DNA of 64,000 nucleotides from Burkholderiales bacterium RIFCSPHIGHO2_01_FULL_63_240 (GTDB taxonomy: Bacteria; Pseudomonadota; Gammaproteobacteria; Burkholderiales; Burkholderiaceae_C): the NCBI GenBank assembly GCA_001770725.1, contig MERU01000006.1, positions 372,001 to 436,000 on the forward strand, in the 5' to 3' direction. Below the pieces are notes generated by a model, which was not told the origin of the DNA, did no database searches, and was given only the letters and a program-made list of their open reading frames with translations. Positions 1-64,000 of the stretch are shown here, in pieces. The stretch's first letter is position 1, and each line of letters begins with the position of its first letter. The position numbers were made by a program, and so were the translations under genes.

Positions 1-114
1 CTGGCCGAGATGCTTCAGCGAGCCGATGCGCGCGGGGCACCTGACGAAGACGAGGACAGCGACGCTCAGCCAGAGCCAGGCCACCCGCATCGCCGAGGAT
101 GGGGGGCCGCATGA
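1..114 (+). CDS. 3' end of an upstream gene, unidentified
   Basis: A reading frame open from base 1 ends at a TGA at 112-114 and encodes an acidic, Pro/Gly-rich tail of 37 residues (LAEMLQRADARGAP...). Its stop overlaps the next start in an ATGA arrangement (ATG at 111), which is typical of co-transcribed, translationally coupled genes and is the main reason to call it coding. The tail carries no recognisable motif. By position it belongs to the nif accessory operon (nifB or a small nif ferredoxin would be usual neighbours), but that is inference. Confidence 0.5.
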   Translation: MAEMLQRADARGAPDEDEDSDAQPEPGHPHRRGWGAA

Positions 115-899
115 TCGACCCGAAGGACATCGACATCCCGCCGCTGAGCTGGCAAGGCACGCCACTCGATTGCGAACAATGCGTGCACCGGGGCTTGCGA
201 GCGCGCGACGGCTGCGAGATCGGCCACGCCTGTGTGGAAGACGCCTATGCGCGTCGCATTGACCGCTTCATGCGCTGGCACCCGGAGCTGGCCAACGAGC
301 TCACCCGCCACCCGCATTTCGAGGTGCGCGCCATCGCGGCCAGGCATGCCGATGTGTTCGCGGTTCAGCGCCTGGCCAACGATCCGGACGAGACCGTTCG
401 CCTGCAGGTGGCGTTGCGCTTGCCGCCGCACCGCCTGCAGGCCCTGATGCACGACCCCCATCGCGAGGTCAGGTTGCGCGTGGCCCACCGCCTGCCCACC
501 GAAGCCCTGTCCGATCTCATCGCCGATGCCGACTACGGCGTGCGCCTCGTGGTGGCCCGCCGCCTGCCCCTGGCCTTGCTGAGTCAGCTGGCCGATGACC
601 CCGATGCGCAAGTGCGTGGCGCGGTGGCCGAGCGGCTGGAGATGCCTGCGCTGTGGCGCCTGGCCACCGACCCCGCCGAATCCGTGCGGCGCGTGGTCGC
701 CCGGCGTGCACCGACCGGGCTGCTCGGGGCCCTGGCCAGCGACGCGGACCTGCTGGTGCGCTGGGAGGTGGCACAGCGCGCGTGCGTCGATGTGCTGCAT
801 CGCCTCTCTCAGGACCCGGCTGCGGAGATCCGCGAGCTCGCCCTGCAGCGGCTGCTCGAAGGCGACACCCCGGCTGACGTGGAGGCAAAGCATGGCTGA
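111..899 (+). CDS. 4Fe-4S leucine-rich-repeat-variant (LRV) protein
   Basis: 262 residues. The N-terminus carries four cysteines (about C21, C24, C35, C41) in the pattern of the LRV Fe-S domain, followed by about eight tandem 24-residue repeats, each starting near D-P/A-x-x-x-V-R and containing a run like VARRLP. This matches the Azotobacter LRV protein, an alpha/3-10 superhelix with an N-terminal [4Fe-4S] cluster that is encoded in nif regions; its exact role is unknown. The start at 111 is preferred over ATG 99 because it overlaps the upstream stop (ATGA). The 3' end overlaps nifZ by 8 bases, so it belongs to the same operon. Confidence 0.88.
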   Translation: MIDPKDIDIPPLSWQGTPLDCEQCVHRGLRARDGCEIGHACVEDAYARRIDRFMRWHPELANELTRHPHFEVRAIAARHADVFAVQRLANDPDETVRLQVALRLPPHRLQALMHDPHREVRLRVAHRLPTEALSDLIADADYGVRLVVARRLPLALLSQLADDPDAQVRGAVAERLEMPALWRLATDPAESVRRVVARRAPTGLLGALASDADLLVRWEVAQRACVDVLHRLSQDPAAEIRELALQRLLEGDTPADVEAKHG

Positions 900-1227
900 C
901 ATCAACCGCGACGACGACGTCATCGAGATCGCCCACCCGCCGCGCTTTCAGTATGGTGAGCGGGTGGTCAGCCGAACCCTGGTGCGCAACGACGGCACCT
1001 TCAATGGCAAGGACATCGGCGAGGTGCTCGTCAGCAAGGGCGAGATCGGCTACGTGGTCTCCATCGGCACCTTCCTGCAGCAGTTCTACATCTATGCCGT
1101 CGAGTTCAACGACAGCGGCCACCGCGTCGGCATGCGGGCCAAGGAGCTGATGACGCTGGACAACCTGCCCGAAGACATCCTGGCTCAGCTCGGCGAGAAG
1201 GCCGACCGGTTGCAGAGCCTGCGCTGA
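892..1227 (+). CDS. nifZ: NifZ family protein
   Basis: 111 residues. The central part (RFQYGERVVS ... GEIGYVVSIGTFLQQFYIYAVEF) is the NifZ domain, and the C-terminus (RAKELM) is also typical. NifZ helps maturation of the MoFe protein, particularly formation of the second P-cluster, and acts in the cytoplasm. The ATG lies inside the end of the LRV gene behind a GGAGG-type site (GGAGGCAAAGC). A second NifZ-like gene follows 11 bases downstream. Identification is from the domain pattern and nif context. Confidence 0.93.
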   Translation: MADINRDDDVIEIAHPPRFQYGERVVSRTLVRNDGTFNGKDIGEVLVSKGEIGYVVSIGTFLQQFYIYAVEFNDSGHRVGMRAKELMTLDNLPEDILAQLGEKADRLQSLR

Positions 1228-1238
1228 AAGGAACCGAG

Positions 1239-1595
1239 ATGGACCACGACACCCCCGCCACCCTCCGGCCCGAGCTGCCCCAGCCGCTTGAACTGCCCCC
1301 AGGCATCGCGCCCGTTGAAGGGCCGGCCTACCAATGGGGCCAGTGCGTGGTCGCGCTCGGCGACCTGGTCAACGATGGCAGCTTCCCGGATGTGCCCGAT
1401 GGCGCCGTGCTGGTCGACGTGGGCAGCGAAGGCGAGGTCGTCCAGGTCGGCGTTCACGAGGCCAGCCAGCTGCCGGTCTACATGGTGGACTTCGCAGGTC
1501 GCGTGGTGGGCTGTGCAGAAGGCGAAATCATGCTGGCGATGGAGCTGCATGACCTGGCCAGGCAAGCCCGGCCTTCGCTGGGAGCGCAGCCGTGA
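1239..1595 (+). CDS. nifZ: Second NifZ-domain protein
   Basis: 118 residues with a Pro-rich N-terminus, then a NifZ core (VVALGDLVNDGSFPDVPDGA, GSEGEVVQVGVHE, LPVYMVDFAGRVVGCAEGE). It resembles the NifZ fold but is clearly diverged from the gene at 892-1227, with a conserved Gly-Cys near the C-terminus. Paired NifZ genes are known in several diazotroph clusters. It starts with ATG behind an AAAGGAACCGAG site and ends in a GTGA overlap with the next gene. The functional split between the two NifZ copies cannot be read from sequence. Confidence 0.87.
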   Translation: MDHDTPATLRPELPQPLELPPGIAPVEGPAYQWGQCVVALGDLVNDGSFPDVPDGAVLVDVGSEGEVVQVGVHEASQLPVYMVDFAGRVVGCAEGEIMLAMELHDLARQARPSLGAQP

Positions 1596-1948
1596 TCGCC
1601 ATGTCCAGCCAGTCGGCCCCGCAGGCGCCGCAGCTCGCGAAGGTGCACGACCTCACCGCGCGACGCATCGAGCGCGCGCTGGCCCGCCGCCAGCGCTACC
1701 GGTATGTGCAGCCGGAGGTCCGGGCCCACGAAAGGGGCTGGGTGATCGCCAGCCCCTGCTGTTCCCGCAACGTCGATCCATCGGGGGGCGAGATCCCCAT
1801 CGCTTGGCTGGAGCCCCATGCCGATGGATGGTCCCTGTACCGACGCCACCACGCCGATTCGAGCTGGGTTCTGCACAGTCAGGCGCCATGGTTGGCCGAG
1901 CTGCTTGACATCGTCTGCCGCGACGGGTCGCGGGTCTTCTGGCCTTGA
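1592..1948 (+). CDS. Small nif-associated protein of unknown function
   Basis: 118 residues. The core contains RRQRYRYVQPEV, then WVIASPCCSRNVD with an adjacent Cys pair, and a Trp/Tyr-rich C-terminal half. The family was not recognised. A GTG start at 1592 is chosen because it overlaps the preceding stop (GTGA) and has GGGAG seven bases upstream; an ATG at 1601 is the alternative. Tight packing between nifZ and nifS argues for a role in Fe-S or nitrogenase maturation, and the CC pair could bind metal, but both points are inference. Confidence 0.75.
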   Translation: MIAMSSQSAPQAPQLAKVHDLTARRIERALARRQRYRYVQPEVRAHERGWVIASPCCSRNVDPSGGEIPIAWLEPHADGWSLYRRHHADSSWVLHSQAPWLAELLDIVCRDGSRVFWP

Positions 1949-1963
1949 TCAGCCTTGCGCGCC

Positions 1964-3148
1964 ATGCTCTACCTCGATCACAACGCCACCACGCCCGTGC
2001 TGCCCGCGGTGATCGAGGCCATGGGCGAAGCCTTGCGCCGCCACTGGGCCAACCCCTCCTCTCAACACGAAGCGGGCCAGGCTGCCCGCGGCGCGCTGCA
2101 GCACGCCAGGGCCCAGGTGGCGCGCTGCCTGGGTTGCCAGCCAGCCGAGCTGGTGTTCACCAGCGGGGCCACCGAGGCCAACCACATCGCGTTGCGCGGC
2201 GCGGTGGGCCATGGCGGCCGAGCGGGCCTGGTGGTCAGCGCGGCCGAGCACGCGGGTGTCCACAAGCTCGTGCATCAACTGGGGCGGCAACCAGGCCCGC
2301 AGGGCGTGCCCGTCGGTGTGATCGGCCTGCAGCCCTCTGGTGGGCTCGACCTGGCTGCCGCCGAGGCCCTGATTGGCGAAGCCACGGCCCTGGTCTCGGT
2401 GATGGCGGCCAACAACGAAACCGGCGTGCTCATGCCCACGGCCGAGATCGCCCGCCTGGCGCATGCGCGTGGTGCGTTGCTGCATGTCGATGCCACCCAG
2501 CTCATCGGCAAGCTGCCTTTTGACTTTGCCCGCAGCGGTGCCGACCTGGTGTCGGTGTCGGCGCACAAGTTCGGCGGGCCCAAGGGCGTGGGCGCGCTCA
2601 TCGTGCGCAAGGGCCTGAACTGGCCGGCGCTGTTCGCAGGCTCCCAGGAGCGTGGACGCCGAGGGGGCACCGAGAACCTGCCGGGCATCGTCGGCTTTGG
2701 CGTGGCGGCCGAGCACCAGGCCTGGACGGCGGGCAACTGGCACGACCGCAGCGCGAAGCTGGCCGCGCTGCGCGACCGTTTCGAGGCGCGCTTGCGAACC
2801 GCTTGCCCGGAGTTGGTCGTCTACGGTGCCAGCCAGCCCCGCTTGCCGCAGACCAGCTTCCTGCGCCTGGGCCATGCGCACGCCGACCTCGCCCTGCAGA
2901 AGCTGTCGAGCCTGGGGGCGCTGGCCTCGTCGGGCTCGGCCTGCTCATCGGGTGGCCAGGCTGCGTCGCATGTCCTCGCGGCGATGGGCGTGCCGCGCGA
3001 GGAGGCGCTGTGCGCCGTTCGTCTGTCCTTCGCACCCGACACCCCGGCCGCCGATCTGCTGGCGCTGGCCGATGCCTGGCCCCGTCTCGTGAGCGACGGG
3101 CATGCCTGCTCAACTTTTTCTCATCCCCCCACTGGAGTCGCCGCATGA
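1964..3148 (+). CDS. nifS: Cysteine desulfurase NifS
   Basis: 394 residues, class V PLP aminotransferase fold. The N-terminus MLYLDHNATTP, the PLP lysine in SVSAHKFGGPKG and the mobile catalytic cysteine in SSGSACSSGG are all present. NifS converts cysteine to alanine and delivers sulfur for nitrogenase Fe-S clusters. It is the divergent nif-type enzyme; a second desulfurase of IscS type is at 27799-29028. The ATG at 1964 is chosen because it gives the standard N-terminus; the frame also opens at a TTG at 1955. No NifU scaffold gene lies next to it, which is unusual. The stop overlaps nifT (ATGA). Confidence 0.95.
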   Translation: MLYLDHNATTPVLPAVIEAMGEALRRHWANPSSQHEAGQAARGALQHARAQVARCLGCQPAELVFTSGATEANHIALRGAVGHGGRAGLVVSAAEHAGVHKLVHQLGRQPGPQGVPVGVIGLQPSGGLDLAAAEALIGEATALVSVMAANNETGVLMPTAEIARLAHARGALLHVDATQLIGKLPFDFARSGADLVSVSAHKFGGPKGVGALIVRKGLNWPALFAGSQERGRRGGTENLPGIVGFGVAAEHQAWTAGNWHDRSAKLAALRDRFEARLRTACPELVVYGASQPRLPQTSFLRLGHAHADLALQKLSSLGALASSGSACSSGGQAASHVLAAMGVPREEALCAVRLSFAPDTPAADLLALADAWPRLVSDGHACSTFSHPPTGVAA

Positions 3149-3369
3149 AGGTCATGATCCGCAAGAGCGCGCAGGGCGTGCTGTCCGCTTACGTGCCCAA
3201 GAAGGACCTGGAAGAGCCCATCGTGTCGATGGAGCGACCCGGCATGTGGGGGGGGCTCGTCACCCTGGCCAATGGCTGGGAGCTGCAGCTGCCCGAAATG
3301 GCGGCCGAAACCTCGCTGCCCGTGACGGTGGAGGCGCGCCGCACCTCCCTGGGCGAAGCCGAAGCCTGA
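3145..3369 (+). CDS. nifT: NifT/FixU protein
   Basis: 74 residues, the usual NifT length. It starts MKVMIRKSAQG, has the conserved YVPKKDLEEPIV stretch and a WGG...LANGWELQLPE segment. NifT/FixU is conserved in nif operons but mutants have little phenotype, and its role is not established. The ATG overlaps the nifS stop. Confidence 0.93.
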   Translation: MKVMIRKSAQGVLSAYVPKKDLEEPIVSMERPGMWGGLVTLANGWELQLPEMAAETSLPVTVEARRTSLGEAEA

Positions 3370-3379
3370 GGAGCCTGAC

Positions 3380-3646
3380 ATGTCGCTGACCCACGAACAG
3401 ATGCAGCACATCGCCGGTGTCCTGGCGCAGGCCGAGACGGTGCGGGCCGCTGCCACCCTCATCCGCCAGCAGCTGGCGCCCCTTCAGACCCTGGTGATGG
3501 ACGCGTTCGACATGCGCCGGGAAACCCCGGCGATCGAGGTGGTGGACACGGGGCGCAGCGCTTACCTGATGGCCACCGATGGCCATTGCTGGATGGTGAC
3601 GCCCGACCCAGCCTTGGCGCGCGCCCTGGTCCTCACGCAGGCCTGA
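3380..3646 (+). CDS. Small nif-associated protein of unknown function
   Basis: 88 residues, predicted soluble. It has an N-terminal helix with many Gln/Ala residues (LTHEQMQHIAGVLAQAETV), then DMRRETPAIEV and DGHCWMVT. It is preceded by a GAGGAG-type site and lies 10 bases after nifT. The size and position match a conserved small protein seen beside nifT in other gammaproteobacterial and betaproteobacterial nif clusters (possibly the DUF6129 family), but the family assignment is from memory. No catalytic motif is visible. Confidence 0.75.
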   Translation: MSLTHEQMQHIAGVLAQAETVRAAATLIRQQLAPLQTLVMDAFDMRRETPAIEVVDTGRSAYLMATDGHCWMVTPDPALARALVLTQA

Positions 3647-3671
3647 GGCGGCCACAACGCTGGAGAGCACG

Positions 3672-4844
3672 ATGCCCAACGACGAAGACGACCAAGGCGA
3701 CGACTGGCTGGCGCTGTCCGACCCCGACATCGGCACCGACGAGATGGAGCAGGCGCTGCTGACCCTGCGAAGCCCGCAGCTCTCGATGGGCCCGAAGGTG
3801 GCCGAATTCGAGGGGGCCTTTGCTGCCTGGGTGGGGCGACCACAGGGTGTGGCCGTCTCCAGCGGCACGCTGGGGGCCTGCCTGCTGCTCAAGGCCTGGG
3901 GCGTGGGCGCGGGCGACGAGGTCATCACCACCGGCTACGCCTGGCACCAGGTGGCCCATGCCATTGCCCTGGTGGGCGCCACGCCGGTGCTGGTCGACAT
4001 CGACTACTGGTCGGGCTGCATCGACCCCGCGTCGGCCGAGCGCGCCATCGGGCCTCGGACCCGGGTGCTGCTGGCGGGCAACGTCAATGGCCACCCGGCC
4101 GACTGGGCTGCCCTGCGGTCGCTGGCCGATCGGCATGGCCTGAAGCTGCTGGAAGACAGCACCGAGGCCATTGGCTCGCGCTACCAGGGGCGGCATGTGG
4201 GCACCTTCGGGGACGCGGCCGTGTTCGACTTTTCGCAACCTTCTGCGCTGTGCACGGGGCAGGGCGGCATGCTGCTGTGCGACGACGCCGGGCTGGCCGA
4301 CGAGCTGCGCTACCTGCGCGAACGCCGCGTGGACGACCGCCGCTCGGTGTCGGTGGGCAGCCGCGTGCCCTGGCAGGCCGGCATGGGCGAGCTCGAAGCT
4401 GCCGTGGGCCTGGCTCAGTTGGGCCGCATCGACGACATCCTGCTGCGCCGCAAGCAGGTCGAGGCCTGGTACCACGGCGAGATGCAGAGCTTCGAGGGCA
4501 TCAAGCCGCCCTACCTGGCCGATCAGGTCGACGAGGTGCACTGGATGCTCTACCAGGTTCACCTGGGCAAGCGCTTCACGGCCAGTGCGCGCAACCTGCT
4601 GATCGAAGACATGGCCTCGAACAACCTGAGCACGGCGGCCTTTTGCCAGCCCCTGCATCAGCAGTTTTTCTACCAGCAGCAGGGCTGGAAGCGGGGGGCG
4701 CTGCCCAACACCGAACGCATCGCAGACCGCTCCATGGTGTTGCCCTTCCACGGGCACCTCGACGCCGACCACGTCCGCTTCATCGTCAAGACGCTCAAGG
4801 ATGCGTCGGTGAACGTGGGCGCGGGCGCGGCCATCTACCTTTGA
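3672..4844 (+). CDS. DegT/DnrJ/EryC1/StrS-fold protein, PLP lysine apparently replaced
   Basis: 390 residues over the full length of the DegT sugar-aminotransferase family. Recognisable segments are VAVSSGTLGACLLLKAWGVG (39-80 region), GDEVITTGY, LLEDSTEAIGS with the PLP-pyridine Asp near 162, and a TGQGGM motif near 195-200. In active members the PLP lysine lies eight residues into VFSFHPVKxxxTGEGG. Here the same stretch reads VFDFSQPSALCTGQGG, placing Ser191 (bases 4242-4244) where Lys should be. It is therefore probably not an aminotransferase; a PLP-binding, substrate-binding or regulatory role is possible. It sits in the nif accessory operon, 12 bases before the SIR2-like gene. A non-catalytic variant is inference from the alignment by eye. 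Confidence 0.85.
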   Translation: MPNDEDDQGDDWLALSDPDIGTDEMEQALLTLRSPQLSMGPKVAEFEGAFAAWVGRPQGVAVSSGTLGACLLLKAWGVGAGDEVITTGYAWHQVAHAIALVGATPVLVDIDYWSGCIDPASAERAIGPRTRVLLAGNVNGHPADWAALRSLADRHGLKLLEDSTEAIGSRYQGRHVGTFGDAAVFDFSQPSALCTGQGGMLLCDDAGLADELRYLRERRVDDRRSVSVGSRVPWQAGMGELEAAVGLAQLGRIDDILLRRKQVEAWYHGEMQSFEGIKPPYLADQVDEVHWMLYQVHLGKRFTASARNLLIEDMASNNLSTAAFCQPLHQQFFYQQQGWKRGALPNTERIADRSMVLPFHGHLDADHVRFIVKTLKDASVNVGAGAAIYL

Positions 4845-4856
4845 AGGAACCCCCTC

Positions 4857-5714
4857 ATGTCCGCCGTCCTCTCAACCGATGCCGACACCGCGCTGAACAC
4901 CTTGCTCGAGGTCCGCGAGGCCTTGCTGGCCGGTGCGGCCGTGCCTTACCTGGGCCCTGGCCTGCTGAACCTGGGTGAGGCCCCACCCGTGCCGGCCACC
5001 CCGCAGGCGCTGGTGACCAAGCTGGTGGCGCACGCAACCGTGCCCCACAAGGTGCGCAACCGCCTGACCCAGGCCGCGCAGTACATCGAGAACTTCAAGC
5101 ACCGCAAGACGGTGGTGAACCTGATGAACCAGGCCTTCGCCGAGGTGCCCCAGCCGCACGACGTCCACCGCTGGCTGGCAACGCTCTCGCTGCCGCTGAT
5201 CGTCGAGAGCTGGTACGACGACACCATGGCCGAGGCCTTGCGCCAGGTGATGGGGCTGGCGGGCTGGGGCGAGGTGCAGGGCCTGTCGCAGTCGGAGCAC
5301 TTCGGCACCTGGCACGCCCACTACGACCCGACCGGGGTGCGGGTGCGCAGCGGCTTCGACGGGTGGCCCACCCTGCTGTACCGGCCGATCGGCGGCCATG
5401 CCCCGGCAGGCAACTACCTGGTCTCGGATGCCGATTACGTCGAGGTGCTCACCGAGATCGACATCCAGACGCCGATCCCGCAAGAGGTGCAGGCGCGCCG
5501 CAGTGGCCGCTCCTTCGTTTTCATCGGTTGCCGCTTCGACGATCAGCTCACCCGCAGCTTCGCGCGCCAGATCATGAAGCGTTCTGGCGATCGCCATTGG
5601 GCGGTGCTGCCTGACGAACCCACGCGCATGGAAGCGCGCTTCCTGGCCGAGCAGGGCATCACCCGCATCCCGCTGTCGCTGGCCGAGGCGGTTCAGGGCC
5701 TCATGGCCGCCTGA
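4857..5714 (+). CDS. SIR2-like domain protein in nif operon
   Basis: 285 residues. The N-terminal part LAGAAVPYLGPGLLNLG resembles the NAD-binding Gly-rich loop of SIR2 proteins (PFxGAGxS), and the C-terminal stretch FVFIGCRFDDQLTRSF ... QGITRIPL matches the end of the SIR2_2 domain (FIGxSxxDxxxR). In the middle, LLYRPIGGHAPAGNYLVSDADY aligns with the family's KLHGS...LxxxDY segment, but the usual catalytic His of HG is Ile. There are no zinc cysteines. SIR2_2 domains occur in NAD-handling and antiphage proteins; here the gene is embedded in a nif operon with 12 bases to its DegT-like neighbour. Its function is unknown. NAD(P)/ADP-ribose sensing is a guess. Confidence 0.75.
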   Translation: MSAVLSTDADTALNTLLEVREALLAGAAVPYLGPGLLNLGEAPPVPATPQALVTKLVAHATVPHKVRNRLTQAAQYIENFKHRKTVVNLMNQAFAEVPQPHDVHRWLATLSLPLIVESWYDDTMAEALRQVMGLAGWGEVQGLSQSEHFGTWHAHYDPTGVRVRSGFDGWPTLLYRPIGGHAPAGNYLVSDADYVEVLTEIDIQTPIPQEVQARRSGRSFVFIGCRFDDQLTRSFARQIMKRSGDRHWAVLPDEPTRMEARFLAEQGITRIPLSLAEAVQGLMAA

Positions 5715-5766
5715 GCCACCTCTGTTCTTCTTGTTCCACCACGTTTGTTTGCACGGAGACCGAATC

Positions 5767-6063
5767 ATGACCACGCTCACCATCCTGCCGTCCAACACCA
5801 CGTTCGAAGCCGCACCGGGGGCCACCCTGTTTGCTGCGCTGAAGGCGGCGGGGGCGGCGATCCTCAGCAAGTGCGATGGCAAGGGCCAATGCGGCGCCTG
5901 CCATGTGTTCGTGCACGAAGGCCGAAAGGGGATCTCCAAGATCCAGCGCGCCGAGAACGACAAGCTCGACACCATGGTGGGCGTGAGCTCCAAGTCCAGG
6001 CTGGCCTGTCAGGTGGTGCTGGGTGAAGATCCGGTCACGGTCGAGGTGTTGAGTTTTGTCTGA
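5767..6063 (+). CDS. [2Fe-2S] plant-type ferredoxin, nif-associated
   Basis: 98 residues. The cluster ligands are visible as CDGKGQCGACHVF (C-x5-C-x2-C) and a distal Cys in SRLACQVV, the pattern of plant/adrenodoxin-like [2Fe-2S] ferredoxins. The ATG at 5767 has a GGAG site eight bases upstream; an in-frame start at 5731 lacks one. It is the last gene of the accessory nif operon. It resembles FdxD/Shethna-type ferredoxins found with nitrogenase and may carry electrons for maturation or protect nitrogenase against oxygen, both inferred from context. Confidence 0.88.
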   Translation: MTTLTILPSNTTFEAAPGATLFAALKAAGAAILSKCDGKGQCGACHVFVHEGRKGISKIQRAENDKLDTMVGVSSKSRLACQVVLGEDPVTVEVLSFV

Positions 6064-6079
6064 CGCCAGCCAGGCTTGG

Positions 6080-6104
6080 GGCCCCGCTCTGGGTGAACGG
6101 GGCC
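6080..6104. terminator. GC-rich hairpin between convergent genes
   Basis: GGCCCCG and CGGGGCC form a 7-bp stem with an 11-base loop between the ferredoxin gene and the convergent fmdB-like gene. There is no T-run, so termination strength is uncertain. Confidence 0.4.
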
Positions 6105-6155
6105 ACCGCCAGGTGGGGCGGCGTGAGCGCCGCGACAAGGCGCAGGCGCAGGCGC

Positions 6156-6386
6156 TCAAACCTTCGGTCGCTCTGACGGCGCGTAGTGACTGAAGTGCCC
6201 CTCTTTGGCCGCTTGCGCCCGAGCCTTCTGCAGCAGGGCCTTGGACTTGCCCGGCGCAGCAGGTGCGGTCACGCACTTGTCAAGCATGGTGGCCCCGCAA
6301 TGGGGGCAGGCCAGCGACGTGTTGCTGCGCACGAGCAACTCGAAGTGCTCGCCGCAACCCTGGCATCGGTAGGCGTAGATCGGCAT
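6156..6386 (-). CDS. FmdB-family zinc-ribbon protein
   Basis: 76 residues. The N-terminus MPIYAYRCQGCGEHFE and a second CPHCG pair form the zinc ribbon of the FmdB family of small putative regulators. The C-terminal half is Ala/Lys-rich and low in complexity. It is the last gene of a three-gene minus-strand unit (truncated hemoglobin, unknown protein, this gene), 2 bases after its upstream neighbour. FmdB-like proteins are frequent in nif and formamidase/amidase loci, but their target is not established. Confidence 0.85.
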   Translation of the reverse strand: MPIYAYRCQGCGEHFELLVRSNTSLACPHCGATMLDKCVTAPAAPGKSKALLQKARAQAAKEGHFSHYAPSERPKV

Positions 6387-6388
6387 GT

Positions 6389-6997
6389 TCAGACCGGCCG
6401 GTTCTCGTTGGGGTTGCGCACCGGGCCCATGGTGGCCACGCCCTCGGCGTAGGTCATGGTGTCGAAGGTCACATCGTACTTCAGGGCGGCATCGGCGATG
6501 GCATCGAGCTTGGCCGCGGTGTCGAGCTTCTTGAGGTCGCCCTTTTCCAGGTAGAGCAGCTCCAGCAGCTCGTTGTAGACCGTGGCCTCGTCGATGGGCA
6601 GCACATAGAACATCGCGCCCTTGTAAGGCACCTGGTACTTGCGGCTGAGGTCGATGTTGTTGCAGAACAGGAAGTACTTGCCACCTGCGGTCAGGGCATC
6701 GCCCAGCACCTCGGCCACGTCCTTGAGGTGCTCGAAGGACAGCAGGTAGCCGGCGAAGAAGGGGATGGTGGACTGACCAGCGGTCGCGATGGCCATCACC
6801 TGGTCGCAGGTCAGCACGGGCGGTCGGGCTTCGTCGGCCAACTGGGTCGAAAAGCGCAGCGCCAGCTCGCCCCGGAAACCGAAGCGGCCACCGACGTGGG
6901 TGGGGCCTTTGAGGACCGGGTTCTGCAGGCGCTTTTGCACATCCAGCGGACCGAAGGCCGTCTGGTCGATGGTGAGGGGCGCGAGGATGGCTGACAT
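6389..6997 (-). CDS. Protein of unknown function in nif island
   Basis: 202 residues, soluble, no signal peptide. Notable stretches are VGGRFGFRGELALRFS, VLTCDQVMAIATAG and LFCNNIDLSRKYQVPYKGAMFYVLPIDEATVYNELLELLYLE. The family was not recognised and no catalytic motif stands out. Two cysteines are present but not as a cluster pattern. It lies 22 bases after the truncated hemoglobin gene and 2 bases before the FmdB-like gene, and all three are probably transcribed from the sigma-54-like promoter at 7470-7485. Context suggests a nitrogen-fixation accessory role. Confidence 0.78.
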   Translation of the reverse strand: MSAILAPLTIDQTAFGPLDVQKRLQNPVLKGPTHVGGRFGFRGELALRFSTQLADEARPPVLTCDQVMAIATAGQSTIPFFAGYLLSFEHLKDVAEVLGDALTAGGKYFLFCNNIDLSRKYQVPYKGAMFYVLPIDEATVYNELLELLYLEKGDLKKLDTAAKLDAIADAALKYDVTFDTMTYAEGVATMGPVRNPNENRPV

Positions 6998-7019
6998 GGT
7001 GTTCCTTGGGTGGTTGACG

Positions 7020-7457
7020 TCAGGGGCTGGGGGAAGGTGGGTGGTCGTTGCGAATGGCTTCGGCGGTGCGGGTGAACGCAGCCATCAGCTCGGCCCGCAG
7101 GCCCGCATCGGCCACGACCTCGTCGAGCGCGTGCCTCATGCACAGCAGCCAGGCATCGCGCTCGGCCTGCCCGATTGAAAACGGCAGGTGCCTGCGCCGC
7201 AGGGCCGGACGGCCTCGCTGGGCGGAATAAAGCCGGGGCCCGCCCAGCCATTCGTGGAGGTAGAGCCTGAGTACGGCCTTGGTCTGCGACAGGTCAGGCT
7301 CGTGCATGGCGCGGATGCCAACGGCCTCTGGCAGCTCGTCCATCCACCGGTAGAAGGCGTCGACCAGGCGTGCCACGGCCACCTCCCCGCCGATGCGGGC
7401 GAAGTGCGGGTTGGCGGCCGCGGTGACGACCTCGGGCAGGGGAGCGGGCTGGTTCAT
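7020..7457 (-). CDS. Truncated hemoglobin, group II (TrHbO-like)
   Basis: 145 residues. Group II marks are visible: RIGGEVAVARLVDAFY with the B10 Tyr, the proximal His in LRRRHLPFSIG, and the G8 Trp in ERDAWLLCM. It should bind heme and O2/NO in the cytoplasm. It is transcribed away from nifH, and the spacer holds a sigma-54-like promoter and a NifA-type site. O2 or NO management for nitrogenase is therefore the natural inference. Start: the ATG at 7457 has no good ribosome site and would lie one base from the predicted transcript start. A GTG codon about 26 codons further in (EVAV) has GGGGAGG in front and would remove only the first helix. Confidence 0.9.
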   Translation of the reverse strand: MNQPAPLPEVVTAAANPHFARIGGEVAVARLVDAFYRWMDELPEAVGIRAMHEPDLSQTKAVLRLYLHEWLGGPRLYSAQRGRPALRRRHLPFSIGQAERDAWLLCMRHALDEVVADAGLRAELMAAFTRTAEAIRNDHPPSPSP

Positions 7458-7469
7458 GCGCACTTCAGC

Positions 7470-7485
7470 GCAAAGCCCATGCCAG
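7470..7485 (-). promoter_or_regulatory. Sigma-54 (-24/-12) promoter of the truncated hemoglobin operon
   Basis: On the minus strand the bases read CTGGCATGGGCTTTGC: GG and GC with exactly ten bases between, fitting YTGGYAYR-N4-TTGC. The predicted start is near 7458, immediately before the hemoglobin ATG, which would make a leaderless message or require a downstream start codon. Confidence 0.6.
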
Positions 7486-7529
7486 CCGGGCATTGCCCAC
7501 GTGGGTGAAGGTGCATGCCCGTTGGGGCC

Positions 7530-7545
7530 TGTGCCCTTCGCGACG
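7530..7545. promoter_or_regulatory. Imperfect NifA-type half site
   Basis: TGT-N10-ACG, one base off the NifA consensus TGT-N10-ACA, starting 30 bases from the perfect site at 7560, about three helical turns. It may be an auxiliary site; the evidence is weak on its own. Confidence 0.35.
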
Positions 7546-7559
7546 CATGCCGAGGGTTT

Positions 7560-7575
7560 TGTCGGCTTTCAGACA
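7560..7575. promoter_or_regulatory. NifA upstream activator sequence
   Basis: A perfect TGT-N10-ACA (TGT CGGCTTTCAG ACA). It lies about 127 bases upstream of the nifH -24 element and about 76 bases upstream of the divergent hemoglobin -24 element, a normal range for an enhancer-type site, and could serve both promoters. An almost identical site is upstream of nifE (12711-12726). Confidence 0.8.
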
Positions 7576-7583
7576 GGACCTGA

Positions 7584-8729
<1,146 letters not shown>

Positions 8730-8743
8730 CGACCACAGGCTGA

Positions 8744-8770
8744 CAGGGGGAGGGCCTCGTGCCCTCCCTG
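8744..8770 (+). other. nifH-nifD intergenic stem-loop
   Basis: GGGAGGGC (8748-8755) pairs with GCCCTCCC (8761-8768) around a 5-base loop in the 100-base nifH-nifD spacer. Similar hairpins downstream of nifH in other diazotrophs stabilise nifH mRNA so that Fe protein exceeds MoFe protein. It lacks a T-run, so full termination is unlikely. Confidence 0.65.
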
Positions 8771-8829
8771 ACCCACCAAGCCACGAATCCCTCCCCCCTC
8801 TGACAAGCCCCTCACCGTGGAGTCCCACC

Positions 8830-10284
8830 ATGAGCATGACCGTAGAAGAACGCAAGGCCGCGAACAAGGCCCTGATCGATGAAGTGCTGAAGGCCTATCC
8901 CGAAAAGATGGCCAAGCGGCGCGCCAAGCACCTGGGCACGTACGAAGCCGGCAAGCCCGACTGCGGCGTGAAGTCCAACATCAAGTCCCTGCCTGGTGTG
9001 ATGACCATCCGCGGTTGCGCCTACGCCGGCTCCAAGGGCGTGGTGTGGGGCCCCATCAAGGACATGATCCACATCTCCCACGGCCCCGTGGGCTGCGGCC
9101 AGTACAGCTGGGCCGCCCGCCGCAACTACTACATCGGCGTGACCGGCGTGGACACCTTCGTGACCATGCAGTTCACCTCCGACTTCCAGGAAAAAGACAT
9201 CGTCTTCGGCGGCGACAAAAAGCTGGAGAAGATCGTCGACGAGATCCAGGAACTCTTCCCGCTCAACAAGGGCATCTCGGTGCAGTCCGAGTGCCCGATC
9301 GGCCTGATCGGTGACGACATCGAAGCCGTCTCCAAGAAGAAGTCCAAGGAATACGACAACCACACCATCGTGCCCGTGCGCTGCGAGGGCTTTCGTGGCG
9401 TGTCGCAGTCTCTGGGTCACCACATTGCCAACGACGCCATCCGCGACTGGGTGTTCGACGGCAAGACCAAGAAGGAACACGAGTTCCAGGCCACGCCCTA
9501 CGACGTGGCCATCATTGGCGACTACAACATCGGTGGCGACGCCTGGTCCAGCCGCATCCTGCTCGAAGAGATCGGCCTGCGCGTGATCGCGCAATGGTCG
9601 GGCGACGGCACCATCGCCGAGCTGGAGAACACGCCCAAGGCCAAGCTCAACGTGCTGCACTGCTATCGCTCGATGAACTACATCAGCCGGCACATGGAAG
9701 AGAAGTACGGCATCCCATGGGTGGAGTACAACTTCTTCGGACCCACGCAGATCGAGAAGTCGCTGCGCGAGATCGCCTCGCACTTCGACGCCACCATCCA
9801 GGCCAAGGCCGAAGAGGTGATCGCCAAGTACAAGCCGCTGATGCAGGCCGTGGTCGACAAGTACAAGCCGCGCCTGCAAGGCAAGCGCGTGATGCTCTAC
9901 GTCGGTGGCCTGCGCCCCCGCCACGTCATCGGCGCCTACGAGGACCTGGGCATGGAAGTGGTGGGCACCGGCTACGAGTTCGGCCACAACGACGACTACC
10001 AGCGCACCACCCACTACATCAAGGACTCCACGCTGATCTACGACGACGTGACCGGCTACGAGTTCGAGCAGTTCGTCGACAAGGTCAAGCCTGACCTGAT
10101 CGGCTCCGGCATCAAGGAAAAGTACGTCTTCCAGAAGATGGGTGTGCCCTTCCGCCAGATGCACAGCTGGGACTACTCCGGCCCCTACCACGGCTACGAC
10201 GGCTTCGCCATCTTCGCGCGTGACATGGACATGGCCATCAGCAGCCCGATCTGGGGCCTGACCAAGGCCCCCTGGAAAAACTGA
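8830..10284 (+). CDS. nifD: Nitrogenase MoFe protein alpha chain NifD
   Basis: 484 residues. P-cluster cysteines C63, C89 and C155, the His pair near 197-198 that contacts FeMo-co, and the FeMo-co ligands C278 (VLHCYRS) and H445 (MHSWDYSG) are all present. The sequence is of the molybdenum type, and no vnfG/anfG gene follows. With NifK it forms the heterotetramer that reduces N2. ATG at 8830, preceded by GTGGAGTCCCACC. Confidence 0.99.
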
Positions 10285-10309
10285 AACCGATTGCCACCTG
10301 GAGAACACC

Positions 10310-11866
10310 ATGCCCCAAAGTGCAGAAAAGATCCTCGATCACGAGTTCCTGTTCCGTGAGCCGGAGTACGTGGACATGCTCGAAGGCAAGAAGGCCTTCG
10401 AGTTCAACCACGCCGACGAGAAGATCAAGCAGATCGTCGAGTGGACCAAGACCGAAGACTACAAAGAAAAGAACTTCAAGCGCGACTCGCTGGTCGTCAA
10501 CCCCGCCAAGGCTTGTCAGCCGCTGGGCGCCGTCTACGTCGCCAATGGCTTTGCCAAGACCATGAGCTTCGTTCATGGCTCGCAAGGCTGCGTGGCCTAC
10601 TACCGCTCGCACTTCTCGCGCCACTTCAAGGAGCCGACGTCCTGCGTGTCATCGTCCATGACGGAAGACGCGGCCGTGTTCGGTGGCCTCAACAACATGA
10701 TCGACGGCCTGGCCAACACCTACAACCTCTACAAGCCCGACATGATCGCCGTGTCGACGACTTGCATGGCCGAGGTGATCGGTGACGACCTGAACGCCTT
10801 CATCAAGACCAGCAAGGAAAAGGGCAGCGTTCCGGCCGAATTCGACGTGCCCTACGCCCACACACCTGCCTTCGTGGGCAGCCACGTGACCGGCTACGAC
10901 AACGCGCTGCTGGGCATCCTGCAGCACTTCTGGGACGGCAAGTCCGGCACGGCCGAGGCCATCAAGCGCGTGCCCAACGAGTCGATCAACTTCATCGGTG
11001 GCTTCGACGGCTTCGTCGTGGGCAACATGAAGGAAATCCGCCGCATCTTCGAGCTCTTCGGTGTCGACCACACCATCATCTGCGACCCGTCCGAGGTGTG
11101 GAACACGCCCACCGACGGCGAGTTCCGCATGTACGAAGGTGGCACGACCAAGGAAGAAGTCGAGCGCGCCTTGCACGCCAAGGCCACCATCGTCTTCCAG
11201 GAGTACTGCTGCGAGAAGACCTCGAAGTACATCGAAGAAAAGGGTCAGGAAGTCATCCGCCTCAACAGCCCGACGGGCGTGGCCGGCACCGACGCCTTCG
11301 TGATGGCGCTGTCGCGCCTGACCGGCAAGCCCGTGCCCGCTGTGCTCGAGAAGGAGCGCGGTCAGCTGGTCGACGCCATGGCCGACAGCCAGGCCCACTT
11401 GCACGGCAAGCGCTACGCCCTGTACGGTGACCCCGACCAGATGCTGGGCCTGACCCAGTTCCTGCTGGAGCTGGGCGCAGAGCCCGCCCATGTGCTGGCC
11501 ACCAACGGCGACAGCGGCTGGGAAGCCAAGGTGCAGGCCTTGTTCGATGCCTCGCCCTATGGCAAGGGCTGCAAGGCCTACGCCAAGCGCGACCTGTGGC
11601 ACATGCGCTCGCTGCTGCACACCGAGCCGGTCGACTTCCTGATCGGCAACACCTACGGCAAGTACCTCGAGCGCGACACCAAGACGCCGCTGATCCGCAT
11701 GGTCTTCCCGATCTTCGACCGCCACCACTACCACCGCTACCCCACCTGGGGCTACGAAGGCGCGCTGCGCGTGCTGGTGATGCTGCTCGACGAGTTCTTC
11801 GAAACGCTGGACGCCAACACCATCGTACCCGGCAAGACCGACTACTCGTACGACATCATCCGCTGA
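10310..11866 (+). CDS. nifK: Nitrogenase MoFe protein beta chain NifK
   Basis: 518 residues with a full N-terminal extension. P-cluster cysteines C69 (KACQPLGA), C94 (GSQGCVAY) and C152 ([12 protein letters not shown]) are present. It starts 25 bases after nifD behind a GGAGAACACC site. It completes the catalytic component of Mo-nitrogenase and is followed 14 bases later by a small unknown gene. Confidence 0.99.
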
Positions 11867-11880
11867 AGCTGGAGGCCACC

Positions 11881-12201
11881 ATGGCAGAGCCCGTTTTCGT
11901 CAAGACCACCCAGGACGGCCGCAAGGTCGAGGTCATCGATGGCTGGCTCTGCCTGGCCGGCGCGCGCGAGGCCGACACCCTCGTGCCGTTGATCGAGCAT
12001 CCCAACCGCCAGGCCATCGCCAAAGCGGTGCCGGGTGCCACCCACATGGCCGGCCGCATTCCCTTGCGGCACGACGAGGCCGCGATCGCACAGGGCGCGA
12101 TGGACGCCGCGCGCCGCCAGTTCGAGAACGACCCCGTCGCCCTGGCCGAGCGGTTTCGCAAGGTCATGTGGGCCAAGGCCGCGCTGGAAGGGGTGGAGTG
12201 A
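11881..12201 (+). CDS. Small nif-associated protein between nifK and nifE
   Basis: 106 residues. It begins with a beta-rich part (VFVKTTQDGRKVEVIDGWLCLAGA), then LIEHPNRQAIAKAVPGATHMAGRIPL and an amphipathic C-terminal helix. The family was not recognised. It is 14 bases behind nifK with a GGAGG site, so it is co-transcribed with nifHDK. The position is the one NifT/NifY occupies in Azotobacter, but no similarity to those proteins is visible. A role in MoFe protein assembly is only a guess. Confidence 0.8.
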   Translation: MAEPVFVKTTQDGRKVEVIDGWLCLAGAREADTLVPLIEHPNRQAIAKAVPGATHMAGRIPLRHDEAAIAQGAMDAARRQFENDPVALAERFRKVMWAKAALEGVE

Positions 12202-12695
12202 TGATCTTCGTCGTCGAGGTGCCGCACCAGGGTGAGCCACGCGCCTGGTTCGCTTACGACGCCGAAGACCTGCTCACGAAGGTGGCCGGCTCGGACCCTT
12301 TGCCGTGGTGGGAGATCCACGACCAAAGCACGCCCCGTGAGTTGATCGAGATGCTCGACCAGGACCCGGCTGACCCGACCCTGGCAGATCGCTTGCCGGC
12401 CCTGTGGTCCTTGGTCAGCGAACATGGGCTGGACACGCCCCTGTACCGTGCCGATCACCTGGGCACCGCAGGCTACCAGGCGAGCCCGGTCTCCATGGAA
12501 GAGGCATGTGAAGCCGCGTTGAAGGCCCGCGTGGGCTCGGCGCTGCAGGACGTGCGCATCTGGTGGTCGGAGCAAGAGGCTGTGCTGGCTTCCGAAGACC
12601 CTGTCGAGCCGCTGTTCACCCGCCAGGGCGGGTGGCGTTGCCTGCATGCCTTGCGCGAACAGCTGCTGGCGCTGGACGTGGTGGCGGAGAACTGA
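12201..12695 (+). CDS. Protein of unknown function between nifK and nifE
   Basis: 164 residues, acidic, Trp-rich (PLPWWEIHD, VRIWWSEQE), cytoplasmic. Start and upstream stop share bases (TGATG at 12199-12203) with GGAG close upstream, so it is coupled to the gene at 11881. No known domain or metal motif was recognised. It ends 15 bases before the nifE control region, making it the last gene of the nifHDK transcript. Confidence 0.78.
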   Translation: MIFVVEVPHQGEPRAWFAYDAEDLLTKVAGSDPLPWWEIHDQSTPRELIEMLDQDPADPTLADRLPALWSLVSEHGLDTPLYRADHLGTAGYQASPVSMEEACEAALKARVGSALQDVRIWWSEQEAVLASEDPVEPLFTRQGGWRCLHALREQLLALDVVAEN

Positions 12696-12710
12696 AGGGC
12701 CGAGACGTTT

Positions 12711-12726
12711 GGCGGCTTTCTGACAG
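12711..12726. promoter_or_regulatory. Near-consensus NifA site upstream of nifE
   Basis: TGG-CGGCTTTCTG-ACA. It differs from the perfect nifH site (TGT-CGGCTTTCAG-ACA) at only two of sixteen bases, one of them in the TGT half. It is about 86 bases upstream of the nifE -24 element. Confidence 0.6.
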
Positions 12727-12810
12727 CGTGTGTGCGCTTTGTTGATGAAATCAAGCCGCCCGCAGACGCCTGACAAGCCGGCTTCCCAGCGAAAGGGGGG
12801 CGAGGCTTGG

Positions 12811-12826
12811 CTGGCATCGATTGTGC
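12811..12826 (+). promoter_or_regulatory. Sigma-54-like promoter of nifENX operon
   Basis: CTGGCATC-GATT-GTGC keeps the invariant GG and GC with ten bases between and most of the -24 box, but the -12 box is GTGC rather than TTGC. Position (34 bases before the nifE ATG) and the NifA-like site upstream support the call. Confidence 0.6.
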
Positions 12827-12859
12827 TGAGTTGACTGCATCCACCGACCGGAGACCCCC

Positions 12860-14317
12860 ATGTCCGCCTCGCTCAAGCAGAAGATCGCCGAAGTGTTCGA
12901 CGAGCCCGGTTGCGACAAGAACCAGGCCAAGGGCGAGAAGGAGCGCAAGAAGGGCTGCACCAAGCAGCTCAGCCCCGGCGCCGCGGCCGGTGGGTGTGCT
13001 TTCGACGGCGCCAAGATCGCCCTGCAGCCCATCGTCGACGTGGCCCACCTCGTGCACGGCCCCATCGCCTGCGAAGGCAATTCCTGGGACAACCGCCACA
13101 GCGCTTCATCGGGCAGCACGCTCTACCGAACAGGTTTCACCACCGACATCAACGAGCTGGATGTCATCTACGGAGGCGAGAAACGCCTGTTCAAGGCCAT
13201 CCGCGAGATCATCGACCGCCAGCACCCGCCCGCGGTCTTCGTCTACCAGACCTGCGTGACCGCGCTCATCGGCGACGACATCGAGGCCGTTTGCCAGCGC
13301 GCCAGCGAAAAGTTCGGCGTGCCTGTCATCCCCGTCAACAGCCCTGGCTTCGCGGGCCCCAAGAACCTGGGCAACAAGCTTGGCGGCGAGGCCTTGCTGG
13401 ACCACGTCATCGGCACACGCGAGCCTGCGCACACCACGCCTTACGACATCAACATCATCGGTGAATACAACCTCTCGGGCGAGCTCTGGCAGATCAAGCC
13501 GTTGCTGGATGCGCTGGGCGTGCGCATCCTCAGTTGCATATCCGGCGATGGCCGCTACGAAGAGGTCGCCAGCAGCCACCGCGCGCGGGTCAACATGATG
13601 GTGTGCTCCAAGTCGATGATCAACATCGCCACGCGCATGCAGCAGCGATGGGACATCCCGTACTTCGAGGGCTCCTTCTACGGCATCTCCGACATGAGCG
13701 ACACGCTGCGCCAGATCGCCCGCCTGCTGGTAGCTCGTGGCGCGGGAGGCGACCTGATCGACCGCACCGAGCGCCTGATCGAAGTGGAAGAGGCACGCGC
13801 CTGGCAAAGGCTGTCGGCCTACAAGGCGCGCCTGAAGGGCAAACGCGTGCTGCTCATCACCGGCGGCGTCAAGAGCTGGTCGGTGGTGTCTGCCTTGCAG
13901 GAGGTGGGCATGGAGATCGTCGGCACCTCGGTGAAGAAGTCCACCAAGGAAGACAAGGAAAAGATCAAGGAGATCATGGGTGACGACGCCCACATGATCG
14001 ACGACATGACCCCGCGCCAGATGTACGACATGCTGCGCGAGGCGAGGGCGGACATCATGCTCTCGGGCGGTCGCTCGCAGTTCATCGCGCTCAAGGCGCG
14101 CATGCCCTGGCTGGACATCAACCAGGAACGCCACCACGCCTACGCCGGTTACGAAGGCATGGTCGAGCTCGTTGACGAGATCGACAAGGCCCTGCACAAC
14201 CCGGTGTGGCAGCAGGTGCGCATCCCGGCACCCTGGGACGAGGTGGACGCGGGCATGTTGCCCTCGTCGCCCTCGTCCCCATCGGCTGACGCCGTGGCCG
14301 TGACGGCCAGTGTCTGA
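12860..14317 (+). CDS. nifE: Nitrogenase cofactor scaffold NifE
   Basis: 485 residues, NifD-like. Conserved cysteines in GGCAFDGAK, GPIACEGNSWD, YQTCVTALIGDD and MMVCSKSMIN are visible; the FeMo-co His of NifD is absent, as expected. With NifN it forms the NifEN complex, where the NifB-co precursor gains Mo and homocitrate. The C-terminus carries a Ser/Pro/Ala-rich tail. The start is ATG with GGAG nine bases upstream. Confidence 0.98.
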   Translation: MSASLKQKIAEVFDEPGCDKNQAKGEKERKKGCTKQLSPGAAAGGCAFDGAKIALQPIVDVAHLVHGPIACEGNSWDNRHSASSGSTLYRTGFTTDINELDVIYGGEKRLFKAIREIIDRQHPPAVFVYQTCVTALIGDDIEAVCQRASEKFGVPVIPVNSPGFAGPKNLGNKLGGEALLDHVIGTREPAHTTPYDINIIGEYNLSGELWQIKPLLDALGVRILSCISGDGRYEEVASSHRARVNMMVCSKSMINIATRMQQRWDIPYFEGSFYGISDMSDTLRQIARLLVARGAGGDLIDRTERLIEVEEARAWQRLSAYKARLKGKRVLLITGGVKSWSVVSALQEVGMEIVGTSVKKSTKEDKEKIKEIMGDDAHMIDDMTPRQMYDMLREARADIMLSGGRSQFIALKARMPWLDINQERHHAYAGYEGMVELVDEIDKALHNPVWQQVRIPAPWDEVDAGMLPSSPSSPSADAVAVTASV

Positions 14318-14329
14318 AGGAGCGCAGGC

Positions 14330-15739
14330 ATGGCCACCGTCACCGAATCGAAGAAGGCCTGTGCGGTCAACCCGCTCAAAATGAGCCAGCCCCTGGGCGC
14401 CAGCTACGCCTTCATGGGCCTGGACCGCTGCATGCCCGTCATGCATGGCTCGCAGGGCTGCACGTCTTTTGGCCTGGTGCTGCTGGTGCGGCACTTCAAA
14501 GAAGCCATCCCGCTGCAGACCACGGCGATGAACGAGGTCACCACCATCCTCGGTGGCTACGAGAACCTGGAGCAGGCGCTGCTCAACATCCACAAACGCG
14601 CAAACCCGAAGGTCATCGCCATCTGCTCGACGGGCCTGACCGAGACCAAGGGCGACGACGTGCCGGGCTACCTCAAGCTGGTCAGGCAGAAGCAGCCGAT
14701 GCTCGATGGCACCGCGCTCGTGTACGTCTCCACCCCCGACTACATCGGTGCCTTCCAGGATGGCTACGCCAAGGCGTTGACCGAGCTCGTGCGCACGCTG
14801 GTGAAGCCCGTTGACAAGGCCGACCGAGCCAACCGAGATGGCCGCTTGCCACCGCGCGTGAACCTGCTGCCCGGCTGCCACCTCACCCCTGCCGATATCG
14901 AGGAGTTGCGCGAGCTGTGCGATGCCTTCGGGCTCGACGTCACGGCCCTGCCCGACGTGTCGCGCTCGCTGGACGGCCACATCCCCGCCGACTGGCGTGG
15001 CACGACCCTGGGCGGCACCACACTGGACGAAGCTGCGGCCATGGGCGAGGCCCGGGCCACGCTGGCCATCGGCGAGCACATGCGTGAAGCGGGTGAACTG
15101 CTGGAACAACTCACCGGCGTGCCCACCCACGTGTTCGACCGCCTCACTGGCCTGGCCTGCAACGACCGCCTGGTGCAACTGCTCGCGCAACTCAGTGGCC
15201 AGCCCGTGCCAGCGCGCATCCGCCGCCAGCGCAGCCAACTGCTCGACGCCATGCTGGATGCGCACTTCCACCTCGGCAAGCTCAAAGTCGCCATCGGCGC
15301 CGAGCCCGATCTGCTGCACGCCGCCGGCAGCACGCTGCACGAGATGGGCGCCGAGCTGGTGCGCTGCGTGACCACCACCTCGTCACCCCTGCTGGCCCAG
15401 ATGCCCGCCGAGCACGTGCTCATCGGCGACCTGCAAGACCTCGAGGACGGTGCGGCGGATGCCGACCTGCTCATCACGCATTCGCACGGCCGCCAGGCCG
15501 CCGACCGGCTGAACAAGCCCTTCTTGCGCCTGGGCTTCCCCATCTTCGACCGCATCGGCAACTCGCACCGCCTGATGGTCGGCTACCGAGGCACGCGCGG
15601 CTTCCTGTTCGAGGTGGCCAACCTGATGCTGGGCCACCTGCCCCACGCCACCCCCGATCACTGGCCCTTGTCCGACGCCGCGCTGCGCGTGGCCAAGCCC
15701 GGCCAGGCCCAATCCACCCCCACCGGAGTCACCCCATGA
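14330..15739 (+). CDS. nifN: Nitrogenase cofactor scaffold NifN
   Basis: 469 residues, NifK-like. In NPLKMSQPLGASYAF the first P-cluster cysteine of NifK is replaced by Ser, as in other NifN proteins; HGSQGCTSFG is retained. It pairs with NifE. An AAGGAG site precedes the ATG; the stop overlaps nifX (ATGA). Confidence 0.98.
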   Translation: MATVTESKKACAVNPLKMSQPLGASYAFMGLDRCMPVMHGSQGCTSFGLVLLVRHFKEAIPLQTTAMNEVTTILGGYENLEQALLNIHKRANPKVIAICSTGLTETKGDDVPGYLKLVRQKQPMLDGTALVYVSTPDYIGAFQDGYAKALTELVRTLVKPVDKADRANRDGRLPPRVNLLPGCHLTPADIEELRELCDAFGLDVTALPDVSRSLDGHIPADWRGTTLGGTTLDEAAAMGEARATLAIGEHMREAGELLEQLTGVPTHVFDRLTGLACNDRLVQLLAQLSGQPVPARIRRQRSQLLDAMLDAHFHLGKLKVAIGAEPDLLHAAGSTLHEMGAELVRCVTTTSSPLLAQMPAEHVLIGDLQDLEDGAADADLLITHSHGRQAADRLNKPFLRLGFPIFDRIGNSHRLMVGYRGTRGFLFEVANLMLGHLPHATPDHWPLSDAALRVAKPGQAQSTPTGVTP

Positions 15740-16155
15740 AAGTGGCCTTCAGCACCCAGGACCGCCAGCGCGTCGACGCCCACTTCGGCTGGGCCAAGAA
15801 CCTCTCGGTCTACGAAGTCATGCCCGATGGCTATCACTTCGTGGAGAACTTCGAGTTCGGCGGCAAGCTCGAGGAAGACGGTGATGAAGACAAGCTCGCG
15901 CCCAAGCTCGCCGCCATCCACGACTGCGCCATCCTCTACGTGGCGGCCATCGGCGGATCGGCTGCCGCGCGCGTGGTGGCCGTGAAGATCCACCCCATCA
16001 AGGTGGCCCAGCCCGAACCCATCCTGGACATCCTGGACAAGCTGCAGGAGGTGCTCAAGGGCACCCCGCCTCCCTGGTTGCGCAAGGCCCTGCTCAAGGG
16101 CCAGGCCGCGACCCCGACCTTTGAAGACGAAGACGAGGCTCACCATGACCGTTGA
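15736..16155 (+). CDS. nifX: NifX, FeMo-co/NifB-co carrier
   Basis: 139 residues of the NifX/NafY/dinitrogenase-iron-molybdenum cofactor family: [22 protein letters not shown] at the start (a stretch conserved in the family) and [14 protein letters not shown]. It binds NifB-co and the NifEN-bound precursor during FeMo-co synthesis. The C-terminal tail is acidic. It overlaps nifN by 4 bases and the next gene by 11. Confidence 0.96.
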
Positions 16156-16645
16156 AGCCGTGGCCCCGGCCACCCCCGCCGCGCCAGACGCCGACGAAGC
16201 CACCCTGATGGCGTCCCCCTTCGTGCGCGAGCTCGTGAAGATGCTGCGCGCCCAAGACACCCATGGCACCTGGGACGGCAAGTCCGACCGCAAGCTGCTC
16301 GACCCTTACATCCTGACGGCCGAGCAGCGCCGCGAGGTCCCCATCATCGGCGACCCCGACCCCGAAACCCTCTGGCGCCTGGAGCTGTTCTACAACGCCA
16401 TCGGCGTGGCCATCGAGCGCGAGACCGGCCAGATGGTCACGCCCATGATGAAGATGAGCCACGAAGGCTTCGGCCGCATCGTGCTGCTGGCGGGCCGCCT
16501 GGTCGTCGTCAACAAGCAACTGCGTGACGTGCACCGCTTCGGCTTCCCCTCGCTGGCGAAGCTGGCCGAGCAAGGTGGCAAGTTCGTCAGCGATGGCGTC
16601 ACGATGATCCGGGACTACCCGGCCGTGGCCAAGTACGGAACCTGA
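16145..16645 (+). CDS. NifX-associated nitrogen fixation protein (DUF269)
   Basis: 166 residues. The sequence [23 protein letters not shown] ... [26 protein letters not shown]...RFGFPS is the signature of the DUF269 NifX-associated family, nearly always next to nifX. Its role is not established. The ATG at 16145 lies inside the nifX end behind GACGAGG. Confidence 0.95.
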
Positions 16646-16699
16646 CGCGGTGCCCACCACGGCACCTGATCCCGAACGAAGCATGCGAGAGACCCCATC

Positions 16700-16891
16700 A
16701 TGGACGCCGATGAACGCAAGGCCCAGCTCAAGAAGCTGAACGCCCAGGCCACGCAGGCCAAGATGGACCTGCACGACCTCTCCGAAGAGTTGCCCACCAA
16801 CTGGGAGAAGATCCTGGAAGTGGCGCAACGCTGCCACGACACCCACGCCGCGCTGATGGCCGCCCGCCAGGCCGCAGCCGCCGCTGGTTGA
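16700..16891 (+). CDS. CCE_0567-family metalloprotein (DUF683)
   Basis: 63 residues, a helical hairpin (LKKLNAQATQAKMDLHDLSEELPTNW, EVAQRCHDTHAALM). The length and the DLHDLSEELPTNWE core match the CCE_0567 family, a small nif-linked protein that binds metal in one crystal structure. It lies between DUF269 and fdxB as in many nif clusters. Exact role unknown. Confidence 0.92.
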   Translation: MDADERKAQLKKLNAQATQAKMDLHDLSEELPTNWEKILEVAQRCHDTHAALMAARQAAAAAG

Positions 16892-16905
16892 GCAAGGAGG
16901 GCACC

Positions 16906-17211
16906 ATGAGCCACTTCACCGTGACCCTGCCCAGCGGCGAAAGCTGGGAGCCACGCTTCGTGCAGCAGATCAATGAAGACACCTGCATCGGATGCGGCCG
17001 TTGCTTCAAGGTCTGCCAACGCGGCGTGCTGGAACTGGTCGGCCTCAACGAGGAGGGCGAACACGTCGCCCTGGCTGGCGACGAGGACGATGACGACGAG
17101 TACGAAAAGAAAGTCATGACCATCGCCCACCAGGAGATGTGCATCGGCTGTACGGCGTGCTCGCGCATCTGCCCGAAGAAGTGCTACACGCACTCGCCGG
17201 CCAGCACTTGA
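16906..17211 (+). CDS. fdxB: Nif-specific ferredoxin III FdxB
   Basis: 101 residues with two [4Fe-4S] motifs: CIGCGRCFKVC near the N-terminus and CIGCTACSRICPKKC near the C-terminus, separated by an acidic DEDDDDEYE loop. This is the FdxB/ferredoxin III type found behind nifX. The start at 16906 has an AAGGAGG site; an in-frame TTG at 16888 overlaps the previous gene and is less likely. It probably serves as an electron donor in nitrogenase maturation or catalysis. Confidence 0.95.
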   Translation: MSHFTVTLPSGESWEPRFVQQINEDTCIGCGRCFKVCQRGVLELVGLNEEGEHVALAGDEDDDDEYEKKVMTIAHQEMCIGCTACSRICPKKCYTHSPAST

Positions 17212-17229
17212 AATGCGACGATGGCCGAT

Positions 17230-17712
17230 TCAGCCGGCGCCCTTGACCAGGGCGTCGATCACGCCGGCGCCGGTGCCGTCCATGGGATCCAGCTCATGCA
17301 CCTTGCGCAGGTAGGCTCGCGCACCAAAAGGGTCGCGTCGGCGCAGGCGGATGAAGGCCAGCGCCTTGAGGGTGAACAGCCAGAAGCGGGCCGGCCCGGG
17401 CGACTGGAAGTCCGCCATGCTCGCTTCGACCTGTTGCCAGCTCGCGGGCAACCCCGCCTGCATGGCGGCCACGTCCAGGCCCTTGAGGGCAGCGAACTCG
17501 GCCTGCGCCGTGTCGCCATGGCGCGCATGGAACTTGTAGAGCAGGTAGTACAGGGACGGGCAATCGGGTGCGCAGACCTGAGCTGTCCACAGCAGGGCCA
17601 GCGCCCTTTGCGGGTTGGGCTCCCGGCGGGCTTCGTCGACGAGGTGGCGCACTTGCGGCGGCACCTCGCCGCCGAAAAATTCATCTGACGACTCACCGGT
17701 GAAGAGGTTCAC
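17230..17712 (-). CDS. TPR-like protein, nif-associated
   Basis: 160 residues. It contains helical repeats reminiscent of TPR units (ALALLWTAQVCAPDCPSLYYLLYKFHARHGD; LKALAFIRLRRRDPFGARAYLRKVHELDP). No catalytic motif and no signal peptide. It is the last gene of the minus-strand nifV-to-fixX unit and converges on fdxB with an 18-base gap. Protein-protein interaction in nitrogenase assembly is plausible, not shown. Confidence 0.78.
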   Translation of the reverse strand: MNLFTGESSDEFFGGEVPPQVRHLVDEARREPNPQRALALLWTAQVCAPDCPSLYYLLYKFHARHGDTAQAEFAALKGLDVAAMQAGLPASWQQVEASMADFQSPGPARFWLFTLKALAFIRLRRRDPFGARAYLRKVHELDPMDGTGAGVIDALVKGAG

Positions 17713-17733
17713 GCCACCGCCCGCCTGTTTGGT

Positions 17734-18057
17734 TCACCACGTGCCAGCCGAAGCGGCAAGGCGGGTAACGACTTCGCCACCCAGCAGGTGCTTTTCAAAG
17801 ATCTCGGGCACGTCTTCGGGCTTGACGCGGCTGTAAAGCACGCTGTCGGGGAAGACGACAACGTTGACGCCACCGTCGCAAGGCCCCAGGCAGCCCGAGT
17901 AGGTCACGCCCACCTGGTCGTAGGCCTGACGGGCTTGCAGCTGCTGCCAGAAGGCCTGCAGCACGGCCTGGCTGCCTTGTGCGGCACAACAGCCGCGCGG
18001 GTGCCCGGGCGGGCGCTGTTGCGAGCAGACGAAGACGCTGCGTTCGGGTCGGGACAT
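17734..18057 (-). CDS. Thioredoxin-fold [2Fe-2S] ferredoxin
   Basis: 107 residues. It starts RSVFVCSQQRPPGHPRGCC (first Cys pair) and has YSGCLGPCDGGVNVVVFP, the ligand pattern of (2Fe-2S) ferredoxins of the thioredoxin-fold type, similar to Azotobacter Shethna protein I. The ATG at 18057 is 17 bases after fixX. Probably an electron carrier for the Fix complex or nitrogenase, by context. Confidence 0.9.
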   Translation of the reverse strand: MSRPERSVFVCSQQRPPGHPRGCCAAQGSQAVLQAFWQQLQARQAYDQVGVTYSGCLGPCDGGVNVVVFPDSVLYSRVKPEDVPEIFEKHLLGGEVVTRLAASAGTW

Positions 18058-18074
18058 GGGGGCTCCAGCGGCGT

Positions 18075-18374
18075 TCAGCCGAACTTGAAGAGGATGCCGT
18101 GGCCGCCGCGCGGGTACTCCCACGCGACGTTGGCATGCTCGGAACAGATGATCCGGCAGCTGCCGCATTCCAGGCAGCCATCGGTGATGAGGGTGACGGC
18201 GCCATTGCCTTCGGCCTTGTAGCAACTGGCCGGGCAGACGAAGGTGCAGCTGCGGTCCTGGCAGGTGCTGCGGCAGACCTCGGCGTCCTTGATCTGGATG
18301 TGAGGGCGGCCGGCGTCGACCTTGTAGCGGTTCTGAAAGAGCTTGTCTTCCACGTTGACGGAGATGGGGGTCAT
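18075..18374 (-). CDS. fixX: FixX ferredoxin-like protein
   Basis: 99 residues. Cysteines in CPASCYK and CLECGSCRIIC and an overall match to FixX/ETF-quinone oxidoreductase iron-sulfur subunit. It carries [4Fe-4S] clusters and forms the FixABCX electron-bifurcating complex, which uses NADH to reduce both quinone and low-potential ferredoxin/flavodoxin for nitrogenase. Confidence 0.96.
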   Translation of the reverse strand: MTPISVNVEDKLFQNRYKVDAGRPHIQIKDAEVCRSTCQDRSCTFVCPASCYKAEGNGAVTLITDGCLECGSCRIICSEHANVAWEYPRGGHGILFKFG

Positions 18375-18407
18375 GTCGTTTGCTCCTGTCTTGGCGTCAA
18401 AGTCGGC

Positions 18408-19718
18408 TCAGCGGAAGGCGCGCCAGAGCTTGAAGGCGTCGCCCACCAGGCCGGTGAAGCTGCGCGCGGTGCGGAAGCTCGAAAAGACCTCGCGCTCCTT
18501 GGTCTTCTTGTCGACGTTGTCCACCGTGACCATGGTGCGCGCCGCCTTGTTGAGCAGCTCGGGGTAGGTGGTGAAGAACTGCGGGTTCTCGTGGAAGACC
18601 TTGGGCATGTCGCGGTACTTCTTGAGGTCCTTCATCACGAAGGATTCGTCGAGCGCCTTCTGATAAGCCTTGAGCGTGGCCTCGTTGAGCGGCTTGCCAG
18701 CGGCCTTGGCGTTGATCACGGTTTCTGCGGCCAGGCGCCCGGTGGTCATGGCCAGGTTCGAGCCCTCGCGGTGCACGGCGTTGACGAAGCCACCCGAGTC
18801 GCCCACGATCATCCAGCCGTTGCCGTGCACCTTCGGGACAGCGAAGAAGCCGCCTTCGGGGATCAGGTGGGCGCAGTACTCCTTCATCTCGCCGCCTTCG
18901 ATGAGCGGGGCCACGCTGGGGTGGCGCTTGAGGTTCTCCAGCAGCTGGTAGGGCGAGGTCTTGTTCTCGTTCTTCTTGAAGTCCGAGAGCATGCAGCCGA
19001 TGCCGATGGTCAGCGAATCCTTGTTGGTGTAGAGGAAGCCCGTGCCCATCATGCCGTCGGTGATCTTGCCGACCATCTCGATGACCACGCCTTCTTCTTC
19101 CTTGATGTTGAAGCGCTGCTGGATCAGCTCTTCGGGCATGAAGAGGATTTCCTTGACGGCCAGGGCCACGTTGGAGGCCTTGATCTCGGGGTGGAAGCCG
19201 GCCTTGCGCGCCAGCGTGCTGTTGACGCCGTCCGCCAGCACCACCACGTCGGCGAACACGTCGCCGGCCTCGCGGTCGCAGCGCACGCCCACCACCTTCT
19301 CGCCATCCATGATGAGGTTCTGCACGGTGGTTTCGCAGATCAGCAGGGCGCCGGCTTCGCGCACCTTCGAGCTGAACCACTTGTCGAACTGCGCACGGAT
19401 GATGGTGTAGCGGTTGTAGGGGGGCTTGTTGTAGTCCTCGCAGCGGAAGTGGCTGCCGACGAAGCTGGCGTCGTCGAGCACCCACATGCGCTGCTCGATG
19501 ATGTGGCGCTCCAGCGGGGCGTCTTCGCGGAAGTCGGGGATGATGCGTTCGAGCGCGTCGGCGTAGAGGATGGCGCCCTGCACGTTCTTCGAGCCGGGGT
19601 ATTCGCCGCGCTCGATCTGCAGCACCTTCAGGCCGGCCTTGGCCATGGTGTAGGCGGCGGCGTTGCCCGAGGGGCCGGCGCCCACGACGATGGCGTCGAA
19701 CTTCTGGTTGGCTTTCAT
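18408..19718 (-). CDS. fixC: FixC flavoprotein (ETF-QO like)
   Basis: 436 residues. The FAD-binding GxGxxG motif is at the N-terminus (AIVVGAGPSGNAAA), with further FAD contacts in VVVLADGVNS and IVGDSGGFVN. It is the quinone-reducing flavoprotein of FixABCX at the membrane. It lies 33 bases from fixX and 27 from fixB. Confidence 0.97.
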   Translation of the reverse strand: MKANQKFDAIVVGAGPSGNAAAYTMAKAGLKVLQIERGEYPGSKNVQGAILYADALERIIPDFREDAPLERHIIEQRMWVLDDASFVGSHFRCEDYNKPPYNRYTIIRAQFDKWFSSKVREAGALLICETTVQNLIMDGEKVVGVRCDREAGDVFADVVVLADGVNSTLARKAGFHPEIKASNVALAVKEILFMPEELIQQRFNIKEEEGVVIEMVGKITDGMMGTGFLYTNKDSLTIGIGCMLSDFKKNENKTSPYQLLENLKRHPSVAPLIEGGEMKEYCAHLIPEGGFFAVPKVHGNGWMIVGDSGGFVNAVHREGSNLAMTTGRLAAETVINAKAAGKPLNEATLKAYQKALDESFVMKDLKKYRDMPKVFHENPQFFTTYPELLNKAARTMVTVDNVDKKTKEREVFSSFRTARSFTGLVGDAFKLWRAFR

Positions 19719-19745
19719 GGTCTTGCTCCTGCTGTGGAGGCGAGG

Positions 19746-20855
19746 TCAGGCGACCTTGCGGATGCGCTGGTCGAGGTGGGCCTGGAAGGCCTGTGTCAGC
19801 GCGGGCAGCACCTGCATGGCGTTGCCGACGATGCCGTGGTGGGCGAAGTCGAAGATGGGCGCGTTCGGGTCGGTGTTGATGGCGACGACCACGTCAGACG
19901 ATTCCATGCCCACGCGGTGCTGGATGGCGCCGCTGATGCCGGCGGCGATGTAGAGCTTGGGGCGAACGGTCTTGCCCGTCTGTCCCACCTGGCGGTCGGC
20001 CTCAACCCAGCCGGCCTGCACGCAGGGGCGCGTGGCGCCCACCTCGCCGCCCAGCACGCGGGCCAGGTCGAACACGAGCTTGAAGTTCTCGGGGGTCTTC
20101 AGGCCCTTGCCGCCGCTGACGATCACGTCGGCGTAGGGCAGGTTGATCTTGTTGGAGCTGGCGTCGGCGATGAAGTCCAGCAGCTTGGTGACGATGTTGG
20201 TTTCGATCAGGCCCAGCGTGTCTTCCGAGGTGGTGCCGGTGCGTTCGGCGTCGGCGCGCGGCATGGCCATCACGCGGGGGCGAACCGTGGCCATCTGGGG
20301 GCGGTAGGCCAGGGTCATGATCGTGCACAGCAGCGAGCCGCCGAAGGTCGGGCGGGTGGCGGCCAGGGCGCGCGTGTTGGGGTCGATGGCCAGCTCGGTG
20401 CAGTCGGCGGTCAGGCCGGTGAGCAAGGTGGTGGCCACCGAGCCGGCCAGGTCGCGACCTTGCGAGGTGGCGCCCAGCAGCACGATCTCCGGCTTGTGTT
20501 TGTTGACCAGGTCGGTCAGGCCCTTGGTGAAGGGCTCGTTGCGGTAGCCCTTGAGCACCGCATCGCGCATGAAGTAGACGTGGTCGGCGCCGAAGGTGAA
20601 GGCCTCTTTGGCGAAGCGGTCGAGGTCTTCGTCGGGGCCGCCCAGCAGCACGCCGCACAGGGGCGATCCGAGCTGGTCGGCGAGCTTGCGTCCTTCGCCC
20701 AGCAGCTCCCACGAGACGCTGTGCACGTGGCCGCGCTCGTGCTCGATGAAGACCCACACGCCTTTGTAGGCCTTGAGTTCATCGGAGAGTTCGAGGTTGC
20801 GGCCGCGGCCCGCGGGCTTCAAGGCGGGCGGGTTGGCGGGTTTGGCTTCGCTCAT
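19746..20855 (-). CDS. fixB: FixB, electron transfer flavoprotein alpha
   Basis: 369 residues. The C-terminal ETF-alpha FAD domain is visible ([53 protein letters not shown]). With FixA it performs NADH-driven electron bifurcation for nitrogen fixation. The N-terminal extension is rich in Lys/Pro. Confidence 0.97.
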
Positions 20856-20904
20856 GGCAGGGCTCCCGTTCGGGGTGATGACAGCGTGTGGGAAATCGGA
20901 TCGA

Positions 20905-21753
20905 TCAGGCGCTGAGCTTTTCGACCAGGTCGTCTTCCAGCGTCGTGTGGCGCGTGAAGATCGACTGGATCAGGTTGAGCGAGACGTCGCGCAGGGAAGA
21001 GGTCTCCACGTTCAGCATCTCGGCCTTCTCGGAGCGTGGCGTGGGGCCGAACACGCGGCTGACCACGGTGGGCGAGCCTTTGAGGCCGATCTTGGTGACG
21101 TCCTCGATGCCCGCGTCGTCCTTGTTCCACTTGCGCACCGGGTAGGCGGCGGCGTGGATCATCGAAGGCAGCGAGGCAAAGCGCATCTCGTTGGTGTTCT
21201 CCAGCATCGTGATGAGGCAGGGCAGCCTGGTTTGCAGCACCTGCACGCCGCCTTCGCCGCGCCGCTCGACGGTGATGGTGCCGCCTTCCAGGTCGGTCTC
21301 GACGATGCGCGAGACATAGGTCAGCAGCTGCATGCCCAGCCGCTTGGCCACCCCGGGGCCGACCTGGGCCGTGTCGCCGTCGATGGTCTGCTTGCCCGTG
21401 AACACCATGTCGACCTGCTGCTCGCTGCCGAGTTTGCGGATGGCGGCGGCCAGGGCGTAAGACGTGGCCAGGGTGTCGGCGCCGGCGAAGGCGCGGTCGG
21501 TCACCAGCACTGCGTCGTCGGCGCCGAAGGACACGCATTTGCGCAAGGCTTCTTCGGCTTGCGGTGGGCCCATGCACAGCACGGTCACGCGGCCGCCGAA
21601 CTGGTCCTTCAGGCGCAGCGCCTCTTCCAGGGAGAACAGGTCATAGGGGTTGACGATGGCCGGCACGCCCTGGCGCATGATGGTGTTGGTGACGGGGTGG
21701 ACGCGGATCTGGGCCGAGTCGGGCACCTGCTTGATGCAGACGACGATGTGCAT
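20905..21753 (-). CDS. fixA: FixA, electron transfer flavoprotein beta
   Basis: 282 residues, ETF-beta family ([55 protein letters not shown]). It is the partner of FixB and the likely site of the bifurcating flavin. It sits 21 bases behind nifW. Confidence 0.97.
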
Positions 21754-21774
21754 GGCGCTCTCCTGGTGGGCGGT

Positions 21775-22158
21775 TCAGCGGTGGGCGGTCGCGGTCGAAT
21801 CGGGCGTGTTCCCGGCCAGGGGTGGCACGCGGGCCGGCAGCGAGGCCTTGAGGCTTTGCAACGAGACGTGCTGCTCGCCGTTGGCTTCCTGGAAGACCTT
21901 GAAGACCTTCTCTTGCGCAGGCGTGGACCGCACGAAATCCGAGTAGGCGCGCACCAGCAGCTCGCGGTAGACGGCGTAGAGCGCCTGTTCGTTGTCGCCG
22001 GGCAGGTTGGGTGCCTGGCGGATGTACTGGTAAAAGCGCTTGAGGATGTGCAGGCGGCTGACGTGCACCACGCTCTGCTCGTGTGGCACGCCGAAGAAGT
22101 TCAGGAAGTCTTCGGCCGACGACAGCTGCTTGAGCTCCAGGGTGAGGTTGTCCATCAT
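21775..22158 (-). CDS. nifW: Nitrogenase-stabilizing/protective protein NifW
   Basis: 127 residues. [38 protein letters not shown] is the NifW signature. NifW binds MoFe protein under oxygen stress or during late maturation. The start (two consecutive ATG codons at 22156-22158 and 22153-22155) overlaps the cysE stop, so it is in the nifV-cysE-nifW-fix transcript. Confidence 0.95.
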
Positions 22159-22937
22159 GGCTGCGCTCCTTTGTCAGGGGGCTGATCAAGGCGGTCTTCC
22201 AGTTCCTGGATGCGGGCGAGCATGCAGGTCATGGCGCGACCGACCGGGTCGGGGATGAGGTGGTGGTTGAGGTCCACCGGCATGAAGCCTTCGGCGGTGC
22301 GACGCGGGCGCGAGGCTTCGCGCACCACCACGCGACCGGGGATGCCGACCACGGTCGCGCCCTCGGGCACCGGGTCGATCACCACCGAGTTGGCTGCCAC
22401 GCGCACGCCATGGCCGACGACGATGGGCCCCAGCACCTTGGCACCAGCCCCCACGACCACGCCGTTGCCCAGCGTGGGGTGGCGCTTGCCGGCCTGCCAG
22501 CTGGTGCCACCCAGCGTGACGCCGTGGTAGAGCGTGCAGTCGTCGCCGACCTCGGCCGTCTCGCCGATGACGACGCCCGCACCGTGATCGATGAAGAAGC
22601 GCCGGCCGATGCGCGCGCCCGGGTGGATGTCGATGTGCGTCCACCAGCGCGCCAGGTAGGACATCCAGCGCGGCAGGTAACGCCAGCCCCCGAGCCAAAG
22701 CGCATGGGCCAGGCGGTGCAGGGCGACGGCGTGCACGCCGGGGTAGAGCGTCCAGACCTCGAAGCGCGAGCGGGCGGCTGGGTCACGCTGGGCCACGCAG
22801 GCCACGTCCTCGCAGACCAGGCCCCACCAGCTCGGCGGCTGGGGCGGGGCGGGATCGGTCGCGGGAGCCTCGTCCAACGTGGCCCGCAGGGTGTGACTCA
22901 GGGCCGCGTCCAGGGGGGTGGGGTCGGTGTGGCTCAC
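22155..22937 (-). CDS. cysE: Serine O-acetyltransferase, nif-linked CysE
   Basis: 260 residues. The left-handed beta-helix hexapeptide region is visible ([51 protein letters not shown]). It makes O-acetylserine for cysteine synthesis; a nif-specific copy (nifP in Azotobacter) supplies cysteine for the sulfur demand of nitrogenase. A GTG start at 22937 is chosen: it overlaps the nifV stop (GTGA) and has GGAAGGG upstream. Confidence 0.94.
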
Positions 22938-24070
22938 GAGGGTTGCCCTTCCAGCGAGGATGACTCGAGGTAGAACTGCTGCAGCTCTGCCGGTGTGGGC
23001 GCGCGCTTGGTGTGCACCGCATGGCCGCGCACGCGTTCCAGCAGGCGTGGCACCTGGGGCTCGTCCAGCGAGAGGCCCAGGGCCTGGTAGGCGAGCTTCA
23101 CGGCCCGGGTGCCTGAGTGCTTGCCCAGCACGGTCTGGCGCGCGCGGCCCAGCTCGGCCGGATCGAACCCTTCGTAGGTGGTCGGGTGCTTGGCCAGCCC
23201 ATCGACGTGTATGCCCGATTCGTGCGTGAAGATGGCGTCGCCCACGATGCTCTTGTTGGCTGCCACGAGCCGACCCGAGGCCTGCTCGACCAGCTTGGAG
23301 ATGCGCACGAGGTCGGTGGTCCGGATGCCGCAATGCACGCCGTGGATGTGCTTGAGCCCCATCACCACCTCTTCCATCGCGGCGTTGCCGGCGCGCTCGC
23401 CCAGTCCGTTGACGGTGGTGTTGGCATGGGTGGCGCCAGCGCGCAGCGCGGCCAGGGTGTTGGCGGTGGCCAGGCCCAGGTCGTTGTGGGCGTGGATCTC
23501 GATGTCGACCTCCACCGCGTGGCGCAGCAGGCTGATGGCGTCGAAGGTGGAAAAGGGGTCGAGCACGCCCAGCGTGTCGGCGAAGCGGATGCGCGAAGCG
23601 CCGCAGCGCTGCGCCAGGCGGGCCAGCTCGCCCAGGAAGACGGGGTCGGCCCGAGAGGCATCTTCGGCGCCCACCGACACCTCGCGTCCGGCCGCATGCA
23701 AGGTGCTGACGTAGCGCTCGACCTGTTCCATGGCCCAGATGCGGTCGCGTTGCAGCTTGTGGCGCAGGTGGATGTCCGACACGGGGATCGACAGGTGGAT
23801 GACATCGACATCGCAGGCGAGTGCGGCCAACATGTCCTCGTCTCGCATGCGGCCCCACACCATCAGCCTGCAACCCAGGCCGAGCGAAGCGATGGTGTTG
23901 ATGGCCTTGACTTCGGCATCGCCCATGACGGGGATGCCCACCTCCATCTCGGGCACGCCAGCGGCCGACAAGGCCTGCGCGATGGCCACCTTCTCGTCGA
24001 GCGTGAAGGCCACGCCGGCGGTCTGTTCGCCGTCGCGCAAGGTGGTGTCGTTGATGACGGGCAGGACCAT
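22934..24070 (-). CDS. nifV: Homocitrate synthase NifV
   Basis: 378 residues. The N-terminus [18 protein letters not shown] and the metal site [11 protein letters not shown] are clear, as is HESGIHVDG. It condenses acetyl-CoA with 2-oxoglutarate to homocitrate, the organic ligand of FeMo-co. The ATG at 24070 gives the standard start; the upstream in-frame extension crosses the promoter and is not counted. First gene of a long minus-strand operon. Confidence 0.96.
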
Positions 24071-24128
24071 GTCGGGCTCTTTCGGGCGCTGTGTTCGTCG
24101 TGGTTGACGGGGCTTCGAGGCTTCTTTT

Positions 24129-24144
24129 TGCAATCGCTGTGCCA
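24129..24144 (-). promoter_or_regulatory. Sigma-54 (-24/-12) promoter of nifV operon
   Basis: On the minus strand TGGCACA-GCGA-TTGCA, a near-perfect RpoN site about 60 bases before the nifV ATG. No perfect TGT-N10-ACA is seen upstream in the spacer; the closest is TGT-N10-GAC near 24221. The 24071-24315 spacer holds no gene. Confidence 0.85.
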
Positions 24145-24315
24145 CGCCTTCGAGGTGTCGTTCAGCCTGGGAAAGCCTCGCAGGACCTTGCAAGAGCCGT
24201 GTTCATGGGGTGTCCAGCGCGTCGACCTTGTCGCATTTGTCGTCGGTTTCGGCACAGCGCTGGCGGGGCCGAACGTGGCGGTGGATTGTGGGAGAGGTGG
24301 CCGAACGAATGGCGC

Positions 24316-24654
24316 TCAAACACGCTCTCGGGCGTGGTTGCGCGTGTGGCGTGGCAGCTCGATGGTGATGTCCGACTGGCCCATGCGAACGGCACAGGCC
24401 AGCCGCGAGCACGGCTCCACGCCCCATGCCTTGTCGAGCTGGTCTTCTTCCTCGTCGTCGGGACTGGCCAGGCTTTCGCCACCCTGGCGGATCAGCACGT
24501 GGCAGGTGGCGCAGGCCGCGACCATGTCGCAGGCGTGTTCGATGGCGATGCCGTGCTGCAGCAGGCTCTCGCACAGCGAGCGGCCTGGGCGGACCTCGAA
24601 GCTTTGGCCCCGGGGGCACAGCTCGTGGTGGGGGAGGATGGTGAGCTGTGGCAT
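24316..24654 (-). CDS. fdx: Isc-type [2Fe-2S] ferredoxin Fdx
   Basis: 112 residues. Ligand pattern HACDMVAACATCHV with distal Cys in SRLACAV, the adrenodoxin-like pattern of isc ferredoxins. It is expected to supply electrons for cluster assembly on IscU. It follows hscA by 16 bases, as in isc operons. The acidic DDEEEDQLD loop is typical. Confidence 0.93.
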   Translation of the reverse strand: MPQLTILPHHELCPRGQSFEVRPGRSLCESLLQHGIAIEHACDMVAACATCHVLIRQGGESLASPDDEEEDQLDKAWGVEPCSRLACAVRMGQSDITIELPRHTRNHARERV

Positions 24655-24670
24655 GGGCGGGCTCCGTCGA

Positions 24671-26521
<1,851 letters not shown>

Positions 26522-26546
26522 GGCGTGCCCCCTTGTTTGTCGAATG

Positions 26547-26870
26547 TCAGACCGCGAAGCTCTCGCCGCAGCCGCAGTTGGCCTTGGCGTTCGGATTGTG
26601 GAACTTGAAGCCTTCGTTGAGCCCCTCGCGCACGAAGTCCAGTTCTGTGCCATCGAGGAAGGGCAGGCTGCGCGCGTCCACCAGCAGCTTCAGCCCGTGG
26701 CTGTCGAAGACCTGGTCGTCGGGCAAGGCCTCGTCGGCGAACTCGATCGCATAGGCCAGGCCCGAACAGCCGCTGGTCTTGACGGCCAGGCGCAGGCCCA
26801 CGCCCTTGCCACGCTTGTGGAGTGAACGCTCGATGTGGCGAGCGGCCTTCTCGGTCAGGGTGACGGCCAT
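26547..26870 (-). CDS. iscA: A-type Fe-S carrier IscA
   Basis: 107 residues starting [12 protein letters not shown], with ligand cysteines in [10 protein letters not shown] and the C-terminal NCGCGESF. It carries Fe or clusters between scaffold and target. It is one of three A-type carriers in the window (also 26881 and 53562). Confidence 0.95.
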
Positions 26871-26880
26871 GTCGAGCTCC

Positions 26881-27255
26881 TCACATCGAGAACGAGCTGC
26901 CGCAGCCACAGGTGGTCTGCGCGTTCGGGTTGTGGATGACGAAACGCGAGCCCTCCAGGCCATCTTCGTAGTCGATGTCGGCGCCCATCAGGTACTGCAT
27001 GCTCATCATGTCGACCACCATGCTCACGCCGTCCTTGTCGATGCGTGTGTCATCGTCGTTGACCTGGTCGTCGAAGGCGAAGCCATACGAGAAGCCGGAG
27101 CAGCCCCCGCCCGTCACGTACAAACGCAGCTTGAGGTTGGGGTTGCCTTCGTCGGCGATGAGCTCGGCCACCTTGGCGGCCGCGGCGCTGCTGAACTGGA
27201 TGGGCGATGCCGGCGGCGGCGCCGGGGTGATCGGGGCGAGTGCGGTGGTGTCCAT
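26881..27255 (-). CDS. Second A-type Fe-S carrier, ErpA-like
   Basis: 124 residues. The core ([39 protein letters not shown]) is much closer to the housekeeping ErpA at 53562-53942 than to the adjacent IscA, so it looks like a nif-dedicated ErpA duplicate. The N-terminus is Pro/Ala-rich. It precedes iscA by 10 bases. Confidence 0.92.
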
Positions 27256-27293
27256 GGCGGCTCCTTGCTGCGATGTGGATGGGGGTGCCGGGT

Positions 27294-27749
27294 TCAGGAC
27301 GGCTGACAGGCGGCCTGCTCGGCCAGGAGCATGCTGTCGGTGCCCAGCGCGGCGGGGTCGGCCGGATTGGTCATTCGCGAGCGATAGTCGGCCACGGCCG
27401 CCTTGATCGCGTCTTCGGCCAGGATCGAGCAGTGGATCTTCACGGGCGGCAGCGCCAGCTCTTCGGCGATCTGGGTGTTCTTGATGGCCAGCGCCTCGTT
27501 GAGCGTCTTGCCGCGAACCCACTCGGTCACCAGCGAACTCGACGCGATCGCCGAGCCGCAGCCATAGGTCTTGAAACGCGCATCCTCGATCACACCGGTC
27601 GCCGGGTTGACCTTGATCTGCAGCTTCATCACGTCGCCACAGGCCGGTGCGCCCACCATGCCGGTGGCCACGCCTTCTTCGTCGGCGGAGAACCCGCCCA
27701 CGTTGCGCGGGTTCTCGTAGTGGTCGATGACTTTGTCGCTGTAGGCCAT
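27294..27749 (-). CDS. iscU: Fe-S scaffold IscU
   Basis: 151 residues. Scaffold ligands C37 (APACGD), C64 ([11 protein letters not shown]) and H107-C108 (KIHCS) are in place, and the HscA-binding LPPVK motif precedes them. It is about 20 residues longer than typical IscU because of a C-terminal tail (NPADPAALG...). In this nif island it apparently takes the place of NifU, which is absent in the window. Confidence 0.95.
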
Positions 27750-27798
27750 GGTGGGGCTCCTGGTGTGTCGATGGGGGTGTGAGGCCGGGTGAGGCCGA

Positions 27799-29028
27799 TC
27801 AATGGGCCGCCCACTGGATGGTGTCGAGGTCGATGCCGGCGCGCACCATGTCCCACAACGGGCTCATGTCGCGCAGTTTCTCGACCACTTCTCGCACGCG
27901 GCCGGTGGTGAAGTCGATCTCTTCGGCGGTGGTGAAGCGACCGATGGAAAAACGCACCGAGCTGTGCGCGAGCTCATCGCTGCGGCCCATGGCGCGCAGC
28001 ACGTAGCTCGGCTCCAGGCTGGCCGAGGTGCAGGCCGAGCCGGAAGACACGGCGATGTCCTTCATGCCCATCAGCAACGACTCGCCTTCCACGTAGTTGA
28101 AGCTCACGTTGAGGTGGCCAGGCGCACGGCGTTCAACGTGCCCGTTGAGTGCCACCGCGTCGATGCCTTGCAGGCCGCGCCACAGGCGCTCGCGCAGGCT
28201 GATCAGCCGCTCGATCTCGGTGTTCATCTCACGCGCGGCGATGTAGAAGGCCTCGCCCATGCCGACGATCTGGTGCGTGGGCAGGGTGCCTGAACGCATG
28301 CCACGCTCGTGGCCGCCACCATGCATCTGCGCTTCGATGCGCACGCGTGGCTTGCGGCGAACGTACAAGGCGCCGATGCCCTTGGGGCCATAGGTCTTGT
28401 GGGCCGACATCGACATCAGGTCGATGGGCAGGCGATCGAGGTCGATGGCGACCTTGCCGGTGGCCTGGGCCGCATCGACGTGCAGCAGCACGGCCTTGGC
28501 ACGGCACAGCTCGCCCAGCCTGGCGATGTCCTGGATCACGCCGGTCTCGTTGTTGACGAACATCACGGAGGCCAGCACCGTGTCGGGCCGCAGCGCCTCG
28601 GCGAAGCGATCGATGTCGACCAAGCCATCCGATTCCACGGGCAGCACCGTGACTTCCCAGCCCAGTCGCTCCATCTCGCGCATGGTGTCGAGCACGGCCT
28701 TGTGTTCGGTGGCCAGGGTCACCAGGTGACGGCCTTTCTGCTGGTAGAAGGTCGCCGCACCCTTGATGGCCAGGTTGTTGCTCTCGGTGGCACCCGAGGT
28801 CCACACGATCTCGCGCGGGTCGGCGCCGATCAGGTAGGCCACCTGCTCGCGGGCGATCTCCACCGCCTCCTCGGCGGCCCAGCCATACGCGTGAGAGCGG
28901 CTCGCGGGGTTGCCGAAGCGCTCTGTCAGGTAAGGCATCATCTTGCTGGCCACGCGCGGGTCCACGGGTGTGGTGGCGGCGTAATCCAGGTAGACCGGGT
29001 GAGGGTGCGGCGGCGGCGGGAAGTTCAT
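27799..29028 (-). CDS. iscS: Cysteine desulfurase IscS
   Basis: 409 residues. [16 protein letters not shown] at the start, PLP lysine in [12 protein letters not shown] and catalytic Cys in [10 protein letters not shown]. It supplies sulfur to IscU. It lies first in the iscS-iscU-carrier-carrier-hscA-fdx operon; no iscR precedes it and a sigma-54 promoter takes its place. The ATG at 29028 has a GGAAGG site seven bases upstream; a TTG two codons earlier is less likely. Confidence 0.96.
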
Positions 29029-29079
29029 GGTCAAGCCTTCCTGAGGTGGGCGGCAAAGGCCGGTGGGCCTTCATCCCAT

Positions 29080-29095
29080 TGCAAACCCGGTGCCA
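29080..29095 (-). promoter_or_regulatory. Sigma-54 (-24/-12) promoter of the nif isc operon
   Basis: On the minus strand TGGCACC-GGGT-TTGCA, a near-perfect RpoN match about 50 bases before iscS. Upstream, TGTCGG repeats at 29214 and 29234 resemble one half of the nifH NifA site, but no full TGT-N10-ACA is present. The 29029-29365 spacer holds this promoter and the terminator at 29304, and no gene. Confidence 0.85.
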
Positions 29096-29303
29096 CCTCC
29101 CATGGGCCTGCGTGCCGGCCGTGTTTTGCCTGGCGATCGCCATGAAACCGCGCGCGGATGCCCATGCGCACACCGATTCCGTCGTGATCGATGTGTCGCC
29201 GATGTGTGTTGTTTGTCGGGTTTGTCGCGGCGTTGTCGGTTCGCGAAAGGAAGGGGGCGCTGGCCACTCACACGCGGCGGCATCGCTAGCGCCCTCACAA
29301 AGC

Positions 29304-29339
29304 AAGAAGCCCGGCCGGTGACCGGCGCGGGCTTCTTTT
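29304..29339 (-). terminator. Rho-independent terminator of yccA-like gene
   Basis: AAGAAGCCCG and CGGGCTTCTT form a strong stem flanked by A/T runs. It lies just downstream of the minus-strand Bax-inhibitor-like gene and insulates it from the iscS promoter. Confidence 0.85.
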
Positions 29340-29365
29340 CAAACAAGGGGGGCAGGTGCGGCGGC

Positions 29366-30064
29366 TTATTCGTCGCTGCTGCCACCCATGCCGAACAGGC
29401 TCAGCAAGGCGCTGAAGAGGTTGTAGACCGACAGGTACAGGCTGGTCGTGGCCAGGATGTAGTTGGTCTCGCCACCGTTGACGATGCGGCTGGTCTCGAA
29501 CAGGATCATGCCGCTCATCAGCAGGACCACCAGGGCGGACACCGCCAGGCTCAGCGCCGGCACCTCGAAGAAGATGGCACCCAGGCCCAGTGCGAAGGCG
29601 ATCAGGCAGCCGATCATCAGGAAGCTGCCCATGAAGCTGAAGTCACGCTTGGTGGTCAGGGCGATGGCCGACAGGCCCAGGAAGGCGACCGCCGTGGTGC
29701 CCAGCGCCTGCGTGACCACGGCCGGGCCGTGGGGCAGGTTCAGCACCGCGTTGAGCAGCGGGCCCATGGTGAAGCCCAGGAAGCCCGTGAAAGCGAAGAC
29801 GGCCAGCAGGCCCTGCGCCTTGTGCGCGGTCTTTTGCACCCAGAAGCTCAGGCCGAAGAAGCCCACCAGGGTGACGATGAGGCCCAGCGAAGGCACGTTC
29901 AGGGCCATGGCCAGGCCGGCCATGCCCGCGCTGAAAGCCAGGGTCAGGCCCAGCAGGGCGTAGGTGTTGCGGAGCACGCGACGGCTGCTGTCCGACAGGG
30001 AGGTCGAAGCAGCGGTGCCGGCCACGGGGCTCAGCGTGCGGGTCGGGTGCGAATGATCGGACAT
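29366..30064 (-). CDS. Bax inhibitor-1/YccA family membrane protein
   Basis: 232 residues with about seven hydrophobic segments (for example YALLGLTLAFSAGMAGLAMAL, SLGLIVTLVGFFGLSF, LLAVFAFTGFLGFTMGPLL). The FTGFLGFTMGPL and ETNYILATTSLYLSVYNLF motifs are typical of the BI-1/YccA family. In E. coli YccA inhibits FtsH; other members act in ion homeostasis. It is divergent from a NhaR-like regulator. Confidence 0.92.
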   Translation of the reverse strand: MSDHSHPTRTLSPVAGTAASTSLSDSSRRVLRNTYALLGLTLAFSAGMAGLAMALNVPSLGLIVTLVGFFGLSFWVQKTAHKAQGLLAVFAFTGFLGFTMGPLLNAVLNLPHGPAVVTQALGTTAVAFLGLSAIALTTKRDFSFMGSFLMIGCLIAFALGLGAIFFEVPALSLAVSALVVLLMSGMILFETSRIVNGGETNYILATTSLYLSVYNLFSALLSLFGMGGSSDE

Positions 30065-30130
30065 GGTGATTTCCTCGTGGGAACAGAGACGGACACAGAT
30101 GACATCCTGAGGCCTTTGCAAAACGGTGTA

Positions 30131-30151
30131 AATTCGAAATATGAATTCGAA
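30131..30151. promoter_or_regulatory. Direct repeat in divergent yccA/nhaR spacer, possible operator
   Basis: AATTCGAA occurs at 30131-30138 and again at 30144-30151, 13 bases apart, in an AT-rich patch between the two divergent starts. It fits a LysR-type site by position, but no binding site is proven. Confidence 0.45.
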
Positions 30152-30169
30152 CATTTCGGGAAAACCGAT

Positions 30170-31075
30170 ATGAACTACAAGCACCTGCTCTATTTCTGGA
30201 CCGTGGCCCGCCTGGGTGGGGTCGTCAAGGCTGGCGAGCACCTGCACGTCACGCCGCAGACCATCAGCGGGCAGATCCAGTTGCTGGAAGAACACTTCGG
30301 GCGGCCGCTGTTCAAGAAGAAGGGGCGCCAGTTGGCGCTGACCGAGACCGGCGAGCTGGCCTTCAGCTACGCGCAGGACATCTTCACCCTGGGCTCGGAG
30401 CTGGACCAGGTGGTGCGCCAGCCGCGTGGCGCGCATCGCCCGCTGGAGCTGCGCGTGGGCGTGGCCGACGCCGTGCCCAAGATGGTGACCTGCCGCCTGC
30501 TGGAGCCGGCCCTGCAGCGCGAGCAGCCCTTCAAGGTGGTGTGCCGCGAATGGAAGCTCGACAGCCTGCTGGCCGAGCTGGCCGTGCACCGGCTCGACCT
30601 GGTGCTGTCAGACACGCCGCTGCCGCCCGCGCTCAGCGTCAACGCCTTCAACCACCGGCTGGGGGGCTCATCGGTGGGCTTCTACGCCACGCCGGACCTG
30701 TCTGCTCGCCTCCAGGGAGGCTTTCCCCACTGCCTGGACGACGCGCCCATGCTGATGCCGGGCAGCGACTCGGCCCTGGGGCAGCGTTTCGCCCAATGGC
30801 TGGGCCGGCACAAGCTGCACCCGCGCCCCATCGCCGAGCTGGACGACGGTGCCCTGGCCAAGGCGCTGGGCAAGTTTGGTCACGGTGTTTTCATGGCGCC
30901 CATGGTGCTCGACGAAGAGGTGCGCCAGCAGTACGGCGCCGAGTTGCTGGGCGAGGCGCCCGACCTGATCGAGGAGTTCTACCTGATCACCGTGGAGCGC
31001 CGCATCACCCACCCCGGTGTGGCGGCCATCGCCGAGGCGGCGCGCAAGGGCCTGTTCGCGGCCTGGAACCGCTGA
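30170..31075 (+). CDS. nhaR: LysR-family regulator, NhaR type
   Basis: 301 residues. The N-terminal winged helix (MNYKHLLYFWTVARLGGVVKAGEHLHVTPQTIS) is characteristic of NhaR rather than general LysR proteins, followed by a substrate-binding domain. NhaR responds to Na+ in enteric bacteria. The gene is divergent from the yccA-like membrane protein, which it may regulate. The ATG at 30170 lacks a strong ribosome site. Confidence 0.88.
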   Translation: MNYKHLLYFWTVARLGGVVKAGEHLHVTPQTISGQIQLLEEHFGRPLFKKKGRQLALTETGELAFSYAQDIFTLGSELDQVVRQPRGAHRPLELRVGVADAVPKMVTCRLLEPALQREQPFKVVCREWKLDSLLAELAVHRLDLVLSDTPLPPALSVNAFNHRLGGSSVGFYATPDLSARLQGGFPHCLDDAPMLMPGSDSALGQRFAQWLGRHKLHPRPIAELDDGALAKALGKFGHGVFMAPMVLDEEVRQQYGAELLGEAPDLIEEFYLITVERRITHPGVAAIAEAARKGLFAAWNR

Positions 31076-31116
31076 GCTCGGGCGCGTCACCCGCTCGTGC
31101 CTGTTAACCTCGCGGG

Positions 31117-32367
31117 ATGACTGGATTGTTCGACCGGGAGCTGGGGCAGCTGCAAGCTGCGCACCTGGCTCGACACCGCCGCCAGGTGCAGCCCGCCGTG
31201 GCACCTGCCGAGCTGGCCCCCCACGATGAAGCCCTGCGCGCCACCACCTACCTGATCGACGGGCGCACTCGCCTGTCTTTTGGCAGCAACGACTACCTGG
31301 GTTTGTCGCAGCACCCCGCCTTGCTGGCCGCCGCACACGAGGCCATCAACCGGTACGGCGTGGGCGCCACCGCCTCGCCGCTGGTGTGCGGCCACAGCCC
31401 CGAGCACGAGGCGCTGGAGCGCGAGCTGGCCGCGCGGGTGGGACTGCCTCGCGCGCTGTACTTCTACGCCGGGTACGCCGCCAACGTGGGCACGGTGCCT
31501 GCGCTGGTGGGGCGGGGCGATGCCGTGTTCTCGGACGCGCTCAACCACGCCTGCCTGATCGACGGGATCCGCCTGTCGCGTGCCGACCTGCACGTGGTGC
31601 CGCACGCGGATCTGGGTGCGCTGGAGCAGGCTTTGAAAGCCAGCACGGCCCACCGCAAGCTGGTGGTCACCGATGCCGTCTTCAGCATGGACGGCAACGT
31701 GGCCGACGTGCCCGCGCTGCTCGAGATCTGCGAGCGCCACGACGCCTGGCTGATGATCGACGACGCCCATGGCTTCGGCGTGCTGGGTGCGAACGGTGAG
31801 GGCACGCTGGCGCACCACGGCATCGCGGGCGCCTTGGGCGTGAGCCCCGCCTGGCGAGGGCGGCTGAACCGCCTCATCTACATGGCCACGCTGGGCAAGG
31901 CCGCAGGCGTGGCCGGGGCCTTTGTGGCGGGCGAGCCATCGATGGTCGAGTGGGTGATGCAGAAGGCGCGCACCTACATGTTCGCGACCGCGGCACCCGC
32001 CATGGTGGCGGCCCCTTTGCGCGCCGCCCTGCAGGTGATGCAGGACGAGCCGCAGCGTCGCAGGCACCTGGGCGCCTTGCAGCAGCGCCTGCGCGAGGGC
32101 GTGCAGGCTGCGAAGCTGCCCTGGGCGCTGATGCCCTCAGGCACCGCCATCCAGCCCCTGATCATCGGCAGCAACGAAGACGCCCTGGCCGTGATGGCCC
32201 AGCTCGACGAGCAAGGGGTGTGGGTGCCAGCCATCCGCCCGCCCACGGTGCCCGAAGGCACGGCGCGGCTGCGCATCTCGCTGTCGGCCGCGCACACGCT
32301 GGGGCACATCGATCAGCTGGTGGCGGCGCTGGCGCAGGCCGCGCAGGTGTCGCTCACCAAGCGCTGA
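31117..32367 (+). CDS. bioF: 8-amino-7-oxononanoate synthase
   Basis: 416 residues, alpha-oxoamine synthase family. [16 protein letters not shown], the Gly-rich [20 protein letters not shown] and [10 protein letters not shown] are diagnostic. The lysine segment reads [16 protein letters not shown]. It condenses pimeloyl-ACP with alanine in biotin synthesis. It stands alone, without bioA/bioD/bioB. Its stop codon directly abuts the stop of the convergent gene (TGA|TCA). Confidence 0.93.
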
Positions 32368-33312
32368 TCAGGCCTCGACCTGGTCGTACAGCCGTCGGCG
32401 GTTCAGCGTCAGCATGACCAGGCCCCGCGGCAGGGCGGCCACGACCTTGTGGTCGGGCTCGGTGGTGTCGGTGCGCTGGGTCATCAGGTAGGGCGTGCCG
32501 TCGGCGCGCAGCAGGGTGCTGACCAGGGGCGTGTCGGGCGTGGCGCCGCGGCGCAGCACGATGGCGGTGTCGCCGTTGCGCAGCTTCACGAAGGTGCCAG
32601 GCGGGTAGATGCCCATCTCCTGAACGATGGCGGTGACGTAGGGGTTCGAGGCGCCGCCGGCGCTGGTTTGCAGCTCGCGCGCGGCCACGTTGATGGCGAT
32701 GGCGCCGCGCGTGGCCCGGGGGCTGAGCTTGGCCAGGTAGACGTCGGCGTAGTGCACCAGGCAGGCCAGCGGGCTCAGGCCGCTGCGGTCGGCGGGCAGG
32801 GCGTGGCCGCCGGGGGTGACGTGGTGGTGGGCCACGGTGTGCAGCAGGGCCTCGTCGGTGATGCCGATGGCAGCGAGCATGTCGCGGCCGCGCTGGGGGT
32901 GGCTGTCGATGTCCTGGCGCTGCTTGAGGGTGGGGGGCGTCGGCTGGCGCACCAGGGTGTCCTGCAGGTCCAGCATGGCGATGTTCATCGTCAGCGAGGC
33001 CTTGACCAGCGTCTGCCTGTCGCGCAGCGTCCAGCCCATGCGCTGGGCCACCAGGGCGGTGACGAAGGCGGTCTGCAGCGAGTGAGCAACCGCGTAGCCG
33101 GCGATCTCCTCGCCGTAGATCATCTCGAAGAGGCTGGCTTCTGGGGCGGCGTCGACCGTGCGCAGGATGACCTCGGTGACCGCATCGAGCTCGCCGATGA
33201 AGAAGGCCGCGTCGGCCGGGTGCCTGAGCAGGTGGGCGACCCGGGCGTGGACGCCGTGCCACGCCGAGAACGGGTCCGGCGCAGCGGGGTCATGCCATGA
33301 GGTGCTGCTCAT
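32368..33312 (-). CDS. Degenerate HD-GYP-like domain protein
   Basis: 314 residues. It follows the layout of HD-GYP phosphodiesterases: FEMIYGEEIAGYAVAHSLQTAFVT, then LTMNIAMLDLQD where the HD-x-GK metal motif should be, HPQRGRDML, and VAHHH. Several metal ligands of the canonical HDxGK motif are missing, so c-di-GMP hydrolysis is doubtful. A C-terminal segment with LRNGDTAIVLRRG resembles an output domain seen in such proteins. It may act as a c-di-GMP-related sensor or be inactive. Confidence 0.78.
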   Translation of the reverse strand: MSSTSWHDPAAPDPFSAWHGVHARVAHLLRHPADAAFFIGELDAVTEVILRTVDAAPEASLFEMIYGEEIAGYAVAHSLQTAFVTALVAQRMGWTLRDRQTLVKASLTMNIAMLDLQDTLVRQPTPPTLKQRQDIDSHPQRGRDMLAAIGITDEALLHTVAHHHVTPGGHALPADRSGLSPLACLVHYADVYLAKLSPRATRGAIAINVAARELQTSAGGASNPYVTAIVQEMGIYPPGTFVKLRNGDTAIVLRRGATPDTPLVSTLLRADGTPYLMTQRTDTTEPDHKVVAALPRGLVMLTLNRRRLYDQVEA

Positions 33313-33391
33313 CCCCCTGATGTTGCCAGGGTGCGCGCCGATGCGCCATGCCTGTCAAGCGTTCGGCCCACCCTGGTGGGCCTGAAGGGGC

Positions 33392-34789
33392 TCATGCGTG
33401 CTGCGCGAGCAACAACTCGGCGCGCAGCGAGTGCGGGTAGGCCTGGGTGATGCGGACGTCGATGAGCTGGCCGACCAGGCGTTCGCGCAGGGCCTGGGTG
33501 GGGCCGGCGGCGAAGTTGACGATGCGGTTGCACTCGGTTCGACCCATCAATTCGGACGGGTCCTTGCGGCTGGGGCCTTCGACCAGGATCGTCTGCGTGG
33601 TGCCCACCAGCATCTGGCTGTAGCGCTGCACGTTGGACTCCAGGTAGGCCTGCAGGGTCTGCAAACGCTTGAGCTTGACCTCGTGAGGGGTGTCGTCGGC
33701 CAGCGAGGCGGCCGGGGTGCCAGGGCGGGCGCTGAAGATGAAGCTGAAGGAGGCGTCGAACTCGATGTCCATGGCCAGCTTCATGAGCTTGTCGAAGTCG
33801 TCGTCGGTCTCGCCGGGAAAGCCCACGATGAAGTCGGTGGACAGGCGGATGTCCGGTCGCACGGCGCGCAGCTTGCGGATGGTGCTCTTGTACTCGAGCG
33901 TGGTGTAGCCGCGCTTCATGGCCATCAGGATGCGGTCCGAGCCGTGCTGCACGGGCAGGTGCACGTGGTTGACCAGCTTGTTCGTCTTGCCGTAGACGTC
34001 GATGAGGCGCTGGCTGAACTCGTTGGGGTGGCTGGTGGTGAAGCGGATGCGCTCGATGCCGGGGATCTCGGCGACGTATTCGAGCAGCATGGCGAAGTCG
34101 GCGATTTCTGCGGTGTCTCCCATCTTGCCGCGGTAGCCGTTGACGTTCTGGCCCAGCAGGGTGACCTCTTTGACGCCCTGGTCGGCCAGGTCGGCGACCT
34201 CGGTCAGCACGTCGTCAAACGGGCGCGAGACCTCTTCGCCGCGGGTGTAGGGCACCACGCAGTAGCTGCAGTACTTCGAGCAGCCTTCCATGATCGACAC
34301 GAAGGCCGAGGCGCCTTCCTTGCGCGGCGGCGGCAGGTGGTCGAACTTCTCGATCTCGGGGAAGCTGATGTCGACCTGGGGGCGTTGGAGCTGCTGGCGC
34401 TTTTCCAGCATGGCGGGCAGGCGGTGCAGCGTTTGCGGCCCGAAGACGACGTCCACGTAAGGTGCGCGTTCGATGATGGAGGCACCTTCCTGGCTGGCCA
34501 CGCAGCCGCCCACGCCGATCATCACGCCCTTTTCCTTGAGGTGCTTGACGCGGCCCAGGTCGGAGAACACCTTCTCTTGCGCCTTCTCGCGGATCGAGCA
34601 GGTGTTGAAGAGGATGAGGTCGGCCTCTTCGGGGTCGTTGGTGGGCACGTAGCCCTTGGCCGCGTTCATGACGTCGGACATCTTGTCCGAGTCGTACTCG
34701 TTCATCTGGCAGCCGTAGGTCTTGATGTAGACCTTTTTCTGAGGCTGGTCGGTGGTGGTCGAGGGCGTGGTGGAGGTGTCAAGGGACAT
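33392..34789 (-). CDS. miaB: tRNA-2-methylthio-N6-dimethylallyladenosine synthase MiaB
   Basis: 465 residues. N-terminal UPF0004 domain with [11 protein letters not shown], the radical-SAM cluster motif CSKYCSYC, and a C-terminal TRAM domain. It adds the methylthio group to i6A37 in tRNAs reading UNN codons and needs two [4Fe-4S] clusters. Confidence 0.97.
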
Positions 34790-34905
34790 GGCGATTCAGG
34801 GCCGTCTTGGCGACGGCGACCTGCCTGCTGCGGAGGGAACGGGGAAAGCGGTTCGGGCACCCTGAGGTGCCCTGCGCGATGGCGGGATGAGCGGCGACCT
34901 GCCGA

Positions 34906-35358
34906 TCAGGGCTTGGACCAGCTCTGCGAGATCGGGTCAAACACCCACTTGGCCGCCTCTTCGGGCGTGGTGGGCCACAGGCGGGAGGCTTCGGCAGCGG
35001 TCAGCAGCCAGACGTCTTTGACGAGACCGGTTTGGCCGTCGACGTTGTAGTTGACGACGTGGGTCTGGCCACCGAGGTTGCCGGACATCACCAGCGTGTT
35101 GCTCTGGCCGCGGATGCGCGAGGCGGGCGACAGGCGGGTGGCCACCTTGCCGTTGAGCACGATCTCGGGTGGCAGGCCGAAGGTGATCTCGCCGCGCAAG
35201 GTGTTGGCGGGGATGGGCACGGGGCGGGCGGCCTGGGCGTGGGCGGCCACGGGCGCCAGCGCGACCAGGCTGGTCAGCAGCGGGGCGCCGAGCAGGGTGC
35301 CGGCCGAGCCGATGAAGGCGCTCAGCGCGGCGCGGCGGGTGGGGTGACAGCGGGGCAT
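34906..35358 (-). CDS. Exported protein of unknown function with Tat-like signal
   Basis: 150 residues. The N-terminus TRRAALSAFIGSAGTLLG, a long hydrophobic stretch and an AHAQA cleavage region suggest export, possibly by Tat (twin Arg). The mature part (PANTLRGEITFGLPPEIVLNGK...SRIRGQSNTLV) is predicted beta-rich. No family recognised. A 7-bp hairpin (GGGCACC/GGTGCCC, near 34855-34872) lies downstream. Confidence 0.8.
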   Translation of the reverse strand: MPRCHPTRRAALSAFIGSAGTLLGAPLLTSLVALAPVAAHAQAARPVPIPANTLRGEITFGLPPEIVLNGKVATRLSPASRIRGQSNTLVMSGNLGGQTHVVNYNVDGQTGLVKDVWLLTAAEASRLWPTTPEEAAKWVFDPISQSWSKP

Positions 35359-35418
35359 GGTGTAGATCCAGGGGCTGTGTGCAGAGGCCGGATTCTACCG
35401 ACTCCGGGCGCGCGACGG

Positions 35419-36153
35419 TCAGGCCTGGTTCAGCGCAGCCAGCCTCTCGGGCGTGCCCACGTCCGTCCATTCACCGCGATGCACCCGCCCGCTCAGGCGA
35501 CCGCTGTCGATCGCGCGGTCGAAGCACGGGCGCAGCGCGGCCTTCTCGCCCAGGGTCACGCCGTCGACCATGGCGGGGCGGTACAGCCCGATGGTCGAGT
35601 AGGTGAAGGTGGGTGTGCCCTCTGGCGCGCTGGCCTTGTGGTGGACGCGACCAGTGGCTTCGAGCGCGAAGTCGCCTTGTGGCACGTGGGCCGGGTTGGG
35701 CACCAGCCACAGCTGTGCCAGGTCGCCGTTTTCAGGCGCGTCGGCAAAGGCCTTGGCGGCCACCGCATCGAACCTGAAGCCCGGCACGAACACATCGCCC
35801 GCCAGCACCCAGAAAGCGCGATCGCCGCCTGCCGCCTCGGCCAGCAGCGGCAAGGCCTTGGCGATGCCGCCCGCCGTTTCCAGCGCGCCGCCGTGGTCGG
35901 CCCGCTCATGCGAGTAGCGGATGCGCAGGCCCCACTGGCTGCCATCGCCGAGCGCGGGCTCGAACTGCTCTTCGAGGTGGGCGGTGTTGATGACCACGTC
36001 GCGCACGCCATCGCGCGCCAGGGCTTCGAGGTGCCACACGATCAGCGGTTTGCCTTGCACCTTCAGCAAGGGCTTGGGGCAGGTGTCGGTCAGCGGGCGC
36101 ATGCGCTCGCCACGGCCGGCGGCGAGGATGAGGGCGGGCAGGTTGGCGCTCAT
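35419..36153 (-). CDS. murU: N-acetylmuramate alpha-1-phosphate uridylyltransferase MurU
   Basis: 244 residues. The nucleotidyltransferase signature ALILAAGRGERMRPLTDTCPKPLLKV and VLAGDVFVPGF are visible. The length and motifs fit MurU, which makes UDP-MurNAc in the peptidoglycan recycling bypass. A glucose-1-phosphate nucleotidyltransferase is the alternative. The AnmK kinase of the same recycling pathway is at 54012. It is 6 bases after fbpC on the same strand. Confidence 0.85.
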   Translation of the reverse strand: MSANLPALILAAGRGERMRPLTDTCPKPLLKVQGKPLIVWHLEALARDGVRDVVINTAHLEEQFEPALGDGSQWGLRIRYSHERADHGGALETAGGIAKALPLLAEAAGGDRAFWVLAGDVFVPGFRFDAVAAKAFADAPENGDLAQLWLVPNPAHVPQGDFALEATGRVHHKASAPEGTPTFTYSTIGLYRPAMVDGVTLGEKAALRPCFDRAIDSGRLSGRVHRGEWTDVGTPERLAALNQA

Positions 36154-36159
36154 GGGGCC

Positions 36160-37272
36160 TCAGGCGGGGGTGTTGTCGAAGGCCACCACGTGGCTCATGT
36201 CCAGTCGGATGCCGATGGCTTCGCCGATGGCGTGGTCGTGGTGTGAGGGCACCATCGAGAGCACCTCGGTGCCATCGGCCAGGGCCAGGGTGTAGAGGAA
36301 CTCGGCGCCCTTGAACGCCTTGTGCACCACGCGGGCCTGGATGGGGCTGGCGTCGTCGTGCACCACGTCGTCGGGGCGCAGCAGGACGTCCACGCGCGCA
36401 CCCGCCGCGAAGGGCATCGCGTCTTCGGTGAAGAAGGTGGCGTCGTCGCCTTGCACCTCGCCGACGTCCAGTTTCAGCCGGTGGTCGTCGAGCACGCGGG
36501 CAGGCACGAAGGCGCCCTGGCCCACGAAGTCGGCCACGCGGCGGTTGGCGGGGCGGTGATAGAGCGCGTAGGCCGTGTCCCACTGCTGCAGCTGGCCCTC
36601 GGCGAGCACGCCCACCACGTCGGCCATGGCGAAGGCTTCGTGCTGGTCGTGGGTGACGAGCACGGCGGTGGTCTGCGTGGCCTTGAGGATGTCGCGCACC
36701 TCGCCGGCCAGGCGTTCGCGCAGGGCCACGTCGAGGTTGGAGAAGGGCTCGTCGAGCAGCAGCACGGCGGGCTGAGGCGCCAGGGCGCGAGCCAGCGCCA
36801 CGCGCTGTTGCTGGCCGCCTGAGAGCTCGTGCGGGTAGCGGCGAGCGGCGTGGGCCAGGCCCACGGTTTCGAGCATCTCGGTGACGCGGCGGTCTGCGTC
36901 GGAGCGGCCACGCAGGCCGAAGCCGACGTTTTGTGCCACGGTCAGGTGCGGGAAGAGGGCGTAGTCCTGGAAGACCATGCCGATGCGGCGCTGCTCGGGG
37001 GGCACGACGCGGCCGGGTTGGCTGAGCGCGCGCCCATCGAGCGAGATGCGCCCGGCGGTGATCGGCTCGAAGCCCGCCAGGGCGCGCAGCACCGAGGTCT
37101 TGCCGCAGCCCGAGGGCCCCAGCAGGCAGGCGATCGCGCCTTGCGGCAGCGAGAACGACAGGTGCTCGACGATGGCCTTGTTGCCGTACTGCAGGGCCAG
37201 GTCTTGCACGACCAGCCAGGGCGGCCCCTCGGGGGGGGCGGGCGTGTGGTGGTGGTCGGGCAAGGTGGGCAT
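36160..37272 (-). CDS. fbpC: Iron(III) ABC transporter ATP-binding protein
   Basis: 370 residues. Walker A LLGPSGCGKTSVLRAL, signature LSGGQQQRVALARAL, Walker B VLLLDEPFSNLD and H-loop VLVTHDQHEAFAMADVV. The C-terminal regulatory domain (LLRPDDVVHDD) is of the FbpC/PotA type. It energises the FbpB permease encoded divergently. The ATG at 37272 is taken; a TTG at 37293 is an alternative. A Fur-like box lies in the spacer. Confidence 0.93.
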   Translation of the reverse strand: MPTLPDHHHTPAPPEGPPWLVVQDLALQYGNKAIVEHLSFSLPQGAIACLLGPSGCGKTSVLRALAGFEPITAGRISLDGRALSQPGRVVPPEQRRIGMVFQDYALFPHLTVAQNVGFGLRGRSDADRRVTEMLETVGLAHAARRYPHELSGGQQQRVALARALAPQPAVLLLDEPFSNLDVALRERLAGEVRDILKATQTTAVLVTHDQHEAFAMADVVGVLAEGQLQQWDTAYALYHRPANRRVADFVGQGAFVPARVLDDHRLKLDVGEVQGDDATFFTEDAMPFAAGARVDVLLRPDDVVHDDASPIQARVVHKAFKGAEFLYTLALADGTEVLSMVPSHHDHAIGEAIGIRLDMSHVVAFDNTPA

Positions 37273-37327
37273 GTGGGGCGGGTGCGGTGACAACAGGGAA
37301 GGGGCCTGCGGGGAAAGGCTCGGTAGC

Positions 37328-37346
37328 GATGATAATTCTCACTCAC
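37328..37346. promoter_or_regulatory. Fur-like box between fbpC and fbpB
   Basis: GATGATAATTCTCACTCAC contains the ATGATAAT core and TCTCA arm of Fur boxes. It lies in the divergent fbpC/fbpB spacer and would give iron control of both. Confidence 0.6.
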
Positions 37347-37349
37347 ACC

Positions 37350-39035
37350 ATGACCCTGGCCACCTCGCTTTCTTCGTCCGTCCGCAACCGCATGCCCTCG
37401 CGCTGGCTGGTGGCCTTGGCCCTGCTGGTCGGGGCCCTGGTGGCCTTGCCCGTGCTGGCCGTGCTGCTGCAGGTGCTCTCGCCCAGCGACACCGGCGACA
37501 CCTGGTCGCACCTGGCCTCGACGGTGCTGCCCGATTACCTGTGGTCCACCCTCTGGCTGTGCCTGGGCGTGGGCCTGGGCACGGCGAGCATGGGCGTGGG
37601 CGCGGCCTGGCTGGTCACGCGGTACGACTTCCCGCTGCGGGGCACGCTGGAATGGGCGCTGGTGCTGCCGCTGGCCGTGCCTGGCTACGTGATGGCCTAC
37701 ACCTACACCGATTTGCTGCAGTTCGTGGGTCCCGTGCAGACCTGGTTGCGCGAGGCCTTCGAGTGGACCCGTGCCGATTACTGGTTCCCCGATGTGCGTT
37801 CGCTGGGCGGGGCGTTGGTGCTGTTCTCGCTGGTGCTCTATCCGTATGTGTACATGCTGGCGCGCACCGCCTTCCTCGAGCGCGCGGGCGGCATGCTGGA
37901 GGTCGGGCGCGTGCTGGGGCTGGGCCCCTGGGGCAGCTTCTTTCGGGTCTCGCTGCCGCTGGCCAGGCCGGCCATCGCCGCGGGCGTGTCGCTGGCGCTG
38001 ATGGAGACCCTGGCCGACTTCGGTGCGGTGTCCTACTTCGGTGTGCAGACCTTCACCACCGGCATCTACCGCGCGTGGTTCTCGCTGGGTGACCGGGTGG
38101 CCGCGGCTCAGCTGGCCTCGACCCTGCTGGGCTTCGTGGTGCTCGTGCTGATGTTCGAGCGGCTCTCGCGCGGGCGGGCGCGCTTTCATGACACGACCTT
38201 GCGCCGCTCCCGCTTGAGCGGCATCCGCGTGGGCGGCTGGCGTGCTTGGCTGGCCGTGGTGGCCTGTGCGATCCCGGTGATCGCGGGCTTCCTGCTGCCG
38301 GCCGGCATCTTGCTGCACATGTCGCTGAGCCAGGGCGATGCGCAGTTCGGGCCGCGCTTCATCGAGCTGGCTCGCAACAGTGTCACCGTTTCGGGCCTGA
38401 CGGCCTTCATCGCGGTGACGCTGGCGGTGCTGCTGGCCTATGCCGCGCGCCTGCAGCCGCACTGGCTGGTGCGGCTGACCCACCGCCTGGGCGGGCTGGG
38501 TTACGCCTTGCCGGGAACGGTCATCGCCGTGGGGGTGCTGATCCCGGTCACGCGGGTGGACAACGTGCTCACCACCTGGCTGGAGCAGACTGTGGGCTGG
38601 CAGGGCGGCCTGGTGATCACAGGCGGCATCGCGGGGCTGGTGTACGCCTGCGTGGTGCGCTTTTTGACACCGGCGGTGCAGTCGGTGGACGCGGGGCTGC
38701 TCAAGGTCACGCCCAACATGGACCACGCGGCGCGCAGCCTGGGGCTCTCGCCCTCGGCCACGCTGCGAAGGGTGCACTTCCCGCTGTTGCGCGGCAGCCT
38801 GTTGACGGCGTTGCTGCTCGTGTTCATCGACGTGATGAAGGAGCTGCCGGCGACGCTGGTGATGCGGCCCTTCAACTTCGACACGCTGGCGACGCAGGCC
38901 TACACGCTGGCGTCCGATGAGCGCCTGGCCGAGGCGTCGACCGCGGCGCTGACCATCGTGGTGGTGGGGCTGCTGCCGCTGATCGTGCTCTCACGAGAGA
39001 TCGCGCGCAGCCGCTTGCCCGGGGGCGGTCGCTGA
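37350..39035 (+). CDS. fbpB: Iron(III) ABC transporter permease (fused two-domain)
   Basis: About 561 residues with twelve or so membrane segments in two homologous halves, each with an EAA-type loop (LGLGPWGSFFRVSLPLARPA and LGLSPSATLRRVHFPLLRGS). This is the FbpB/ferric iron permease. Start is uncertain: an ATG at 37350 is chosen because the ATG at 37329 lies in the Fur-like box; 37392 is another option. No strong ribosome site is visible. Confidence 0.93.
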   Translation: MTLATSLSSSVRNRMPSRWLVALALLVGALVALPVLAVLLQVLSPSDTGDTWSHLASTVLPDYLWSTLWLCLGVGLGTASMGVGAAWLVTRYDFPLRGTLEWALVLPLAVPGYVMAYTYTDLLQFVGPVQTWLREAFEWTRADYWFPDVRSLGGALVLFSLVLYPYVYMLARTAFLERAGGMLEVGRVLGLGPWGSFFRVSLPLARPAIAAGVSLALMETLADFGAVSYFGVQTFTTGIYRAWFSLGDRVAAAQLASTLLGFVVLVLMFERLSRGRARFHDTTLRRSRLSGIRVGGWRAWLAVVACAIPVIAGFLLPAGILLHMSLSQGDAQFGPRFIELARNSVTVSGLTAFIAVTLAVLLAYAARLQPHWLVRLTHRLGGLGYALPGTVIAVGVLIPVTRVDNVLTTWLEQTVGWQGGLVITGGIAGLVYACVVRFLTPAVQSVDAGLLKVTPNMDHAARSLGLSPSATLRRVHFPLLRGSLLTALLLVFIDVMKELPATLVMRPFNFDTLATQAYTLASDERLAEASTAALTIVVVGLLPLIVLSREIARSRLPGGGR

Positions 39036-39071
39036 GCCTGCCCTGGCCCGCGATGGGGCCGTCGGGCAGGC
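39036..39071. terminator. Bidirectional hairpin between fbpB and fbpA
   Basis: GCCTGCCC and GGGCAGGC form the outer stem with an inner GGCCC/GGGCC pairing, between convergent genes. No T-run is present. Confidence 0.5.
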
Positions 39072-39080
39072 CTGGACACC

Positions 39081-40100
39081 TCAGCGCCAGCCGGCGCGGT
39101 CGTACAGCTTCTGTGCCTTGGCGGCGTTCTTGGCCAGCTCACCCACGTTGAGGTCGTCCGGCTTGAAGGTGCCCAGGGCGGTCAGCGCTGGGTTGTTCAG
39201 CTTGACCGAGGCCACCGCCGGCCACTCGTTGTTGCCGTCGGCGAAGTAGGCCTGCGCCTGGTCGCTGCTCAGGTACTCGAGGAACTTCACGGCAGCGGCT
39301 TTGTTCGGCGCCGTCTTGATGATGCCCGCGCCCGAGACGTTGATGTGCGTGCCCCAGGTCTGCTGGTTGGGCCAGACCACACCCAGGGCCTGCACCACCT
39401 TGCGGTCTTCCGGCTTGTCCGAGCGCATCAGGCGGGCCAGGTAGTAGCTGTTGGAGATGGTCACGCCGCATTCGCCAGCGGCCACGGCCTTGAGCTGATC
39501 GGTGTCACCGCCCTTGGGTGCGCGGGCGAAGTTCTGCACCAGGCCACGGGCCCAGGCCTCGGCCTGCTGCTCACCCTGGTGGGCGATGAAGGCGCCGCCG
39601 AGCGACAGGTTGTAGGGGTGCGAGCCCGAGCGCACGCACACCTGGCCTTTCAGGCGAGGGTGGGCCAGGTCGCCGTAGCTTTGCACCCACTCGGCCTTGA
39701 CGGCCTGCTTGTTGTAGGCGATCAGGCGGGCGCGGGTCGAGAAGGCGATCCAGTTGGGCGTGCGCAGCTTGGCGGGGATGCGCTGCGCCAGCACCTTCGA
39801 CTGGATGGGCGCGAACAGGCCGGCCTGGTCGGCGACTTCCAGGCGCGCCGCGTCGACCGTGATCAGGATGTCGGCCGGCGACTTGGCGCCTTCGTTCTTG
39901 ATGCGCTCGAGCAGCTCGTCTTCCTTGCCGTCCAGGCGGTTGACCTTGATGCCGGTCTGCTTGGTGAAGTTGGCATACAGGGCTTCGTCGGTCTGGTAGT
40001 GGCGGGCCGAGTAGATGTTGAGCACCTTGTCGTCGGCCTGGGCGGAGAACGCCAGGGTGGCAAGGGCGAGCGCACAGAGGCGCGGCAGCGAGGTGACCAT
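39081..40100 (-). CDS. fbpA: Periplasmic iron(III)-binding protein
   Basis: 339 residues. A signal peptide (LPRLCALALATLAFSAQA) precedes KVLNIYSARHYQTDEALY, typical of FbpA/FutA. Tyrosine ligands in NSYYLARL and HYQTDE regions are those used for Fe(III). It delivers iron to FbpBC. The ATG at 40100 has AGGA nine bases upstream. A Fur-like box is 88 bases upstream. Confidence 0.94.
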   Translation of the reverse strand: MVTSLPRLCALALATLAFSAQADDKVLNIYSARHYQTDEALYANFTKQTGIKVNRLDGKEDELLERIKNEGAKSPADILITVDAARLEVADQAGLFAPIQSKVLAQRIPAKLRTPNWIAFSTRARLIAYNKQAVKAEWVQSYGDLAHPRLKGQVCVRSGSHPYNLSLGGAFIAHQGEQQAEAWARGLVQNFARAPKGGDTDQLKAVAAGECGVTISNSYYLARLMRSDKPEDRKVVQALGVVWPNQQTWGTHINVSGAGIIKTAPNKAAAVKFLEYLSSDQAQAYFADGNNEWPAVASVKLNNPALTALGTFKPDDLNVGELAKNAAKAQKLYDRAGWR

Positions 40101-40187
40101 GGAGCGCATTCCTGAATCGTTGATGTGAGAAAGCCCGCGGACCGGGGCCGGACGCACGTCCGGTGGCTCGCGAGCTTACTCGAAAAC

Positions 40188-40204
40188 AAGAATGATTCGC
40201 ATTG
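40188..40204 (-). promoter_or_regulatory. Fur-like box upstream of fbpA
   Basis: On the minus strand CAATGCGAATCATTCTT, close to Fur boxes found before iron-uptake genes of betaproteobacteria (AATGCGAATCATT). It lies between the desaturase gene and fbpA. Confidence 0.7.
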
Positions 40205-40252
40205 ATTGCTGGCAAAGGGCGTGGGCATTGGCCTTGCCCTGGCCGAGCGTCG

Positions 40253-41344
40253 TCAGGCTGTTTTCAGGCTGAACCGGTTGGCCCGGCGGAAGGTGCCGAA
40301 GTCGTTGAAGCGCACGCCCATCTCGCGCATCACCTGGTGGGCGATGCCGGCGTTCCACTGGCGGATGTAGAAAGGCTCCTTGACCGCGAAGTGGTGGATG
40401 GCGTGGGTGCTGCCGAAGTTGAAGCAAAACAGCTGCATCGGCATCAGCCACCAGGGGTTGAGCACCTGGCACTGCTGCATGGTGTTGCGCGCCTCCACGT
40501 CGCCGTAGTAATGCATGTTCGAGCTGATGAAGTGCAGGCAGAAGGTGCGCAGCAGGCAGGGCAGGGCGTAGACCACGCCGAAGACGTCCAGGCCAGCCAT
40601 CAACTGCGGCATCCACTGCGGCCAGGGGATGTCGACGCCCAGCAGCGGCGCGGCGAACTGCACCGCGTGCAGCACCACCCAGGCGTGAAAGCTGATGTAG
40701 TAGATGTGGCCGATGGGCATGTAGGCCATGGCCTGTTCCAGCGCCAGGCGGCGGGCCTCGGCGGCGTTGGCGGGCTTTTGCGCCTTGATGAACCGGGCGG
40801 TGGCGCGGCGCATCTCGAAGGGGCGCAGGGCCACGGCCAGCATGTTGTCGCCGGTCATGAGCAGGCGGCGCAGGCCCCAGGGTACGCCGTTGGTGATGCC
40901 GCGCTCTTCCAGGTCGGACTCGGTGCCCGAGACCTTGTGGTGGTGCAGGTGCAGCTTGCGGCGCACGAAGGGGCTGACGGTGGACGCCCGGGCCAGCCAG
41001 CCCACCAGCAGCATCAGGCTGTTCGCCCAGGGCTTGCTGCGAAAGTACATCTGGTGGATGAGGTCGTGCTCGAGCTCGTGGATGAACGACGCGAAGATGG
41101 CCACGGCCGGCACGCACACCCACCAGGGGATCAGGCCGTCGACGTAGGCCCAGCCGCTGGCGACCATGCCGAGCAAGGAGGCGACCATGATGGTCGCGCC
41201 AATGGCGTCCTGGTGGCGCAGCCAGGGGTGGCGGGCGCGCAGGTCTTCACCGGCTTTGAGCACGACGCTGCGGATGTGTTCTGACTTCTGGGCGTCGCTC
41301 ATGCGGCGGGGGTCGAGCGACCTGGGTGACAACTTCTTGCTCAT
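40253..41344 (-). CDS. Membrane fatty acid desaturase
   Basis: 363 residues with several hydrophobic segments and three histidine boxes: HELEHD, HLHHH and HAIHH. It is an AlkB/FADS-type di-iron enzyme of the inner membrane; substrate (acyl lipid or related) is unknown. A divergent-in-function AraC regulator gene is upstream on the same strand (41444-42496) and may control it. Confidence 0.9.
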   Translation of the reverse strand: MSKKLSPRSLDPRRMSDAQKSEHIRSVVLKAGEDLRARHPWLRHQDAIGATIMVASLLGMVASGWAYVDGLIPWWVCVPAVAIFASFIHELEHDLIHQMYFRSKPWANSLMLLVGWLARASTVSPFVRRKLHLHHHKVSGTESDLEERGITNGVPWGLRRLLMTGDNMLAVALRPFEMRRATARFIKAQKPANAAEARRLALEQAMAYMPIGHIYYISFHAWVVLHAVQFAAPLLGVDIPWPQWMPQLMAGLDVFGVVYALPCLLRTFCLHFISSNMHYYGDVEARNTMQQCQVLNPWWLMPMQLFCFNFGSTHAIHHFAVKEPFYIRQWNAGIAHQVMREMGVRFNDFGTFRRANRFSLKTA

Positions 41345-41443
41345 GTGCTCCTCGTTGGCGCCTGGATGTGGCGTTCTCTGACGAGCCTCAAGCGTAAGGA
41401 GTCGAGCCTGCTCAGCGTGAGGGGCGCGCAGGCCTGAAACTTG

Positions 41444-42496
41444 TCATTTCAGGCCACGGCTGGCCACCAGCCTGTCGCGCCAGGCCTTGGGCGACAGGCC
41501 CGTCCACTTGCCGAAGGCGCGCGCGAAATTGGCGGGGTCGGCATAACCCACCGCGTCGGCCACCTGCTTGATGGCCAGTTGTGGGTTGGCGAGCAGGCGC
41601 TCTGCGTCGCGCTGACGCACCTCGTCGAGCAGGGCCTGAAACGAGCAACCCTCGGCCTGCAGGCGACGCTTGAGCGTGCGCTCGGAGACGTGCAATTGCT
41701 CGGCGACCTCGGCCAACTCGGGGTAGCGGCCACCTTCGCAGCGCAGGCGCTCGACGACCTGGCCGCGCGTGCCGCTGGCCGCTGCCTGGCGGGACATCTC
41801 CTGCTCGCAGCGCTCGATGGCCAGCTGCACGCTGACCGGGTCGGCGGTGGCGATGGGCTCGTCGAGCATGCGCGCGGGGAAGTGGATTTCGACGGCGCGC
41901 TGGTTGAAGGTGAAAGGGGGCAGCCGGTCGCGGTAGCGGGCGTAGGCCTGGGGCTCGGCGTGGGGCACGTGGATGCGGCTGGCCCATCCGGCTGAGGCCG
42001 GATCCAGCCCCATGACCTTGGCGAACAGGCTGCAGAGCTCGACCACCACCAGGTCCATCACGAAGGCGCGGTAGGGCCCCAGTGGCACCGTCTCGCGCAG
42101 CTCGATGACGACCTCATCGCCCTGCACGGTCATCGCGTTGGTGAAGGCCGGCACGCGGGCGCGAAAGTAGCGTTCGCTGAACTCGATGGCTTCGCGCAGG
42201 GTGGCGCAGCTGATCAGGCCGAACCCGACGAAACCGTGCTTGGTGACCTGGCTGCGCAGGCCCAGTTCATAAGCGAGGCCGTGGTCGCGGTCCAGGCGCA
42301 GCGCGGTGGCCAGCAGCACGGCGTACTGCCAGGCGCCGATCTGGGCGCGCTGGTCCTGCAGCTGCTCGCGGGTGAGCTGCGAGCCGGCCAGCAGGTCGGC
42401 TTCGCGGTGGCCGCGCTCGAGCATCAGCGACAGCAGCGACAGCGCGTAGGTGGCCGGGATCGTGGCGGACAGCGATGGTGGGGGTGGGGACGACAT
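41444..42496 (-). CDS. AraC-family regulator with Arabinose_bd-like N-terminus
   Basis: 350 residues. The N-terminal domain (LTREQLQDQRAQIGAWQYAVLL ... HGFVGFGLISCATLREAI) is of the OruR/ArmR-like type, and the C-terminal double helix-turn-helix (VAEQLHVSERTLKRRLQAEG; QVADAVGYADPANFARAFGKWTG) is clear. It probably regulates the adjacent desaturase, by position. The frame is intact. Confidence 0.9.
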   Translation of the reverse strand: MSSPPPPSLSATIPATYALSLLSLMLERGHREADLLAGSQLTREQLQDQRAQIGAWQYAVLLATALRLDRDHGLAYELGLRSQVTKHGFVGFGLISCATLREAIEFSERYFRARVPAFTNAMTVQGDEVVIELRETVPLGPYRAFVMDLVVVELCSLFAKVMGLDPASAGWASRIHVPHAEPQAYARYRDRLPPFTFNQRAVEIHFPARMLDEPIATADPVSVQLAIERCEQEMSRQAAASGTRGQVVERLRCEGGRYPELAEVAEQLHVSERTLKRRLQAEGCSFQALLDEVRQRDAERLLANPQLAIKQVADAVGYADPANFARAFGKWTGLSPKAWRDRLVASRGLK

Positions 42497-42520
42497 CGGG
42501 GCGGATTCTAGGCACCCGGC

Positions 42521-44749
42521 TCAGCCGCCCCGTTGAGACAACCATGTCAGCAAGGCGCCTTCTTCCATGGGCCGAGCGAACAGCCAGCCCTGTCCTTGGT
42601 CGCAACCCATGGCCTGCAGCATGGCTTGCTGGGCCGCGGTTTCCACGCCTTCGGCGATCACCTGCATGCCCAGCAGCTGCCCCAGTTGCACCACCATGCG
42701 CGCGATGCGGCTGTCGTGCTCGATCTCGGCGATGAAGCTGCGGTCGATCTTCAGGCGCTGGGCCTGCAGGTGGCGCAGCACGCTCAGCGACGAGAAGCCG
42801 GTGCCGAAGTCGTCGATGGCCACGCTCAGGCCCAGGGCCCGGATGTCCTGCAGGCGCTGCTGGATGAGCGTGAGGTCGTCGGCGGCCATCGATTCGGTGA
42901 TCTCCAACTCGATGGCCTGCGGGGCCACGCCGGTTTCTTGCAGGGTGTGCGCCAGCAGCGGCACGAAGTCTGGCTCGCGCAACTGCGCATGCGAGACGTT
43001 GATGGCCATGGTCAGGGTGGTGTGACCGGCTTCGTGCAGGCGCCGCAGCGTGGCGCAGGCGGTGTGGGTCACGAAGCTGCCCAGCACCATCATCAGGCCG
43101 GCCTGTTCTGCCAGCGGGATGAAGCGGTCGGGCGGCACCATTTCGCCATCGGGGCGGCGCCAGCGCAGCAGCGCCTCCAGGCCCAGCACGCGCTCGGTCT
43201 TGAGGCACACCTTGGGCTGGTAGACGGCAAAGAGCTGGCTGGAGCCGGTGGCGGTGCGCAGGCTGTCGAGCAGTTGCATGCGGGCGCGGGCGGCCTGACC
43301 CATCTCGGCCGAGAAGTAGCAGGCCGTGCCGCGTCGCTGGCCCTTGGCGCGCTTGAGCGCGAGGTGGGCGTCCTTGAGCAGGTCGGCGCCGCGGTCGGCG
43401 TGTTCGTCGAGCCTGACCAGGCCCATGGTGGCGGACAGCCGCACCGACTGCTGCTGGATGATGAACGGCATGGCGAACAGGGCCTGCAGCTTCTCGGCGG
43501 TGACCTCGTCCGAAGGGCCCAGCACGCCGAAGACGTCGGCACCCAGGCGGGCCAGGCTGCAACCCGGGCTGAGCTGTTCGCGCAGGCGAGCCGCCACCGC
43601 GCGCAGCACGGCATCGCCAAAGCCGTGTCCCAGCATGTCGTTGATGTCGGCGAAGCCATCGATGTCGAGCACGGCCAGCGTGGCGGGCGAGGCCAGCCCG
43701 GGCACGTGGGTCAGCGTCTGCAGCATCTGGTTGAGGTTGGGGATGTGCAGCAGCGGGTCGACGTAGGCCTGGTCGACCAGCTGGCCGTACAGCAGCACGT
43801 TCTCGAAGCCGGCCGACATGCTCGAGCAAAAGACCTCGACGAGGTGGCGGTCCAGCGCCAGCAGGGGCGCGGGGTGGTCGACGAAGGCGGCCAGGCCACG
43901 GCCATCGGAGGTGGCGAAGTACAGCGCCAGGCCGTCGTCGAAATGGCTGTGGCGTTCGTCCAGGCAGCGTTGCAGCGCGGCCTGCACGCGCGGCAGGCCC
44001 AGCTCGCTCAAGGGGCGCTGGATGAGGTCGCCATAGCGGCCTGCGGCGGCGATCACGCGGGCCGGCTCGCCGTGCCCCTGCAGCCCGGCCTGCGCGCAGA
44101 TCAGGCCCTCGGGTTCGATGCCCAGCAGCGCGCACAGCTGGCTGACCACGCCTTGCGCGAACAGGTGCATGCCGTGCAGCTTGCTCAGGTCGGTGCTGGC
44201 GCGCACCACCATCTCCAGGCCGCGGCGCGTCTGCTCGTGCGCGCGCATCTGGCGGTAGACGCGCACGGCCACGGTCAGGCTGGTGAACAGGCGCACCCGC
44301 GTCAGCTCGGACTTGGTGCGGTAGTCGTTGATGTCGTAGTGGCGGATGGTGTCGAGCTCGGGCGCGTAGCCCGGCTGGCCCGTGCGCAGGATGATGCGCA
44401 GCGACTCGCGCTTGAGGGTGTTGCGCACGTCGTGCACGAGCTTGAGGCCCGCATCATCGGACTCCATCACCACGTCGAGCAGGATGACGGCCAGGTCGTC
44501 GTGCCGTGCGACCTGGTCCATGGCTTCATGGCGCGAGTAGGCGTGCAGCAGTTGCAGCGGCCGGCCTTCGATGCTCAGGTCGCGCAGCGCCATCTCGGTG
44601 GCACGGTGCACGTCGGCATCGTCGTCGACGATGAGCACCTGCCAGGGCGGCATGGTGGCCGCAGGCGGCGACGCGTCGGTGTCGTCGTCGACGAAAGGCA
44701 CGAGGTCCTCGTCATCGAGGGGCATGTCGGTGGAGGCCTGGTCAGGCAT
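42521..44749 (-). CDS. Response regulator with REC, DUF3369-like, degenerate GGDEF and EAL domains
   Basis: 742 residues. REC domain (VLIVDDDADVHRATEMAL, phosphoacceptor in VILLDVVMES), then a DUF3369-like GAF-type middle part, then a GGDEF domain in which the signature reads GADVF (LARLGADVFGVL), so cyclase activity is unlikely. The EAL domain is intact: EALLRW, ELEITESM, IDDFGTGFSS, IAEGVET. It should therefore act as a c-di-GMP phosphodiesterase controlled by phosphorylation. The start overlaps the stop of the histidine kinase gene by 8 bases. Confidence 0.94.
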   Translation of the reverse strand: MPDQASTDMPLDDEDLVPFVDDDTDASPPAATMPPWQVLIVDDDADVHRATEMALRDLSIEGRPLQLLHAYSRHEAMDQVARHDDLAVILLDVVMESDDAGLKLVHDVRNTLKRESLRIILRTGQPGYAPELDTIRHYDINDYRTKSELTRVRLFTSLTVAVRVYRQMRAHEQTRRGLEMVVRASTDLSKLHGMHLFAQGVVSQLCALLGIEPEGLICAQAGLQGHGEPARVIAAAGRYGDLIQRPLSELGLPRVQAALQRCLDERHSHFDDGLALYFATSDGRGLAAFVDHPAPLLALDRHLVEVFCSSMSAGFENVLLYGQLVDQAYVDPLLHIPNLNQMLQTLTHVPGLASPATLAVLDIDGFADINDMLGHGFGDAVLRAVAARLREQLSPGCSLARLGADVFGVLGPSDEVTAEKLQALFAMPFIIQQQSVRLSATMGLVRLDEHADRGADLLKDAHLALKRAKGQRRGTACYFSAEMGQAARARMQLLDSLRTATGSSQLFAVYQPKVCLKTERVLGLEALLRWRRPDGEMVPPDRFIPLAEQAGLMMVLGSFVTHTACATLRRLHEAGHTTLTMAINVSHAQLREPDFVPLLAHTLQETGVAPQAIELEITESMAADDLTLIQQRLQDIRALGLSVAIDDFGTGFSSLSVLRHLQAQRLKIDRSFIAEIEHDSRIARMVVQLGQLLGMQVIAEGVETAAQQAMLQAMGCDQGQGWLFARPMEEGALLTWLSQRGG

Positions 44750-46493
44750 GGGCAGCGCTTTCGGATGCGTCGGGTTGCGGGGCTTGCAGCGGGATCCGCA
44801 GCGTCACGGTGGTGCCCCGTCCCACCGCGCTGTCGATGTGCACCGAGCCGCCCAGCAGCTCCGTCACCAAGGAGTAGACGATGTGCATGCCCAGGCCCGA
44901 CCCACCGTGGCCCAGCCGGGTGGTGAAGAAGGGGTCGAACACGCGCGAGAGGTGCTCGGGCGGGATGCCGCAGCCGTTGTCGCGCAAGCTCAGCGTGAGC
45001 TGCTCGCCGCTGACCTGGCCGTGTACCTCGATGCGCGGCTCGGCCTGCTCGGCGAAGGCGTGCACCACGGCGTTGTTGACGATGTTCATGATCACCTGGC
45101 TGAGCGGGCCGGGGTAGCTGTCGAGCGTCACGCCTGCGGGCAGGTCGTGCGTCAGCGTGACCCCGGCTCGGCGCAGGGTGGGGCTCAGCGTGAGGGTGAG
45201 CTCGTGCACGATCTCGCGCAGGTCGAACTGGCGCCGCTGGTGGCTGGACTGGTCCACCGCCACCTGCTTGAAGCCGCTGATGAGCTCGGCCGCGCGGCGC
45301 AGGTTGCGCTCCATCACGTCCAGGCCTTCCTGCACCTCGCCGACGAAGCGTGTCAGCGACGAGCGCCGCAGGCCCGCGGCCATCTCGTCGGCGAAGCGGC
45401 GCTGCTGATCGGCCAGGGTGCTGGCGACGATCACGGCATTGCCGATCGGTGTGTTGAGCTCGTGCGCCACGCCGGCCACCAGCGAGCCCAGTCCGGCGAG
45501 TTTTTCCGAGCGCACCAGCTCGCCCTGCGTGCGGTGCAGGTCGTCGATGGCGGCTTCGAGTTCGCGGGTGCGCTCGCTGACGCGTTGCTCCAGACTGGCG
45601 TTGAGCGCTTCCAAGGCATGCTGGGCCTGGCGTTGCTCGGTGACATCGACGTAGCTGGTCAGGATGGCGTCGCCCACCAACGCACCGCCCACCCGCATCG
45701 ACCGCACCTCACCGCCCTTGCAGGTGACCCGCACCTCGGTCTGCTGCAGCTCGCGCCCCTCGTTGACGACGCGGCCGATGGCCTTGTTCCAGATCTCCTG
45801 CACCGCCTGCCGGTAGGTGGGGTCGGGGTAGGCCTTCTGCCACCATTGCGCCATCGTCGGGACGTCGTTGCGGTCGTACCCCAGCACACGGGACCACTGT
45901 CGGTTGAAGTCGATCAACTGGCCTTGCGGGGTGGTCAGCGCCAGGGGCACCGGCGCCAGCTCGAACAGGCGCCGGAACTGGCGCTCGCTGGCCTGCACCG
46001 CCTCGGCCGCGCGCCGTGCCTGGGTGACATCGCGAAGCACCGCCACGAAGCGCGGCACCTGGCCCGCCTCGCGCTGAAAAGCGGGGGCCAAAGCGACCTC
46101 GGCGGTGAAAGGCTCGCCGCCATGGCGCAGGTGCTCCCAAAGGAACCGCTGGGCCTCGCCTCCCATCGCCCGCGCGATGTTGGCGTTGGCCAGGTCCTCC
46201 GATCTGCCGCCGCCTGGTTGCAGCATGGGTGACAGGGAGGCCGGGTGGGCGCCCAGCAACTCAACGTGGGGCATGCCGAACATCCGCTCGGCCGCCGGGT
46301 TGCATTCGACGATGCGGCCGGCTTCCATCAGCAGGACGGCATCGTTCGTGTTCTCGACCATGGTGCGGAATTCGCGCATCTGGCGGATGGCGGTTTCGGC
46401 CTGGCCCTGCAGCCTCCTGGCTCGCGGCAACTGCCAGAGCAACGCCAGCGCGGCGCCCCCGGCAGCCGAAAGTGCGAGCAAGCCCCAGCTCAC
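44742..46493 (-). CDS. PAS-containing sensor histidine kinase
   Basis: 583 residues. One N-terminal membrane helix (about 2-20), two PAS domains (about 45-160 and 170-290), a coiled-coil linker, the HisKA box GVAHELNTP with His near 344, and a HATPase domain (NNAVVHAF, DNGCGIPPE, GGSGLGMHIV). It is probably the partner of the overlapping REC-EAL regulator. A GTG start at 46493 is preferred because AGGAGG lies five bases upstream; the frame extends further but into the tRNA and its terminator. Confidence 0.93.
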   Translation of the reverse strand: MSWGLLALSAAGGAALALLWQLPRARRLQGQAETAIRQMREFRTMVENTNDAVLLMEAGRIVECNPAAERMFGMPHVELLGAHPASLSPMLQPGGGRSEDLANANIARAMGGEAQRFLWEHLRHGGEPFTAEVALAPAFQREAGQVPRFVAVLRDVTQARRAAEAVQASERQFRRLFELAPVPLALTTPQGQLIDFNRQWSRVLGYDRNDVPTMAQWWQKAYPDPTYRQAVQEIWNKAIGRVVNEGRELQQTEVRVTCKGGEVRSMRVGGALVGDAILTSYVDVTEQRQAQHALEALNASLEQRVSERTRELEAAIDDLHRTQGELVRSEKLAGLGSLVAGVAHELNTPIGNAVIVASTLADQQRRFADEMAAGLRRSSLTRFVGEVQEGLDVMERNLRRAAELISGFKQVAVDQSSHQRRQFDLREIVHELTLTLSPTLRRAGVTLTHDLPAGVTLDSYPGPLSQVIMNIVNNAVVHAFAEQAEPRIEVHGQVSGEQLTLSLRDNGCGIPPEHLSRVFDPFFTTRLGHGGSGLGMHIVYSLVTELLGGSVHIDSAVGRGTTVTLRIPLQAPQPDASESAAHA

Positions 46494-46713
46494 CGATGCC
46501 TCCTCGGCGTCACAGCGGTGCGGCTCCGTGAAACGAACTGGACGGGTTGATTCATGCGTGGGCGGCAGGTTGCCGGCCCAATATAGCTGCCCTGGGGGCT
46601 CCTGGGCGCTGGTGGTTGCCAGCGGCATCGCCCGATCGCGCTCAGGCGCCTGGGCCCCGCTGACGCCGCCTTGTCCGACGGCCGCACCTTCAACCCGGGC
46701 CGTGTCAGGCATG

Positions 46714-46742
46714 AAAAAGGCCCAGCATCTCTGCTGGGCCTT
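46714..46742 (-). terminator. Terminator after tRNA
   Basis: AAGGCCCAGCA and TGCTGGGCCTT form an 11-bp stem with a 4-base loop; a T-run follows on the minus strand. It ends the tRNA transcript before the kinase gene. Confidence 0.9.
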
Positions 46743-46749
46743 GGTGTTT

Positions 46750-46826
46750 TGGTGGCGCTTCACGGACTCGAACCGCGGACCTGTGGATTATGATTCCATC
46801 GCTCTAACCGACTGAGCTAAAGCGCC
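46750..46826 (-). tRNA. tRNA with CAU anticodon, probably elongator tRNA-Met
   Basis: The minus strand folds into a full cloverleaf: acceptor GGCGCTT/AAGCGCC, D-arm GCTCAGTCGGTTAGAGC, anticodon loop ATCATAA (anticodon CAU), T-arm with GGTTCGAGTCC, discriminator A and an encoded CCA. Elongator tRNA-Met is likely; tRNA-Ile2 (lysidine-modified CAU) cannot be excluded by eye. Confidence 0.93.
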
Positions 46827-46915
46827 ATCAAGCCTTGAAGTTTACACCGAAATTCTGGCCAGAAGCAAGCCCCCTTGCGTTGACGTGGGCCGAACGCATC
46901 AAAGCGCTCCCACCC

Positions 46916-46943
46916 CTTGAAAGCCCGGCACCTGTCCCCACCT
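46916..46943 (+). promoter_or_regulatory. Heat-shock (RpoH) promoter of htpG
   Basis: CTTGAAA - 13 bases - CCCCACCT, matching the sigma-32 consensus CTTGAAA-N11-16-CCCCATNT. It lies about 100 bases before the htpG ATG. Confidence 0.82.
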
Positions 46944-47043
46944 GTGCGCCGCTGGCGCAACATGGCCTCGTCGCGAGACAGGCCCGGCGCCCATCGGTCC
47001 AACCCCAACCTGCCGCCCGCAGAGGCGAAGAGGCCCTCATCCC

Positions 47044-48945
47044 ATGAGCAAGCAAACCCATTCGTTCCAGGCCGAAGTCAAGCAACTGCTGCACCTCGTC
47101 ACGCACGCGCTTTACTCGAACAAGGAAATCTTCCTGCGCGAGCTGATCTCCAACGCGTCCGACGCGTGCGACAAGCTTCGCTTCGAAGCGCTCGACAACG
47201 CCGCCCTCTATGAAGACGCCCCCAACCTCGACGTGCGCATCCTCGTCGACAAGGAGGCCCGCACGCTCACCATCCGCGACAACGGCATCGGCATGAGCGC
47301 GCAAGAGGCCATCGACCACCTGGGCACCATCGCCAAGTCCGGCACCAAGGACTTCATGGGCCGCCTCTCGGGTGACCAGCAGAAGGACGCCCAGCTCATC
47401 GGCCAGTTCGGCGTGGGCTTCTACAGTGGCTACATCGTGGCCGACCGCATCACCGTCGAATCCCGCCGCGCGGGCCTTCAGCCGGAAGAAGGCATGCGCT
47501 GGAGCAGCGAGGGCACGGGTGACTTCGAGGTCGACACCATCACCAAGCCCACCCGCGGCACCGACATCATCCTGCACCTGCGCGAAGGCGAAGACGAGTA
47601 CCTTGCTGCCTGGAAGCTGCGCAGCATCGTGGGCAAGTACTCCGACCACATCTCCCTGCCCATCCTCATGCAGAAGGAAGAGTGGGACGCCGACAAGGGC
47701 GAGTACGTGCGCAAGGACGAGTGGGAAACCATCAACCAGGCCGCTGCGCTCTGGACGCGCAGCAAGTCCGACATCACGCCCGAGCAGTACGCCGAGTTCT
47801 ACAAGCAGCTCAGCCACGACAGCGAAGACCCGCTGGCCCACACCCACAACCGCGTCGAGGGCCGCAGCGAATACACCCAGCTGCTCTACATCCCGGCCAA
47901 GGCCCCTTACGACCTCTGGAACCGCGACAAGAAGGGCGGCCTCAAGCTCTACGTCAAGCGCGTCTTCATCATGGACGACGCCGAAGCCCTGCTGCCCAGC
48001 TACCTGCGCTTCGTCAAGGGCGTGGTCGACTCGTCTGACTTGCCGCTCAACGTCAGCCGCGAGATCCTGCAGGAAAGCCGCGACGTCAAGGTCATCCGAG
48101 AAGGCTGCACCAAGCGCGTGCTGTCCATGCTCGAAGACCTGGCGGGCAATGAAGACCAGGCCAAGCGCGACCAATACGCCGCTTTCTGGACCGAGTTCGG
48201 CCAGGTGCTCAAAGAGGGCGTCGGCGAGGACTTCGCCAACCGCGACCGCATCGCCAAGTTGCTGCGCTTTGCATCCACCGGCGTGGACGACGGCGCCACC
48301 CAGTCGGTGAGCCTGGCCGATTACGTGGGCCGCATGAAGGAAGGCCAGGACGCCATCTACGTCATCACCGCCGACACCCTGGCCGCGGCCAAGAACAGCC
48401 CGCAGCTCGAGCTCTTCAAGAAGAAGGGCATCGAGGTGCTGCTGCTGACCGACCGCGTCGACGAGTGGCTGCTCTCGCACCTGCACGAGTTCGAGGGCAA
48501 GCCACTGCACAACGTCACCAAGGGCGCCGTGGACCTGGGCTCGCTGCAGGACGAGGCCGAAAAGAAGCAGGCCGAAGAAGCCGCCGAGGCTTTCAAGCCT
48601 TTGCTGGAGCGCCTGAAGACCGCGCTGGCCGACCGCGCCAAGGACGTGCGCATCACCACGCGCCTGGTTGACTCGCCCGCCTGCCTGGTCACCGAGGACG
48701 GCGAGATCAGCGGCCACCTGGCGCGCCTGCTCAAGCAAGCCGGCCAGGCCGCGCCCGAGGTCAAGCCTGTGCTCGAGCTCAACCCCGAGCACGCCCTGGT
48801 CAAGAAGCTCGAAGCCAGCGAGCACCTCGACGACCTCGCCCACATCCTGTTCGACCAGGCCCTGCTGGCCGAAGGCGGCCAGCTCGACGACCCGGCCGCC
48901 TACGTGCGCCGCATCAACTCCCTGCTCGTGACGGCCGCCGTCTGA
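47044..48945 (+). CDS. htpG: Molecular chaperone HtpG (Hsp90)
   Basis: 633 residues. The N-terminal GHKL ATPase has [21 protein letters not shown] and [11 protein letters not shown]; the middle and C-terminal domains follow. It is an ATP-dependent chaperone, homodimeric, cytosolic, and stress-induced here through the RpoH promoter. Confidence 0.98.
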
Positions 48946-49014
48946 CCAGGGCAGGCTGACCGGGCGGCCTGCGCCGCCGCCGTGTGCACGTGGCAAACAG
49001 CCCGGAAACAAACG

Positions 49015-49049
49015 GGCCCCGACGCGTCACCGCGTGCGGGGCCTTTTTT
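49015..49049 (+). terminator. Rho-independent terminator of htpG
   Basis: GGCCCCGACGCG and CGCGTGCGGGGCC form the stem around TCAC, followed by a run of six T. It is about 70 bases after the htpG stop. Confidence 0.92.
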
Positions 49050-49069
49050 GCGGACCTTCGGGGGCTGGG

Positions 49070-49780
49070 TCAGATCGGGTTCACCAGCATCTTCAGCCAG
49101 TCGCTGGCGTGCATCACGTTGTAGCGGATGCGGTATAGCGCCTCGGCCGCGATCGATTGCAAGGAGCTGTCGATGTGCGTGCCCACCGTGTCGGGCGGCA
49201 GCTTCAGCCAGGCTTCGGCGTCCGGGCCATCGCGTTCGATGACGGCGCCGGCCTTGGCCGCGATGCGCAACATCGGGCCGTTCTCGCTGAGCGCGTGGAT
49301 CATCATGTGGCTGGCGTGCTGGTTGCGCGCGTGCATCATGGCGTGAACGAACAGGCGCAGGCCCAGGCCCTTGCCGCGGCCCGCCGGCAACACCGAGACG
49401 CCGAACTCCATGGCGCGGCCGCGCGAAGAGCCATCACCAGCCGGGCCCTTGCCGGGCATGGCGGCCAGGTGGGCCACGGCCACCAGGTGCAGCTTGCTGT
49501 TGAAGATGCCGAAAACCTCGTCGCGCTTGAAGTCGATCGAGGCCACGTATTGCTGGATCTGCTCCGTGGTCGCCTTGTAGCCGAAGCGCAGGTAACGGTC
49601 GCGCTCGTCCAGGTCCAGCAAGTGGGCCAGGATGCGGCGGCGGTGGCGGGCGTGCAGGTCGCGGATGGGCACCCAGCCCTCGACGGGGCGGGCGTTCGCC
49701 GACCCGGAGGTGGGCGATGGTTCGGTTGGCGTTCGCATGCCGAAACGGTCGATGGGCGGACGAGAGCGGATCTTGGTCAT
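49070..49780 (-). CDS. GNAT-family acetyltransferase
   Basis: 236 residues. The N-terminus is low in complexity (PTEPSPTSGSAN), then a GNAT core with MEFGVSVLPAGRGKGLGLRLFVHAMMHAR (motif A, acetyl-CoA binding) and ENGPMLRIAAKAGA. The DLDERDRYLRFGY stretch is typical of a subgroup next to Burkholderiales genes. Substrate unknown. Confidence 0.87.
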   Translation of the reverse strand: MTKIRSRPPIDRFGMRTPTEPSPTSGSANARPVEGWVPIRDLHARHRRRILAHLLDLDERDRYLRFGYKATTEQIQQYVASIDFKRDEVFGIFNSKLHLVAVAHLAAMPGKGPAGDGSSRGRAMEFGVSVLPAGRGKGLGLRLFVHAMMHARNQHASHMMIHALSENGPMLRIAAKAGAVIERDGPDAEAWLKLPPDTVGTHIDSSLQSIAAEALYRIRYNVMHASDWLKMLVNPI

Positions 49781-49995
49781 GGCTGACCCCTTTTACTTGG
49801 CCGATTGGGAGTCGTCTCTGGAGTCTCGGATCTCCCTTTGGGACTGTCGTCACCGGCCTGCCTGGCAATGTAGGTGAAAACCCTTGGTGTCGCAAGGCAT
49901 CCCCTGCGTTGACCTTGCGACGTGTCAACTACTTCACGTCATCCGGTGTCCGATCATCGCCGGCTCGCCCGGCTGCGCCAGGGTGTTGCTGCACC

Positions 49996-50025
49996 TTGTG
50001 GAAACCGCTAAACCTGGGCTAGAAT
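49996..50025 (+). promoter_or_regulatory. Sigma-70 promoter of rplM-rpsI
   Basis: TTGTGG (49996-50001), an 18-base spacer and TAGAAT (50020-50025). The transcript should start near 50032, giving a leader of about 220 bases. The rest of 49781-49995 shows no gene. Confidence 0.7.
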
Positions 50026-50030
50026 GCTGG

Positions 50031-50112
50031 ATTCCCGTCGCGGTTGCCGGGAATGGTGCGCTTTTGCTTTACGTTGAGTCGGGGCAGAAGGCGCGCCAGG
50101 GTTGTTGCCCCG
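50031..50112 (+). promoter_or_regulatory. Structured leader of rplM-rpsI
   Basis: Two hairpins: ATTCCCG (50031-50037) with CGGGAAT (50048-50054), and CGGGGCA (50080-50086) with TGCCCCG (50106-50112). They lie at the start of the predicted message. Control by a ribosomal protein is possible; no known leader family was recognised. Confidence 0.45.
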
Positions 50113-50251
50113 CCAGGTCATGTAAGCGCGCTTTCGCTTGAAGCGGCACCTGGGGCGACACGACAGTCAGTTGCGAGGCCACCCCCGTTTCAAAGAAGTG
50201 GCGCCAAAGCTGACAGACAACTGTTTTTACTTCCTAATTAAGGAAACACCC

Positions 50252-50680
50252 ATGAAGACCTTCAGCGCCAAGCCGGCCGAAGTGACGCACGAGTGGTTTG
50301 TGATCGACGCCACCGACAAGGTGCTCGGACGAGTGGCCAGCGAAGTCGCTCTCCGTCTGCGCGGCAAGCACAAGGCCATTTACACGCCTCACGTGGACAC
50401 CGGCGATTTCATCGTCATCGTCAACGCCGACAAGATCCGCGTCACTGGCACCAAGGCCACCGACAAGGTTTACTACCGTCACTCGGGCTTCCCCGGCGGC
50501 ATCTACGCCACGAAGTTCAAGGACATGCAAGCCAAGCACCCTGGTCGCGCCATCGAAAAGGCCGTCAAGGGCATGCTGCCCAAGGGTCCCCTGGGCTACG
50601 CCATGATCAAGAAGCTGAAGGTCTACGCAGGCAGCGAGCATCCGCACGCCGCGCAGCAGCCCAAAGCCCTGGAAATCTGA
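50252..50680 (+). CDS. rplM: 50S ribosomal protein L13
   Basis: 142 residues starting [20 protein letters not shown], with [19 protein letters not shown] and [21 protein letters not shown]. It is an early assembly protein of the large subunit. An AAGGAAAC site precedes the ATG. It forms an operon with rpsI. Confidence 0.99.
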
Positions 50681-50691
50681 GGAGCGGCCAC

Positions 50692-51084
50692 ATGATTGGT
50701 AACTGGAACTACGGCACCGGCCGTCGCAAGTCGTCCGTCGCCCGCGTCTTCATCAAGAAGGGCACCGGCCAGATCATCATCAACGGCAAGCCCGTTGAGC
50801 AGTACTTCGGCCGTCAGACCTCCATCATGGTGGTCAAGCAGCCCCTGGTGCTGACCAACAACGCTGAAGCGTTCGACATCAAGGTCAACGTCCACGGTGG
50901 TGGCGAATCCGGTCAAGCCGGTGCCGTCCGTCACGGTGTGACCCGCGCCCTGATCGATTTCGACGCTGCCCTGAAGCCCGAACTGAGCCGCGCTGGTTTC
51001 GTCACCCGCGACGCCCGCGAAGTCGAGCGCAAGAAGGTCGGCCTGCACGGCGCTCGTCGCAGGAAGCAGTTCAGCAAGCGCTGA
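50692..51084 (+). CDS. rpsI: 30S ribosomal protein S9
   Basis: 130 residues; [20 protein letters not shown] and the C-terminal RRRKQFSKR tail that reaches the P-site tRNA. It starts 11 bases after rplM behind GAGGAG. Confidence 0.99.
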
Positions 51085-51127
51085 TCGCTCCCACCTGGCA
51101 TGCCGCTGCAAAGCGGTTTGCCAACCC

Positions 51128-51160
51128 AACCCGCCCCTGGCCTCGGCCCCGGGCGGGTTT
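51128..51160 (+). terminator. Terminator of rplM-rpsI
   Basis: AACCCGCCC pairs with GGGCGGGTT, followed by a short T-run, 40 bases after rpsI. Confidence 0.85.
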
Positions 51161-51220
51161 GTCATTCAGGGTGTTCGCATTGTTCCTACAATGGCGCCTC
51201 TCCAGTTGAAAGGATCGAAG

Positions 51221-52258
51221 ATGATCAAGGTCGGCATCGTCGGTGGCACCGGCTACACCGGGGTCGAGCTGCTGCGCCTGCTGTCGCAGCACCCGCAAGT
51301 CGAGATCAAGGCCATCACCTCCCGCAAGGAGGCTGGCCTGCCCGTGGCCGACATGTACCCGAGCCTGCGTGGCCACGTCGACCTGGCCTTCGTCACGCCC
51401 GATGAAGCCAGGCTGACCGAGTGCGACGTCGTCTTCTTCGCCACCCCGCATGGCGTGGCCATGGCCCAGGCCCGCGAGCTGCTGGCCGCTGGTGTCAAGG
51501 TCATCGACCTCGCGGCCGACTTCCGCCTGAAAGACACCGCCGAGTTCGAGAAGTGGTACGGCATGGCCCACACCTGCCCCGACCTGCTCGAAGAGGCCGT
51601 CTATGGCCTGCCCGAGATCAACCGCGAAGCCATCCAGCGCGCGCGCGTCATCGGCAACCCGGGCTGCTACCCCACCTCGGTGCAGCTGGGCTATGCGCCG
51701 CTGCTGCGCAACAAGCTGATCGAGACCACCGGCCTGATCGCCAACTGCGCTTCGGGCATTTCGGGTGCGGGCCGCAAGGCCGAGGTGCACACGCTGCACG
51801 CCGAGGCCTCGGACAACTTCAAGGCCTATGGCGTCAAGGGGCACCGTCACGGCCCCGAAATCAACCAGCAGCTGCGCGCCATCGCGGGTGATGCCAGCGT
51901 GAACTGCCTGTTCGTGCCCCATCTGCTGCCGATCATCCGCGGCATCCACTCCACGCTGTACGCGCGCCTGAACAGCGCCGGCCAGGCTGCGGACCTGCAG
52001 GCCATCTTCGAAGACGCCTACCGCGGCGAGCGTTTCGTCGACGTGCTGCCCGCCGGCAGCGCACCCGAGACCCGCAGCGTGCGCGCTTCCAACACCGTGC
52101 GCATCGCGGTGCACCGCCCGCTGCCCGACACCGTCATGGTCCTGGTCGTCGAAGACAACCTCACCAAGGGCGCGTCGGGCCAGGCCGTGCAGTGCATGAA
52201 CCTGATGTGCGGCCTCGATGAGCACCTCGGCCTGACCGGCGTGCCGGTGCTGCCCTGA
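51221..52258 (+). CDS. argC: N-acetyl-gamma-glutamyl-phosphate reductase
   Basis: 345 residues. [18 protein letters not shown] binds NADP, and [12 protein letters not shown] contains the catalytic Cys; [10 protein letters not shown] holds the His. It is the third step of arginine synthesis. The ATG at 51221 has AAGGA upstream; a -10-like TACAAT is at 51187-51192. The stop shares one base with the next start (TGATG). Confidence 0.97.
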
Positions 52259-52977
52259 TGCGTTGGCGCCTGCTGCGCCGGCGGCTGTCGATCAGCTCGC
52301 CGCGCATGGCCGTTCGCAGCCACCTGCCATGGCCTTTGCGTTGGGCGGTGGTCGCCATCGCGCTGGGCTTTTCCGGAGCGCTCGCTCTGTGGGCCTTCGA
52401 GTTCGGGCGAGGGCTGGCCGGGCTGGGGCAGGGCAGCCGCGGCGCTCAGGAACAGGTGGTCGAGTTGCGGCGCCAGCTCGACGAGCTCCGCGCCGATCGC
52501 GACCAGGCCCGCTCCATCGCCAACTCGGCTGACAGCCTGCTCAAGGCCGAGCGGGTCACGCAGCAGAAGCTGGCCGATCAGGTGCGGGCACTTGAGACCG
52601 AGAACCAGGCCATCAAGGCCGACCTCGGCTTCTTCGAGCGCCTGCTTCCCACCTCGGGCGAGCCCATCGCCATCCGCGGGCTGCAGGTCGAGGCCTCGGC
52701 CACCGGCCCGGTGCGCTACCAGTTGCTGGTGATGCAGCAGGGCGTGCGCGGGCAGTCCGACTTCCGAGGCACCATCGAGGTTTTCGCCACCGGCACCCGC
52801 GACGCCGCCCCCTGGTCGACCAGTGGCCCCATGGTGCGCCAGGCGGTTCAGTTCCGGCAGTACCGCCGCCTGGAGGGGCTGTTGCAGCCGCCGGCGGGGG
52901 TCGTTGTCCGCCAGATCCAGATCCGCGTGCTCGACGAGTCGGGCGCGGTCAAGGCCACGCAGGTGCACAGGCTGTGA
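52258..52977 (+). CDS. Membrane-anchored coiled-coil protein (DUF6776-like)
   Basis: 239 residues. Basic N-terminus, one membrane helix (WAVVAIALGFSGALALWAF), a coiled coil (EQVVELRRQLDELRADRDQARS ... RALETENQAIKAD), then a beta-rich periplasmic part. It lies between argC and bactofilin as in many Burkholderiales and resembles the DUF6776 family. Role unknown, possibly linked to bactofilin and the cell wall. Confidence 0.82.
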   Translation: MRWRLLRRRLSISSPRMAVRSHLPWPLRWAVVAIALGFSGALALWAFEFGRGLAGLGQGSRGAQEQVVELRRQLDELRADRDQARSIANSADSLLKAERVTQQKLADQVRALETENQAIKADLGFFERLLPTSGEPIAIRGLQVEASATGPVRYQLLVMQQGVRGQSDFRGTIEVFATGTRDAAPWSTSGPMVRQAVQFRQYRRLEGLLQPPAGVVVRQIQIRVLDESGAVKATQVHRL

Positions 52978-53111
52978 CGCAACCCACGCCACCTCGCACC
53001 CGGGGTCTTGATCTGGACGGTGGTCGGTGTACCCTTGGGGGTTTCGTCGGCTTGTCGCGTCTTTCGGCGCCCGGGCCTGCGCCTGGCCCCTGACCCTTGA
53101 GGAAGATCGCC

Positions 53112-53534
53112 ATGTTCGGCTGGAAAAAAACGCCCCCCATCCGCACCTTGATCGGTGAAGGCACGGTCATCACCGGTGAGATCCGCTTCGCGGACGGCCT
53201 GCGCATCGACGGCGAGCTCCGTGGCGACGTCCAGGCCATCGGCGACGGGCGCACCTTGCTGGTCATCAGCGACAAAGCCCGCGTGCATGGCAAGGTCAGG
53301 GCCGGCCATGTCATCATCAATGGCAGCGTCGAAGGCCCCGTCATCGCCGACGACCTGCTGGAGCTGCAGCCCAAGGCCCGCATCGTGGGCGACGTCAAGT
53401 ACGAAGCCCTTGAAATGCACCAGGGCGCCACCATCGATGGTGAATTGCGCGCCCTGAAGTCCGAAGCCAAACCGGGCTTGAAGCTGGCAGCCAGCGCCAA
53501 TGCCGCCGGTGGCAGCGAACGCGCTGCATCCTGA
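53112..53534 (+). CDS. Bactofilin
   Basis: 140 residues. A right-handed beta-helix (TLIGEGTVITGEIRFADGLRIDGEL ... VIINGSVEGPVIAD) is typical of bactofilins, which polymerise into cytoskeletal filaments at the membrane and recruit cell-wall enzymes. A GAGGAAG site precedes the ATG. An M23 peptidase, the usual partner, is encoded nearby (55213-56688). Confidence 0.95.
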   Translation: MFGWKKTPPIRTLIGEGTVITGEIRFADGLRIDGELRGDVQAIGDGRTLLVISDKARVHGKVRAGHVIINGSVEGPVIADDLLELQPKARIVGDVKYEALEMHQGATIDGELRALKSEAKPGLKLAASANAAGGSERAAS

Positions 53535-53561
53535 TTTTTCTGTTCCTGGAGTCCCCCCACC

Positions 53562-53942
53562 ATGACCGCCGTCGCCCAAGACATCGTTGACACCCAAGCC
53601 ACCGACGCGCCTCCTGCGCCCATCGTCTTCACCGACGCCGCTGCCTCCAAGGTGGCCGAGCTCGTCGCCGAAGAAGGCAACCCCGAGCTGAAGCTGCGCG
53701 TGTTCGTGCAAGGTGGCGGCTGCTCCGGCTTCCAGTACGGCTTCACCTTCGACGAGATCACCAACGAAGACGACACGCAGATGAACAAGAATGGCGTCAC
53801 GCTGCTGATCGACGCCATGAGCCTGCAGTACCTGGTGGGCGCCGAGATCGACTACAAGGACGACCTCGAAGGCAGCCAGTTCGTCATCCGCAACCCGAAC
53901 GCCACCACCACCTGCGGTTGCGGCTCGAGCTTCTCGGTCTGA
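53562..53942 (+). CDS. erpA: Housekeeping A-type Fe-S carrier ErpA
   Basis: 126 residues; [30 protein letters not shown] and [11 protein letters not shown]. It brings clusters to essential Fe-S enzymes. It is the general copy; a near twin sits in the nif isc operon (26881-27255). Confidence 0.96.
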
Positions 53943-53970
53943 CCTCTTCAGCCTCCCCCGTCTGAACATC

Positions 53971-53995
53971 ACAAGCGGCCCTGCGGGGCCGTTTG
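53971..53995. terminator. Bidirectional terminator between erpA and anmK
   Basis: ACAAGCGGCCC and GGGCCGTTTGT form an 11-bp stem with a 3-base loop (TGC/G boundary), between convergent genes, with T residues following. Confidence 0.8.
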
Positions 53996-54011
53996 TCATT
54001 TCCAGGGCGTG

Positions 54012-55190
54012 TCAGGCGGGGTACAGCGCGCCCAGCACGCGCGGGCCGCGCGCACCGGTCACATCCGGCAGGTTGCCGGGCACGCGGTGCACATGTGCCC
54101 AGGCCAGCCAGGCGAACGCCGCGGCTTCCACCTGCATCACGTCCAGGCCACGTTCGTCGGAGCGGACGACGGGCACCCCTGGCAGCTGACGTGCCAGGCG
54201 TTGCATCAGGTCGCCGTTGAGGGCCCCTCCACCGCACACCACCACCTCGGCGGCATCGGGCGCGTGGGCCTGCACCGCGGCGGCGGCGGTGCGGGCGGTC
54301 AACTCGCACAGCGTCGCCTGGACATCCCGCGCGACGTTGGGGTCGATGGGGGGCAAGGCGCCCTGCGAGTCCCTGAGGTCAAGGGGCACGCCATGCGGCG
54401 CCAGCCAGCGGCCAAGCCAGTCGGCGTTGAACAGGTCTCGCCCGGTGCTCTTGGGTGGGGGCAGGGCAAAGAAGGGGTCGGCCAGGGCGTCGGCCAGCCA
54501 GTCCTCGCTCGCGCGGCCCCCCGCTCCCCAATCGCCGTTGGCATCGAAAGCGTGCCCGGTCTGCCGGTGGCACCACATGTCGAGCAAGGCGTTGCCCGGG
54601 CCGCAGTCAAAGCCCAGTGGCCCCCGGCCCGGCCGCAGGATGCTCAGGTTGGCCATGCCCCCGATGTTGAGCACGACCACGGTGTGGTCGGGCCTGGCGA
54701 AGACGGCTTCGTGGAAGGCAGGCACCAGTGGCGCGCCCTGGCCGCCCGCGGCCACGTCACGGGCGCGCAGGTCTGCCACCACGTCGATGCCGGTGAGTTC
54801 GGCCAGCAGGGCGGGCTGGTTGAGCTGCAGGGTGTAGCCGAGTTCGGGGCGGTGGCGCACCGTCTGCCCGTGGGCGCCGATGGCTCGCACTTCGGCTGGC
54901 AGCACCTGTGCCAGCTCGCAAACCGCCTGCACCACCTCGGCGCACAGCACCGCCAGCGCCTGGGAGGCGAGGGCGGCATGGTGAAGCTCGTTCTCGCCCG
55001 GTGTGTTCAGCTCCAGCAGGGCCTGGCGCAAGGCGGGCGGCAAGGGCCGGTGGGCATGGGCCAAGGTCTGCCATTGGCCGCCCGCCGGCTGGCTGAGCAC
55101 GCCGTCGACGCCGTCGAGCGAGGTGCCCGACATCAGCCCGATGTAGAGCTCGCCCACGTCGGCCCGGGAGGGTGACGAAGGCGTGCTCAT
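54012..55190 (-). CDS. anmK: Anhydro-N-acetylmuramic acid kinase
   Basis: 392 residues. [38 protein letters not shown] and GPGNALLD are the AnmK marks. It phosphorylates and opens anhydroMurNAc during peptidoglycan recycling. The next step genes include murU, present at 35419. Confidence 0.96.
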
Positions 55191-55212
55191 GCGGTTGCCG
55201 ATGGCAAGCCGC

Positions 55213-56688
55213 TCATTCGAAGCGGGGGCCGGACTGGGTGCCCGCCGCTTGCCACTCGCCCGCCATCTTCAGGCGCTCGGCGATGTCAACGGCCTTGTGG
55301 CGGAACTGGGCCAGGGCCTGTGCCGACAGCTGCAGGCTCTCGGAGGCCCGTGCGATCGTCATCGGGTCGACCTGCCGGCCACCCACCTTGAACTCGAAGT
55401 GCAGGTGCGGGCCGGTGGCCCAGCCGGTGGCGCCCACGGCACCAATGCGGTCCCCCTGCTCGACGCGCTGACCCCGCCGCACGTCGATGCGGCTGAGGTG
55501 GGCGTAGACGGTGCTGCGGTCGCCGCTGTGCTGAACCTGCACCACGTTACCGTAGCCGTTCTGCCAGCCCGAGAAGGTCACCACGCCTTCGCCCACGGTG
55601 CGAACGGCGGTGCCGGTGGGGGCGCCGAAGTCCACGCCCAGGTGGGCGCGCCAGGTCTTGTGGATGGGGTGAAAGCGCATCGCGAACCCGGAGGTCACGC
55701 GCGAGAAGGCCAGCGGCGAAGACAGGAAGGCGCGCACCTTGCTGCGCCCGGTCATGTCGAAGTAGGCGCCCTTGCGGCCCGGCTCCTGGTGCCAGACGGC
55801 GTCGTGCACCTCGCCCTTGCTGATGAAGCGGGCAGCCAGCACGCGCCCGGCCGGGTTGCCCCAGGTCACGGGCTCGCCTTCGGCCAGGTGGGCCTCGTAG
55901 AGCACGCTGAAGGCGTCGCCCTTGCGCAGCTCGCGCCTGAAGTCGATGTCGTTGCCGAAGATTTCGGCGATCTGGTTCGTCACGGCGTCCGGGATGCGGG
56001 CGTCGTCGGCCGCGGCAAACAGCGAGGACTGGATCGTGGCCGATGCCATCTGCGGCGTGCGCTCCAGCGGCAGCACGGCGCGCTGCACCGAGAAGCCGCC
56101 CTGAGGCAGGCGGCTGATCAGGACCTTGGTGAAGTGGATGTCGATGTCGGCGCTGGTGTCGGCCGGGCCGCGCACCACGAGCTCGATCAGCTTGCCGTCT
56201 TCCACGATGGCCTTGACCGACTTGCCCAGGCGCCCTTGCAGGATGGTGCTGGCCACCGGGTCGTTGCGCACGAACTGCGCGGCTTCCATGTCATCGACGC
56301 CCAGGCGCTTGAGCAGGCTGTCGGCGGTGTCGGCCGAGCGGGTGACCTCGCTGCGGTACAGGCGCAGGGCCTGCAGGTCCAGGCGCTGCAGCTGCACAGA
56401 CAGGTCTGCCGGCTCGACGGCCTGGGTGATCTGGGTGATGACGGGCGAGGGGCCTTCGGGCAGGCTGGTCAGCGGGGCCACGCCAAAGGCGGTGACGGCA
56501 GAACCGGCCAGCAGGGTCAGCACAGCGGCGCTGACGCGGCGGGGATGGCGATGGGCCGCGTTCTGGAAGGCTTGGGCAGCGGCGGCGATGGGTGCCAGTC
56601 GAAGGGACTGGAGCGCGTCGATCAGGCGATCGACCAGTCGGGAAGAAGCCAAAACGGGTTTCCTGTCAGCGTGCGAAGGGGTGTTCAT
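55213..56688 (-). CDS. M23-family murein endopeptidase
   Basis: 491 residues. An N-terminal membrane segment ([24 protein letters not shown]), a LysM/OapA-like region, and a C-terminal peptidase M23 domain with [16 protein letters not shown], the metal site HxxxD and HLHFEFKV. It cleaves peptidoglycan peptides in the periplasm. The ATG at 56688 has an AAGGGGGG site. It is divergent from tyrS and is a likely bactofilin partner. Confidence 0.94.
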
Positions 56689-56808
56689 GCCACCCCCCTT
56701 AAAATGAGCTCCCTGGCCACGCAAGCTGTGTGCCTGCGCGCGCATTGCGCGGAGTATAGCGGGCACATGCTGCCTGCCCGCCTGCTGATTTTCACCTGTT
56801 GGTTCACC

Positions 56809-58068
56809 ATGTCTCACCCCGAAAAAGCGTCCGAAGCCTTGCCAGAACACCCCATCACCGATCGCGTGAAGGAGGCCCTGGCGATCACCCGCCGTGGCGT
56901 GGACGAACTGCTGCCCGAGGCCGAATGGCTGCGAAAACTGGCCCGCTCGGAAGCCACCGGGGTGCCCCTGCGCATCAAGCTCGGTCTGGATCCGACCGCG
57001 CCCGACATCCACCTGGGTCACACCGTGGTGCTGAACAAACTGCGCCAGTTACAGGATATCGGTCACCAGGTCATTTTCTTGATCGGCGACTTCACCTCCC
57101 TGATCGGCGACCCCTCCGGCCGCAACACCACCCGCCCGCCGCTGACGCCCGAGCAGGTCAAGGCCAACGCCGAGACCTATTACAAGCAGGCCAGCCTGGT
57201 GCTCGACCCCGCCCGCACCGAGATCCGCTACAACAGCGAGTGGTGCGACGCCCTGGGCGCGCGCGGCATGATCCAGCTCGCCAGCCGCTACACCGTGGCC
57301 CGCATGATGGAGCGCAACGACTTCCACGACCGCTTCCGCGCCGGCACCTCGATCAGCGTGCACGAGTTCCTCTACCCGCTGATGCAGGGCTACGACTCGG
57401 TGGCCCTGAAGTCCGACCTCGAACTCGGTGGCACCGACCAGAAGTTCAACCTGCTGATGGGGCGCCACCTGCAGGCCGAATACGGCCAGGAGGCCCAGTG
57501 CATCCTGACCATGCCCCTGCTCGTGGGCCTGGACGGCGTCGAGAAGATGTCCAAGTCCAAGAACAACTACATCGGCATCAGCGAAGCGCCGAACGACATG
57601 TTCGGCAAGCTCATGAGCGTCAGCGACGACCTGATGTGGACCTACTTCACCTTGTTGAGCTACCGTTCGCTGGGTGAAATCGAGCAGCTGAAGGCCGAAT
57701 GCGCCGCGGGCCGCAACCCGCGCGACGCCAAGGTCATGCTGGGCCAGGAAATCGTCACCCGCTTCCATGGCGCTGCCGCCGCCGAAGCCGCCCTGCAGGA
57801 CTTCGTCAACCGCTCGAAGGGCGGGGTGCCGGACGACATCCCCGAGGTGTCTCTGGCCGCTTCAGCCGAAGGGGTGGGCATCGGCTCCTTGCTCAAGCAG
57901 GCGGGCCTGGTGCCCTCCACCAGCGAGGCCAACCGCCTGATCGACCAGGGTGGCGTGAAGGTCGATGGTCAGGCGGTGTCCGACAAGGGCCTGAAGCTGC
58001 CTGCGGGGGTGTTTGTCGTTCAGGTGGGCAAGCGCAAATTCGCCCGCGTGACCTTGGGTGTTGCGTGA
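56809..58068 (+). CDS. tyrS: Tyrosyl-tRNA synthetase
   Basis: 419 residues. The class I motifs are HLGH (HIGH) and KMSKSK, with an S4 domain at the C-terminus ([16 protein letters not shown]). It charges tRNA-Tyr. The ATG at 56809 follows AT-rich sequence without a strong ribosome site. Confidence 0.97.
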
Positions 58069-58289
58069 ATTTGTGTAAGGCAACGCAGCGGCGTTGTTTC
58101 GATGCGGCAAGTCAGAGGTGAGGCATTTGCTACAAAATGAAAGGGTTCTGCACCTGTTTCAAAATGCACGGACTGGGCGCGTTTTTGGGGCGGTTCCTGG
58201 GGGATTCCTCGTAACAGTTGCGCCCATCAGGCGCGACTTCCTCCACCTTTGTAGGGGGAGTTGTATCGCCACGATGCGACTGACCCTGT

Positions 58290-58305
58290 TGTGATTTTTT
58301 TCACG
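58290..58305. promoter_or_regulatory. CRP/FNR-family site before PEP-CTERM gene 1
   Basis: TGTGA-TTTTTT-TCACG is one base from the CRP consensus TGTGA-N6-TCACA. It lies about 120 bases before the first PEP-CTERM start in the 58069-58424 spacer, which otherwise holds no gene. Confidence 0.55.
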
Positions 58306-58424
58306 ATCAACGTACCCTGAAGCGAGCGGGTGGACTTTGCCCGCTTGACTTGCTGGAATACGCGGAACGCCAGCGAGTTGTTCATGAACACAAACAAGGG
58401 ACCGCATCTCGTGGAGAAAGAAAC

Positions 58425-59219
58425 ATGAAACATTCGATCAAAACCTTGATCGCAGCAGCTGCTTTCGTTGCCGCAGGTGTTGCCAGCGCAGCCCCCCTGA
58501 CCTTGGACGTCGGTCAGACCGTCGAATCGCAGGGCTACTCGTTCTCTGGCCTGACCGGCTCGGGCACCCTGAGCTTCTCGACCACCCTGATCGGCGCCCT
58601 CAACGCCGGCGGTGTGCAAGTGTCCGCCGTGGACCCTGCAACGGTGCTCGTGGACCAGCGCCCGAATGGCAAGTACCGTTCTGTCTCGGCTTCGGCCCCG
58701 GTGACCTCCCTGTCGGGTGATTTCAACGGCTCGACCTTGGCTGTCCAGAGCGTGGCCACTGCTGGCGGCGCCCTGCAAACCGCCGAAGCTGACGACTTCA
58801 CTACCACGGGTGGTTCGCTGGCCATCACCAACCTGCGCGTCGACCTGGTTCAGAACCGCGTGTATGCCACCCTGATTGGTGCCAACGGCGTGGGCACGGT
58901 CAACGACCTCTACCTGTGGGACATTGGTCTGGTGGAGGGGGCTACCTCGTTCAACATCAATGGCAGCACCAGCACCGTGACGTCGACCAACATCCTGTCG
59001 GGGTTGAAGATCAACGCCAATGCTTTCTCGCTGTTCTCGCAGTCCCTGGGCCTGACTCAGGCTGGCAACGACGCCCTTGCCACCGTTACTGACTTTGGCA
59101 AGATCAACTCGGTCATCACGGCAAACGTGGCTGCTGTGCCCGAGCCCTCGACCTACGGTTTGGTTGGTTTCGGTCTGGCCGCCATGGGCTTGGTTGCTCG
59201 CCGCCGCCGCGCTGCCTGA
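58425..59219 (+). CDS. PEP-CTERM protein, tandem copy 1
   Basis: 264 residues. A signal peptide (IKTLIAAAAFVAAGVASA), a Ser/Thr/Gly-rich beta domain, and a C-terminal VPEPSTYGLVGFGLAAMGL helix with RRRR, the PEP-CTERM sorting signal recognised by exosortase in exopolysaccharide-forming Gram-negatives. The core motif GGALQTAEADDFTTTGGSL is shared with copies 2 and 3. The ATG at 58425 follows GTGGAGAAAGAAAC. Function on the cell surface is unknown. Confidence 0.95.
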   Translation: MKHSIKTLIAAAAFVAAGVASAAPLTLDVGQTVESQGYSFSGLTGSGTLSFSTTLIGALNAGGVQVSAVDPATVLVDQRPNGKYRSVSASAPVTSLSGDFNGSTLAVQSVATAGGALQTAEADDFTTTGGSLAITNLRVDLVQNRVYATLIGANGVGTVNDLYLWDIGLVEGATSFNINGSTSTVTSTNILSGLKINANAFSLFSQSLGLTQAGNDALATVTDFGKINSVITANVAAVPEPSTYGLVGFGLAAMGLVARRRRAA

Positions 59220-59230
59220 GCAAACGAGCC

Positions 59231-59283
59231 TTGACTCGTTTCCGCGAGTCAATCCTCCAAGTGGGCCCTCGGGCCCGCTTCTG
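59231..59283 (+). terminator. Tandem hairpins after PEP-CTERM copy 1
   Basis: TTGACTCG (59231-59238) pairs with CGAGTCAA (59245-59252), and AGTGGGCCC pairs with GGGCCCGCT (59260-59279), followed by T-rich sequence. Confidence 0.65.
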
Positions 59284-59513
59284 TTTCCACCGCCCGGGGG
59301 CAAACCCCCAACCTGAATGCGGGGTCAAAAGGGCTCCTTGGTGTTTACCTGATGAGCTGAAGGTGAGCAGTCGAGGGCTTAGGGCATTGGAATCCTGGGG
59401 GAGCCTCGCTAAGCTGGGATCAACAGACTTCGATGTCTGTGCGTGTAGTGGGAGTCGCGGATGCCTACCTCGCGCCAGAACCAACAAAGGGCCGCAATCC
59501 AGTGGAGATAAAC

Positions 59514-60305
59514 ATGAAATTTGCAAGCAAAATTCTGGTCGCTGCCGTTGCCCTGGCTGCTGCCGGCATGGCCAATGCCGCGTCGCTGACCCTTAATGCC
59601 GGCGGGTCCGTGACGGATCAGGGTTGGACCGTTTCGAACCTGACCGGTTCGGGCACCCTGACCTTCTCGACCACCCTGATCGGCGCGCTGAACGCAGGCG
59701 GTGTGCAAGTTGCCCAGGTTGACCCCGCTGTGGTCACTTCGACCAAGCGCACCAACGGCAAGTACAGCACCATCTCGGCTGCCGCTCCCGTCACCTCCCT
59801 GTCGGGCTCGTTTGATGGCACGACCGTGAGCGTCCTGGGCGTGTCGACCGCTGGTGGCGCCCTGCAAACCGCCGAAGCCGACGACTTCACCACCACCGGT
59901 GGTTCGCTCGCCATCACCAACCTGCGCGTCGATCTGACTGCCAAAAAGGTGTATGCCACCTTGGTTGGTGCCAACGGCGTGGGCACGGTCAACGACCTGT
60001 ACCTGTGGGACATCACCACCATCAGCGGCGCCACGACTTTTACCGCCACTGAAGGCACGATCACCTCGGTCAACGAGCTGACCGGTCTGAAGATCAACGC
60101 CAACGCCTTCTCGCTGTTCTCGCAAGCCTTGGGCCTGACCCAAGCCGGCAACGACGCCCTGGCCACTGTGACGGACTTCGGCAAGATCAGCTCGTCGATT
60201 TCGGTGACTGCTGCTGTGGCCGCCGTGCCTGAGCCCTCGACCTATGCCCTGATGGGCGTGGGCCTTGTCGGCATCGCTGCTGCGGCCCGTCGCCGCGCCA
60301 AGTGA
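59514..60305 (+). CDS. PEP-CTERM protein, tandem copy 2
   Basis: 263 residues, closest to copy 3. Signal peptide ILVAAVALAAAGMANA, the same beta domain (TLIGALNAGGVQVAQVDPAVV; GTVNDLYLWDI), and C-terminal VPEPSTYALMGVGLVGIAA with RRRAK. ATG 59514 behind GTGGAGATAAAC. The 294-base spacer before it holds hairpins and leader sequence only. Confidence 0.95.
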   Translation: MKFASKILVAAVALAAAGMANAASLTLNAGGSVTDQGWTVSNLTGSGTLTFSTTLIGALNAGGVQVAQVDPAVVTSTKRTNGKYSTISAAAPVTSLSGSFDGTTVSVLGVSTAGGALQTAEADDFTTTGGSLAITNLRVDLTAKKVYATLVGANGVGTVNDLYLWDITTISGATTFTATEGTITSVNELTGLKINANAFSLFSQALGLTQAGNDALATVTDFGKISSSISVTAAVAAVPEPSTYALMGVGLVGIAAAARRRAK

Positions 60306-60333
60306 TTCGAACCTCGGTTCTCGAGGACTCCTC

Positions 60334-60359
60334 AAAACGGGCCATCGGGCCCGTTTTTT
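60334..60359 (+). terminator. Terminator after PEP-CTERM copy 2
   Basis: AAAACGGGCC and GGCCCGTTTT with a 4-base loop and a T-run, 28 bases after the stop. Confidence 0.92.
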
Positions 60360-60584
60360 GTTTTCGGGGTAACCCCGACCCCAGTTCGTGGGGGGGCTGT
60401 GCGTGATTTGTGACGCGTCTTGCTGGGGAGCGTGTTTTCTAGGCGGTTTTACCGTTGCTCCCGCGTCTGTGGAGGCATAAAGTCCAAGTCAACAAGTCAG
60501 TAATTGGCTGCTGGCAGTTCCGAAGTCTTCAGCGGTGGCTTCAGCTGCTTCGATTCTTAACCGCGTCCCGTGGAGTTACGAGAC

Positions 60585-61385
60585 ATGAAGTTCGCATTCA
60601 AGAGCCTGGTTGTCGCTTCTTCCCTGATCGCCGCAGGCCTGTCGAGCGCCGGCGCCGTCACCATTTCGACCTCTGGTTCGGTCACCTCCGGTGACTGGAG
60701 CCTGTCCGGCCTGACCGGCACTGGTACCCTGAGCTTTTCCACCACCCTGATCGGTGCCCTGAACGCTGGTGGCGTGCAGGTCTCTCAGGTCGACCCCGCT
60801 GTGGTCACTTCGACCAAGCGCACCAACGGCAAGTACAGCGCCATCTCTGCTGCCGCTCCGATCAGCTCGCTGACCGGCACCCAAACCGGTTCCGTCTTCG
60901 CTGCCAACAGCGTGTCCACCCTGGGTGGCGCTCTGCAGACCGCTGAAGCCGACGATTTCACCACCACCGGTGGCTCGCTGGCCATCACCAACCTGCGCGT
61001 CGACCTGGACGCCAAGAAGGTGTACGCCACCCTGGTTGGCGCCAACGGCGTGGGCACTGTCAACAATCTGTACCTGTGGGACATTGCCACGGTCACGGGT
61101 GCGACCTCCGGTACCTTGCTGGAAGGCGTGAACACCTACACCAACGAACTGACTGGCCTGAAGATCAACGCCAACGCCTTCTCGCTGTTCTCGCAAGCCC
61201 TGGGCCTGACCCAAGCTGGCAATGATGCGCTGGCCACGGTGACCGACTTCGGTAAGATCTCCTCGACCTTGTCGTTCAACGCTACCAAGGTTGCAACGCC
61301 TGCCGTGCCCGAGCCCTCGACCTATGCCCTGATGGGCGTGGGCTTGCTCGGCATCGCTGCTGCTGCCCGTCGCCGCGCCAAGTGA
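60585..61385 (+). CDS. PEP-CTERM protein, tandem copy 3
   Basis: 266 residues with the same layout: signal peptide SLVVASSLIAAGLSSAGA, shared blocks STKRTNGKYSAISAAAP and LTGLKINANAFSLFSQALGL, and C-terminal VPEPSTYALMGVGLLGIAA plus RRRAK. The copies differ mainly at the N-terminus and near residue 180. ATG 60585 behind CGTGGAG. Upstream 60306-60584 has no gene. Confidence 0.95.
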   Translation: MKFAFKSLVVASSLIAAGLSSAGAVTISTSGSVTSGDWSLSGLTGTGTLSFSTTLIGALNAGGVQVSQVDPAVVTSTKRTNGKYSAISAAAPISSLTGTQTGSVFAANSVSTLGGALQTAEADDFTTTGGSLAITNLRVDLDAKKVYATLVGANGVGTVNNLYLWDIATVTGATSGTLLEGVNTYTNELTGLKINANAFSLFSQALGLTQAGNDALATVTDFGKISSTLSFNATKVATPAVPEPSTYALMGVGLLGIAAAARRRAK

Positions 61386-61392
61386 TCTCTTT

Positions 61393-61465
61393 CCCCTCAC
61401 CGCGCCTTCCAAGCGGTGAGGGGGTTGAGTCAGAGCCGCTCGCATGATCCGTGAGCGGCTTTTTT
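61393..61465 (+). terminator. Double hairpin terminator after PEP-CTERM copy 3
   Basis: CCCCTCACCGC pairs with GCGGTGAGGGG (61393-61424). AGCCGCTC pairs with GAGCGGCT (61434-61460) and is followed by a run of T. Confidence 0.9.
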
Positions 61466-61526
61466 GCTGATAAAAAGAATCGGTTCACATCAAGTCCCGC
61501 TCAGCGGGCCCCAGATAGGAGACGGT

Positions 61527-62666
61527 ATGGGTAAAGATGGTTTTCCCATCAAGGCGGCAGCTTGGCTGGCCTTGGCAGCGATGTTCTTGAGCGTGGCGCC
61601 AAATGCGGCGGCCCAGGCGAACTCCATTTTCCCAAAAGGTTGGGACAGCAATGTGCGTGATCGTTTGTTCATGCGCTTGGGCTATACCAGTGTGCTGACC
61701 AAAACCAAATCCGACGATGCTCGTGATATCACTGGGCCGGCAGTGACGCGTCAAGACCTCATTGATGCCTTCAACAAAGGGCAGCAAATGAGCGAGGACT
61801 GCGACAATGCGCTGCCCTCTTGCGAAGAGTATTTCAACGACAACAACGGCGGCAACGATTACTTCCAGGCCAAGAATCTCTTGATCGGTTACCTGGATAA
61901 TCTGGGCATGAATGGTCTGGGCACGCCGACCGGCATCAAGGTCAAAGCCGAAAAGCAGGTCGGTACACCAACGGTTTCGGTTGGTTTTTGGCTGGATGAT
62001 GACCGAAAATGGTTGCTGGAGGGTTTTGTCCTTGCCGCCCCCATGGAAGTCAAGATCTACGGTGATGGGGTTCGCGCTAACGGTAGCCCCAATGGACTGA
62101 ACGGTCGCCACATCGTGACCACCAAACTCTTGCCGCCATTGGTCATTGGCAGCTATCACTTTGGTAATCGCGATAGCTGGATTCGCCCGTACTTGGGGGT
62201 CGGTGCAACATATGCCGTGTTCTTTGGCGCGCGCACCACGAGCTTTTTCGATCAGTACCAGGGCGGGAAAACCACGGTTTCCACCAAGAACACGTTCGGC
62301 GCTGGGCCTTTCGTGGGGCTTGCCAGTCCGATCAACGATGACTGGCACGTTAACGTCAGCGTCGGCCAAATCAAGATGGATACCACGGCACGTTTGGTGA
62401 CAAGTGGAACGCAAATCCAAAGTGGTGCTGCGGTGATTCAGGATTATCCGAACACGGACCCATACAACATCGTCAAGGCCATCAATTTTGGCGAAGGACT
62501 CTGGAAGCGAGATAACCCCGGCAAGGCCAACGGACTGACCACCACCCTGATGGAGTTGGTCAAGCGCAACCGCGGTGGTGACAGCGACCTGGGTACTTTC
62601 GTGCGGGAACAGAAAATCAAGTTGACCAACACGATCGTTACAGTGAGCGTGGGGCGGTCTTTTTGA
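61527..62666 (+). CDS. Long OmpW-family outer membrane protein
   Basis: 379 residues. Signal peptide ending AAAQA, then LFMRLGYTSVLTKTKSDDAR, later VSVGFWLDDDRKWLLEGFVLAAPMEVKI, GSYHFGNRDSWIRPYLGVGATYAVFF and a C-terminal Phe (VSVGRSF), all OmpW-like. It is far longer than the usual 210 or so residues because of two inserts (about 75-145 and 290-360), so extracellular loops are probably enlarged. Lower GC than neighbours. A role in small hydrophobic molecule uptake is likely. Confidence 0.85.
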   Translation: MGKDGFPIKAAAWLALAAMFLSVAPNAAAQANSIFPKGWDSNVRDRLFMRLGYTSVLTKTKSDDARDITGPAVTRQDLIDAFNKGQQMSEDCDNALPSCEEYFNDNNGGNDYFQAKNLLIGYLDNLGMNGLGTPTGIKVKAEKQVGTPTVSVGFWLDDDRKWLLEGFVLAAPMEVKIYGDGVRANGSPNGLNGRHIVTTKLLPPLVIGSYHFGNRDSWIRPYLGVGATYAVFFGARTTSFFDQYQGGKTTVSTKNTFGAGPFVGLASPINDDWHVNVSVGQIKMDTTARLVTSGTQIQSGAAVIQDYPNTDPYNIVKAINFGEGLWKRDNPGKANGLTTTLMELVKRNRGGDSDLGTFVREQKIKLTNTIVTVSVGRSF

Positions 62667-62731
62667 TCCTCCGATGCGGTTGAGGTGAGGATGTGACGAT
62701 CCTCGTTTCCTGATTAGGTTCGCCATCCAGC

Positions 62732-62761
62732 AAAGCCTGTGACTTCGGTTGCAGGCTTTTT
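62732..62761 (+). terminator. Terminator of OmpW-like gene
   Basis: AAAGCCTG and CAGGCTTT around a 12-base loop, followed by T residues. Confidence 0.85.
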
Positions 62762-62934
62762 CATTTTTGGGCCTGGTTGTCAAATTTCACTCGATGGATC
62801 AGGTCGATGATGAGTGGTTGATGTTTTCGCTGCCGGAGTACCGAATCAAATGTGATCGGCGGCTGGCAAAACCGTCGTCGAATATGACCAGTTCGGGCAA
62901 CCCCGAATGATGGGGCGCGAAAAATACCCAATGT

Positions 62935-62958
62935 AAACCCTGAATCACCAGGGTTTTT
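62935..62958 (+). terminator. Second hairpin with T-run in 62667-63059 spacer
   Basis: AAACCCTG and CAGGGTTT around AATCAC, with a run of T. It is about 100 bases before the next gene, so it could be an attenuator or the end of a short unrecognised transcript. The spacer has no gene and is less GC-rich than the genome. Confidence 0.55.
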
Positions 62959-63059
62959 CGGGAGGCGAGGCATTGGTTCGGGGGGTGCTTTTGTCCTGGT
63001 AATGGGAAAAGATTAACTCACAGCGATGCGCTGCTATCTCACCCCAACAGGAGCCCCTC

Positions 63060-63749
63060 ATGTTCAAGAAGATGACCATTCAATCGATCAAGCTCTCGAC
63101 GCTGGCCGCAGCCGCTGTGCTGGCAGGCCAAGCCCAGGCTGGCACGTTGCTGGTCCTGCCCCTGCAAGGCACCATCTCCAACTCCGTCCAGACCTTCTCC
63201 AAGGACGCGACCAACGGTTTCCGCGCACTGGAAATCACCGTTGTCGGCAAGGGCAATGGCACGGCTGTTGAAAACACCACCGATTCGTTCAACTTCCCCG
63301 TCACCAAGGTCGTGATCGGCACCAAGCTGAACATCGCTTCGGGCTCCGCTGTGGGCTCTGCCTTGTACATCTCCCGCATTGACTACGACACCGAAGGTGA
63401 GCCGGAAGTGGGTGTGACGCTCGCCAACTTCACCATCAACTACGAAACGAAGCAAGTGCTGGCTGACACCACGGCCAAGGGCGGCACCACCACCACCCAA
63501 ATGCCCCTGTACAACTTCAACACGCAGACCCCCCTGGCACTGAAGTACAAGTTCCCCCTGACGATCACTGGCAACGAACTCCTGAACGATCTGCGCCTGA
63601 CGGATCAAGCCAAGGCTGCCATGATCTCCAGCCTGAACCTGCCCGTGTTTGCTGTGCCCCTGCTGAATAACGACTTCGGCACGCTCACCCAGAACATCAG
63701 CACCAACCTGCGCAAGAAGGCTGTGTCCACCACGCCTTACACCCCGTAA
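63060..63749 (+). CDS. Secreted protein, possible remote relative of the PEP-CTERM trio
   Basis: 229 residues. Signal peptide IKLSTLAAAAVLAGQAQA. The core TLANFTINYETKQVLADT lines up with TNLRVDLTAKKVYATL of the trio, and NELLNDLRLTDQAKAA...NNDFGTL with NAFSLF...NDALATVTDFGKI. It lacks a PEP-CTERM tail and ends in TPYTP. An ACAGGAGCCCC site precedes the ATG. Homology is an eyeball alignment only. Otherwise a protein of unknown function. Confidence 0.82.
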   Translation: MFKKMTIQSIKLSTLAAAAVLAGQAQAGTLLVLPLQGTISNSVQTFSKDATNGFRALEITVVGKGNGTAVENTTDSFNFPVTKVVIGTKLNIASGSAVGSALYISRIDYDTEGEPEVGVTLANFTINYETKQVLADTTAKGGTTTTQMPLYNFNTQTPLALKYKFPLTITGNELLNDLRLTDQAKAAMISSLNLPVFAVPLLNNDFGTLTQNISTNLRKKAVSTTPYTP

Positions 63750-63871
63750 CTTCGGGTTGTTTTCAGCTTTGCCCTGTGCTCGATGTGGGGCACATTAGGC
63801 GCTCATCTACGGGGTCTCTTCCAATGGAGCAAATTGCGACATTTGGTAGAACCCCGTATTCGCATACTCCA

Positions 63872-63946
63872 ATCGGGGGAGGGACTTCCCCCGATGCGTG
63901 ACTTCCGCACGGGCTTATTCAGCCCCTCCCCCCGGTCCACGGGGGG
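63872..63946. other. Two GC-rich hairpins near the end
   Basis: ATCGGGGGA (63872-63880) pairs with TCCCCCGAT (63887-63895); CCCCCCG (63928-63934) pairs with CGGGGGG (63940-63946). No T-run follows. They may be RNA structures or operators of a gene beyond the window. Confidence 0.4.
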
Positions 63947-64000
63947 GTGAATACATGTGCGCTCATCCATGATTGTTGCAAGCGCCAACCACACATGACC

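Follow-up and report, generated by a model that had tools for sequence, protein, structure and literature searches.

The window, meaning the whole analysed stretch of 64,000 nucleotides from Burkholderiales bacterium RIFCSPHIGHO2_01_FULL_63_240 (contig MERU01000006.1, 372001-436000), belongs to a genome of 4.12 Mb that is 99.99% complete, and its closest named relatives among the matches listed are Comamonadaceae/Aquabacterium strains. Near its start, two adjacent open reading frames (ORFs) encoding a DegT-like and a SIR2-like protein are embedded in a run of nif genes on the same strand:

99-899, plus strand: LRV 4Fe-4S leucine-rich repeat variant protein (Pfam), 5' member of the operon
892-1227, plus strand: nifZ, copy 1 (PF04319, 7.6e-31)
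1239-1595, plus strand: nifZ, copy 2 (PF04319, 1.3e-22)
1592-1948, plus strand: DUF3024 protein of the operon (PF11225, 6.7e-20)
1967-3148, plus strand: NifS-like cysteine desulfurase (start codon uncertain, 1955 or 1967)
3145-3369, plus strand: nifT (PF06988, 7.6e-32)
3380-3646, plus strand: conserved 88-aa ORF in the interval from nifT to the DegT-like gene (no Pfam match)
3672-4844, plus strand: DegT-like ORF, 390 aa, DegT/ArnB fold without the PLP lysine
4857-5714, plus strand: SIR2-like ORF, 285 aa, SIR2_2 fold without the catalytic Asn and His
5767-6063, plus strand: [2Fe-2S] ferredoxin, closing the operon (PF00111, 2.7e-11)

Genes for NifA, NifB and an IscA-like protein, named by sequence motifs, lie directly upstream, beyond the window edge, and together with the ferredoxin downstream they place the pair near the end of the nifB operon, which runs nifB-iscA-LRV-nifZ-nifZ-DUF3024-nifS-nifT-orf-fdx and holds the DegT-like and SIR2-like genes. 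A NifA-type TGT-N10-ACA site precedes nifB, and no sigma-54 match was found between this site and nifB with the strict patterns used. An earlier note on this DNA, made from the letters alone, had described two adjacent ORFs 12 bases apart in a single nif operon, which is confirmed, the operon being that of nifB. Its placement of the pair between nifT and the ferredoxin is broadly right, but the 88-aa ORF separates nifT from the DegT-like gene.

In a scan of 84,980 species genomes, the DegT-like protein had 501 relatives, a number that may include ordinary DegT proteins, and the best 80 were kept. The co-occurrence of the pair that the earlier note had proposed to survey was found in every one of these related loci, as all 80 named loci (best 80 of 501) carry DegT and SIR2 genes on the same strand, in a gene order that is alike with few variants. 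When the window is counted with the best 80 of the 501, nifT is present in 79 of the 81 loci, the NifS-like gene in the same operon in 78, the ferredoxin gene in 70, the DUF3024 gene in 69 and the 88-aa ORF in 65; in Bradyrhizobium sp. BWA-3-5, the neighbour at the place of the 88-aa ORF is annotated as DUF6129. The NifS-like desulfurase, which scores 342 bits against an NCBIfam NifS cut-off of 531, is an operon-specific second NifS.

Three further genes lie on the minus strand beyond the operon. A small zinc-ribbon protein (PF09723; 6156-6386) recurs in 32 of the 81 loci formed by the window and the best 80 of 501, and a 202-aa protein without a Pfam match (6389-6997), encoded on the opposite strand before nifH, in 34 of them, many loci ending short of this position. 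A truncated globin (PF01152, 1e-33; 7020-7493) adjoins nifH and occupies the same place in many related loci, where it possibly serves in oxygen handling for nitrogenase.

The linkage to nitrogen fixation is also seen in samples of genomes, in which both genes are nearly confined to those with nifD. In an order sample of 300 genomes, 27 carried the DegT-like gene, 26 of these together with nifD, which was present in 47 genomes overall (Fisher p 1.5e-23, in a test that ignores phylogenetic relatedness). In a phylum sample of 398, the SIR2-like gene occurred in 17 genomes, 15 of them with nifD (Fisher p 1.3e-14, relatedness likewise ignored), and the DegT-like gene in six, all of which carried nifD and the SIR2-like gene. 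The DegT-like gene is missing from 21 of the 47 nifD-positive Burkholderiales and is not universal in diazotrophs. Among plasmid sequences, the nif-linked DegT-like matches have 51-62% identity, while the next best, ordinary DegT proteins, reach at most 35%, a gap that sets the nif DegT-like proteins apart as a discrete clade. The SIR2-like gene also follows nifB, nifZ or nifT without a DegT gene in many alphaproteobacteria-like clusters, and does so on symbiosis plasmids of rhizobia too. Its distribution is thus wider than that of the DegT-like gene and the pair is not obligate; the SIR2-like part can apparently act alone, with the DegT-like part added in some lineages.

The DegT-like protein matches DegT_DnrJ_EryC1 (PF01041) in Pfam at 1.7e-86, and its AlphaFold model (pLDDT 89.0) resembles the perosamine synthase 3dr4 with a Z of 48.5 and ArnB (1mdo/1mdx) with a Z of 46.3-46.4 over ~362 residues at ~30% identity. 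Structure prediction thus agreed with the folds suggested in the earlier note, DegT (ArnB-type) for this protein and SIR2 (ThsA/DSR2-type) for its neighbour. The reading of Ser191 at the site of the PLP lysine was likewise upheld, since this residue aligns with Lys188 of ArnB (1mdo). The replacement runs through the family: the 104 readable homologues have Ser (74), Gly (21), Leu (5), Ala (3) or Gln (1) at position 191, and neither Lys nor a His of the ColD/E1 type was found in any of the 104.

The residues expected at the phosphate are altered as well. In the DegT family, an aligned Ser and an Asn from the partner subunit are expected to hold the PLP phosphate. Asp186, which is Asp in 104 of 104 homologues, aligns with Ser183 of ArnB, five residues before the Lys, and Gly237 aligns with the partner-subunit Asn of the ArnB GYKYNLPDL segment, a position with Gly, Ser or Ala in most homologues and Asn in five of 105. 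A DegT paralogue elsewhere in the same genome retains the Lys, the Ser and the Asn.

At 28 positions of the ArnB-aligned core, the fixed residue (at least 95%) is not that of ArnB, and at 30 fixed positions it is identical to ArnB. The fixed swaps from ArnB to the DegT-like protein include H135 to N137, A137 to N139, A139 to H141, H163 to E165, S183 to D186 and H185 to S188, and these six lie in segments that form the cofactor site. Shared with ArnB are the Trp (W89/W91), the Asp (D160/D162) and the SGT loop. Because non-ArnB residues are fixed while W91 and D162 stay, the pocket is, on the alignments, remodelled under constraint rather than decayed. The retention of the PLP-contact residues W91, S64/T66 and D162 makes non-covalent binding of PLP or PMP possible, and the polar set could also act as the holder of a metal or a carboxylate.

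The same polar set, fixed at N137, N139, H141, E165, D186 and S188 where relatives differ, would also suit re-purposed enzymes that perform a new chemistry without the classical residues, either Lys-independent as in the ColD/E1-type dehydrases or metal-dependent. However, ColD-type enzymes have His at the Lys site, whereas position 191 holds S, G, L, A or Q; Asp186 and Gly237 abolish two expected phosphate contacts; and no member of the SIR2-like family carries the Asn and His pair. A changed active site could be the seat of new catalysis, but we regard re-purposed enzymes as a rather improbable account of the pair.

Another use for a DegT fold without its lysine would be that of a non-catalytic partner subunit to a PLP enzyme of fold type I that is itself active, for instance the NifS-like desulfurase encoded upstream. 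Serine palmitoyltransferase offers a model, in which LCB1 is the non-catalytic partner of LCB2. The desulfurase retains its Lys motif (SAHKFGG) and Cys motif (SGSACSSG) and, as counted above, shares the operon in 78 of 81 loci. DegT and NifS nevertheless belong to different branches of fold type I, and we know of no heterodimer of a DegT-NifS type, so that this arrangement seems very unlikely.

The SIR2-like protein matches SIR2_2 (PF13289) in Pfam at 7.7e-17, and its predicted model (pLDDT 87.9) is closest to ThsA (8bto; Z 20.1 over 249 residues), followed by DSR2 and KomC. A phmmer search of the PDB with the single sequence returned chance matches only, and a profile built from 31 SIR2-like homologues was needed for the alignment with ThsA. 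Ile178 falls on ThsA His152 in this alignment, in keeping with the Ile that the earlier note had placed at the catalytic His, and a second loss, absent from that note, is the replacement of the catalytic Asn, ThsA Asn112, by Trp119. The 8bto chain has Ala at the Asn112 position, consistent with Asn112 being the mutated catalytic residue. Alignment of the two proteins to their families accordingly gave no aligned Lys and no intact SIR2 catalytic pair.

Among 119 SIR2-like homologues, position 119 is Trp in 114 and Asn in five. The combinations at 119/178 are W/I (50), W/W (30), W/L (25), W/H (5) and N/M (3), with N/L (2), W/F (2), W/M (1) and W/Y (1) as rarer forms, and Asn and His occur together in none of the 119. 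The five proteins with His at 178 all come from alphaproteobacteria-like clusters. Five distant loci (L082-L086) form a second nif-associated group that keeps the Asn (DINRD/DCNRD) and carries either Leu or Met in place of the His, and nifD is present in four of the five genomes.

An antiphage SIR2 system was also considered and was rejected on the nif context and on PADLOC matches that were weak (ThsA, E 0.0017). No relative of the SIR2-like protein was found among viral contigs.

The N-terminal glycine motif of the GAG type is partly kept, as GPG, in the window protein and most homologues. As the nearest SIR2 folds bind NAD, and as the ring-stacking Trp91 and Asp162 persist in the DegT-like pocket, the two proteins might constitute a ligand-sensing module, in which the SIR2-like part would take NAD+ or ADP-ribose as its ligand and the DegT-like part a PLP-like compound or a carboxylate, so as to tune nitrogenase synthesis or activity. 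Against such a module, a Pfam search of both proteins found neither a DNA-binding domain nor any other kind of output domain, no link to DraT/DraG emerged, and many clusters have the SIR2 gene without DegT; we consider it unlikely.

The connection with ADP-ribosylation of the Fe protein, which the earlier note had offered as an example, fared poorly. Fe-protein ADP-ribosylation requires DraT and DraG. Neither DraT (PF07357) nor a DraG-type hydrolase (PF03747) gave a match in the window's own genome, and DraT showed no association with the pair in 15 pair-bearing genomes tested, of which eight lack it and seven have it, which leaves the link unsupported.

Both genes are under strong purifying selection, with pairwise dN/dS in three pairs of relatives of 0.07-0.18 for the DegT-like gene and 0.10-0.31 for the SIR2-like gene. 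Local damage is nonetheless on record. On a plasmid of the legume symbiont Paraburkholderia sprentiae WSM5005 (L183, 5979-8823), the DegT gene is intact while the SIR2 and NifS-like genes are truncated, and the accessory operon seems to be decaying there. In Bradyrhizobium sp. BWA-3-5 (L184, 8001-9117), the DegT-like gene carries no annotation and is broken across two frames, with an intact SIR2-like gene nearby. These two cases would fit passenger genes that decay without present function, but the dN/dS range of 0.07-0.31, the many invariant positions and the intact genes in 80 of 80 loci (best 80 of 501) speak against it; gene decay was rejected on dN/dS and conservation and is barely credible for the family.

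The paired non-catalytic module of the earlier note can thus be retained in part. Both proteins lack the classical catalytic residues and both are tied to nif, whereas the strict two-part form is weakened, because SIR2 occurs without DegT, DegT with a truncated SIR2, and SIR2 with a broken DegT.

Family-wide replacement of catalytic residues, constraint, the place in the operon and near-confinement to genomes with nifD are all established at the level of sequence. Since the residues needed for aminotransferase and NADase chemistry are lost, the two proteins probably carry out neither transamination nor NAD cleavage and have a different job in nitrogen fixation. The reading that we favour, with somewhat more confidence than doubt, is that they are nif-dedicated pseudoenzymes of the nifB operon with an accessory role in maturation or protection of the nitrogenase cofactor, a role suggested by operon membership. 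The DegT-like and SIR2-like proteins would be made together with NifB and would help to mature or protect the nitrogenase metal clusters through binding. Like its fold relatives, the DegT-like protein is probably dimeric, and its remodelled polar pocket (N137, N139, H141, E165, D186 and S188) would receive something other than a PLP Schiff base as its ligand. The SIR2-like protein would be a domain that binds either a nucleotide or another protein as partner.

A more specific form of this reading, which we put forward only tentatively, casts the DegT-like protein as a new factor in the assembly of the FeMo-cofactor or the P-cluster, one that binds a ligand or a metal, has an aminotransferase fold but no PLP chemistry, and works with a SIR2-fold protein that no longer cuts NAD, the two being unrecognised maturation factors common to many proteobacterial diazotrophs. 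For proteobacteria, the list of genes on which nitrogenase depends is still open, a circumstance that limits the transfer of nitrogen fixation to other hosts. Because of the active-site residues, the annotations 'aminotransferase' and 'SIR2 (deacetylase)' are misleading for two conserved proteins of the nifB operon.

In the open-licence literature searched, no experimental account of such a system was found, in agreement with the earlier note, nor any paper that treats nif and DegT jointly in a relevant way, deals with this DegT-like protein or reports that catalysis has been lost. The main texts of the Tn-Seq and transcriptome work on A. olearius BH72 name nifZ, nifW and nifU, among others, and do not name the DegT-like or SIR2-like genes. 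Uncharacterised SIR2 proteins linked to nif have been recorded before. In R. capsulatus, Rcc03262 (annotated SIR2) is encoded by the last gene of the NifA-activated nifB1-rcc03265-nifZT-rcc03262 operon and went undetected in the nifA double mutant, i.e., it is NifA-dependent (PMC6925177). PST_1325 of P. stutzeri A1501 is a 'SIR2 family protein' encoded beside nifH (PMC11332353), a nif-linked 'SIR2 family' protein is recorded in Rhodovulum (PMC9412634), and the nif-cluster SIR2 protein ZMO1821 of Z. mobilis was proposed to be a deacetylase (PMC8600466, PMC8594446).

Compared with ArnB and GDP-perosamine synthase, the DegT-like protein has the same whole fold, ring-stacking Trp, pyridine-nitrogen Asp and SGT loop, and differs in the absence of the PLP Lys and the changes of Ser183 to Asp and of the partner Asn to Gly. 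ArnB-type genes reside in sugar clusters, whereas the DegT-like clade is nif-linked. The SIR2-like protein shares with defence SIR2 NADases such as ThsA, DSR2 and KomC the SIR2 fold (over 249 residues for 8bto), with an N-terminal profile match to ThsA; different from them, it has the Asn and His replaced, lacks an effector partner domain and is encoded in nif operons. RHE_RS30545 on p42d of R. etli CFN 42 likewise is a SIR2 protein encoded directly after nifA-nifB-4Fe4S-nifZ-nifT, with Trp at 119 and Tyr at the His site, and differs in having no DegT-like neighbour. Rcc03262, PST_1325 and ZMO1821 agree with the window protein in annotation and nif-cluster position, a position from which orthology is inferred, and the deacetylase suggestion for ZMO1821 (PMC8600466) has to be weighed against a catalytic pair that is missing in every SIR2-like relative examined.
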